39,439 nt of DNA from Planctomycetota bacterium. Lineage in GTDB: Bacteria > Planctomycetota > Phycisphaerae > WQYP01. The stretch covers positions 1-39,439 of the forward strand of contig JAKBMM010000002.1 in NCBI GenBank assembly GCA_021831565.1, given 5' to 3'. This document shows positions 1-39,439 of the stretch, in pieces. Positions within the stretch are counted from its first letter, which is position 1, and each line of letters opens with the position of its first letter. A program made the position numbers and the translations under genes. The notes beneath the pieces are model-generated. The model was not told where the DNA came from. It saw only the letters and a program-made list of their open reading frames with translations, and did no database searches.

Positions 1-2
1 TG

Positions 3-107
3 AACCAGCACGGCAAGGAGAAGAGCACGAAAGCGATGAGCCTCCGGCGTAAACGCAAGCGTTGCGCCAGCAGCTTGAGCTATCTGTTCAAAACGCTGCT
101 CGCTTGA
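3..107 (+). CDS. possible C-terminal end of an unidentified protein (truncated by window edge)
   Basis: An open frame enters from the window edge and stops at TGA 105-107, giving 34 residues that are rich in Lys and Arg (for example LRRKRKR) and end in SYLFKTLLA. No family can be recognised from so short a piece. It is listed because the next 150 bases hold a promoter and no frame, so this may be the last part of an upstream gene. It could equally be chance. Confidence 0.25.
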   Translation, partial: NQHGKEKSTKAMSLRRKRKRCASSLSYLFKTLLA

Positions 108-156
108 TTCTACATGCGATTGCCCTGATCACCATCGCCTTTGTTCAGGCTATTCC

Positions 157-185
157 TTGACCAGGATCAGGGTACTTTCTAGCAT
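157..185 (+). promoter_or_regulatory. sigma70-like promoter for the pgk gene cluster
   Basis: A -35 box TTGACC (157-162) is followed by a 17-base spacer and a -10 box TAGCAT (180-185), which puts the start of transcription near 192 and leaves about 74 bases of leader before pgk. An 8-base inverted repeat (CCCTGATC 123-130, GATCAGGG 165-172) has its right arm inside the spacer. That repeat could be an operator half-pair or a terminator of the upstream gene. A similar TTGACG/TAGCAT promoter occurs at 16448-16477 on the other strand, which supports the reading. Confidence 0.5.
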
Positions 186-265
186 AACGGCTTCTGGCGC
201 CGGCATAGTGGATTGCCGATCCTTAGTCGTCGTGGCTGTGTTGTTGAAAATAAGAAAGTGTTTCC

Positions 266-1459
266 ATGACCGGAAAAAAGACGGTGGCTCAACTGAATGT
301 CCGGGACCGGCGCGTGCTGGTTCGCGTTGATTTCAACGTGCCGCTGGATGAGAACTCTCATATTACCAATGATCGTCGTATTGTCGCGGCGCTGCCTACC
401 ATTCGGAACATTATTGAGCGGGGAGGCAAAGCCATTCTCCTGAGTCATTTGGGACGGCCCAAGGCCGGACGAGATCCAAAACTTTCGCTCGCACCCGCCG
501 CCGTTCGCCTTGGCGAACTCTTGCACAAGCCCGTCCAGATGGCGCCGGACTGTATCGGTTCCGCGGTGGAGACGATGTCGCGGCAACTGGGCGCCGGCGA
601 AGTGCTGATGCTGGAAAATACCCGCTTTCATAAGGGTGAGGAGAAAAACGATCCGGCTTTCGTGGCCGAGCTGGCCGGACTGGGCGATCTTTACGTGAAC
701 GACGCCTTTGGCGCCGCCCACCGCCGACACGCTTCCACCTATGGCATACCGGACCGGTTGGGGGCCGGAAAGCGGGTCATTGGATTTTTGATCGAGAAGG
801 AACTCAAGTTCCTGGGCGACGCGCTGGAGCGGCCGGCGCGGCCCTTTGCGGCGATTCTCGGCGGCGCCAAAGTTTCGGACAAAATCGCGGTGATTGAGAA
901 CCTCTTGCGAAAGGCTGATCTGGTTTTGATCGGCGGCGCCATGGCCTACACCTTCTTCCTGGCGCAGGGCAGAAAGATTGGCAAATCGCTCTGCGAAAAG
1001 GGCCAGATCCATCTGGCGGCCCAGTTGCTCGCCCAAGCCCCGAGTAAGTTGATCTTGCCGGTGGATACTCTCATCGCTTCGGAAATTTCCGATACCGCCG
1101 CCACGGAGGTCACGTCGGACGCCATCCCCGACGACAAGGAAGGACTGGACATAGGCCCACGGACGATCGAGCTTTACCGGGAAAAAATCGACGACGCCAA
1201 AACTGTTGTCTGGAACGGACCGATGGGGGTATTCGAAAAGAAGCCCTTCCAAAACGGTACCCGGGCCGTGGCCGAAGCGCTCGCCCGGATCACCGCCCGC
1301 GGTGCGACGACAATCGTCGGTGGCGGAGATTCCGCCTCCGCTCTCGAACAGTTTCACCTGGCCGACAAGGTGACGCACGTATCGACCGGCGGCGGCGCCA
1401 GCTTGGAGTTCATGGAAGGTCGCGGTTTCGAGTGCCTGGACATACTGGATGCGCTGTAA
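266..1459 (+). CDS. pgk: phosphoglycerate kinase
   Basis: Phosphoglycerate kinase interconverts 1,3-bisphosphoglycerate plus ADP with 3-phosphoglycerate plus ATP in cytosolic glycolysis and gluconeogenesis. At 397 residues it has the normal length of the family. Visible signatures are RVDFNVPLD at residues 20-28, SHLGRPKAG near 60, ENTRFHKGEE near 117, NDAFGAAHR near 145 (the hinge region before the second domain), AILGGAKVSDK near 195, and the nucleotide-loop GGGDSASA near 352. The ATG at 266 has only a weak purine stretch upstream (AAGAAAG) but is the natural family start. It is the first gene of a co-directional run with rpe, fabI, sua5, alr and a dehydrogenase. A promoter lies about 80 bases upstream. 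Confidence 0.97.
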   Translation: MTGKKTVAQLNVRDRRVLVRVDFNVPLDENSHITNDRRIVAALPTIRNIIERGGKAILLSHLGRPKAGRDPKLSLAPAAVRLGELLHKPVQMAPDCIGSAVETMSRQLGAGEVLMLENTRFHKGEEKNDPAFVAELAGLGDLYVNDAFGAAHRRHASTYGIPDRLGAGKRVIGFLIEKELKFLGDALERPARPFAAILGGAKVSDKIAVIENLLRKADLVLIGGAMAYTFFLAQGRKIGKSLCEKGQIHLAAQLLAQAPSKLILPVDTLIASEISDTAATEVTSDAIPDDKEGLDIGPRTIELYREKIDDAKTVVWNGPMGVFEKKPFQNGTRAVAEALARITARGATTIVGGGDSASALEQFHLADKVTHVSTGGGASLEFMEGRGFECLDILDAL

Positions 1460-1501
1460 ATTTCAACGCGGGCCTCGTGCGCCGCTAGACGGAAATGTTT
1501 C

Positions 1502-2194
1502 ATGAGCAACAACGTATTCTTGCGGCCTCCGCATCTACCCTTGGTGGCGCCTTCCATACTTGCCGCCGATTTCGGCCGGATTGCGCAGGAGGCGATGGAC
1601 GTTCAGTGCGCCGGGTCCGATCTGCTGCATATCGACGTGATGGACGGGCACTTTGTTCCGAACCTTACGATGGGACCGGATATGGTGCTGGCGCTGGCGC
1701 GATCCTGCCAGCTCATGCAGGATGTGCACCTGATGGTTACGGACCCGCAGGATTTCATCAAACCGTTTATCGAAGCGGGCGCGGCCCATATCACGTTTCA
1801 TATCGAGGCGCCGGGACTTAAGCATTCCAGTGTGGTGGACCTTATCAAGCGCATTCACGACATGGGCGCAACCGCGGGAATCGCCCTGAATCCCCCCACG
1901 GCGCCCGAAATGCTTGATGGCGTGCTCCCCCTGGTGGACCTGGTGCTCGTGATGAGCGTGCACCCGGGCTTCACCGGTCAGAGCTTTCTTCCCGAAACGC
2001 TCCGAAAAGTGACATGGTTCCGACACCGTCTAAGTCCGAAACAACGGCTGGAAATCGACGGCGGCATCGGCCTGCGGTCGGCACATGACGCGCTGGAAGC
2101 GGGCGCCGACGTGCTGGTCGCCGGGGCGGCGATATTCCACGCCTCGGACCGGCCGGCGACGATTCAACTGCTGCGCGGCGATTACCCGCGATAG
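1502..2194 (+). CDS. rpe: ribulose-phosphate 3-epimerase
   Basis: This enzyme interconverts D-ribulose 5-phosphate and D-xylulose 5-phosphate in the pentose phosphate pathway. The product is 230 residues, as expected for this (beta/alpha)8 family. Motifs seen are APSILAADFG near 15-24, HIDVMDGHFVPN near 43-54 (metal-binding His and Asp), DVHLMV near 75, HPGFTGQSF near 150 and the C-terminal DGGIG plus GAAIFH phosphate-binding turn. The ATG at 1502 is preceded by GACGGAAATGTTT, a modest ribosome-binding site. It lies 42 bases after pgk on the same strand and may share its transcript. Confidence 0.96.
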   Translation: MSNNVFLRPPHLPLVAPSILAADFGRIAQEAMDVQCAGSDLLHIDVMDGHFVPNLTMGPDMVLALARSCQLMQDVHLMVTDPQDFIKPFIEAGAAHITFHIEAPGLKHSSVVDLIKRIHDMGATAGIALNPPTAPEMLDGVLPLVDLVLVMSVHPGFTGQSFLPETLRKVTWFRHRLSPKQRLEIDGGIGLRSAHDALEAGADVLVAGAAIFHASDRPATIQLLRGDYPR

Positions 2195-2300
2195 GCGAAT
2201 ATTTTCAGCCGCGGGTCTTGACCCGCGCGTGGTGCGGCCCGTGACGCCGCCAGCGCCGGCGGATTGTCCGTCCGGCGCAGGAATGAACGAGGTGATCGAT

Positions 2301-3083
2301 ATGGCTATGCTGGCGGGAAAAAAAGCGTTTGTTTTCGGTGTTCTCAATGAATATTCCATCGGCTGGCATATTGCCCGGGAGCTTCATCAGGCCGGGTGCG
2401 AATTGGCGTTTTCATATTTGCCGGGCGAGAAAATCGAGCGCCGCGTGGTCAAGGCGGTCGAACCGTTCCAACCGCGGTTTCTGGCGCCTTGCGACGTGAG
2501 CAAAGATGAGGACCTCCAGGCGGCCTTCGCTGTGGCGGAGGAAAAATTCGGCGCGTTGGACATTCTGGTTCATTCGCTGGCCTTCGCGCCCGCCGAGGCG
2601 CTGCACAATCCTTTTCTGCAGACCACGCGTCAAGCCTGGCAGACGGCTTTGGATATCAGCGCGTACTCGCTGGTGGCGATGGCGCGCCAGGCCCTGCCGA
2701 TCATGAATCCCCATGGTTCGATCATCACGATGACCTACCTGGGCGCGGAGAAATTTATTCCCATGTACAACATCATGGCCGTCGCCAAGGCCGCGTTGGA
2801 ATGTTCCGTTCGCTATCTGGGCGCCGAGTTGGGCCGCCATGAAAAACACATTCGTGTCAACGCCATCAGCGCCGGCGCCATCAAAACCATGGCGGCCCGC
2901 GGTGTCGGCGATATTGATAAAATGATGGCGCATTACGCGGAAAAATCTCCGCTGCCGTGGAACGCGGACACGGCCGCCGCACACGTGGGCAAAACGGCCT
3001 TGTACCTGTGCAGCGATCTGTCTTCCGGCGTGACGGGCGAAACCATTCACGTGGATGGCGGTTACAACATCGTCGGATGGTAG
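2301..3083 (+). CDS. fabI: enoyl-[acyl-carrier-protein] reductase, FabI type
   Basis: FabI carries out the last reduction of each fatty-acid elongation round, turning trans-2-enoyl-ACP into acyl-ACP with NADH. The frame is open from 2085 inside rpe, but the ATG at 2301 is chosen. It follows GAACGAGG by eight bases and places the catalytic residues exactly where the family has them: Tyr146, Tyr156 and Lys163 in YNIMAVAK. The resulting length is 260 residues, against about 262 in the Escherichia coli enzyme. The N-terminal glycine turn FGVLNEYSIGW and the HSLAFAPAEAL and DISAYSL segments are typical FabI. An ATG at 2283 is a possible alternative start. It sits about 105 bases after rpe. Confidence 0.95.
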   Translation: MAMLAGKKAFVFGVLNEYSIGWHIARELHQAGCELAFSYLPGEKIERRVVKAVEPFQPRFLAPCDVSKDEDLQAAFAVAEEKFGALDILVHSLAFAPAEALHNPFLQTTRQAWQTALDISAYSLVAMARQALPIMNPHGSIITMTYLGAEKFIPMYNIMAVAKAALECSVRYLGAELGRHEKHIRVNAISAGAIKTMAARGVGDIDKMMAHYAEKSPLPWNADTAAAHVGKTALYLCSDLSSGVTGETIHVDGGYNIVGW

Positions 3084-3129
3084 GGTGCGAAACCCGGATA
3101 GTCGGCGGGGGCGCGCCGGGAGCCTATAT

Positions 3130-4194
3130 ATGGGGATAGGCGCTGATCGTAAGAAACGGTTTTGGAACGTGAAAACCAGCATCCGGAATCCGCCGCAGGC
3201 CCTGGCGGCGGCTCTAGCAATATTGGGCCGCGGCGAACTGGTCGCTTTTCCCACGGAAACGGTTTACGGCCTCGGCGCCGACGCCGGCAATGAGCGGGCG
3301 GTGCGGCGCGTTTATCAGGTGAAGGCCCGCCCGCCGGAAGACCCGCTGATTGTTCACGTGTGCGATGCGCCGCAAGCTCGCGAATATGTCGGGGAGTTCT
3401 CCGCCGCCGCCGCCAGCCTTGCCGAACGTTTTTGGCCCGGACCGCTTACGCTGGTGCTGCCGCGCGGCGCGCGGATTTCGCCCGCCGTCTCGGCCGGGCT
3501 GGATACCGTGGCGATTCGCGCTCCGTCTCATCCGGTGGCGCAGGAATTGCTGCGCCGCTTCGGCCGGCCGCTGGCCGCCCCCAGCGCCAATCGTTTTGGT
3601 CGCACTTCCCCCACCACGGCGCGGCATGTGCTGGCCGAACTCGCGGGCTATATCCCGCTGATTATTGACGGTGGCCCCTGCGGCATCGGAGTGGAATCCA
3701 CCGTGCTTGATCTTTGTGACGATGGCGCCAGAATCCTGCGTCCCGGCGCGGTCACACCGGGAATGATCGCCGATACGTTGCGGCGCGCCGGCCTGGCCGC
3801 CAAAGTTATGATGGCGGATCGCCATGCCGGTGGTCAGACCGGCGGATGGAAAAGCCCCGGCATGATGGTTCGCCACTACGCTCCCCAAACGCCGACCTAT
3901 CGATTCGCCGCCGCACAAGACACGCGGGTTCGCCGGTGGCTAGCTCTTCAGCCGGCCGATTTCCACATTGCCCTGCTCTGTTTCCCTGATTGTCCGGTCT
4001 TCGACCAGCGGGAGCGGCGCATCATTCTTCCGGCGGATGCGTCCGCCTGCGCACAGAGGCTTTACGCCGCCCTTCGCCAGGCCGACGAACTTGCCTGTGG
4101 CGCGATTCTGGTGCAATTGCCTGAAAATACCGAAGGTTTATGGACCGCCATTCTGGACCGCATCACACGGGCCGCCCCGGAGCTGCCGCCATGA
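3130..4194 (+). CDS. L-threonylcarbamoyladenylate synthase, Sua5/YrdC type
   Basis: This enzyme makes threonylcarbamoyl-AMP from threonine, bicarbonate and ATP, the first step in making t6A at position 37 of ANN-decoding tRNAs. The 354-residue product is the long Sua5 form. An N-terminal YrdC domain (VAFPTETVYGLGADA near 38-52, KARPPEDPLIVHV, GIGVESTVLDL, ILRPGAVTPGM) is followed by a Sua5 domain opening with SPGMMVRHYAPQTP. The ATG at 3130 is chosen because CGGGAG lies seven bases upstream. The open frame starts earlier, but that would overlap fabI. The stop codon overlaps the alr start (ATGA at 4191-4194), so the two are probably translationally coupled. Confidence 0.93.
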   Translation: MGIGADRKKRFWNVKTSIRNPPQALAAALAILGRGELVAFPTETVYGLGADAGNERAVRRVYQVKARPPEDPLIVHVCDAPQAREYVGEFSAAAASLAERFWPGPLTLVLPRGARISPAVSAGLDTVAIRAPSHPVAQELLRRFGRPLAAPSANRFGRTSPTTARHVLAELAGYIPLIIDGGPCGIGVESTVLDLCDDGARILRPGAVTPGMIADTLRRAGLAAKVMMADRHAGGQTGGWKSPGMMVRHYAPQTPTYRFAAAQDTRVRRWLALQPADFHIALLCFPDCPVFDQRERRIILPADASACAQRLYAALRQADELACGAILVQLPENTEGLWTAILDRITRAAPELPP

Positions 4195-5339
4195 TGGACC
4201 AGGCCGGTACGCTTGAGATTTCCGCCAGACGCCTGCGGCACAACGTCGGCGTGTTTCGCCGCCGGATGGCCGCGCGGGTTCAATTGTGCGCGACCGTCAA
4301 AGCCAATGCCTATGGCCATGGACTGGCCGAGATCGTGCCGTTGCTGGCGCCGGCCGGTATCGACTGGTTGTGCGTGTATTCATTCGCCGAGGCGCTGGCC
4401 GTGGCCCGGTGCGCCGGGCTTGCGTCCGCCATGCCGATCCTGGTGTTGGCGCCGTTGGTTCTGGCCGATGAACACGACGGGCTTTCCGCCGAACAACTCG
4501 CGGCTCTTGCTTGCGACCGAATTCGCCTCACGCTTACCGACTGGGATTCCGCCCGGCGCCTGGCGGCGCAGCTTTCCGCTGCGGGTTTTCCCCGGCCGCT
4601 GCCGGTGCACGTGCAGATAGACACGGGATTGACGCGCCAGGGTGTTTCCATGGAACAGGCGCCGGCGCTCCTGGCGGGAATCGAATCTCTACGACCGCTG
4701 CGGCTGGAGGGGTTGTTCATGCACCTTTCCCACGGGGAGAAGCCGGAACACCCGACATCGCAAAATCAGCTTGCTGTCTTTATTCGGACAACACAGATTT
4801 TCAAAATGCGCCGGCCTGAGCTGATCCGCCATGCCCAGAATTCCGGAGGAGCCTGGAACTGGCCCGGGGCGGACCTGGACATGGTGCGGTTGGGCATTGG
4901 TGTTTATGGCCTGCAGCCTTCTCCGGAGCATCCCATCGCCGACTTGCGGCCCATCGCTTCGCTGGTGGCGCCAATCACCGCCGTGCACGATCGGCCGGAA
5001 GGAGTGGGAGTGGGATATGGCCATACGTTTCGCACGCGGCGGCTCAGTCGCCTGGCGGTGGCGCCCGTCGGTTATGCCGATGGTTATCCGCGCGAGCTTT
5101 CCAATCGCGCTGTCGCCCTGGTGGAAGGGCGCCTGGCGCCGGTGGTGGGACGGGTCAGTATGGATCAACTTGTTCTCGACGCAACCTCTCTAATGGTCGA
5201 ACCGGGACGGCGGGTGGTTCTGGTCAGTGACGATCCGGCTTCGCCGTTGTGCCTGGATAACCTTGCCGGCTTATGCCATACCATTGGCTATGAATTGGCC
5301 ACGCGCTGGGGCGCGCGGCTGATGCGAAAAGTTATTTGA
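4191..5339 (+). CDS. alr: alanine racemase (PLP-dependent)
   Basis: Alanine racemase converts L- to D-alanine for peptidoglycan. Its presence fits a walled cell. The 382-residue protein has the PLP lysine at residue 37 in ATVKANAYGHG, the DTGLTRQG segment near 146, and the C-terminal-domain catalytic tyrosine at about 276 in GVGYGHTF. VGYADGYPR and GRVSMDQLVLD follow. The start at 4191 overlaps the sua5 stop by ATGA and is preceded by GGAG, so it is preferred over the earlier ATG at 4140 that lies inside sua5. A second ATG follows directly at 4194. The next gene starts seven bases after the stop. Confidence 0.95.
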   Translation: MMDQAGTLEISARRLRHNVGVFRRRMAARVQLCATVKANAYGHGLAEIVPLLAPAGIDWLCVYSFAEALAVARCAGLASAMPILVLAPLVLADEHDGLSAEQLAALACDRIRLTLTDWDSARRLAAQLSAAGFPRPLPVHVQIDTGLTRQGVSMEQAPALLAGIESLRPLRLEGLFMHLSHGEKPEHPTSQNQLAVFIRTTQIFKMRRPELIRHAQNSGGAWNWPGADLDMVRLGIGVYGLQPSPEHPIADLRPIASLVAPITAVHDRPEGVGVGYGHTFRTRRLSRLAVAPVGYADGYPRELSNRAVALVEGRLAPVVGRVSMDQLVLDATSLMVEPGRRVVLVSDDPASPLCLDNLAGLCHTIGYELATRWGARLMRKVI

Positions 5340-5346
5340 GACAACC

Positions 5347-6321
5347 ATGCCGCCGATATTTCTTATTACCCGCCGAATTCCCCAGCCGGGAATCGAGAGA
5401 CTTTCCCAGGCGGGGAGGGTTCTTATTAATCCGCATGATCGTCCGTTGACACCGGAAGAACTGGTTTTGCTCGGCCGCGATGCCGATGGCTGGGTGACCA
5501 TGCTCACCGACCGGGTTGCCGCGGATATCCTCGCACCGTGCGCTCGTTTACGCGGCATCGCCAATTACGCCGTTGGTTTTGACAACATCGACCTCGCCGC
5601 CTGCACCCGCAAGCACGTGGGTGTAAGCAATACGCCAGACGTACTCACGGACGCCACGGCGGAAATCGCCTGGGCGCTGCTTCTGGCCTGCGCCCGCCGC
5701 GTGGTTGAGGCCGACGCCTTCCTGCGCTCCGGTCGCTGGCGGGGCTGGCAGCCGCTGGAATTTCTCGGAACGCTGGTGACGGGCAAAACTCTCGGAATTC
5801 TCGGCGCCGGCCGCATCGGCATGCGGGTGGCCCGGATCGCGCAGGGGTTTAACATGCGGATTCTCTATACCGCGCGCCACGCCAAGGCGCTCTGGGAAAA
5901 AGACCTTGGCGCCCGCGCGGTATCGCTGGATGAATTGCTCTGTGAATCCGATTTTATTTCCCTGCACCTTCCGCTTACCGAAGAAACCCGGCAAATCATA
6001 GGCGCGGCCGAATTGCGGCGCATGAAGCCGACGGCGGTTCTGATCAACACCGCGCGCGGGCCTCTGCTCGACGAAACCGCGCTGGTTGCGGCGCTGCGCG
6101 AAAAGCGCCTCGGCGCGGCCGGATTGGATGTGTATGAACGCGAACCGCAAGTTGCCGCCGGTTTGGCCCAATTGGACAACGTGGTGCTGCTGCCGCACCT
6201 CGGCAGCGCCACGCGCGAAACCCGGACGCGCATGGCGCTGCTGGCCGCGGAAAATCTCATCGCCATGGTGCAGGGCCGCCGCCCGCCGAATCCCTTGAAC
6301 CCGCAACTGTGGCCGGAGTAA
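5347..6321 (+). CDS. D-2-hydroxyacid dehydrogenase, glyoxylate/hydroxypyruvate reductase-like
   Basis: This is a NAD(P)-dependent D-isomer-specific 2-hydroxyacid dehydrogenase of 324 residues. The Rossmann fingerprint ILGAGRIGMRVA has its glycines at 153-158. The catalytic triad is visible as Arg237 in NTARGPLLDE, Glu266 in YEREP and His284 in PHLGSAT. YAVGFDNIDL near 74 is the usual substrate-domain motif. Overall it resembles glyoxylate and hydroxypyruvate reductases (GyaR/GhrB group), so it probably interconverts glyoxylate with glycolate or hydroxypyruvate with D-glycerate. Substrate cannot be settled from sequence. It begins seven bases after alr and is probably the last gene of the run. 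It converges on priA with six bases between the stops. Confidence 0.88.
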   Translation: MPPIFLITRRIPQPGIERLSQAGRVLINPHDRPLTPEELVLLGRDADGWVTMLTDRVAADILAPCARLRGIANYAVGFDNIDLAACTRKHVGVSNTPDVLTDATAEIAWALLLACARRVVEADAFLRSGRWRGWQPLEFLGTLVTGKTLGILGAGRIGMRVARIAQGFNMRILYTARHAKALWEKDLGARAVSLDELLCESDFISLHLPLTEETRQIIGAAELRRMKPTAVLINTARGPLLDETALVAALREKRLGAAGLDVYEREPQVAAGLAQLDNVVLLPHLGSATRETRTRMALLAAENLIAMVQGRRPPNPLNPQLWPE

Positions 6322-6327
6322 AACGCA

Positions 6328-8877
6328 TCAGAGCATCGCCATCGGATCCACGTCGATGGTAAGGTTGCCCTGAAACTTCTTGAGCAGACCGCGCTGCCGC
6401 AGTCCGGCCAGCAACTCTTGGAGCGGCATGGCGCAATCCGCCAGCAGAAGTATTTCCAGCCGGTACCGGTCCATCAGGCGGCTCAGGGATGGCGACTGTG
6501 GTCCCCGGAAACGTATGGGCAGATTTCGTGTGGCCAACTCGCTTTGAATCATTTCCATAAGAATGTTCGCAAGCTTCCGCGCAACGTCCGCCTGTTGGTG
6601 CGCGACCACGCATCGCACGATGCGCCCGAACGGCGGATAGCCGAACTCTTTCCTGTGGGTTAGTTCCTTTCCGGCGAAGCCGGGATAATCGTGCCGGCTG
6701 GCGTGCACGATGGCTGGCTCATCTGGTTGCATGGTCTGCACCACCACCAGCCCCTGCGAACCGGTCCGCCCGCTGCGGCCCGCGACCTGGCAGACGAGTT
6801 GAAACGTTCTTTCCATCGCCCGGAAATCAGGCACGGTCATGGCCAAGTCGGCATTGAGAACCCCCACCAATCGAACGTTGGGAAAATCCAGGCCCTTGGC
6901 GATCATCTGCGTGCCCAGCAGCAGATCCAATTCGCCGGCGGCGAACTTTCCGAGCGTCTCCCGGTAGTCGGCGGCACGGCGCATGGCGTCGCTGTCCATG
7001 CGCGCCAGGCGCAAGTTTGGAAACTTCCGCTCCAACTCCTCTTGCGCTCGCTGCGTACCCTGGCCCAGCTTGACGAGTTTGGCCTGACAGAGCGGACAAT
7101 GCGGCGGCGGCAGCCGGCTGGTAAGGCAGTAATGGCATTGGATGATCTCCTGGACGCCATCCGGGCCGACCTGGCGATGGACCACCATGGTGGCATCGCA
7201 GTGATCGCACACAAGAATCCAATCGCAGCGGGCGCAGGCCACGTAATGGGCGTAACCACGACGGTTCAGAAGGAATATCGCCTGGCCGTTGTCCGCAAGC
7301 GTCTTTCGCAGGTAATGCTCCAGAACACAGGAGAGCGCATGCAGACCGCGGCGTTGCTGGCGCTCCTGTTTCATGTCGACGACGATTACGCGCGGCATGA
7401 ACACGTTGCACGGGCGGGACGTCAGGCTCAAAAGCCGGTAATGCGGATTGTGGTGCGCGTTATGCCAGCTTTCCAGGGCGGGTGTCGCCGACCCCAGCAG
7501 CACGGGCACACCGCTCAATTGGGCGCGGCGAATAGCCACGTCACGGGCGTGATAGCGCGGAACGTTGTCCTGTTTGTAGGAAGGCTCATGCTCTTCATCG
7601 ACAACGATCAGGCCGAGATTGGGCGCCGGGGCAAAAATGGCGGACCGGGCGCCGATGATAACCTGCGCCCAGCCGGTGGCGACCGAATGCCAATGCTGGT
7701 GGCGCTGCGAATCGCTCAAACCGCTGTGCAGAACCGCCACCCGCGCCAAGCGGTGGGTAAAGCGGGTCAGAGTCTGGGCGGTCAAGGATATTTCCGGAAC
7801 CAGCATGATGGCCGTCCGGCCCAGCGCGGTTATTTTTTCAATACACCGGATATATAGCTCCGTTTTGCCCGATCCGGTTACGCCATGAATCAAACGCACC
7901 GCGAAACGCGGTGGATCCAGCAGCGGAAGAATGTTCTCGAAAGCCGCCTGCTGATCGGCGGTAAGCGCTGGTGCGACGGGCCGGGTCGCAGCCTCTCCCG
8001 CGGCGTCACGAGGGATGGCTAGTGCGAGGCCGGCCGTTTGCGGAAGAATGATCCTTTTTTCCAGCGCCAGCAGCCCCGCCTGGACCAGTCGCTTAAGCAT
8101 GTGGCGCGTGATACCGGATTTTTCCAGAAGCTGGCTTGGCGGCAGTGCTTGCTGGAGAAGCGGCGGCATGACCAGGTGGAACGCCTTGTTGGACCGGCTG
8201 GAAAGCGCCGCCCGGGAAAGAGCGGTTGGAATTTCTTCCGGCTTAAAAGCCAACGCGACGAATATTTCGCGCGGAATGCGGGTATGGCGCTTCACCGCCG
8301 CGGGAACCATTGTGCCAAGCACCTGGCCAAGAGGGCAGCAGTAATATTGACTGATCCAGCGGGCCAGCGCCAATAAATCTTCCGGCACGGGATGGACATC
8401 AACCAGAACGGCGCGAATCGGTTTGAAGATGGCGGCGGCTTGAAGCGATTCGTCTTCCCGCGTTTGAAATTCGGACCACAGTGAGCCGCTCAGTGCGGGA
8501 AACGGCGAATCCCGATTGCCGGCGGGATGGGTGCCGTTGCGTTGTGCCGATTTCAGCGTCCGCGGGTGAACGGGTTCGGAAAATGAACCTGTTCCAACGG
8601 CGGACTCCAGATGCAGTACCGTACCGCTGACAGGTTTATTGGACCGCCCCAGGGGAACCAGAACGCGTGCCCCGGGCCGAACAATATCCGCCAGATCGGC
8701 GGTGACCAGGTAGGTTAAATTAACATCTACCGCCCGATCGACCGCCACAGTGGCCAACAGGGGTGTGGAGAGTGCCGCGGCTCGCCCGGACGGGGCGGGG
8801 ACTGTGGGGGCGTCATGGGCACTCGGATCAGGCATGACGGCGATTATACGCTGAGAGTACCGCTTCCACGCCGGCAT
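6328..8877 (-). CDS. priA: primosomal protein N', replication restart helicase
   Basis: PriA recognises collapsed replication forks and reloads the replicative helicase. The 849-residue product has an N-terminal 3'-end-binding domain (VDVNLTYLV near 50), then a superfamily 2 helicase core with Walker A GVTGSGKT (Lys338) and Walker B DEEH (427-430). A cysteine-rich zinc module follows with repeated CxxC pairs (CARCDW, CDHC, CHYC, CPLC). Later come GTQMIAKGLDFP and the arginine-finger QVAGRSGR motif. The first ATG (8877) has GGAAG upstream. A second ATG at 8835 (MPDPSAH) lies seven bases downstream of a perfect TATAAT and is a serious alternative start. The gene is transcribed alone, convergent with the dehydrogenase. 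Confidence 0.95.
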   Translation of the reverse strand: MPAWKRYSQRIIAVMPDPSAHDAPTVPAPSGRAAALSTPLLATVAVDRAVDVNLTYLVTADLADIVRPGARVLVPLGRSNKPVSGTVLHLESAVGTGSFSEPVHPRTLKSAQRNGTHPAGNRDSPFPALSGSLWSEFQTREDESLQAAAIFKPIRAVLVDVHPVPEDLLALARWISQYYCCPLGQVLGTMVPAAVKRHTRIPREIFVALAFKPEEIPTALSRAALSSRSNKAFHLVMPPLLQQALPPSQLLEKSGITRHMLKRLVQAGLLALEKRIILPQTAGLALAIPRDAAGEAATRPVAPALTADQQAAFENILPLLDPPRFAVRLIHGVTGSGKTELYIRCIEKITALGRTAIMLVPEISLTAQTLTRFTHRLARVAVLHSGLSDSQRHQHWHSVATGWAQVIIGARSAIFAPAPNLGLIVVDEEHEPSYKQDNVPRYHARDVAIRRAQLSGVPVLLGSATPALESWHNAHHNPHYRLLSLTSRPCNVFMPRVIVVDMKQERQQRRGLHALSCVLEHYLRKTLADNGQAIFLLNRRGYAHYVACARCDWILVCDHCDATMVVHRQVGPDGVQEIIQCHYCLTSRLPPPHCPLCQAKLVKLGQGTQRAQEELERKFPNLRLARMDSDAMRRAADYRETLGKFAAGELDLLLGTQMIAKGLDFPNVRLVGVLNADLAMTVPDFRAMERTFQLVCQVAGRSGRTGSQGLVVVQTMQPDEPAIVHASRHDYPGFAGKELTHRKEFGYPPFGRIVRCVVAHQQADVARKLANILMEMIQSELATRNLPIRFRGPQSPSLSRLMDRYRLEILLLADCAMPLQELLAGLRQRGLLKKFQGNLTIDVDPMAML
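8843..8848 (-). promoter_or_regulatory. TATAAT box close to an internal priA start
   Basis: A perfect TATAAT on the minus strand ends seven bases before ATG 8835 (MPDPSAH). If used, transcription would begin at or near that ATG and the message would have little or no leader. The -35 position (GCGTGG, 17-base spacer) is poor. Confidence 0.3.
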
Positions 8878-8963
8878 CGCACCATCTTCCGCCGCCGAGG
8901 TGGAGACGAAGGCCCGATCCCGATAGCTATCCCGAAAATGAGGAAATCCGCTCGCTTATGCTC

Positions 8964-8997
8964 GCGGCTCGGAACGAGTGATAATCATCCGAGCCGC
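8964..8997 (-). terminator. hairpin downstream of the cytochrome-porin unit
   Basis: On the minus strand GCGGCTCGGA pairs perfectly with TCCGAGCCGC over a 14-base loop, about 55 bases past the stop of the cytochrome lipoprotein gene. The arm is duplicated: a 21-base tandem repeat at 8986-9006 and 9007-9027 allows a second, 11-bp pairing with a longer loop (8963-8973 with 9009-9019). No T-run follows, so this is a 3'-end hairpin or Rho-assisted terminator rather than a classical intrinsic one. Confidence 0.4.
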
Positions 8998-9050
8998 AAC
9001 CGTCCCCATCCGAGCCGCGACCGTCAGGAAGCGGTAATAATCGGCGGCGC

Positions 9051-9410
9051 CTAGTCCTGGTGCGCGCTGGCGCTCTTCAGAAACGCCAACACTTTCTTCG
9101 CCTGTTCCCCGGTCAGCCCAGCTTTGAGTCGCATGTATTGGACAATAATGCCCCATTGCGCCGGCGTGTATTGCGCCGGCGAGCGCAACTGGTGGCATCG
9201 CATGCAGTTTTCCGACCAGATCTGGGCGCCGCTTTCGTGGGCGGCGGGGTCCTGGATCGCCAACGGCCAAACGCCCGCTGGTTTCTTGGTGACGGCGGCC
9301 GACTTGGTTGTTGGAGTGCCGGCGCAACCCGCCATAACCACAATGCCCAGCGCCGCGGCGCCGGCGATGATAACTTTACGAATACCTCTGTTGTATTGGG
9401 ACGCGTTCAT
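9051..9410 (-). CDS. monoheme cytochrome c lipoprotein
   Basis: This small protein (119 residues) is predicted to be a lipid-anchored c-type cytochrome. The N-terminus has a basic stretch, a hydrophobic segment and the lipobox MAGC with the lipidated Cys at residue 29. Ala at +2 argues for sorting to the outer membrane. A single heme site CMRCH spans 69-73, and Met93 in YMRLKAGL is a likely axial ligand. The ATG at 9410 is chosen because a strong AAGGAG sits six bases upstream. The frame extends to a TTG at 9425 without support. It lies 19 bases after the porin gene and is the last gene of the three-gene unit. Its role in electron transfer at the outer membrane is an inference from context. 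Confidence 0.85.
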   Translation of the reverse strand: MNASQYNRGIRKVIIAGAAALGIVVMAGCAGTPTTKSAAVTKKPAGVWPLAIQDPAAHESGAQIWSENCMRCHQLRSPAQYTPAQWGIIVQYMRLKAGLTGEQAKKVLAFLKSASAHQD

Positions 9411-9429
9411 GATAAACTCCTTCAATCAA

Positions 9430-10767
9430 TCAGATACCCACCGCGAATTGAACGAACATCGCATCGTTGCCATGTTGCGCGTTGGAAAGGTTATCGAATT
9501 CGTACTCGAACTTGAGCACGGCATTCGAATGCAACCAGTAATCAAGACCCACGCTCCAGCGCTGCTCATGTCCGGGTGTGGGAAATCCTGACGTCGCCGG
9601 GCCGTCAATGTAATCATAGCGGAGCGCGGCCATCATGCGATCAAGATATTTTATGCCGCACATGCTGGGCTGGTACGCCGCTTCAATCTGGCCGCCGTCG
9701 GACATATTGCCAAAAGCGAAAGTGGTGGTTCCAGGTATGACGCCCTGGCCAACCTGGTCCCAGGCCCAGCCGCCCCGGAATCGGACCAGACCGTCAATTT
9801 TCTTGTTCACATAGTATGTGTTGAAGTCAACCGCCTGCACCATGGAATTACTGGTTCGTATGGCGCCATCGGCGCTGGGCCGGGCATATTCAAACGAGTA
9901 ACCAACCTCAACATTGGGAATGGGCAGGTAGCTGACTCTGCCGCCGACCGTCTTGCCGTTTTGGGCGGCTGGATTCCAGTTTCCGTAAGTAAGCGTGTTG
10001 TACGGACTACCCGCGGTGGATGCCAGCGCCGGCCCGTTGCTCACAAACAGAAAGTAGGTGAAATAACCGAGATTGTTTGGTGCGGGCACGCCGCCGCGGG
10101 TCCATACGCCAAGCTCATTGGGTGGCAGCAGGTTGTCTTCCAGGGAGCCGTCAACCAGCCAGCGGTTCCATGGCGCCGGGTTGTAAATGCCGACGATTCC
10201 ACCGATGGGACTGGAGACCAGGCCGCCGCCGATAGTCATGTAGTTGTTAAGTTCGTAGTTGATGTTGGCCGCGCCCATATCGGCCTGGGCGCCGCCAGCC
10301 GCCCCGCTCTGGGTATAGAAATCAAAGCCGGCGTTGATGAAAATGTGTTTATCGACGCGAACTTGAATCAACGGGCTGGCGTCGGCATAGAACGTTGACG
10401 CGCTGCCGCTTTTGTGAATAAACTGGAAGTTCACATCGCCGTCGATCAACACCTGAATGTTGCCAGGTTCCAGTTCGGAGATTCTCTGGGAGGCGGCCAT
10501 AACCTTTTTATAAAGGCGCCGGAACTCCGCCTTGGTGGCCTTTTCGCTCATGGTCGCCTTGGCCACGGCCTCTTTTTTGACCTCGGTCATCTGTTTCTGC
10601 ATGGCCGTCATCTGCCTGGCCATGGTCGCCATCTGGGCCTGGAGAGCCTCGTACTTCTTCTCCAGTTTTTTGTAGTCGGCTCTGGCCGGTGCGGCCTGGA
10701 GGCCGGCCGCCGGCAACATGGCCAGCGCCAGCCCGATACACATTGCCATCCTTTGTTTGTGTTTCAT
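9430..10767 (-). CDS. outer-membrane porin with N-terminal coiled coil
   Basis: The 445-residue product starts with a Sec signal peptide (MKHKQRMAM followed by a hydrophobic run ending AGLQAAPA). A heptad-rich coiled coil follows at about 28-95 (LEKKYEALQAQMATMARQM and similar), then a long region of alternating polar and aromatic residues typical of a beta barrel, ending in MFVQFAVGI. This architecture resembles phosphate-selective-porin-like proteins, but no substrate can be assigned. The ATG at 10767 has AAAGGA about eleven bases upstream; the open frame begins earlier at 10836 without support. It is the middle gene, 43 bases after one cytochrome and 19 before another, which raises the possibility of an electron conduit. 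Confidence 0.82.
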   Translation of the reverse strand: MKHKQRMAMCIGLALAMLPAAGLQAAPARADYKKLEKKYEALQAQMATMARQMTAMQKQMTEVKKEAVAKATMSEKATKAEFRRLYKKVMAASQRISELEPGNIQVLIDGDVNFQFIHKSGSASTFYADASPLIQVRVDKHIFINAGFDFYTQSGAAGGAQADMGAANINYELNNYMTIGGGLVSSPIGGIVGIYNPAPWNRWLVDGSLEDNLLPPNELGVWTRGGVPAPNNLGYFTYFLFVSNGPALASTAGSPYNTLTYGNWNPAAQNGKTVGGRVSYLPIPNVEVGYSFEYARPSADGAIRTSNSMVQAVDFNTYYVNKKIDGLVRFRGGWAWDQVGQGVIPGTTTFAFGNMSDGGQIEAAYQPSMCGIKYLDRMMAALRYDYIDGPATSGFPTPGHEQRWSVGLDYWLHSNAVLKFEYEFDNLSNAQHGNDAMFVQFAVGI

Positions 10768-10810
10768 GATTATGTGTTCCTTTCCTAAAAAAAACCAACG
10801 ACGGCGGATG

Positions 10811-11266
10811 CTACTTGCCGCCGCCGGCCGGGTCAAACTCCTTGTGTAGGTAATTGATCACATCCCACCGCTGATGCCTGCTCAGGCTGCCTTGAAAGCT
10901 CGGCATCGGACTGTGGCCATGCGTGATTTTCCAGAAAATATCCCCGTCAGACTGTTTCCAAAACTGCGGCCGGGTGAAGTTGGCAGGATGCGGCGAAAGA
11001 AACGCGCCGGTCGGACCATCCCCTTTGCCATTGTGCCCATGGCAGGCTTCGCAGTTTTGCGTGTAGACCACTTGCCCGCTATGGATGGAGGCCGCCGTGG
11101 CTGGTATGGGGTTGACCATGGTTCGGGCCGACCGCGGGGCTTTCCAGTGATCGAAACACCGCGCATGCCCGCCACGGGTGATGTTATAGCCGGCAACCAG
11201 CGACGCGGTCATCGCGGCGGCAAGAGTTGCTGCGGTCAGACAAACCTTGAATCGCATGGGGATCAT
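10811..11266 (-). CDS. periplasmic monoheme cytochrome c
   Basis: A 151-residue c-type cytochrome with an N-terminal hydrophobic segment (residues 8-26) serving as signal peptide or membrane anchor. The single heme-binding site CEACH lies at 72-76, followed by GHNGKGDGP. The likely axial ligand is Met121 in HSPMPSFQG, and the domain closes with RWDVINYLHKEF. The heme domain resembles the monoheme subunit ActE of alternative complex III, but no other Act genes are present. The ATG at 11266 follows AGGAGG by five bases, a near-perfect ribosome-binding site. It heads the three-gene unit with the porin and the cytochrome lipoprotein. A LacI-type palindrome lies about 63 bases upstream. Confidence 0.88.
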   Translation of the reverse strand: MIPMRFKVCLTAATLAAAMTASLVAGYNITRGGHARCFDHWKAPRSARTMVNPIPATAASIHSGQVVYTQNCEACHGHNGKGDGPTGAFLSPHPANFTRPQFWKQSDGDIFWKITHGHSPMPSFQGSLSRHQRWDVINYLHKEFDPAGGGK

Positions 11267-11328
11267 CTGTTCCTCCTGTTAAAGTTTCCCGGGCGAAAAA
11301 AGCACCGGAATTTTTGCGTGGCGGCGGC

Positions 11329-11346
11329 TCGTGAAACGTTTCACGA
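11329..11346. promoter_or_regulatory. perfect 18-bp palindrome, LacI/CcpA-type operator
   Basis: TCGTGAAACGTTTCACGA reads identically on both strands. Its core TGAAACGTTTCA, with a central CG, has the form bound by LacI/GalR-family regulators, including CcpA-type sites. It lies upstream of the minus-strand cytochrome gene at 11266. A TATATA at 11352-11357 can serve as -10 box, which would put the palindrome over the start of transcription, as expected for a repressor. No LacI-family gene lies in the window. Confidence 0.6.
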
Positions 11347-11530
11347 AGCGGTATATACACCATCCACTTGTAGAACATAAAACTACAGCCGCAAAAAATC
11401 GGGAAAAAGCGAAAAATACCGGAAAATACTATGCGGAATTTCCCCCATACCACCATTAGGAAATACCCTTATAACCTACTAGGGGAATTTCCCATCGCGC
11501 TGGCGATTTATCCCGAAGACTCAAGCGCGT

Positions 11531-11575
11531 CTGCTCTATTTTTTCGCCCACCGGCGAAAAAATCGGGGCGCAGGA
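11531..11575. repeat. distal copy of the tRNA-Pro 3' end plus terminator (attachment-site-like repeat)
   Basis: These 45 bases match 12275-12319 except for two single-base insertions or deletions. They contain an 11-bp terminator hairpin (ATTTTTTCGCC 11538-11548, GGCGAAAAAAT 11553-11563) and then TCGGGGCG plus CAGGA, corresponding to the last 13 or so bases of the minus-strand tRNA-Pro gene. No other tRNA sequence is here, so it is not a second tRNA. A duplicated tRNA 3' end in direct orientation is what integration next to a tRNA leaves behind. Confidence 0.6.
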
Positions 11576-11687
11576 CAACAAGAGAACTTTTTGCCGACGT
11601 TGTCAAGTCACTTCCCGGGCAAATTGAGCGCATCGTATCGTTAACATTACGGTTGCTGTAAAATAAGTTGGTCAATTGGAGCGTGCA

Positions 11688-11778
11688 ATGCCCGTTATTT
11701 CGAAAGGAAGAATTGATTGCCAACTGGCAGCTCGCCGTCAACGGAGAGCGGCCTTTCCGCATTGAGCCACTGAAGTAG
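11688..11778 (+). pseudogene. remnant of a DUF4160-family gene
   Basis: The ATG at 11688, with GGAG upstream, opens with MPVIS, the usual beginning of DUF4160 proteins (MPTIS in relatives). The frame is then lost. In another frame the stretch ending at TAG 11776-11778 reads KEELIANWQLAVNG and then ERPFRIEPLK, the typical C-terminus of the same family. Start and end are thus present, but the middle (about 50 residues) is deleted and the frame shifted. Intact DUF4160 genes commonly precede DUF2442 genes, as here, and the pair is often regarded as toxin-antitoxin-like. A TAAAAT at 11659-11664 may be the old -10 box. Family identification is from memory of conserved ends. Confidence 0.6.
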
Positions 11779-11786
11779 GAGACGAC

Positions 11787-12044
11787 GTGATAATCACTGT
11801 AACCGCCGTGCGCCCCTTGGATAATTACCAACTGGAACTCTCGTTTAGTACCGGCGAGACCCGCCGCTTCGATGTCCGGCCGTATCTGAATAAGGGCATT
11901 TTCAGCGAGTTGAAGGACGCGGCCTATTTCCGTTCAGTTCGCCTGGCATTCGGCAGTATCGCCTGGCCGCACGAGCAGGATTTTGGGCCGGAGTCGCTTT
12001 ATGTGGAATCAGTCTGCGCTCCTGCCGCCACGAGAGAACAATAG
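11787..12044 (+). CDS. DUF2442 domain protein
   Basis: An 85-residue protein of the DUF2442 family, recognisable by VTAVRPLDNYQLELSFSTGE near 4-23, RRFDVRPYL, the FSELKD segment and FGSIAWPHEQDFGPESLY near 61-78. The GTG start at 11787 has AGGAG six bases upstream. DUF2442 proteins are small, of unproven function, and are usually encoded directly after a DUF4160 gene. Here only a broken DUF4160 remnant remains nine bases upstream. It is the only intact gene between the two tRNA-Pro-derived repeats, so it probably came with the small island. Confidence 0.78.
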   Translation: MIITVTAVRPLDNYQLELSFSTGETRRFDVRPYLNKGIFSELKDAAYFRSVRLAFGSIAWPHEQDFGPESLYVESVCAPAATREQ

Positions 12045-12274
12045 AACACCAGACTGCGGGCGGCAGCCGGGTTTCAGGCTATCCGCGAGGGTGATGGCAT
12101 TCTGATAGACATGTAGATTTTCAAACATGAATCCCAAAGAGGAAGTTTCGCGCCTGTTCGCTTGAACAGATGAACACTGGAGCAGGAGACCGCCGGTGGG
12201 GTTGCATCTCTTGGCGGCAGCAACTCTTTTAAGCCAACCTTATTTGCTCACCTGATCTCCTGCTCTAAATTCAC
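12045..12274. other. non-coding interior of the tRNA-Pro micro-island
   Basis: No credible gene is seen. An inverted repeat GAGCAGGAGA (12180-12189) and TCTCCTGCTC (12256-12265) lies just inside the right boundary. A third partial copy, CCTGCTCTA, is found at the edge of the tRNA-side direct repeat. Such clustered short repeats can be arm-type recombinase sites, but this is only a suggestion. A 12-codon frame starting MNPKEEVSRL at 12128 is too short to call. Confidence 0.35.
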
Positions 12275-12319
12275 CTGCTCTATTTTTTCGCCACCGGCGA
12301 AAAAATCGGGGCGACAGGA
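12275..12319. repeat. tRNA-side copy of the tRNA-Pro 3' end/terminator repeat
   Basis: This copy includes the 3' end of the intact tRNA-Pro gene and its terminator, and matches 11531-11575 in direct orientation. The pair encloses about 700 bases holding the DUF4160 remnant and DUF2442. Confidence 0.6.
12282..12306 (-). terminator. intrinsic terminator of tRNA-Pro
   Basis: ATTTTTTCGCC (12282-12292) and GGCGAAAAAAT (12296-12306) form an 11-bp stem over a 3-base loop, beginning at the tRNA discriminator base. The six-base A and T runs make it work in either direction, so it ends the minus-strand tRNA transcript and can also stop transcription from the DUF2442 side. Confidence 0.75.
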
Positions 12320-12380
12320 TTCGAACCTGCGACCCCCTGGTCCCAAACCAGGTGCTCTAGCCAGGCTGAGCTACGCCCCG
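12306..12380 (-). tRNA. tRNA-Pro (anticodon UGG)
   Basis: The minus strand folds into a complete 75-base cloverleaf without an encoded CCA. The acceptor arms are CGGGGCG and CGCCCCG with discriminator A. The D-arm GCTC/GAGC, the anticodon stem CCTGG/CCAGG with loop TTTGGGA (anticodon TGG), and the T-arm GCAGG/CCTGT around TTCGAAT are all present. UGG reads proline codons. Its 3' end and terminator are duplicated at 11531-11575, so the gene has probably served as an integration target. Confidence 0.95.
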
Positions 12381-12721
12381 TGGTAAGAGAAAATCTAACC
12401 GATTGGCGGAGAATCGCCAAATTGCCACATCCCATCGGAACAGGAGGTTTCCATTTTTGCACCGGCGGACGGAACGAGAGCCGCCACCGGACATACTTCC
12501 CCGTTTATAATCACACCGGTTGGTTGGCGGCTAACCCCAATACGGTTTCTTAAGAAGACAATAGCGAAAAAAAGGGCCTCCATTGCCGATAGAATTTTCA
12601 TGAAAAAGATTCTACTGCAAGCAGGCCCAATATCATGTCTGTTATCGTCAAAAGCCGATTTTAGGGTTGAGCGGATTGTGGCGAACCACGTCCAACGCGG
12701 GCGGCCCTCCGCCTCTTAATT
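12381..12721. other. intergenic region between tRNA-Pro and mqnD
   Basis: This stretch of 341 bases should hold the minus-strand tRNA promoter just above 12380 (TTAGAT in GGTTAGATTTTC is a candidate -10). Short frames occur on both strands, among them a 39-codon plus-strand frame from ATG 12600 beginning MKKILLQAG. None has a recognisable product or convincing start. I see no repeat, terminator with a T-run, or RNA structure that I can support. Confidence 0.3.
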
Positions 12722-13552
12722 CTATCCCACAAACTCCACCGGGGTACAAAACGGAATCAGACCGGCCTGGGCGCCGGCGTCGAGAACGGCGTGGACGGCC
12801 TGGCGGCCGCGGGGGCCGAAATCCAGCGTCCAATGGTTCACATACATGCCGACAAATTCGTCGGCGAGCTTTTCATCCATGTCGCGCGCGTACTGCAGAG
12901 CGTGGCGCACGGCCGCGGCTCGATGATTCAGGGAAAACTCAATGCTCCGTTTCAACAGCGCGGTGATCTGTTCCATCGCCGGTTTACCCAGATCGCGGCG
13001 AATTACGTTCACGCCCAGCGGCAGGGGCAGGCCCGTTTTTTCCCGCCACCATTGACCCAGGTCCACGCAACAAAGCAAGCCGTTGTTCCGATAGGTAAGC
13101 TGTCCCTCATGAATGATCAGGCCGGCGTCGGCATAACCCGCCTGCACGTATGGAAGAATCTGATCGAATGGCTTGACGACGGTGTGCACGCCCCGGCCCA
13201 GAAGAAGCTGCATGGCCAGGAAGGCGGTGGTCAGCGTGCCGGGGATGGCGATGCGTTTGGTTTTCAGTTCCTCCGGCGTAAAAAACTTTTTGGCCACCAG
13301 CATGGGACCGTAGTTTTCGCCCATGGAGCAGCCGCAGGCCATTAAGGCATATAGATTCTTCACATAAGGATAGGCATGGAGACTGATGGCGGTAACTTCC
13401 AGTTCGCCCTTCATCGCCCGCGTATTGAGTGTTTGAATGTCTTGCAGAACGTGCTCGAACTGGTAGCCGCCGGAATCCATTTTGCCGGTGGCCAGGCCGT
13501 AAAACATGAAGGCGTCATCCGGGTCCGGAGAGTGGCCCAATCGCAATAGCAC
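12722..13552 (-). CDS. mqnD: 1,4-dihydroxy-6-naphthoate synthase (futalosine pathway)
   Basis: MqnD converts cyclic dehypoxanthine futalosine to 1,4-dihydroxy-6-naphthoate, a late step of the futalosine route to menaquinone. The 276-residue product has the family signature LGHSPDPDDAFMFY at 5-18, ISLHAYPYV near 56, CGCSMGENYGP near 74 and GLIIHEGQLTY near 143, in a periplasmic-binding-protein-like fold. The GTG start at 13552 lies one base after the yidC stop, with GAGGGA just upstream inside the end of yidC, so the genes are probably coupled. The other pathway genes are not in the window. Presence of MqnD says that this organism makes menaquinone without the classical Men route. Confidence 0.93.
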   Translation of the reverse strand: MLLRLGHSPDPDDAFMFYGLATGKMDSGGYQFEHVLQDIQTLNTRAMKGELEVTAISLHAYPYVKNLYALMACGCSMGENYGPMLVAKKFFTPEELKTKRIAIPGTLTTAFLAMQLLLGRGVHTVVKPFDQILPYVQAGYADAGLIIHEGQLTYRNNGLLCCVDLGQWWREKTGLPLPLGVNVIRRDLGKPAMEQITALLKRSIEFSLNHRAAAVRHALQYARDMDEKLADEFVGMYVNHWTLDFGPRGRQAVHAVLDAGAQAGLIPFCTPVEFVG

Positions 13553-13553
13553 C

Positions 13554-15515
13554 TTAGGTCCCTCGTTTCTTCGGCTGGCTGGCCGCGACCGGAAGCAGTT
13601 GCCGTTCTTCCAGCCGCTTAAGGTGCCGCCGGACCAGCCAAGTGTCGATCAATCCTCCGATCGTGCTGGCGCAGATGTAGAGGTTCAGCCCGGAGGGGGC
13701 GTTGTAAAGGAACAACGGAAAGAGGATTACCATGAATTGGGAAATCTTCTGCGTCTGGCGCTGCTGGGGGTCCGTGGGCGGCGGCGCCAGCTTCATCTGG
13801 AAACGCATCTGAAAGAAAAAGACGACGCCCAGAAGAACCGGCAAAAGGTTCAATGCCAGAAAATTCTGCCCGTGATACGCATAGCCGAGCAGCGGCACGA
13901 AAAATGGCGTATGCACGGACGCCAGGGTATCCGGGCTGGAGAGATCGGTGATCCACCCGGGAATAAAGCTTGCATGCCGCAGGTCGATGTCAACCTGCAA
14001 ACCCGAATAAAGCGCGATCCAGATCGGCATTTGCAGAAGCATCGGCAGACAGCCCATGATTCCCGCCGCCGGATTGATCTGATGATCCTTGTATAATTGC
14101 ATCATTTCCTGCTGCTGGCGCTTCTTGTCCTTGGCGAATTTCGTGCGAACCCGTTCAATTTCCGGTTGAATCGCGGCCATTTTCCGCTGCATCCGGGTCA
14201 TGTTGACCTGGCCGTAACGCGTGAGCGGATGCAGCATCAGACGCACGGCGATCACCAGCACAATGATGGCGATGCCGTAATTGTGCACCACCAGATGGAG
14301 CCAGCCGAGGATTTTAAGGATTGCCAGGGCCAGCCAGGCAAACGTGAGGAACGAGCACCAGCTTCCCTGGTTGAACTGAATCACCGCCAGGTAATCGTAA
14401 AGTTTGTATTCATAGGCTGGCGTACCGCGTTTGGCCGAAAAAGATCCCGCCAGCAGCGAGCGTTTTTTAGGCCCGAAGTACACGTCCAGCGGCATTGCCG
14501 TCGTTCCATGGGGGGCCAGATGCAGTGTGGCGCCCCGCAGCCGCACCGCCGTATCGCCGCGCGGATCGGCCCGCCCGGCATCCGGTCCCACCCGCGCCAC
14601 CGCGGCGGACGCCAGGTAGTTGATTTGCGGAAGCCGCTTTCCATTGTCCAGAAGATCAAGCTTGACTTTCCCGAACGGCAAGGGCCGCATGATCGCCGTG
14701 AAAAACCGGTTCGACGAAGCGATCCACAAGAGCCGGTTGGCGCCGCGGAACGATCCGAGCGTCACCGGCGCCGCGTCGGCGCCGAGCATCTTCGTTTGGT
14801 AGACTTCCGGAAAACCGTTCACGTCCAGGTAGTGGCTGGCGGCCCGGTAGCCGGCGCACTGAAATGTCCGAAAATCATTCTGCCGGTCTTGCAGCGGCAG
14901 GTTGGTCGGACCGAGCATGTCCACGCGCACATTCAGCGGACGGTTCGTCAGGTTGCGCACCTCCTGAACGATGCGCACGTCATAGGTCTTGGGATTGATC
15001 TGGAATATCTTTTTGAGCAGCACCAGCGGCTTATTGTGAACGCTAAGCAATTTCAGGATCAGGGCGGCGCGGGTGGCGTGGGGGCGAATCGGTCGTGTGA
15101 ACGACCAGGTAAGTGATCCCAGGCGGTAAGTCAGGCCGTTGACAATCACCCGCCGCGTGGAAAAAGCCGCCGGCGCTCCCGGGCGCGGCTTCATCAGCGT
15201 CAGCGGACGGTTGGAATTCAAATTCTGCCGGTACTCGGCGGCGTTGAGATAAACGGCCTTGACGCCCGCGGCCACGTTGCTGATCCGCATCGCCAGCTTG
15301 AATGGTTCACCCATCGCGGCGCCCCCGATGGTGACGGTGTGCGCGGCGATCGCGGTGGTTTGCTCGATCGCGGGTTGGCCGGCGCCAACCGCCCGACTCG
15401 TTGCGCCCAGGCGCTTCTTCGGGGAATGGCCGAAGAAATGGCCGATGACCAATTGTGTCACGATCACCACGACAAATGTCAGAAGAATGAGCTGAAAGAA
15501 ACGCTTGAAATCCAC
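13554..15515 (-). CDS. yidC: membrane protein insertase YidC
   Basis: YidC inserts and folds inner-membrane proteins, alone or with SecYEG. The 653-residue product has the Gram-negative layout. An N-terminal membrane segment (FFQLILLTFVVVIVTQLV, about 6-23) is followed by a large periplasmic domain (about 60-370) and a C-terminal hydrophobic core with YGIAIIVLVIAVRLMLHPL, a basic helical hairpin rich in Lys and Gln, MGCLPMLLQMPIWIALY and the last membrane segments. It begins three bases after the stop of the metallophosphoesterase gene and ends one base before mqnD, so all three probably share the promoter at 16448-16477. Confidence 0.95.
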   Translation of the reverse strand: MDFKRFFQLILLTFVVVIVTQLVIGHFFGHSPKKRLGATSRAVGAGQPAIEQTTAIAAHTVTIGGAAMGEPFKLAMRISNVAAGVKAVYLNAAEYRQNLNSNRPLTLMKPRPGAPAAFSTRRVIVNGLTYRLGSLTWSFTRPIRPHATRAALILKLLSVHNKPLVLLKKIFQINPKTYDVRIVQEVRNLTNRPLNVRVDMLGPTNLPLQDRQNDFRTFQCAGYRAASHYLDVNGFPEVYQTKMLGADAAPVTLGSFRGANRLLWIASSNRFFTAIMRPLPFGKVKLDLLDNGKRLPQINYLASAAVARVGPDAGRADPRGDTAVRLRGATLHLAPHGTTAMPLDVYFGPKKRSLLAGSFSAKRGTPAYEYKLYDYLAVIQFNQGSWCSFLTFAWLALAILKILGWLHLVVHNYGIAIIVLVIAVRLMLHPLTRYGQVNMTRMQRKMAAIQPEIERVRTKFAKDKKRQQQEMMQLYKDHQINPAAGIMGCLPMLLQMPIWIALYSGLQVDIDLRHASFIPGWITDLSSPDTLASVHTPFFVPLLGYAYHGQNFLALNLLPVLLGVVFFFQMRFQMKLAPPPTDPQQRQTQKISQFMVILFPLFLYNAPSGLNLYICASTIGGLIDTWLVRRHLKRLEERQLLPVAASQPKKRGT

Positions 15516-15518
15516 GCG

Positions 15519-16397
15519 TCACGTTCCTTCCAACAGGCGCTGGCCGAGGAAATTGTCCAGCGCATCGATCGACCGCACTTTTTCCACCGTGGCGTTCACA
15601 TCATAGGGGACCCGCACAAATTCCACCCGATCCGGATGGAGAATGGCGAAACTTGCCCGCGGATCATGATCCCGGGGCTGCCCCACGCTGCCGACGTTGA
15701 TGATCGCTTTTTCCTCCGTGATGCGGTATTCGCCGCCGAGGTCTTCCGGGGAGTAAAAATCGGGCTGCGGCACGAAAACTCCCGGCACATGGGTATGCCC
15801 CACGAAACAAAGATGTTTCAACCCATCGAAAATATTCGCGAGCTTCTGGGTGGACGAATAAATGTCATCCGGAAAAATATATTCATTGATCGGACGCCGC
15901 GGCGAACCATGCACCGCCAGAAACCGCTGGTGAACGATCCGCGTCTGCATCCGGCCCAGATAGCGCCAGCGGCGGTTCCGCCGCGGGCGGTCCGTATCCG
16001 CTTCAAACTGGTTGCGCGTCCAATAAGCGGCGTTTTCCGCGGCCGTGTTGAAATTGAAGGGTTCGTAGAAAATAGCAAAATCGTGGTTGCCCATGATCGT
16101 GAAATCGCAGGTTTCAATCACCGTGTCCAGGCATTCCAGCGGATTGGGGCCATAGCCGATCACATCTCCCAGACAGTATATCCGCCGGATGTCCCGCTTT
16201 TTTATTTCCCCCATCACCACCTGGAGCGCTTCCATGTTGGCATGGATATCGGAAATGATCGCCAGCGGCTCTTGTTGGCCGGCATCGTCGGCCGGCGCCG
16301 GCGGCGGCGCCGCATGGCTTTCCGGCGCATTTTTCGCATGGGAAGCAGGCTCCATGCTTTGGGAGTTCTGGTGATGGTTCATCGTTTCGCCGGTCAT
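15519..16397 (-). CDS. calcineurin-like metallophosphoesterase
   Basis: A cytosolic binuclear metal phosphoesterase of 292 residues. The metal-ligand motifs appear in order: SDIHAN (Asp50, His52), GDVIGYGPNP near 76, GNHD near 102, and GHTHVPG near 197, with a further His in AVHGSPR. This arrangement resembles the YfcE-like and bacterial phosphodiesterase branch, in which substrates vary, so no substrate is given. The first 44 residues are Pro, Ala and His rich and look disordered. An ATG at 16382 (MNHHQN) is an alternative start. It is the first gene of the unit with yidC and mqnD. Confidence 0.86.
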   Translation of the reverse strand: MTGETMNHHQNSQSMEPASHAKNAPESHAAPPPAPADDAGQQEPLAIISDIHANMEALQVVMGEIKKRDIRRIYCLGDVIGYGPNPLECLDTVIETCDFTIMGNHDFAIFYEPFNFNTAAENAAYWTRNQFEADTDRPRRNRRWRYLGRMQTRIVHQRFLAVHGSPRRPINEYIFPDDIYSSTQKLANIFDGLKHLCFVGHTHVPGVFVPQPDFYSPEDLGGEYRITEEKAIINVGSVGQPRDHDPRASFAILHPDRVEFVRVPYDVNATVEKVRSIDALDNFLGQRLLEGT

Positions 16398-16447
16398 TTT
16401 CTGAAGCTTTCTCGGTAGTTCCTCTGGTTACCGCCTGCACGCGTCCT

Positions 16448-16477
16448 ATGCTAGTTGACCCGCCCATCGGGCGTCAA
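16448..16477 (-). promoter_or_regulatory. sigma70-like promoter for the metallophosphoesterase-yidC-mqnD unit
   Basis: On the minus strand TTGACG (16472-16477) is followed by an 18-base spacer and TAGCAT (16448-16453), about 50 bases upstream of the start at 16397. The same -10 hexamer occurs in the pgk promoter. Confidence 0.45.
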
Positions 16478-16674
16478 ACCCCCCGGCGGGAGGTTTAATT
16501 TTGCGTTTATAAAAGATAGTGTTCGACGTTCACCATCCCGGCTCTTGACCGACGCCGCTCGAACTGATTTGCCATCAGACTCTGCCGCCTGGTGGCCAGA
16601 GACCTAATCTCATCGCGCACAGAGCTTCTCTTTTCACACCCTCAGTCGGGTTCGTCGGGAGATTGTGTCGGGGG

Positions 16675-16705
16675 TCTGATTGGCCGAAAGGCCGTGAACG
16701 GTTAT
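16675..16705 (+). repeat. upstream copy of the direct repeat flanking GH31
   Basis: Matches 19579-19609 at 27 of 31 positions in the same orientation, around a shared AAGGCCGTG. Two of the four differences fall in third codon positions when read as LIGRKAVNGY, so the repeat may derive from coding sequence. Confidence 0.5.
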
Positions 16706-16808
16706 CTTCTATTGCACGCCGCCGGAAGACCAAGGGAAAGACGATGGAACAGAGCGAGCCGCAACTGAATCACCCGCGTTTGAAGGACATTGAATAAAAG
16801 AGCAGATC

Positions 16809-19529
16809 ATGAATCGGCGAGAATTCCTGGAGCAGATGGTCGTGTTGTCAGCCGCGTCGGCAATCGCGCCGCTGCGTGCGAACGAGGTTGCCGATGGTGC
16901 GGCGGCCGGCGGCAAGCCGGTCGTACGCGAAAACGTGCGCTTTGAGGTTCTGACTCCCACGCTGATTCGGATGGAATATTCTCCCACGTCGCACTTTGTT
17001 GACGCAGCGAGCATAGCGGTGATCAAGCGGAACTGGCCGGCGGCCCGATTCACAACCGGGGAGACCGACGGCTGGTTGAGCATCAAGACCGATAAAATGA
17101 CTCTGCGTTATAAGCTCGGCGCCGGTCCCTTCAAGGCGGGGAACCTGCGGATCACCTGGCATGGCAAAGGCTCTCAACACTGGCAGCCGGGCGATAAGGA
17201 CGATAAGAACCTCCTGGGCGTGCCGGGCGATATGAGCCATCAGGTAACGCCCGTGACCACTCCGGGTCCACTTACCGCCAACGGTTACTTCCTCCTCGAT
17301 GACAGCCGGACTGCGCTGCGCGACCGGGAGACAAAATGGGTCAAGCCCCGCTCCGGAAAGGATGGTCAGGACTGGTACTTTTTCGTCTATGGCCACGATT
17401 ACGCCCATATGCTTGGCGAGTTCTCACAGTTGATCGGTCCGATCCCCATGGTTCCGCGTTATGTGCTGGGGGTATGGTTTGGTTCGCGTGCCGGGTACTC
17501 ATCCCACGAATGGAAGATGATCGTCTCGCACTTTCGGGAAGATTCCCTGCCGTTGGACATGGTAGTCCTTGATTCGGATTCCAGCGCGAAATGTATATGG
17601 TCGGGTTATGACTGGGACCGAGAGCAGTTACCCCACCCCCGCGCCTTTTTTCATTGGATGCGCCAACACGGCGTTAAGGTTACGGTCAACGAACATTACG
17701 GGGCGATTACACCTGTCAGCGAGAGTCATTTCGAGGAGATTCGCAAGGATCTCGGGCTGCCTGCGGATACCAAGGAGATCAGCCACAACTTGGCCAGCAA
17801 GAAATATGCCGGGCTGTTCATGGACATCATGCACAAGCCCGCGCTGGATGACGCAATGGCCTTCTGGTGGCAGGATGGCTGTGCCGGGGCGGAAATGGAA
17901 GGCTTGGACCCCATGGAGTGGACCCGGGAGGTGGAATACGATGGTCAGGAGCGTATCACCGGGAAGAGAACCTTCATCTTCTGCCGGCTCGGCGCCTGGG
18001 GATCACACCGTTACGGCGCCTACTTCACCGGCGATCTGCCCGGCGTGTGGGACTGTTTGGATGTGATCGTGCCCGCCGCACAACAGGCCGGCAACATGCT
18101 TGTGGCATATATCAACAATCTCTGCGGCGGCGTCTTTAACGTGCGTCTACCGCAGGATCTTTACCAGCGGTGGGTGCAGTTTAGTGCTCTAAGCCCAATC
18201 ATGTGGTTCCATGGCTTTTGGGGCCAGCGCGAGCCATGGGAGTACGGTCCCGCTGGCGTCGAAGCCTACCGGAAATTCGTCTCGCTGCGCTACGCCTTGA
18301 TTCCGTATATTTATACGTATGGCCGAATAGCCCATGAAACGGGGATGCCGCTGGTACGCGGCATGTATCTGGATTATCCCGACCAGGAGCCATCTTACTC
18401 GTACAATCACCAGTATATGTTCGGCCGGGAATTGCTGGTGGCGCCGGTCACCAAACCCGCGGACGACAAGCCGGCCACACCGGCTGGCGACGGCGCGGTT
18501 TTTTCCAGTTCACCGGCCAACCAGCCGGCTCTGAAGGAAGTGTTCCTGCCGGCTGGCAGCAAGTGGTTCGACTATTTCACCGGTGACATCTACGAAGGTG
18601 GACGGACGATCACCCACGAGTGTCCTTTGGAGCGGATGCCGTTGTTCGTGCGTTCGGGATCGATCCTGCCGCTGGCGCCGAAAATGGACTACAGCGATCA
18701 AAAGCCGCTCGATCCGTTGACGCTGGACATATACGCCGGTGCGGGGGCCCAGTTCGATCTCTATGAGGATGACGGCCTGTCGCTGGGATACCACGGCGGC
18801 GAATTCGCTTGGACTCTTATAACGTTCGGTCCCACGTCCGAGCCGGAATGCTATCAGCTTGTCATTGGACCAACCAGGGGCCGGTTTGAGGGTCAGCTCG
18901 CGGCCCGCCGCTACGTGGTGTGTCTGCATGGCATACTCAAGCCACGGGCAGTGATGCTGGGTGGCAAGATGCTGGCGGAGTTGGACCAATACGAAGGCGG
19001 CGACGGGTGGAGTTGGGACGCACAGCGCCGGGTGGCGAATGTGCACATAGCGCACGCGCATTGCATTCGCACAGCGATCGCGCTGACGGTTCAAGGCGCC
19101 GGCACGTTCGCCGACGTGATGGTTCAACAACAAGCGCTCAACCTGCGATCCCAGGTTCGCCAGGTCCGGCGCCAGATAAAGTTCCAGTGGGCGGCCCTGC
19201 TCAACGGCGGGGACATCGACGTTCCCCCCCATGTGCTCCAAGTGGCCGACAACGTGGATGGGGAACTGAGTCGGATCGTGACCAACCCGTGGGGAGCGGG
19301 CCGGCACCCACCGGATTTCGATGCCTTGCGCGCAACCCTGCGCCAGGCGCTCGTAGAACATCCATTCGAATCAAGAAGAACCATACCGGAAGCAGACCCT
19401 GAGCGTATAGCGATGATAAAACGTCTGTGGAACGCAACGTTTACGCCGGCCCAGATCAAGCTGATGACCGGGATGCTGCTCGGCGCCGATGTACCGGCGC
19501 GTGGGTTGGCGCAGACGGCGTGGTCCTGA
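16809..19529 (+). CDS. glycoside hydrolase family 31, Tat-exported
   Basis: A 906-residue retaining glycoside hydrolase of family 31 (alpha-glucosidase and alpha-xylosidase group). It opens with a twin-arginine signal (MNRREFLEQM, then a hydrophobic run ending PLRA), so a folded enzyme is probably exported. The barrel region includes YVLGVWFGSRAGYSS near 219 and LPLDMVVLDSD near 249. The likely nucleophile is Asp356 in FWWQDG and the likely acid/base Asp409 in FTGDLPGVWD, followed by LVRGMYLDYP and FGRELLVAPVTKP, a strongly conserved segment. A beta-sandwich (LPAGSKWFDYFTG) follows. The last 110 or so residues beyond about 790 look unlike the standard domains. Substrate cannot be set; transferase activity is possible. 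A 31-base direct repeat flanks the gene. Confidence 0.88.
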   Translation: MNRREFLEQMVVLSAASAIAPLRANEVADGAAAGGKPVVRENVRFEVLTPTLIRMEYSPTSHFVDAASIAVIKRNWPAARFTTGETDGWLSIKTDKMTLRYKLGAGPFKAGNLRITWHGKGSQHWQPGDKDDKNLLGVPGDMSHQVTPVTTPGPLTANGYFLLDDSRTALRDRETKWVKPRSGKDGQDWYFFVYGHDYAHMLGEFSQLIGPIPMVPRYVLGVWFGSRAGYSSHEWKMIVSHFREDSLPLDMVVLDSDSSAKCIWSGYDWDREQLPHPRAFFHWMRQHGVKVTVNEHYGAITPVSESHFEEIRKDLGLPADTKEISHNLASKKYAGLFMDIMHKPALDDAMAFWWQDGCAGAEMEGLDPMEWTREVEYDGQERITGKRTFIFCRLGAWGSHRYGAYFTGDLPGVWDCLDVIVPAAQQAGNMLVAYINNLCGGVFNVRLPQDLYQRWVQFSALSPIMWFHGFWGQREPWEYGPAGVEAYRKFVSLRYALIPYIYTYGRIAHETGMPLVRGMYLDYPDQEPSYSYNHQYMFGRELLVAPVTKPADDKPATPAGDGAVFSSSPANQPALKEVFLPAGSKWFDYFTGDIYEGGRTITHECPLERMPLFVRSGSILPLAPKMDYSDQKPLDPLTLDIYAGAGAQFDLYEDDGLSLGYHGGEFAWTLITFGPTSEPECYQLVIGPTRGRFEGQLAARRYVVCLHGILKPRAVMLGGKMLAELDQYEGGDGWSWDAQRRVANVHIAHAHCIRTAIALTVQGAGTFADVMVQQQALNLRSQVRQVRRQIKFQWAALLNGGDIDVPPHVLQVADNVDGELSRIVTNPWGAGRHPPDFDALRATLRQALVEHPFESRRTIPEADPERIAMIKRLWNATFTPAQIKLMTGMLLGADVPARGLAQTAWS

Positions 19530-19578
19530 CGATCGGCCGCAGTCCGGCGTCCACAACTTTTAAGTGTACCCTTGGCAT

Positions 19579-19609
19579 TCTGATTGACCGCAAGGCCGTG
19601 CACGGTTAC
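19579..19609 (+). repeat. downstream copy of the direct repeat flanking GH31
   Basis: Partner of 16675-16705 (27 of 31 identical, same orientation), 50 bases after the GH31 stop. Read in frame it gives LIDRKAVHGY, against LIGRKAVNGY upstream. Confidence 0.5.
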
Positions 19610-19670
19610 AAAACATATCAATCTTGAATGTGTGAGGTATATCGAAGCCGCCGGTTTCCCATACACGCTC

Positions 19671-21749
19671 TTACCCGCGGCCGACGCGTTTGAAAAATTC
19701 CGCCTCGTCGATCACCTCCACCCCGAGCTTTTGGGCCTTATGTAGCTTGCCGCCCGGGTTCGCGCCGGAGAGCACAAAGGATGTTTTTTTTCCAACACTT
19801 TCGGAAACATTTCCGCCCAGCGATTCAATCATCTCCTTGATTTGACCGCGCGTGTACTTTTTCAGTTCGCCGGTGACGACAATGGTTTTTCCCGAAAGTG
19901 GGCCGGACGTCGTTGCCGCGGTTCCGGTGACATCCCGGCGTACCGCAATGCCCAGTTCGGCCAATTCCCGGAGCAATTCAAGCCCCGGGCCGTGATGGAG
20001 AAAATTGTAAATGGATTGGCCGACCACTTCGCCGACATCGGGAACCGCTTCAAAATCCGCCAGACGGGCGGCGGCCAGGGCTTCGAGATCGGGAAATCGC
20101 TCGGCCAGAACGGCGGCGGTTCGTGTTCCAACGTGCAAAATGCTCAAACCCGCCAGGAGGCGTTCCCATCCGCGGTTTTTGCTCTGCTGAATGCCGGCCA
20201 GCAGATTCTCGGCCGATTTTTGGCCCATGCGCTCCAGCGGCAGCAGGTCTTCCAGCTTGAGCCGATAGAGATCGGGAATCGACTGGACCAGCTTCGCGTT
20301 TATCAGTTGCTCAATAATGGCCGATCCGAGATTTTCGATGTCCATCTGGTTTCGTCCGCCGAAATATTTGAGCCGTTGGGCCAGTTGGGCCGGACAGGTA
20401 ACATTCGTGCAGCGGACAAAACCACCGTCACGGATCACCGGCCCTTTACATGCGGGGCAATGGGACGGCGGCTCAATGGTTTGGGCATGGAGGGGGCGGG
20501 CTTCCGGCACAACTCCGACCACGTAGGGAATCACCTCGCCCGCTTTCTGCACGATCACCCGGTCGTGCCGGCGGATGTCTTTACGCCGGATTTCATCAAA
20601 ATTATGCAAGCTGGCCCGGTATACCTGCGTACCGCTGACAAACACCGGCGGCTGAAATTCCGCCACCGGCGTAATCGTGCCGGTTTTGCCCACCTGGAAT
20701 ACCACATTGGCCAGTTCGGTACTGGCCTGCTCCGGCTGATATTTGAAGGCGATGCACCACCGCGGCGCCCGGGCGGTTGAACCCAGCGCGCGGCGCTGGG
20801 AAAGCGAATTCACTTTCACCACTACGCCGTCGGTGTCGAAGGGGAGCCTTTTTCGTAATTCGGCGAAGCGGTGGAGAAACTCAATCGCCTCCTGAATATC
20901 CCGCGCCGGCATTACGTGCGGCGCCAATTGAAAACCCAGTGCCTGCAGATACGCCAGCCATTGCTGATAACTGCTGAATTCAAATCCTTCCACCACTCCC
21001 TGGCCATGTGGCAGAAAATGCAATTGGCGCGCTGCCACCAGCCGCGGGTCCAGCAGTTTGAGTGTACCGGCGGCGGTATTGCGTGGATTGGCGTAAGGCT
21101 CTTCTCCCGCCTCTTCCTGCCGCTGGTTGATCAGCACAAACCGCCGGCGCGTCAGAAACGTCTCGCCGCGCACTTCCAGCACGCGGGGAATCGACGGGGG
21201 AAATTCCCGGCCCGCGGAATCCAACGCCGCTGGCGCATGCAGCAGAAGCGGAATATTGCGGATGGTTCGGGCGTTGGCCGTTACATCGTCGCCGCTGGTT
21301 CCATCGCCGCGCGTGGCCGCCAGCGCCAACCGGCCGTCTTCGTAACGCACAGAAAGCGACACGCCGTCAATCTTCGGTTCGCATACGTAGGAAAAGTCGC
21401 TTCCCCCCAGCAGTTTGCGGACGCGCGCGTCAAACGCCAGCAACTCGCCTTCGGTATAGGTGTTGTCGATGGAGATCATCGCAATGGCGTGGCGAACCGA
21501 GGCGAAGCCCTCCACCGGCTGCCCCGCCACCCTCTGCGTGGGCGAATCAGGAGTGATAAGGTCCGGGTGCGCCTCTTCCAACTCCCGCAACCGGCGAAAA
21601 AGTTCATCATACTCCCGGTCGTCAATTTCCGGCCTGGCCTGGTCATAATAAAGCTGATCATGCCGGTGGATGGTCCGCCGGAGTTCTTCGATTTGTCCGG
21701 CCATGCTCTGTCGATAGCTATCGGGAGAGCCGATCTTAGCTTTGCTCAT
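19671..21749 (-). CDS. ligA: NAD-dependent DNA ligase
   Basis: LigA seals nicks in replication and repair using NAD+. The 692-residue product has all family domains: the NAD-binding Ia region (YDQARPEIDDREYDELF near 34), the adenylation lysine Lys126 in EPKIDG, an OB fold, and a four-cysteine zinc finger (CPACKGP ... CTNVTCPAQL). Helix-hairpin-helix repeats and a C-terminal BRCT domain (GKTIVVTGELKKYTR) follow. The ATG at 21749 is the natural start. Near it, at 21713-21722, lies one of three copies of the palindromic word GATAGCTATC. Thirty bases separate it from the cardiolipin-synthase-like gene upstream, so they may be co-transcribed. Confidence 0.97.
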   Translation of the reverse strand: MSKAKIGSPDSYRQSMAGQIEELRRTIHRHDQLYYDQARPEIDDREYDELFRRLRELEEAHPDLITPDSPTQRVAGQPVEGFASVRHAIAMISIDNTYTEGELLAFDARVRKLLGGSDFSYVCEPKIDGVSLSVRYEDGRLALAATRGDGTSGDDVTANARTIRNIPLLLHAPAALDSAGREFPPSIPRVLEVRGETFLTRRRFVLINQRQEEAGEEPYANPRNTAAGTLKLLDPRLVAARQLHFLPHGQGVVEGFEFSSYQQWLAYLQALGFQLAPHVMPARDIQEAIEFLHRFAELRKRLPFDTDGVVVKVNSLSQRRALGSTARAPRWCIAFKYQPEQASTELANVVFQVGKTGTITPVAEFQPPVFVSGTQVYRASLHNFDEIRRKDIRRHDRVIVQKAGEVIPYVVGVVPEARPLHAQTIEPPSHCPACKGPVIRDGGFVRCTNVTCPAQLAQRLKYFGGRNQMDIENLGSAIIEQLINAKLVQSIPDLYRLKLEDLLPLERMGQKSAENLLAGIQQSKNRGWERLLAGLSILHVGTRTAAVLAERFPDLEALAAARLADFEAVPDVGEVVGQSIYNFLHHGPGLELLRELAELGIAVRRDVTGTAATTSGPLSGKTIVVTGELKKYTRGQIKEMIESLGGNVSESVGKKTSFVLSGANPGGKLHKAQKLGVEVIDEAEFFKRVGRG

Positions 21750-21779
21750 GGCGATTTTTCCCGTTGTCTAAGCTCGACT

Positions 21780-22991
21780 TTAGAGCCACCAGCGCAACCA
21801 ATAGGCCAGCGTATTGAGAATTTTTTCTCCGGTGGTATTGTGCTCGACATCCGCCAGGCGCACGCGCCGGCTGTGGCGGAGTTCGTAGCGGCATATCCGC
21901 CGGATCGCCGCGGCGAAACGTGGGGAGCGTATCACCGCCAGGAATTCCAGATTCGTCCATAGGCTTCGCGGATCGATGTTGGCGGATCCCAGGATGGTCC
22001 ACTGTCGGTCGATCACGACCACCTTGCTGTGCAGCACCCGGCTGGTGCGCTCATAGATGCGGATTCCCGAGCGCAGCAGTTTGTGATACAGATAGCGCGT
22101 GGCTAGTTGCGCGACGCGCACGTCCGTTTTCGCCGGTACGATCACGCTCATCCGTACCTGCCGACGACGCGCCGCCAGTAAAGCGCGCAAGACGCGGCGG
22201 ACGGGAATGAAATACGCCATGGCGATCACGACCTGATGCCGCGCCCGGCGCAGCAATTTTCGATACACCCGCGCCGCCCGGCTGAAGCTTAAGCCCGGGC
22301 CGCTGTCAAAAAAATGGATCGATTCCTCCGCCGGGATCAGCTTCACCCGGCGATATTCCTTCGGCCGCCGCCGCAGATACTGGCCCTTGGCGTGCAGCCA
22401 CGAGCGGTGAAAACTGTGGGCGATTTCTTGCTGTTGGGGTCCTTGCAACCGCACATGCAGATCGCGCCAACCGAGCGTCGGAGCCTGCTGTTCGTCGGTT
22501 TGAAGAAAGGTCAAGTCCCGTCCGTGATCCACAATGTTCATGCCGCCGAAATAGGCGCAGACGTCGTCAATCACCAGAAGTTTGCGGTGGTCGCGCCGGT
22601 TGAGAATGGTAAAGAACGAAAACTTTCGCAGCGCTTCCCAGAGACTGTGGTAGGCATGGACCTGCACGCCGGCGCCCCGCAGGTCGGAGAATAATTCCGG
22701 ACCGGTGGCCTGCGATCCCACGGCGTCGTAAAGTACCCGTACGTCCAGCCCTTCCGCGGCGCGCCGCATCAGTGCTCCGGCGATGGCGAGCCCGCTGGCG
22801 TCGTTGGCGAAAATATAAGTCTCCAGCCAGATGCGCGACTTCGCCGCCGCCATATCCGCCAGCATGGCGTGAAAAAGAACCGGCGCTTCGGTGTAGAGCG
22901 ATAAAGCGTTCCCCGCCACCTCAATGCGGATCACCTGCCCGGTCGCCACCGGGTCAAGATTCGCAGTTACCGTTGCCTGGCTTGTTGCCAT
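21780..22991 (-). CDS. phospholipase D family protein, cardiolipin synthase B-like
   Basis: A 403-residue member of the phospholipase D superfamily with two complete HxK(x)4D motifs: His135/Lys137/Asp142 in HRKLLVID, followed by FGGMNI, and His321/Lys323/Asp328 in HSKVVVID, followed by GSANIDPRS. Spacing and length fit ClsB-type cardiolipin synthases, which join phosphatidylglycerol with another glycerophospholipid. No N-terminal membrane anchors are visible, also as in ClsB, although a hydrophobic stretch in MAYFIPV may touch the membrane. Other phosphatidyl transferases share the motifs, so substrate is inferred. It lies directly upstream of ligA on the same strand. Confidence 0.85.
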   Translation of the reverse strand: MATSQATVTANLDPVATGQVIRIEVAGNALSLYTEAPVLFHAMLADMAAAKSRIWLETYIFANDASGLAIAGALMRRAAEGLDVRVLYDAVGSQATGPELFSDLRGAGVQVHAYHSLWEALRKFSFFTILNRRDHRKLLVIDDVCAYFGGMNIVDHGRDLTFLQTDEQQAPTLGWRDLHVRLQGPQQQEIAHSFHRSWLHAKGQYLRRRPKEYRRVKLIPAEESIHFFDSGPGLSFSRAARVYRKLLRRARHQVVIAMAYFIPVRRVLRALLAARRRQVRMSVIVPAKTDVRVAQLATRYLYHKLLRSGIRIYERTSRVLHSKVVVIDRQWTILGSANIDPRSLWTNLEFLAVIRSPRFAAAIRRICRYELRHSRRVRLADVEHNTTGEKILNTLAYWLRWWL

Positions 22992-23065
22992 ATTGCGCTC
23001 GCGCCGACTACTGCCTCAGGCCGGCACGGGCCGAGGCCCCACGGCTGATAAACATCGTCCAGCGC

Positions 23066-23503
23066 CTATTTCGGCACCCTCAGGGAACCATCGAAGAGTT
23101 CCGCGGGAGTAAAGAACCGTTCGATCTCGGCCTGCGCCGCTTCCGGCGAATCACTGCCATGAATCAGATTCAAGCTGCTGGATAATCCAAAATCACCGCG
23201 TATTGTTCCCGGCTCGGCGTGGAAGCCGAACGTTGCCCCCATCATTTTCCGCACGACTTCAATGGCGTGATCGCCTTGGAGCACCAGCAGCACCACCGGC
23301 CCGGCGGTCATGAATTTGATCAACCCCTGATAAAATGGTTTCCCCTTGTGCATGGCATAATGTTCTTGTGCGGTTGCGGTGTTCATTCGTGTAAGTTTTA
23401 TCGCCAGGATTTGAAAACCTTTCCGCTCGAATCGTTCGATGATTGTGCCGATCAAGCCGCGCGCCACCGCATCAGGCTTGAGAATGATCAGCGTTCGTTC
23501 CAT
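23066..23503 (-). CDS. ndk: nucleoside diphosphate kinase
   Basis: Ndk balances nucleoside triphosphate pools by moving the gamma phosphate through a phosphohistidine. The 145-residue product begins MERTLIILKPDAV, contains the Kpn-loop-type region, and has the active-site His115 in NLIHGSDS. The C-terminal RFFTPAELFDG segment is usual for short bacterial forms. The ATG at 23503 is chosen because the conserved fold starts there and GGAG lies about nine bases upstream. The frame stays open to 23620, but that part has no family match. It is divergent from the TMTC-like gene. Confidence 0.95.
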   Translation of the reverse strand: MERTLIILKPDAVARGLIGTIIERFERKGFQILAIKLTRMNTATAQEHYAMHKGKPFYQGLIKFMTAGPVVLLVLQGDHAIEVVRKMMGATFGFHAEPGTIRGDFGLSSSLNLIHGSDSPEAAQAEIERFFTPAELFDGSLRVPK

Positions 23504-23668
23504 CTGGATGGTCTCCAACTTGGTGCGCGCCGCGCAATATATCAAGAGTATCCTACGTGAATCGGCTCCCGCGGCAAGCCCCGCTGGTAAGGCCGTCCGG
23601 GGATCTCCCGAGGCGTCCATCTCCGGCTTGTTCCCTGGCGGGTTAAAGTATGGTCAAATATACCGGTC

Positions 23669-25861
23669 ATGACCGATCCACCCGCGGAGGTCTCCGCTGA
23701 AAAGATCGTGGCGGCGCCGGGCGTCGCACCGCCGCCGTTCGGCGAATCGCCGGCCCGCCGATGGCGCCGTTGGATCGTTCCGCTCCTGCCCGGTGTTTTG
23801 ATAACCGCCCTGGTCTTTCTGGTTTATGCACCGCTGATTCATGGCGGTTTTATCTGGGACGATTCGGGTTGGCTGGTCAAAAATCATTTTGTGCATCACT
23901 GGCGCGGTCTGTGGTATATATGGTTTGTACCTTCCGCATCCATTCAATATTACCCCCTTGTTTTCACCGCTTTCCTCCTGCAGTACAAGCTTTGGGGTCT
24001 CCATGCCGCCGGCTTTCATTTGGTCAACATCGCGCTCCAGGCGCTCAACGCCATTCTTCTCTGGATAATTCTTCGGAAGCTGGGACTCAAAAGCGCCTGG
24101 CTGATCGCCGCTATTTTCGCCATTCATCCGGTGCAGGTGGAGACCGTCGGCTGGGTGGCCGAGCAGAAGAATCTTATCTCCGCAGCTTTTTATTTTGCCG
24201 CCGTTCTCGCCTGGATCCGAATGGTCCGTCTGGACAAACCAGAGCGTCTTCCGACGCGATCGTCCTTCCATCCGGTGGGGTGGTATCTGCTGGCAACACT
24301 GTTTTTTGTCCTGGCTCTGCTGGCCAAGACAGACGCCTGTACCCTGCCGGCGGTTCTTCTGGCGATTGCCTGGTGGAAACGCGGCCGGCTGGCGGAGAGC
24401 GACATCAACCCCACCGTGCCCTGGTTCTTTCTCGGATTTCTGATGGCGGCCATAACCGTTTACCAGGAGCACACACAGGTGGGCGCTCATGGTCCACAAT
24501 TCCGATTTACCCTCGCCGAGCATCTGCTGATCGCCGGCAAGGACCTGTGGTTTTATCCTCTCAAGCTTTTCTGGCCTTATCCGCTGTTGGAGGTCTACCC
24601 CCGCTGGAACACCGCCGCGCCAATCGGCTGGCAATGGATTTTTCCCGCCACCGCCTTGGTCGTACCCGTGGTTTTGTTTCTGCTGCATAAAAAAATTTCT
24701 CGCGGTCCTTTCGCCGCAGTGGCGTTCTACGGTCTGACCATATCTCCTGTCCTCGGTTTCATTGCTTTTTACACCATGCTTTACACTTTTGTGGCCGATC
24801 ATTACCAGTACCTGGCCTGCATCGGAATCTTGGCGCTGGTTGTGGAAACAGGCCGGTGGTGCTTGCAACGGCTGGTTGACTACGCGCGGCGCGGCGACCC
24901 CGCCGCCAAGGCCACGGCGCCGGGCCAGGCTCTGCCTGTCACCTGCGCGGTCGCTTTAATCGTCGTTCTGGGCGTATTAACTTGGAACCAGAGCGAGTTA
25001 TACGAACCACCGATCCACATTTGGGTTCATGTCCTTCACTTCGAACCGAATTCCCCGGTGGCCCTGCAGCAGGTCGGCGCGTACGAGTGCGACCGGGGGC
25101 ATCTGGCGGTGGGATTGTCCATGCTGATGCGGGCGTACCGGCTCACCAAGGGGACTGATCCGGTGGTTGATTCCGACCTTGGCGATGTGTATTCCCGAAA
25201 ATACCACAACTACGCCAAGGCCATTGTTTACTACCGGTTCGCCCTGGCGTCCGATCCCCGTGATTTATCCAATATCCGGCACATCGTGCATTGTTACGAA
25301 AGACTCGGCCAATGGGCGATGGCTTTTGCCGATTTACACCGTGGTCTTATGGAATATCCCCGTTCCGCGGCCCTGCATTTCGCGCTGGCGAACGCTTTGA
25401 CATTCTGGCGTCAATACAGTGCGGCCGCCGGGCAATACCGCCTGGCCGTCCGATACGAACCATACAACACCAGGGCGCTTTACGATCTGGCTGTGACATT
25501 GGAAAAGATCAGTCAATGGCGCAAGGCGATCCCCTTTTATCAGCGCGCCGTGCAGGCGTCGCCGCAGTTCGCTCTCGGTTATTTCGAATATGGCAAGTGT
25601 CTGCTTATCCATGGCCGGCCGGCGCTTGCGGCGGTTCAATTCCGAAAGGTGATTCGGCTCCAGCCGCGAAACTCTCATGCTTACCGCGCTCTGGCCCGGG
25701 CACTGCAGGTCTTGGGGCATCGCCGCCAGGCCGCCGCCTATTTTACTTTGGCCGCGAAGTTGAAACGAGACAGGCAACCCCATCCGGGCCAGACCCGATT
25801 CCCGCGTTCGCCGGCACAGTACGATCAGAGGCTTCCGCACCGGTTCGGCGGGAAACCGTAA
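23669..25861 (+). CDS. TMTC-like polytopic membrane protein with TPR repeats
   Basis: The 730-residue product has a polytopic membrane half and a soluble C-terminal half. After a Pro-rich cytosolic start, about ten hydrophobic segments follow from residue 37 to 440. The first periplasmic loop carries GFIWDDSGWL, whose acidic pair matches the catalytic Asp region of GT-C glycosyltransferases. HPVQVETVGWVAEQKNLIS near 153 is the signature of TMTC-like O-mannosyltransferase relatives. From about 465 on, TPR units are visible (KAIVYYRFALASDP, KAIPFYQRAVQASPQ, AAVQFRKVIRLQP). A role in glycosylating exported proteins is inferred from the family. The start lacks a clear ribosome-binding site. Confidence 0.75.
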   Translation: MTDPPAEVSAEKIVAAPGVAPPPFGESPARRWRRWIVPLLPGVLITALVFLVYAPLIHGGFIWDDSGWLVKNHFVHHWRGLWYIWFVPSASIQYYPLVFTAFLLQYKLWGLHAAGFHLVNIALQALNAILLWIILRKLGLKSAWLIAAIFAIHPVQVETVGWVAEQKNLISAAFYFAAVLAWIRMVRLDKPERLPTRSSFHPVGWYLLATLFFVLALLAKTDACTLPAVLLAIAWWKRGRLAESDINPTVPWFFLGFLMAAITVYQEHTQVGAHGPQFRFTLAEHLLIAGKDLWFYPLKLFWPYPLLEVYPRWNTAAPIGWQWIFPATALVVPVVLFLLHKKISRGPFAAVAFYGLTISPVLGFIAFYTMLYTFVADHYQYLACIGILALVVETGRWCLQRLVDYARRGDPAAKATAPGQALPVTCAVALIVVLGVLTWNQSELYEPPIHIWVHVLHFEPNSPVALQQVGAYECDRGHLAVGLSMLMRAYRLTKGTDPVVDSDLGDVYSRKYHNYAKAIVYYRFALASDPRDLSNIRHIVHCYERLGQWAMAFADLHRGLMEYPRSAALHFALANALTFWRQYSAAAGQYRLAVRYEPYNTRALYDLAVTLEKISQWRKAIPFYQRAVQASPQFALGYFEYGKCLLIHGRPALAAVQFRKVIRLQPRNSHAYRALARALQVLGHRRQAAAYFTLAAKLKRDRQPHPGQTRFPRSPAQYDQRLPHRFGGKP

Positions 25862-25900
25862 GAACCTGTCGAAATGGGATCAATGGGGTTAGAGGAAAAT

Positions 25901-26755
25901 TTACTTGCCGCAGTAGTCGATCGTGCGCGCAATCGCCGACCGCAACTCGCTGCGGGGAACAATGCGATCAATGAAGCCTTTATCCTGCAGGAACTCGGCG
26001 CATTGAAATCCTTCCGGCAGTTCCACCTTGATGGTATTGGCGATGGTGCGCGGCCCGGCAAAGCCGATCATCGCCCGCGGTTCGGCGAAAATGATATCTC
26101 CGAGCATGGCAAAACTCGCGGTCGTGCCACCCGTGGTCGGATCCGCCAGTACGCTGATAAACAACCCGCCGGCGCGGTGCAGCCGCGCCAGCGCCGCCGC
26201 CGTCTTGGCCATCTGCATGAGGCTGATGGTGCTTTCCTGCATCCGCGCTCCACCCGAACACGACACAATCACCAGGGGCAGATTATCGGTCGTCGCGCGC
26301 TCGATGGCCCGCGTGATTTTCTCGCCCACCACCGCTCCCATGGAGCCGGCCAAAAAGAAAAAGTCCATCGCCGCCAGCACCGCCGGACGCCCTTTGATGA
26401 AGGCACGGCCGGTCAGCACGCCGTCATTGTTTCCAGTCCTATTTCTGCTTTCCGCCAACTGATCTCTGTAGCTCTTGCGGGCGTTAAAATTGAGCGGATC
26501 GACCGAGGCCAGTTCAGCATCCATTTCTTCAAAACTGCCTGGATCCGCAAGCATGTCCACACGCTGGCGGGCCGTCACTCGAAAATGGTGGCGGCACAAG
26601 GGGCAGGTGTGAAGCTGCTCTTGCATCTGCTTGCAATAAATCATCTGATTGCAGCCCGGGCAACTGAGCCACAATCCTTCCGGCACGTTCACATGTCGGC
26701 GCGTCTGTCCGAACCGTACTCGCCCGGATACTTGGGGAATGGTTGCTTGTGTCAT
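25901..26755 (-). CDS. accD: acetyl-CoA carboxylase carboxyltransferase subunit beta
   Basis: AccD forms the carboxyltransferase with AccA and moves the carboxyl group from biotin to acetyl-CoA, giving malonyl-CoA for fatty acids. The 284-residue product has the N-terminal four-cysteine zinc ribbon (Cys32, Cys35, Cys51, Cys54) followed by a crotonase-like domain. That domain carries DGVLTGRAFIKGRPAVLA, SCSGGARMQES near 182, and GGTTASFAMLGDI near 220. The ATG at 26755 starts about 30 residues before the zinc ribbon, as in relatives. It ends 39 bases from the convergent TMTC-like gene. No other acc gene is in the window. Confidence 0.96.
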   Translation of the reverse strand: MTQATIPQVSGRVRFGQTRRHVNVPEGLWLSCPGCNQMIYCKQMQEQLHTCPLCRHHFRVTARQRVDMLADPGSFEEMDAELASVDPLNFNARKSYRDQLAESRNRTGNNDGVLTGRAFIKGRPAVLAAMDFFFLAGSMGAVVGEKITRAIERATTDNLPLVIVSCSGGARMQESTISLMQMAKTAAALARLHRAGGLFISVLADPTTGGTTASFAMLGDIIFAEPRAMIGFAGPRTIANTIKVELPEGFQCAEFLQDKGFIDRIVPRSELRSAIARTIDYCGK

Positions 26756-26911
26756 GGTGCACCTGCCTTCCGTTGCAAAGCCGGGAGTTCAAACGCCTGT
26801 TTAAGCCCAAGCGTTAATAAACGCCCGATAACCGCCAAGACCACCAGTCCTACGTTTGGATAATTATGATAGGACTAACGCGACCGTAAGTAAAGCAATA
26901 GTTTTTCAACT

Positions 26912-26920
26912 GCCTTGGGG
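26912..26920. repeat. left target-site duplication of the MITE-like element
   Basis: GCCTTGGGG, repeated at 27115-27123 directly after the other end of the element. Runs of G at the junction leave one base of uncertainty (9 or 10 bp). Confidence 0.65.
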
Positions 26921-27114
26921 GGGCCTGTGACAGTTTCTGCAACCGGATAAGTTTGGGGGTAACCGTTCACGGGCCAAAAATCGCTTAAAATCAAAGAAAT
27001 AATGTGGAATCTGAAGTTTATGGGGCATAAAAATCACAAAAAAAGTGCTCTGCAAAGCAAAAAGTGGCGTTTTTTTGCTGATTACGCCACTTTTGCAGAA
27101 ACTGTCACAGGCCC
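26921..27114. mobile_element. MITE-like element, 194 bp, with 22-bp perfect inverted ends
   Basis: The left end 26921-26942, starting GGGCCTGTGACAG, is the exact reverse complement of the right end 27093-27114. Both ends abut a 9-bp direct repeat GCCTTGGGG. The interior is AT-richer than its surroundings. It holds an 11-bp perfect hairpin (27060-27070 with 27084-27094, loop 13) next to the right end, and no credible protein. This is the form of a non-autonomous transposon moved by a transposase encoded elsewhere. Families producing 8-10 bp duplications fit, but I cannot assign one. Confidence 0.8.
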
Positions 27115-27123
27115 GCCTTGGGG
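27115..27123. repeat. right target-site duplication of the MITE-like element
   Basis: GCCTTGGGG, identical to 26912-26920, immediately beyond the right inverted end. Confidence 0.65.
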
Positions 27124-27281
27124 GAGAAGCGAGCCGACAGGCTTATACCGCCATATTTATGTTCAGAGCAAGTCCATACCGTTCGGTTAAAAATTCGTAA
27201 TTGCGAATATTTTCGTTATTATAAGAACCGCTCGCGGGGCAGAGAGCTATTTCAGTATTCAGAAAGTCAGGATTCAGCAAT

Positions 27282-28634
27282 TCATGGCAAGCGAATGTAC
27301 AGTACCTGGTATTTTTTTCCCGTAATATTTACCTGAAACGGCTGGTTGCTCACTCCGTCCACCTGGACGTGAATATGATTGTCGCCCCGCGGCAGCGCCG
27401 CGGGAATCACATAAACCGTCCGCGGCAGCATCTGCCAATAGCGTGTGTCCGCATGTGATGACGCCGCCAGCAGTGCTCCCAGAGCCGCCGCGCCCAATCC
27501 CCCCCCCAATTCGGCGGCATTGTTGTGATTGGCGCCATTGGCGGCCACGGCCGCGCCGCCGATCATCAATCCTGTACCCACCACCGCCTTGGCTTCGCGG
27601 ATGGTATCCATTGTGAGCCAGCGTTTGTCCTGCGCCAGCGCCAGCGTATCGACCATGCTGGAATCGCTGATCCCCTGGATGGGCCGGCTGTTGTCCCAGG
27701 CGTAAATGGGCGGAATCGGTCCGGCCATCTCCGGCGTCGGCGTGAAAATCGTTTGTTCGCCGTACCAACCCCTGGCCCGTCGTCGCGGTCCCATGCCATA
27801 ATCCACAAAAACCAGCGTGTTTGTTCCCGGCTGATACATTTTTTGGACCACCGGTGAAATCGCCGGAGCGAGCTGTTCGGCCCGCTGAAAATTCGCTTTC
27901 GCCAGGTGCGGATGCCCCAGTTTCAAGTAGCAAATCCCCAGACCGAAATAACCGAGCGCAAAATTCGACTCAATTCGCGCGTAACGTTGGGCCGCCGGCA
28001 AATGTTTTTTGGGATTGGCATACTGGCGCAAACGAAACAAGCTGTTCTGAAATGCGGCCCGTGCGTTGTGGTACTCGCCTTTAATCAGAAATATCAGTCC
28101 AAGGTAGTAATAGGCCATGGCGCGTTCAAATGGCTGGCCCTTCCAGACCTTCACTCCTTCGTATACCACTACCGCCCCGAGCACCCGGCTGCCGGTATTG
28201 GTATTCACGGTGCTCATAACCCGCTGCGCGCTGAGGAAAGCCTGCTCCGCGTGCCGGATGTTGCCCGCCGCCAGCGCGCACGAACCATAGCGGCAATTGT
28301 TCAGAACGTAATTCTTGTTCGGTTTTTTGATCAGGGGAGCAAGTGTTTGTTCCGCTTGCGGATAATCACCGGCGTAATACAGGCTGACCGCCTGGCGAAC
28401 CCGCGCCGACGTGCTGGTGCAGGCCGGTAGAAATATCATCAGCAGCAAGATACCTAGGCCCACCAGCCAAATGTGGGTGGCGCGGGAACACGGGCGTACG
28501 AAGCAGGCAGACGGGCGCAGGGAGTTGGGCGCATCCCGGCTGCCCCGGTGCGGATTGCCGAACCCGGAAAGCTGAAAACGGAACACGGGGTAGTCCCGCG
28601 TTCTTCGCGCCTTCGCGTGAGAAATCGCCCGCAT
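27282..28634 (-). CDS. COG3014-like lipoprotein with TPR-like repeats
   Basis: A lipoprotein of about 450 residues. The lipobox FLPAC puts the lipidated Cys near residue 72, after a hydrophobic run (LVGLGILLLMIF). Helical TPR-like repeats follow (AVSLYYAGDYPQAEQTL, AMAYYYLGLIFLIKGEYHNAR, FALGYFGLGICYLKLG), then a Gly/Ala-rich hydrophobic stretch near 370 and a C-terminal domain with DTRYWQMLPRTVYVIP. This matches the COG3014 group encoded beside lpoB and ycfL in other bacteria. The start is uncertain: ATG 28634 does not overlap the upstream gene, whereas ATG 28679 has GGAAGG but overlaps it. The first 50 or so residues are unusually long for a signal peptide and include a CGCGAAG-type repeat. 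Confidence 0.72.
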   Translation of the reverse strand: MRAISHAKARRTRDYPVFRFQLSGFGNPHRGSRDAPNSLRPSACFVRPCSRATHIWLVGLGILLLMIFLPACTSTSARVRQAVSLYYAGDYPQAEQTLAPLIKKPNKNYVLNNCRYGSCALAAGNIRHAEQAFLSAQRVMSTVNTNTGSRVLGAVVVYEGVKVWKGQPFERAMAYYYLGLIFLIKGEYHNARAAFQNSLFRLRQYANPKKHLPAAQRYARIESNFALGYFGLGICYLKLGHPHLAKANFQRAEQLAPAISPVVQKMYQPGTNTLVFVDYGMGPRRRARGWYGEQTIFTPTPEMAGPIPPIYAWDNSRPIQGISDSSMVDTLALAQDKRWLTMDTIREAKAVVGTGLMIGGAAVAANGANHNNAAELGGGLGAAALGALLAASSHADTRYWQMLPRTVYVIPAALPRGDNHIHVQVDGVSNQPFQVNITGKKYQVLYIRLP

Positions 28635-28638
28635 CAGC

Positions 28639-29271
28639 TTAATACAAAAAACCGCCGTGTACGGCTTTTTTGGTTTCATACGAACCTTCCCAGATAATGC
28701 GCCCACTGTGAATATTGGTCAGAAAAAAGGTGCACAGGTAATAGTCGCTGCGATATTTCGGCGCCACCTTGGTATCCGCATAGAACGTCGCCTGCAGTGC
28801 GTATTGCGGCAGCACCCGGCCCGCCCGCGGTCCGAGTTGCGCAGTCGAAATCCCTTCCTGCTTTTGCAGGCGGTTAAACGTGGCGGGGTTGAGCACAAAC
28901 TCAAAGTGGCGGCGCAGCGATTGATGAGCCGTCAGCAGCACCCGTACCCGGTGCAAAAAGGTGTCTCCCTGGTCGCGCGGAATGAGTTCATTGGTGTCGT
29001 TTTTCAGCGGCGTAAGCACGATCACCATCGGATGTCGCGCCGTGATTTTCGTAATAATCGGATCGGACGCGATGGACGCGGCCATTTGATCCGTCATGTT
29101 CACCAGATCATGCGAATTCAGAAAGGTGCTGCGGGCGTGGGGGTTGATAGCCGGCCCCGCGCAACCAGCCAGCATGACGCTCACCGCCGACAGGATGAGC
29201 ATATTTTCTTTAACACGAAGACACGAAGCCACAAACTTCTTAAAACTTGACCTGGTTTGACTGTTTTTCAC
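28639..29271 (-). CDS. LpoB-like lipoprotein, second copy
   Basis: A 210-residue lipoprotein with lipobox MLAGC (Cys37). Its body resembles LpoB, the outer-membrane activator of penicillin-binding protein 1B: SHDLVNMTDQMAASI near 54, MVIVLTPLKNDTNELI near 82, PQYALQATFY near 151, and YYLCTFFLTNIHSGRIIWEG near 176. It is clearly paralogous to the next gene upstream, with the same segments in the same order. The GTG start at 29271 has AAGGA six bases upstream. The first 23 residues are encoded partly by a TTCGTG-repeat, so the true start may differ. Target and partner are unknown here, since no PBP gene is in view. Confidence 0.75.
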   Translation of the reverse strand: MKNSQTRSSFKKFVASCLRVKENMLILSAVSVMLAGCAGPAINPHARSTFLNSHDLVNMTDQMAASIASDPIITKITARHPMVIVLTPLKNDTNELIPRDQGDTFLHRVRVLLTAHQSLRRHFEFVLNPATFNRLQKQEGISTAQLGPRAGRVLPQYALQATFYADTKVAPKYRSDYYLCTFFLTNIHSGRIIWEGSYETKKAVHGGFLY

Positions 29272-29352
29272 AGCAAATCCTTGCGCCCAATCCGTCGATT
29301 CCTTCCCGGCGTACCAAGATTTGTTGGCTCTTCCGGAGTTCTTCGGCAGGGC

Positions 29353-29961
29353 CTAATACAGATTCAGCGTACGCGTTTCGTAATGGCCCTCCCAAACCAG
29401 CTCGCCGGTCGTCAGATTCACAAGCTGGAATGTGCACAGGTAATACGTGGTGGCCGAGTTGGGCAGGTCATAAAACACACCCTTGAGCGCGTACTGGGGA
29501 ATCATCCGTCCGCTTGGCTGCACCGGCCCGCGGGTCGACTGTCCGAACATATCGCCCGTTGAGCCTTGGTACTTTTGTTGCAGATGCTGGACTTCCTGCG
29601 GCGGCAGCACGAACGCGATCCGGTCCCGCGCATACTGGTTGAGCAGCGCCCGCATCCGGGCCAGGTAAATTTGATCGTTCTGCCACGGTGTGCTGGTTTT
29701 GTTTTGTAGGCTGGCCATCACAATGATGACCTTGTTCGGATTGTTGGCGATTTCCGGAATTTTCAGCAAATCCGCCGCCAGGCGATTGGTCATATCCACC
29801 AGGTCGCGCGATTGCAGGCCCGTATCTCCGGGAACAAACGCGGTTGTTCCGGGGCGATAGTAACTGTAACCATGATGGCAGCCGGCAAGCACCAGCAGTC
29901 CGCCCATCATCAGCAGGCCGGCGGATCTTTTGATCCAGCTCTTAATTCCATTACCGCTCAT
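29353..29961 (-). CDS. LpoB-like lipoprotein, first copy
   Basis: A 202-residue lipoprotein with a clean signal peptide (KSWIKRSAGLLMMGGLLVLAGC, lipidated Cys28) and His at +2, compatible with the outer membrane. The body follows LpoB: SRDLVDMTNRLAADLL near 54, KVIIVMASLQNKT near 76, PQYALKGVFY near 163 and YYLCTFQLVNLTTGELVWEG near 176. LpoB-type proteins reach through peptidoglycan to activate class A penicillin-binding proteins, so a role in cell-wall synthesis is inferred. The ATG at 29961 has AAAGGAG eight bases upstream, which decides the start over 30006. It precedes its paralogue by 81 bases. Confidence 0.8.
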   Translation of the reverse strand: MSGNGIKSWIKRSAGLLMMGGLLVLAGCHHGYSYYRPGTTAFVPGDTGLQSRDLVDMTNRLAADLLKIPEIANNPNKVIIVMASLQNKTSTPWQNDQIYLARMRALLNQYARDRIAFVLPPQEVQHLQQKYQGSTGDMFGQSTRGPVQPSGRMIPQYALKGVFYDLPNSATTYYLCTFQLVNLTTGELVWEGHYETRTLNLY

Positions 29962-30006
29962 AAACGTCGCTCCTTTCTTCTGCCGTTGAAGTTGCGTATG
30001 TTCCAA

Positions 30007-30331
30007 GATCGGTCAACCGGCGCGTCTTATTTGATCTTACCCGGCATTGTCGAACATTCCGGATCGTCCAACCGGATCCCCTCCCTGAATCACTAAAGCA
30101 AAGCTCGCAAAAAGGTTACATGGCTGTCGGTTGCTTGCTCCCGCCGAGCCGTTGCCTGTCCCCATCGTATTCATTATCGATCGCCGATACAATCAATACC
30201 GCGTGTTTGAGAATATCACTCCAACCGGCGAACGTCCAGATCACCTGATTTGTAAACCCTGTTGACAATCCCCACTGGCGGCGTATCTTGTCGGTTGATC
30301 TGACGTGGAACGTGGAAAAGGAGTAGATGCA
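30007..30331. other. divergent control region between the lpoB-like and ycfL-like genes
   Basis: These 325 bases contain the plus-strand promoter at 30262-30289. For the minus strand I see no convincing promoter. The opposite frame across 30116-31000 has no recognisable product. A word CCAACCGG occurs at 30069 and 30222, which may be coincidence. Confidence 0.35.
30262..30289 (+). promoter_or_regulatory. sigma70-like promoter for the ycfL-like gene
   Basis: A consensus -35 TTGACA (30262-30267), a 16-base spacer and TATCTT (30284-30289) lie about 43 bases upstream of the ATG at 30332. Confidence 0.5.
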
Positions 30332-30757
30332 ATGCGGACGCTTGTACGAATTGTTTACCATGGGGGAATAATGAGATGGTTGGTTGCCCCGGCGCTGATG
30401 TTGGTCCTGGCCGGCTGCCAGGGACCTGTGACACCTAACCAAGATGTGCTTACCGCCTATCCGCAGATTCACTTGGCCAGTTACAGTCTTCAGAGAAAAA
30501 TCGCCCTCCAGGAACCTGTAGTCAGTCGGGTAGGCGACGGCCAGCTTGACATTGTGGTGCCGGTCCGCAACCTGCTCAACCATAGTCTTTACCTGGAATA
30601 CCAGTACCGGTTTCTGAACCAGCAGGGGGTGCAGGTGGAAGAGAGCTCGGGTTGGAATACGCTTCGCCTGCCGGCGTACAGCATGCAGCAAATCCATTTC
30701 ACCAGTTTGACGGCACAGGCGAATAACTTCGACTTGGACATTCGTCGCTTGCGATAG
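30332..30757 (+). CDS. YcfL-like (DUF1425) lipoprotein
   Basis: A 141-residue lipoprotein with lipobox LAGC (Cys29) after a hydrophobic signal. The body looks like the DUF1425/YcfL family: LDIVVPVRNLLNHSLYLEYQYRF near 71 and NQQGVQVEESSGWNTLRL near 95 parallel the family's beta-sandwich strand pattern and its conserved WxxL segment. In Escherichia coli ycfL sits directly before lpoB; here it stands divergently next to two lpoB-like genes, so a link to cell-wall synthesis or envelope maintenance is inferred. AAAAGGAG eight bases before ATG 30332 decides the start. A later ATG at 30371 is possible. Confidence 0.75.
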   Translation: MRTLVRIVYHGGIMRWLVAPALMLVLAGCQGPVTPNQDVLTAYPQIHLASYSLQRKIALQEPVVSRVGDGQLDIVVPVRNLLNHSLYLEYQYRFLNQQGVQVEESSGWNTLRLPAYSMQQIHFTSLTAQANNFDLDIRRLR

Positions 30758-30982
30758 GAGAGGTGGAACCGGTCTGTATAGGTAACGTCGATACGCATAA
30801 CGTTCGAAAAAAATGGAAAAACAAAATATTGGATTACCATAACTCCATCGCGATAGAATAAAGCAATCCCGCCGCGCCCTCGGTTCCAATGATGTTTGGT
30901 GTTTGATCGGGTTGTCGCCCTTGGTGCGCGTACGCCGCCGCGGACGATAGCCACCGCCACGACATGGCGGTACACTTTGAGC

Positions 30983-32326
30983 ATGCCTAAAAACCGACAT
31001 GCCGCCAATCGTTTCAAGAAGTCGCAGACGCTGTTCGCCCGCGCAGTGGGATTAATGCCCGGCGGCGTATCGTCGCCGGTACGCTCCTTCCAAAGCGTGG
31101 GGCTTTCGCCGGTGTTCATCTATTCCGGCGAAGGCGCCTACCTGGTGGACGTGGACTCCAACCGGTACATCGACTACGTCATGAGTTACGGCCCTCTGAT
31201 TCATGGCCATGCCCACCCGGCCATCCAAGCCGCCCTGGCCAAACAAAGCGATCGGGGAACCTCCTTCGGCTGCTGCTGCGAAGAGGAAGTAACGCTGGCG
31301 ACGATGATCGCGGCGGCCATGCCGCACGTGCCCATGGTGCGATTTGTCAACAGCGGCGCCGAGGCGGTGATGAGCGCGATCCGGCTGGCGCGTGGGATTA
31401 CCGGCCGACCGATGATCGCCAAGATCGCCGGAGGCTATCACGGCGCCGTCGATGCGCTGCTCGTGGAAGCGGGAAGCGGAGCGACGACGCACGGTCATCC
31501 GAGCAGCCCGGGAATACCAGAAGCGGTAACGGCGGATACTCTTGTGCTGCCATTTAATGAACCACTGGAGGTCCGGCACGCTTTCCAACAGCACGGCGAA
31601 CGGATCGCCGCCCTCGTGCTGGAGTTGGTGATGGGAAATATCGGCGTCGTGCCGCCGGCGGCGGGCTATTTGCAAGAACTGCGGGAGTTGTGCGACCGCC
31701 ATGGCGTGCTGCTGGTGGCGGACGAAGTAATGACGGGATTCCGCGTGGCCCGCGGAGGCGCACAGGAACGACTCAACGTCCGGCCGGACATAACCTGCCT
31801 GGGCAAGATCATCGGCGGCGGTCTACCCGTGGGCGCTTTCGGCGGCCGCAGAGAGTTCATGAATCATATTTCACCGGCTGGTCCGGTGTATCAGGCCGGT
31901 ACACTTTCCGGCAACCCGCTGGCGATGGCGGCGGGAATCGCCGCGCTGCGGTTGCTGGAGACGGCGGAACCGTACCAGCGGCTTGAATCGCTCGGGCAAC
32001 GCTTGCAGAGCGGTTTGGAGGAGGTGGCCCGGAAGGCCGGCGTGGCGCTGGTGGTGCAACGTTGTGGCGGCATGATCACGCCATTTTTCCCACCGGCGGC
32101 AAAAGGCGCCGGCGCTTTTTCCGTTCGAAATTATGCCGATGCGCTGCGCTGCGATACCCGGGCTTTCGCGTTATTTTTCAAGGCGATGCTGGAGTCGGGC
32201 GTCATGATTCCGCCCTCGCAATTTGAGGCGTGGTTCCTAAGCTTGGCGCATACGCCGGCGGACATCGATGCGACCATAGACAAGGCCGCCGCGGCGCTGG
32301 CGGCGGTCGCGGCGGCACGGGGTTGA
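30983..32326 (+). CDS. hemL: glutamate-1-semialdehyde 2,1-aminomutase
   Basis: HemL moves the amino group of glutamate-1-semialdehyde to give 5-aminolevulinate, the first dedicated tetrapyrrole precursor of the C5 route, which also feeds the heme needed by the cytochromes at 9051-11266. The 447-residue class III aminotransferase shows MPGGVSSPVRSF near 24, RFVNSGAEAVMSAIRLAR near 118, VADEVMTGFRVARGG near 250 and the PLP lysine Lys275 in CLGKIIGGGLPVGAFGG. The ATG at 30983 fits the family start, although the upstream sequence is a poor ribosome-binding site. A run of three cysteines (SFGCCCEEE near 92) replaces the more usual residues of this loop. Confidence 0.94.
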   Translation: MPKNRHAANRFKKSQTLFARAVGLMPGGVSSPVRSFQSVGLSPVFIYSGEGAYLVDVDSNRYIDYVMSYGPLIHGHAHPAIQAALAKQSDRGTSFGCCCEEEVTLATMIAAAMPHVPMVRFVNSGAEAVMSAIRLARGITGRPMIAKIAGGYHGAVDALLVEAGSGATTHGHPSSPGIPEAVTADTLVLPFNEPLEVRHAFQQHGERIAALVLELVMGNIGVVPPAAGYLQELRELCDRHGVLLVADEVMTGFRVARGGAQERLNVRPDITCLGKIIGGGLPVGAFGGRREFMNHISPAGPVYQAGTLSGNPLAMAAGIAALRLLETAEPYQRLESLGQRLQSGLEEVARKAGVALVVQRCGGMITPFFPPAAKGAGAFSVRNYADALRCDTRAFALFFKAMLESGVMIPPSQFEAWFLSLAHTPADIDATIDKAAAALAAVAAARG

Positions 32327-32411
32327 ATTCCTTATAATCGCGGCTTTTGCCGATTTTTAGGAGCGGAAAACCCCGAATACCTTAAATACCTTAAGGTAAC
32401 TTCGGAGGGGA

Positions 32412-33095
32412 TTATTTTTTCGCCTTGGAGCCATCACCTTGGAACGCCGACGGGCATAGTTCCGCCAAAACACAATGGTTGCAGTCGGGCTTGCGCGCCC
32501 GGCAGACCTGCCGGCCGTGTAAAATCAACAAATGGGAAAAAAGGGTCCACTTGGGCTGGGGAACCAGGGCCAGGAGGCGCTGTTCGATTTTTTCCGGCTG
32601 CGTTCCGATAGCTATCGGGATCAGGCCAAGCCGGCGAGAGAGCCGCCCGACATGCGTATCAACGACAATGCCCACATTTTTGCCGAAAGCATTGCCCAGC
32701 ACCACGTTGGCGGTTTTTCGGCCCACGCCGCGCAGGCCGGTGAGTTCTTCCATGGTATCAGGCACTTTGCCGCCGTGCTTTTGTACGAGCTGACGGGCGG
32801 TCTGTTGGATGGCTTGGGCCTTGACCCGAAAGAATCCGGTGCTCCGGATGATTTTTTCAATATCGCCGATAGCGGCGGCGGCCAGCGCCGCGGCGTCGGG
32901 AAAGCGGGCGAAAAGAAGAGGCGTGACCATGTTCACGCGGACATCTGTGCACTGGGCGGAGAGAATGGTCGCCACCAGCAGTTGCAACGGATTGCGGTAC
33001 TCCAGCGCGCAGCGGGCGTCCGGATACAGCGCCGCAAGCCGGTCGATCATATCGGCGGTTCGTTCTTTCCCGCGTTTCAATGTCTCTTTGGCCAT
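32412..33095 (-). CDS. nth: endonuclease III, base-excision repair
   Basis: Nth removes oxidised pyrimidines from DNA and cuts the abasic site. The 227-residue product has the helix-hairpin-helix LRGVGRKTANVV with catalytic Lys127 and the catalytic Asp146 in VVDTHVGRLSRRLGL. The C-terminal iron-sulfur cluster motif C-x6-C-x2-C-x5-C lies at 198-214. The ATG at 33095 is preferred to earlier starts at 33119 and 33161, as it gives a family-like length and follows AGGTGG. One copy of GATAGCTATC lies inside the gene at 32607-32616. It converges on hemL, leaving 85 bases that include a CCTTAAGG palindrome. Confidence 0.96.
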   Translation of the reverse strand: MAKETLKRGKERTADMIDRLAALYPDARCALEYRNPLQLLVATILSAQCTDVRVNMVTPLLFARFPDAAALAAAAIGDIEKIIRSTGFFRVKAQAIQQTARQLVQKHGGKVPDTMEELTGLRGVGRKTANVVLGNAFGKNVGIVVDTHVGRLSRRLGLIPIAIGTQPEKIEQRLLALVPQPKWTLFSHLLILHGRQVCRARKPDCNHCVLAELCPSAFQGDGSKAKK

Positions 33096-33218
33096 CACCG
33101 GTTCCACCTGTATGAGCATGTGTGAAGATAACCACCCGCATCGCACATTTTCGATTTTCAATTACAATGATTCTCTCAGTATGATGGGTAATGTCCCCCA
33201 AGGCAAAAGGAACCCGCG

Positions 33219-34829
33219 GTGCCAAAAATTTATTTTATCAGTTTCCGCAGTTTCGCCGTATCGGCACTGCTGCTCGTAGTTTTTGCAACCGCGCGCCCGC
33301 AAGTGGCGGCGCTCCCGATTCGTCTGTGCATCCAGGCGCGCCGCCAGGTGGCTCGGGCGACCGCGGCGCCGACCGGCAACCGTGTCCTGCTGAAAACCGC
33401 GGCGCTTTTTCGGCTGGGGTTTGAGCCAACAATCAAAGGCGCGCTGGTGCTCGGTTCCCTGCGTTCCACCCGCGACCCGGCGTTGGCGGCGTATTTTTTG
33501 CGGGTAAGCCGTTCCGGGTCTCCCGAACTGCAGCTCACGGGAATGATGGATGCGAATTATGTGAGCGGAAATCCAAAGTTCATCCATGTGAATCAACTTT
33601 TGAGCAACCCCTTGCCCAACCTTATTTCTCCGTCCCTGGCGCTGCTGATCGAATTCGGGCACATCCGCGACGCCCAGCTTGAAAAAATCGTCCATACCGC
33701 CCCGCAGCCGGCCCAACGGCTGATGGCGGCGGCGCAGTTGGTCAACCGGGGCGAATCGACGAAGGTGGACGAGGTGATCGGTGAACTGCTGGCCAGTGAA
33801 AATCCGGCGGTTCGCTACTATGCCGCCATGAGTCTGATGCAGTCGCCGAACCCCAAGACCCGCCTTCGCGGGATGACGGTGCTCACCGCGCTGGCGGCTT
33901 CCCATTCGCCCCGGCTGCGGGATATCAAAAGGTCCCTTCTGGAGCGGGTCGCGGCGCAAAAAATAATTCCCGCCCTGCCCTGGGTGCGGCGCATCGCGCT
34001 GGACCGGAAAGCCTCGGCGACCACGCGGAGGCGGGCGGTGGAAACATTGCTGCTCCTGGGCGATCCATCCGGCCCGGCTTTGCTGGCACGGCGGATTGCA
34101 CACGCCCGCGGAACGATGGATCGCATTGAGTTGGGCTTTCTGGCGATGCGGTTCGGCCGGCGGCTCAACCCGCCGGAGGTGGCGCCGCTGGCCGCAACCG
34201 ATTCGCCGCTGCTGCGCGGAATCGCCCGCGCCGCATTGGCCGCGGTCAAAGGCCGGGATTTCTTGTCCCGGGTACTCCAACTTGTTCGGCAGGGTCAGCC
34301 GATATTTCTCAACTGGTTGTTGAACTACAGCGCCCAGCCCAAGGCCAGGCACAGGCGGCAACTTCTGGCGGCGTTGGTGCGTTACGCGACCATTGTGAAC
34401 TCACAACGCGGCATGGATTACCTGCGCGCCGTGGCGGCGGCCACCCTCATCGCCAACGCGGATACGCCGGCGGATCGGCGCACGCTGGAAGGATTCTTGA
34501 AATCGGTTAATCCCGGCGTGACGGAGGCGGCGTTGGCGGGCATGTTGCGGAGTAAAAAAGATGATTTTGCTCCGCTGGTTGCGCCGCTGCTCCCGCAACT
34601 GTACAAGAATCGCGACCATCGCATTGGCCAGTTCGCCGCCATGGTTCTGGGGCGGCAGGGCGATCGCGCGGCGATGCCGGAACTGCGCCGCATCGTGCTC
34701 CATGACAATCGCCGCAGTGCCGGCTTTCGGGCCGTTGCCGGCTGGTATTACGTGAAGATGGCCGGAGCGGAAAAACAGTTGCTGGATTCGTTGCACGCGC
34801 CGCCGCCGACAACCGCCCCGCAGAGCTAA
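33219..34829 (+). CDS. exported protein with HEAT-like helical repeats
   Basis: A 536-residue protein with an N-terminal signal peptide (hydrophobic run SFAVSALLLVVFATA, residues 11-25) followed by a long alpha-helical solenoid. Repeated short helices such as NPAVRYYAAMSLMQSPNP, SPLLRGIARAALAAV and HRIGQFAAMVLGRQGD have the pattern of HEAT or PBS-lyase-type repeats, which bind proteins rather than catalyse. The C-terminus is Pro-rich. The GTG at 33219 has AAAGGA eight bases upstream. A TACAAT at 33163-33168 may be its -10 box. I do not recognise a specific function. It is divergent from nth, and its stop is 61 bases before the EF-G paralogue. Confidence 0.75.
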   Translation: MPKIYFISFRSFAVSALLLVVFATARPQVAALPIRLCIQARRQVARATAAPTGNRVLLKTAALFRLGFEPTIKGALVLGSLRSTRDPALAAYFLRVSRSGSPELQLTGMMDANYVSGNPKFIHVNQLLSNPLPNLISPSLALLIEFGHIRDAQLEKIVHTAPQPAQRLMAAAQLVNRGESTKVDEVIGELLASENPAVRYYAAMSLMQSPNPKTRLRGMTVLTALAASHSPRLRDIKRSLLERVAAQKIIPALPWVRRIALDRKASATTRRRAVETLLLLGDPSGPALLARRIAHARGTMDRIELGFLAMRFGRRLNPPEVAPLAATDSPLLRGIARAALAAVKGRDFLSRVLQLVRQGQPIFLNWLLNYSAQPKARHRRQLLAALVRYATIVNSQRGMDYLRAVAAATLIANADTPADRRTLEGFLKSVNPGVTEAALAGMLRSKKDDFAPLVAPLLPQLYKNRDHRIGQFAAMVLGRQGDRAAMPELRRIVLHDNRRSAGFRAVAGWYYVKMAGAEKQLLDSLHAPPPTTAPQS

Positions 34830-34890
34830 GAACCGTAACTCATGCTCCATTCTGCTACAATGCGGCGGTTAAATTTCAGGAGCAACGATC

Positions 34891-36951
34891 ATGGTGGAAT
34901 CGCGTTCCTTCAAGCCCGAAGAAATTCGCAACGTGGTGCTGCTCGGCCACGCCGCCGCCGGCAAGACCACCTTGGCTGAAGCCATCGCCCTTCGCGGCGG
35001 AGTCATTACGCGCATGGGATCCGTCCAGGACGCCAACACCATTTCCGATTTTGAGCCGGAAGCCCGTTTGCATAAACACTCCACGAATTCAGTTCTGCTG
35101 TTCGCCCATCATCAAGGGTGTGAAATGAATCTTATCGATACGCCCGGCTACCCGGATTTTGTCGGCCAGGCGCTGGCGGCGCTGCCGGCGGTGGAGACCG
35201 CACTGATCGTCGTCAATGCCCAGCAGGGAATCGAATTCAACACGCGGCGACTCTACCATGCCGCCGGCGAAATGGGTCTGGCGCGGATGATCGTTATCAA
35301 TAAGATTGACCAGCCCTGCGACCTGCCCGGGCTGGTGGAGCAACTCAAAAGCAGCTTCGGGCCGGAATTGCACTGCATCAACCTGCCCTGCCGCAATGCC
35401 TCCGACATCATCGATTGTTTCGATCATGAGGCGGGCGAGGCGGACTTCGGTGACGTGCGCGAAATTCACCGCGAAATGGTCGAATCCGTCGTGGAGGTCG
35501 ATGACCGGGAAATGGAGAAATATCTTTCCGGGGAAAAAATCGATCTGGAGGAACTGCGCCGCTATTTCATACGGGCCATGAACGCCGGACACGTGGTGCC
35601 CATTCTCTTCACTTCCGCCAGGACCCAGGCCGGCGTGGACGATCTCTTGCACATACTCGCCACCGATATTCCCTCGCCCGCGACGGGGCGCCCCAAACGG
35701 TTTTATAAGGGCCGAGGCTCGGACACCGGTGAAAGCCGGCCGGTGGTGGAATTCTTCGCCGACGCCGAGGCGCCCCTGCTGGCGCACGTGTTCAAGGTGA
35801 CCAGCGATCCCTATGTAGGCAAATTGTGCATGTTGCGCATCGTGCGGGGGAAACTCGATCCCACCACGGCTTTTGTCTACGGCGCCGAGAAGAAGTCGCA
35901 TCGGGCCGGCCACATTCTGAAGGTGGAAGGTCGCGAGCACCCGGAAACTCCGGTGGCGTACGCCGGCGACATTGTGGCCGTGGCCAAACTCGAAGATATG
36001 CGTGTCGACCAGATTATTCATGCTCCCGCGGTCGATGAAGATATACACCCGATTCCGCCGCGTTATCCCACGCCCATGTTTTCGATGGCGGTGGCGCCCA
36101 AGTCGCGCGGCGATGAAGTGAAAATTTCATCCGCGCTGCACAAGCTTACCGAGGAAGATCCCACATTTTGCGTATCGCACGATCCGCAAACGCATGAGCT
36201 GATTATCCACGGCCTGGGTGATCTGCACCTGCGGGTGATGCTGGAGAAAATGAAAAGCCGCTTCAACCTGGAGGTGGTGGCGCGGCCGCCGCGCATCGCC
36301 TACCGCGAAACGATCACCGCGCGGGCGGAAGGGCATTACCGCCACAAAAAGCAGACCGGCGGCGCCGGCCAGTTCGGCGAAGTATTTCTGCGGATCGAAC
36401 CGCTCGAACGCGGGCAGGGGTTTGAATTCGTCAACGAGGTTTTCGGCGGCGCGATACCCTCCCAGTACATCAGCTCGGTGGAGAAAGGCATTCATGACGC
36501 CATTGAGCAGGGGCCGATCGGCGGTTACCCCGTGCAGGACATACGGGTGATTATCACCGACGGCAAGAGCCATCCCGTTGATTCCAAGGATATCGCGTTC
36601 CGCATCGCCGGCAAATACGCCTTCCGTGACGCCATGATGAAGGCCCGGCCGATACTGCTCGAACCCATCGTGTCTCTGGAGGTGGCGGTTCCCGAGGCGC
36701 ACCTGGGCGCCGTGACCAGCGATCTCAACGGAAAACGCGGGCGCATCACCGGCACCGACCTGCTGCCCGGCTCTACGGCGGCGGTACGGGCCACGGCGCC
36801 GCTTTCCGAACTGACCCAATACGACAGCCAATTGCGCAGCGCCACCGGCGGTCTGGGCAGCTTCGTGATGGAATTCGCCCACTACGACATGGTTCCCGCG
36901 GCACTGCAGGCGAAAATTGCCGCGCAATACAAGCCGCCGGCGGAAGAGTAG
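34891..36951 (+). CDS. elongation factor G-like GTPase (paralogue)
   Basis: A 686-residue translational GTPase with the full EF-G domain order. The G1 loop is GHAAAGKTT (19-27) rather than GHVDAGKT, and G3 is DTPGYPDF (83-90), in which the usual catalytic His of DTPGH is Tyr87. G4 NKID and G5 TSA are present, and the C-terminal domains (GLGDLHLRVMLEKM, GGAGQFGEV, PIVSLEVAVPEAHLG) are intact. These changes mark the EF-G-like paralogue group rather than the main elongation factor, so a role in ribosome recycling or stress, or an unknown one, is possible. CAGGAG lies eight bases before ATG 34891, and TACAAT at 34856-34861 may be a -10 box. Confidence 0.9.
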   Translation: MVESRSFKPEEIRNVVLLGHAAAGKTTLAEAIALRGGVITRMGSVQDANTISDFEPEARLHKHSTNSVLLFAHHQGCEMNLIDTPGYPDFVGQALAALPAVETALIVVNAQQGIEFNTRRLYHAAGEMGLARMIVINKIDQPCDLPGLVEQLKSSFGPELHCINLPCRNASDIIDCFDHEAGEADFGDVREIHREMVESVVEVDDREMEKYLSGEKIDLEELRRYFIRAMNAGHVVPILFTSARTQAGVDDLLHILATDIPSPATGRPKRFYKGRGSDTGESRPVVEFFADAEAPLLAHVFKVTSDPYVGKLCMLRIVRGKLDPTTAFVYGAEKKSHRAGHILKVEGREHPETPVAYAGDIVAVAKLEDMRVDQIIHAPAVDEDIHPIPPRYPTPMFSMAVAPKSRGDEVKISSALHKLTEEDPTFCVSHDPQTHELIIHGLGDLHLRVMLEKMKSRFNLEVVARPPRIAYRETITARAEGHYRHKKQTGGAGQFGEVFLRIEPLERGQGFEFVNEVFGGAIPSQYISSVEKGIHDAIEQGPIGGYPVQDIRVIITDGKSHPVDSKDIAFRIAGKYAFRDAMMKARPILLEPIVSLEVAVPEAHLGAVTSDLNGKRGRITGTDLLPGSTAAVRATAPLSELTQYDSQLRSATGGLGSFVMEFAHYDMVPAALQAKIAAQYKPPAEE

Positions 36952-36959
36952 CGGTACGC

Positions 36960-38369
36960 TTAGCGCAGCTTTTCCACGCGGGCAATCAGTTCGCGGGCGG
37001 CCGGCTCATCCGCGGCTTCCGCAATTACGCGGGCGATCGGTTCGGTATTGCTGGGTCGAACGTGCACCCAGCCGTGGGGCCAGTCGATGCGCACGCCGTC
37101 CTGCATATCCATTTTCTGATCGGCGAATTCCGTTTTAACTTTTTCCACCAGCGCCGCGGCCTGGCCGTGCGTGGCGGCGAATTTCGTTTTGATCATCGCG
37201 TAGGCGGGAAGCTCGCCGACCAGTTGGCTGACGGTTTTTCGCGTACGGGTCATCAATTCCAGGATCATAGCCATGGCGATGAGCGAATCGCGCACCGGTC
37301 CGATCCGCGGATCGATCACGCCGCCATTGCCCTCGCCGCCGAGGATCGCGCCGGTTTGGAGCATTTTACCCGCGACGTTGGCTTCCCCGACCGGCGTGCG
37401 CACCACGGAGCAACCGAAACGGGCGGCGATATCATCGATCATCCGGCTGGTGGATAGATTGCACACCACAACGCCGGATTGGCCCGTCCCACCGGCTCTC
37501 GGCAACGGAAGCTGCGACAGGCGGTTGCGCGCTGCCAGGGCCAACGTATATTCTTCGCCGATGTAGCGGCCGGTTTCATCAACCACGGCCAGGCGGTCGG
37601 CGTCCGGATCCTGGGCGAAACCAACGGCGGCCTTTTTCCGCTCCACCACGGCGCCCAGGCCGGCCAGGTTCTCCCGCGTCGGCTCGGGCGCGTGGGCGAA
37701 TTGGCCCGTCGCTTCGCTGTTAATATGCACGAGTTCCACGCCCAGTTTGCCCAGCAGCATGGGAGAGGCGATGCACCCGGCGCCGTTGATGCTGTCCAAT
37801 ACGACGCGGTGGCGTTGCGCTGCGATTGGCCGGGCGTCCACATGTTGGAGTACGCATTGCACGTGATGGGCGTGAGCGCGGCTCTCGGAGCGTAGCGTTC
37901 CGATTCGGCCCGGCTGGCTCGGCCGCCAATCGCCGGCGGCGTAAATACTTTTTAGCCGCTCGATGGCGGAGGCGGGAAAGGCGATGCCGTCGTGCCGGAG
38001 GAATTTCAAGCCGTTGTATTCGGGCGGATTGTGCGATGCGGTGACAACAATGGCTCCATCCACGGCGAGAAATCGCCCCATCAAGGCGATGCTGGGGGTG
38101 GCGGCTACGCCCAGGTCGCTCACTTCCACGCCCATGCCCAGCAGTCCCGCCGCCAGGGCGGATTGAATCATCGGGCCGGAGAGACGCGAATCGCGGCCCA
38201 CAGCTACACGCCAAGGCCTTTGCGTCCCGTCGCCCCGCAGTTCGATGAGCATTTTTCCAAATGAACGACCGAAGCGCAGCGCCACTTCCGGCGTAAGCGC
38301 CTCGCCGACGATTCCGCGAACACCGGAAACACTCACGATCAGTTGGGTGTTATCTTTAGTGTTATCCAT
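36960..38369 (-). CDS. phosphoglucosamine mutase / phosphohexomutase
   Basis: A 469-residue alpha-D-phosphohexomutase. The phosphoserine loop VVTASHNPPEYNG has the active Ser near 112. The metal loop is DPDADRLAVVDE near 262, the sugar-recognition loop GEGNGGV near 360, and the phosphate-binding loop RPSNTEP near 445. Sequence and length are like the GlmM branch (glucosamine-6-phosphate to glucosamine-1-phosphate for UDP-GlcNAc), but phosphomannomutase or phosphoglucomutase cannot be excluded. An ATG at 38396 is an alternative start; neither has a clear ribosome-binding site. It converges on the EF-G-like gene with eight bases between the stops. Confidence 0.9.
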   Translation of the reverse strand: MDNTKDNTQLIVSVSGVRGIVGEALTPEVALRFGRSFGKMLIELRGDGTQRPWRVAVGRDSRLSGPMIQSALAAGLLGMGVEVSDLGVAATPSIALMGRFLAVDGAIVVTASHNPPEYNGLKFLRHDGIAFPASAIERLKSIYAAGDWRPSQPGRIGTLRSESRAHAHHVQCVLQHVDARPIAAQRHRVVLDSINGAGCIASPMLLGKLGVELVHINSEATGQFAHAPEPTRENLAGLGAVVERKKAAVGFAQDPDADRLAVVDETGRYIGEEYTLALAARNRLSQLPLPRAGGTGQSGVVVCNLSTSRMIDDIAARFGCSVVRTPVGEANVAGKMLQTGAILGGEGNGGVIDPRIGPVRDSLIAMAMILELMTRTRKTVSQLVGELPAYAMIKTKFAATHGQAAALVEKVKTEFADQKMDMQDGVRIDWPHGWVHVRPSNTEPIARVIAEAADEPAARELIARVEKLR

Positions 38370-38429
38370 GGTAGATGCAGGATACCCGCGGGTCATTGGG
38401 GCGCAAAGAGCCGCAACAGTAGCGCCGCA

Positions 38430-39179
38430 TCAGTACGTTTGATAAGCCGAATTATCAGGAGAAAGAAAGCCGGTGCCGGGTCCCACGTAAGCCGGGTAAG
38501 GTGCGGTTTGTGTGTAGCACTGTTTTTGCGTGGCGGCATGGCCGTCGCAATAGGCGACGTTGGTGGCGCCAAGATGGCGAAAGGCCTGGGTGCCGGCGGC
38601 GCGTTCGGCGGGAGAGACGGCATCGCCATTTGGCGGAATTGGAGTAAGTAGATCCGGCGCCCGCATGAAATAATTGATCCCGCCGGAATAGCCGCCGTCG
38701 CCAAACAAGGCGCATCGGGCGGGATCTTGAACCTGCGCGGTCGTCGCCGGCGCCGGATGGTACTCCAATGCCCCATGGCCGATGTAACTGGTGTTGTAGT
38801 TGTAACCCAGCACGATCTGGCCGGGAGCCGGTGTTTGATTCACGGCCGGGCAGACCAGTACCCGCAGGTTGGTCTGACCCATCCAGAGGATTCCCGGCTG
38901 GTCGGTCCACGTATTTGTTTGGGTGTCGCGAACCCTATCGATCGCCCAAGACGGATTGCCGAAACCGTAGTAGGCGGGCGGATAGAAGCCTTCATAGACG
39001 GCGGTATAGCGCGCGGCGGCCATGCCGAGCTGGCGGAGATTGCTCAGGCAGACCACTGTTTGGGCCTCCTGCCGAGCGATGACCAGCGTCGGCAACAGCA
39101 GGGCGATCAGCACGGCAATGGCCGCGATCACCACCAGCAATTCAACCAGCGTAAAACCATGTGCGAATCGATGGTTCAA
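38430..39179 (-). CDS. type II/IV prepilin-like protein with H-x9-DG motif
   Basis: A 249-residue pseudopilin-like protein. The class III signal GFTLVELLVVIAAIAVLIAL follows a short basic leader; cleavage is expected between Gly8 and Phe9 with Glu at +5. The C-terminus contains RHLGATNVAYCDG, an exact H-x9-DG motif found in planctomycete and verrucomicrobial prepilins. The start is TTG 39179, which overlaps the stop of the upstream PEP-CTERM gene (TTGA), so translation is probably coupled. GGGGTG lies just upstream. It may form part of a secretion or fibre apparatus; substrate and assembly genes are outside the window. Confidence 0.85.
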   Translation of the reverse strand: MNHRFAHGFTLVELLVVIAAIAVLIALLLPTLVIARQEAQTVVCLSNLRQLGMAAARYTAVYEGFYPPAYYGFGNPSWAIDRVRDTQTNTWTDQPGILWMGQTNLRVLVCPAVNQTPAPGQIVLGYNYNTSYIGHGALEYHPAPATTAQVQDPARCALFGDGGYSGGINYFMRAPDLLTPIPPNGDAVSPAERAAGTQAFRHLGATNVAYCDGHAATQKQCYTQTAPYPAYVGPGTGFLSPDNSAYQTY

Positions 39180-39439
39180 TGTTCACCCCGCCGCAACGCC
39201 GGGCGGAAACGCCGCCGCACCAACAGCGCCAGTCCGCCCACGGCCAGCAGGCTCAAACTCGCCGGTTCGGGAACGACGCCGACCACCGCCTGGACGTACA
39301 TTGGATTGGACGCCCCGGATGGAACCACAAACGCAATTTGTGTCACGTCTCCCAGGCCGGTATTGGAGAGATTAAACCAATCACCGCCGGCGGACCCGGC
39401 AAGCGTTGCCATCACCTGACTGTAATCCTCACCGTTAAA
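39176..39439 (-). CDS. PEP-CTERM sorting-domain protein (5' end missing)
   Basis: The frame is open to the window edge and gives the last 87 residues of a larger protein. The visible part starts with a beta-rich stretch (DWFNLSNTGLGDVTQIAF). It ends with a textbook PEP-CTERM signal: VPEPASLSLLAVGGLAL, one membrane span and an Arg-rich tail RRRFRP. Such proteins are exported and then cut and anchored or released by an exosortase, often with exopolysaccharide. The upstream part, and so the function, is not visible. It is translationally coupled to the prepilin gene by TTGA. Confidence 0.85.
   Translation of the reverse strand, partial: FNGEDYSQVMATLAGSAGGDWFNLSNTGLGDVTQIAFVVPSGASNPMYVQAVVGVVPEPASLSLLAVGGLALLVRRRFRPALRRGEH

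Follow-up and report, generated by a model that had tools for sequence, protein, structure and literature searches.

A conserved porin-cytochrome cassette with two monoheme cytochromes in a planctomycete family and its relatives in other phyla

The window analysed here is the whole of a 39,439-nt stretch of DNA (positions 1 to 39,439 of contig JAKBMM010000002.1, assembly GCA_021831565.1, Planctomycetota bacterium), and its contig belongs to a 2.81-Mb MAG. On the minus strand it carries three genes in the order cytA, porin, cytB (Table 1), all of them located where a preliminary description of this DNA, made from the sequence alone, had placed them. That description called the genes closely packed, and they are: the gaps are 43 nt between cytA and the porin gene and 19 nt between the porin gene and cytB, each gene begins with an ATG preceded by a good ribosome-binding site, and we found no terminator-like element between the genes of the cassette. 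The porin starts at the ATG at 10767, a longer open reading frame opening with TTG being an unlikely start, and cytB starts at the ATG at 9410.

Table 1. Features of the cassette and of the region upstream of it (nucleotide positions in the window).
Feature	Position	Strand	Description
cytA	11266-10811	-	secreted (or N-terminally anchored) monoheme class I cytochrome c, 151 aa
cytA heme site	11053-11039	-	CEACH
cytA M121	10906-10904	-	probable distal ligand (P-M-P)
porin	10767-9430	-	signal peptide, coiled coil and predicted 16-strand barrel
porin coiled coil	about 10674-10477	-	about residues 31-96
porin barrel	about 10455-9433	-	predicted
cytB	9410-9051	-	lipoprotein monoheme cytochrome, 119 aa
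cytB lipobox	9335-9324	-	MAG-C, Ala at +2
cytB heme site	9206-9192	-	CMRCH
cytB Met93	9134-9132	-	probable distal ligand
palindrome TCGTGAAACGTTTCACGA	11329-11346	no strand	18 bp, perfect; ~62 nt upstream of the cytA start
two small ORFs	11508-12044	opposite	overlapping; upstream of the cassette

The palindrome ahead of cytA is a possible regulator site of LacI-operator-like appearance. Its core, TGAAACGTTTCA, occurs at just one other place in the genome and is uninformative as a marker of a regulon. The two small ORFs further upstream are conserved only in the sister genome, and one of them looks DUF2442-like when judged by eye.

The first gene product, cytA, has a hydrophobic N-terminus and one CEACHG motif, and it matches the Pfam family Cytochrome_CBB3 (PF13442) at 3.5e-13, with 50.1 bits against a cut-off of 27. 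Five residues (W41, C72, C75, H76 and M121) are invariant in 19 aligned sequences, and the protein combines a CXXCH site, a probable distal Met and an above-cut-off Pfam match, the features by which class I cytochromes c are recognised. Its closest NCBIfam model is cytochrome 579 (1.3e-14, below that model's cut-off), the shuttle cytochrome of Leptospirillum, and its closest solved chains are those of cytochrome c552 (9vr0 and 7o9u, 2e-18). With both of these, and with ActE, a subunit of alternative complex III, cytA shares the class I monoheme fold and probable His/Met ligation; this likeness is general to class I cytochromes, with scores far under the family cut-offs. Copies of cytA without an adjoining porin occur in several genera (L043:9400-9846, L047, L050 and L061), some of them next to CusCBA-type RND efflux genes or a DoxX/HvfX-like gene.

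The porin was said to have a long N-terminal coiled coil, and a coiled coil is indeed found ahead of the barrel, for which a low-confidence predicted model (pLDDT 63, pTM 0.59) gives 16 strands when interrupted strands are counted as one. A Foldseek search with this model returned ordinary 16-strand diffusion porins of the OmpC/OmpK36 type at E about 1e-11, a score at which many barrels would match. Taken alone, the window porin has no significant porin match in Pfam; among 31 homologues, 13 match Porin_O_P (PF07396) and 9 match Porin_4. Searches of solved structures found no sequence relatives with the single protein, and chance coiled coils only with the profile. Compared with OprO/OprP-type and Porin_4 proteins, the window porin and its relatives differ in having a coiled coil and an obligate cytochrome partner of their own. 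There is no CXXCH in the window porin, the heme protein being encoded by a separate gene. A 567-aa ORF elsewhere in the genome (L002, G000:C55:13178-13336) is 42% identical to the porin in the coiled coil only and is possibly another coiled-coil outer-membrane protein.

cytB carries a lipobox Cys followed by a residue other than Asp (MAG-C-A), the sequence pattern of outer-membrane lipoproteins, and the same holds in the window's family, where each of the 16 members examined has a lipobox and none has Asp at +2. Its match to Cytochrom_C in Pfam is barely above the cut-off (5.5e-4), comparison with solved structures gave nothing convincing, and its predicted model reaches a pLDDT of 65. The strongest sequence signature lies downstream of the heme site: Met93 stands exactly 20 residues past the heme His, as does a Met in 66 of 66 cytB members, nearly always in the context [HYD]MR and with a Trp between the His and the Met. 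Judged by this shared pattern the cytB set is a recognisable cytochrome family, in which the conserved Met probably serves as the distal ligand. The heme sites, the lipobox and the Pfam matches together bear out the two monoheme cytochromes of the preliminary description, one with CEACH and one a CMRCH lipoprotein with Ala at +2. A search of viral contigs found no cytB.

Within the window's family, significant matches to the porin and to cytB fall in the same 16 of 31 genomes, and the two genes are adjacent wherever the assembly shows both; in one genome (G016) the porin match is at the level of the coiled coil only, owing to the shortness of the contig that carries cytB. Class-wide sampling found the porin in 22 of the 28 family genomes and in 10 of 270 others. 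Sample names in the record titles make the family's habitat look like mining and other acidic sites; we found no literature that ties these titles to acid mine drainage sites. Most genera of the family have cytA ahead of the porin; in one genus (g2) cytA lies on a separate contig from the porin.

A scan of GTDB genomes across phyla, with the porin as the only query, yielded 72 loci, with record titles naming Planctomycetota, Verrucomicrobia, Alpha- and Gammaproteobacteria, Calditrichaeota, Ignavibacteria, Bacteroidetes and Myxococcales; titles of MAG records may be wrong, and a 'Desulfobacteraceae' locus (L142) is probably misbinned. Of the 59 loci that extend at least 450 bp past the porin and in which the contig start does not truncate the porin, 58 encode a cytB-type cytochrome as the next gene; these loci are not independent of one another but were picked without reference to cytochromes. 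The divergence of cytB also tracks that of the porin: the correlation coefficient r is 0.90 across 61 loci and stays at 0.84 when the 43 distant loci are taken alone. In a set of 39 distant loci, the porin correlates with cytB at 0.85 and with cytA at 0.70. Because porin and cytB co-occur across the genomes of the family and adjoin each other at nearly every usable locus, chance grouping of the two is excluded. The gene order reported for the window is thus conserved in relatives, and the sequence comparisons support the view that cytA, porin and cytB form a conserved, compact, monoheme module.

On which side of the outer membrane the hemes lie is best judged from the relatives. The cytB proteins of Proteobacteria and of most Verrucomicrobia lack a lipobox and begin with an ordinary signal peptide, and a second heme domain is present in the cytB chain at L132, L137, L141 and L149 and on a Legionella and an Alteromonas plasmid. 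The Legionella anisa plasmid (NZ_CP082853.1; L157, 26211-28487) also encodes three cytochrome c domains N-terminal to the porin barrel, the one heme-porin fusion among the relatives. By established topology the N-terminus of a porin faces the periplasm, and an Ala at +2 would place a lipoprotein in the inner, periplasm-facing leaflet of the outer membrane. The N-terminus of Cyc2 is likewise placed in the periplasm (PMC8406198). The proposal that the module holds one heme on each side of the membrane fails on this comparative topology, since cytB is soluble or fused in Proteobacteria and the Legionella heme domains sit at the periplasmic end of the porin. Most likely the hemes of cytA and cytB are both on the periplasmic side, and on the simplest reading the lipid anchor of cytB in the window's family holds it in the outer membrane's inner leaflet. 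Downstream of the fused porin, the Legionella locus encodes a diheme cytB-like protein and a triheme cytochrome.

The genes around the cassette differ among lineages. In one genome of the window's family (G008, locus L059), genes for an FeS protein, an NrfD protein and a 188-aa protein are followed by cytA, porin and cytB on one strand, neighbouring genes either overlapping by 1-4 nt or standing 10-13 nt apart, and the FeS and NrfD pair precedes the cassette in five Phycisphaerales-type loci in all (L059, L106, L109, L110 and L114). The two proteins are DsrO-like (1e-52) and DsrP-like (2e-36), both under the curated cut-offs, and their place ahead of the cassette points to exchange between the quinone pool and an outer-membrane site. 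The pair recalls DsrMKJOP and QrcABCD, but no DsrMKJ or Qrc catalytic or multiheme partner was seen in the cassette. In the window's genus this pair does not adjoin the cassette. The window genome encodes ACIII and an aa3 oxidase, which could plausibly accept electrons from cytA, and it has no match to the MtrB/PioB barrel (PF11854). Neighbours at other loci include a COX3-cytochrome fusion with an EB_dh-like diheme protein, and a plastocyanin/FG-GAP protein. About a dozen non-planctomycete copies (among them L131, L132, L143-L147, L150 and L155) adjoin copper genes: CusS, CopA/CopB, HMBD P-type ATPases, CusA, DUF411 and MerR.

Several further neighbours deserve mention. In a proteobacterial MAG (L156:9956-17179) genes for a decaheme MtrA-like protein and an MtrB/PioB protein follow the cassette at a distance of 2-3 kb. 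On plasmids of Alteromonas and Glaciecola (L158 and L159) the porin is accompanied by a diheme cytochrome of the cytB type; NiFe-hydrogenase genes follow a few kb downstream, and copC/copD are close by. A radical-SAM pair of the heme-biosynthesis type (TIGR04053/AhbD-like and NirJ1/AhbC-like) adjoins the cassette in genera g3, g5, g6 and g9 (L049, L050, L051, L053, L046, L056-L058, L081 and L082), in differing orientations, and possibly has a functional tie to heme supply.

Of the known outer-membrane systems, the cassette most invites comparison with Cyc2 and Cyc572, fused monoheme cytochrome-porins that work with a separate periplasmic shuttle, Cyc1 or cytochrome 579 (PMC8406198, PMC10654088). 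The published description of Cyc2 gives it a 16-strand OprO/OprP-like barrel and a single heme on the periplasmic side, with Fe2+ entering the pore (PMC8406198). The cassette would resemble it in having one heme per conduit, a separate shuttle and a periplasmic heme, and its porin may have a barrel of the same kind. In the cassette, however, the heme protein is separate from the porin, as a lipoprotein or a soluble protein, and the porin has an N-terminal coiled coil in place of the heme domain. The Cyc2 motif AXPXFAR[QK][TY], 5 aa before CXXCH, is absent from cytB, a bare 'FAR' in 7 of 66 relatives having a spacing unlike that of Cyc2, and the PXL motif 4 aa after CXXCH is found in none of the 66 members; sought as a DNA pattern, the Cyc2 motif is absent from 41 genomes, that of the window included. 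With the defining motifs absent and the heme protein unfused, the cassette is, by its sequence features, not a member of Cyc2. Nor, on the same kind of evidence, is it an MtrAB: like MtrAB, MtoAB and PioAB it encodes an outer-membrane porin together with c-type cytochromes, but it has single hemes only, no decaheme MtrA, and no 26-strand MtrB barrel in the genome. We found no description of such a porin-cytochrome module in a literature search covering mainly papers from outside the subscription journals.

Putting these observations together, we favour, at a little short of even confidence, the view that the trio acts at the outer membrane as a porin-cytochrome module in the manner of a split, unfused Cyc2, with both hemes on the periplasmic side. 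The porin, a putative barrel of the OprO/OprP superfamily type, would admit a small redox-active solute, most likely a metal ion in reduced form such as Fe2+ or Cu+; cytB, held by its lipid anchor in the inner leaflet, would dock at the periplasmic mouth of the barrel and take an electron from the substrate at the pore, or give one to it; and cytA would shuttle the electron across the periplasm, in some relatives to the DsrO/DsrP-like quinone module and in the window genome probably towards the ACIII/aa3 respiratory chain. What argues for this is the adjacency of porin and cytB, their correlated divergence, the invariant Met, the heme fusions, the operons with the quinone module, the copper neighbours, cytochrome 579 as the nearest model of cytA, the architecture described for Cyc2, and a genome with ACIII and aa3 oxidase and no MtrB or Cyc2 motif. 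Against it count the lack of a heme in the porin itself, the derivation of Fe2+ and Cu+ as substrates from the neighbours of distant relatives and the likely habitat, the weak porin model, the fold matches to ordinary diffusion porins, the separate contig of cytA in genus g2 and the missing Cyc2 motif in cytB. Of the preliminary description's idea, the compact monoheme module, conserved and joined in several Phycisphaerales-type loci by a quinone pair, is supported, and the arrangement of one heme per side is not.

That original arrangement, a periplasmic cytA and a surface-exposed cytB with the barrel as conduit between them, appears highly improbable. A lipobox with a residue other than Asp at +2 is present in all family members, and surface lipoproteins do occur in known conduits, but in Proteobacteria cytB is soluble or fused to cytA, the Legionella heme domains lie on the periplasmic end of the porin, and two single hemes across a membrane would be too distant for fast transfer unless one entered the barrel. 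A more credible alternative, which we consider somewhat unlikely, is ordinary porin-supplied redox chemistry in the periplasm, in which the porin admits a small nutrient or ion and the cytochromes serve a periplasmic enzyme or a respiratory branch with no electron event at the pore. The fold matches to general diffusion porins and the Porin_O_P and Porin_4 matches of the relatives are consistent with it, as are neighbours that vary by lineage (quinone module; COX3 and EB_dh-like; plastocyanin-like; hydrogenase); a general porin, however, would need neither a single, near-obligate cytochrome family across phyla nor fused heme domains.

Metal detoxification is the remaining alternative and one that we judge unlikely: Cu(I) would be oxidised, or copper exported or sensed, at the outer membrane by a cytochrome-based counterpart of CopA/CueO, which is a multicopper oxidase. 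Such a device overlaps in chemistry with the split-Cyc2 reading and differs from it in purpose. In its favour, distant copies adjoin copper genes (CusS, CopA/CopB, HMBD ATPases, CusA, DUF411, MerR and CopC/CopD) and cytA homologues in the window's family adjoin CusCBA-type RND genes, but the cassette in the window's own genus has no adjoining copper genes, and the Verrucomicrobia and Phycisphaerales copies mostly have other neighbours.

Predictions of outer-membrane electron transfer usually start from multiheme MtrA-type proteins or Cyc2. A separate monoheme porin-cytochrome pair would escape searches based on these, although it is found in several phyla and has a signature as simple as a porin followed by CxxCH-19-M. 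We tentatively propose, with more doubt than belief, that a widespread class of unfused monoheme porin-cytochrome gates may exist, made of a barrel, a CxxCH-19-M cytochrome and a shuttle, sometimes wired to a DsrO/P-like module, and serving the oxidation of extracellular Fe(II) or Cu(I) or the reverse reaction. If real, this class would span Planctomycetota, Verrucomicrobia, Proteobacteria and others, including bacteria that have neither Mtr nor Cyc2. If electrons do move at the outer membrane in this way, the cassette would add a minimal design, and a testable candidate in bacteria with unexplained ties to metal cycling; if it handles copper instead, it would add an unrecognised cytochrome-based part to copper resistance loci.
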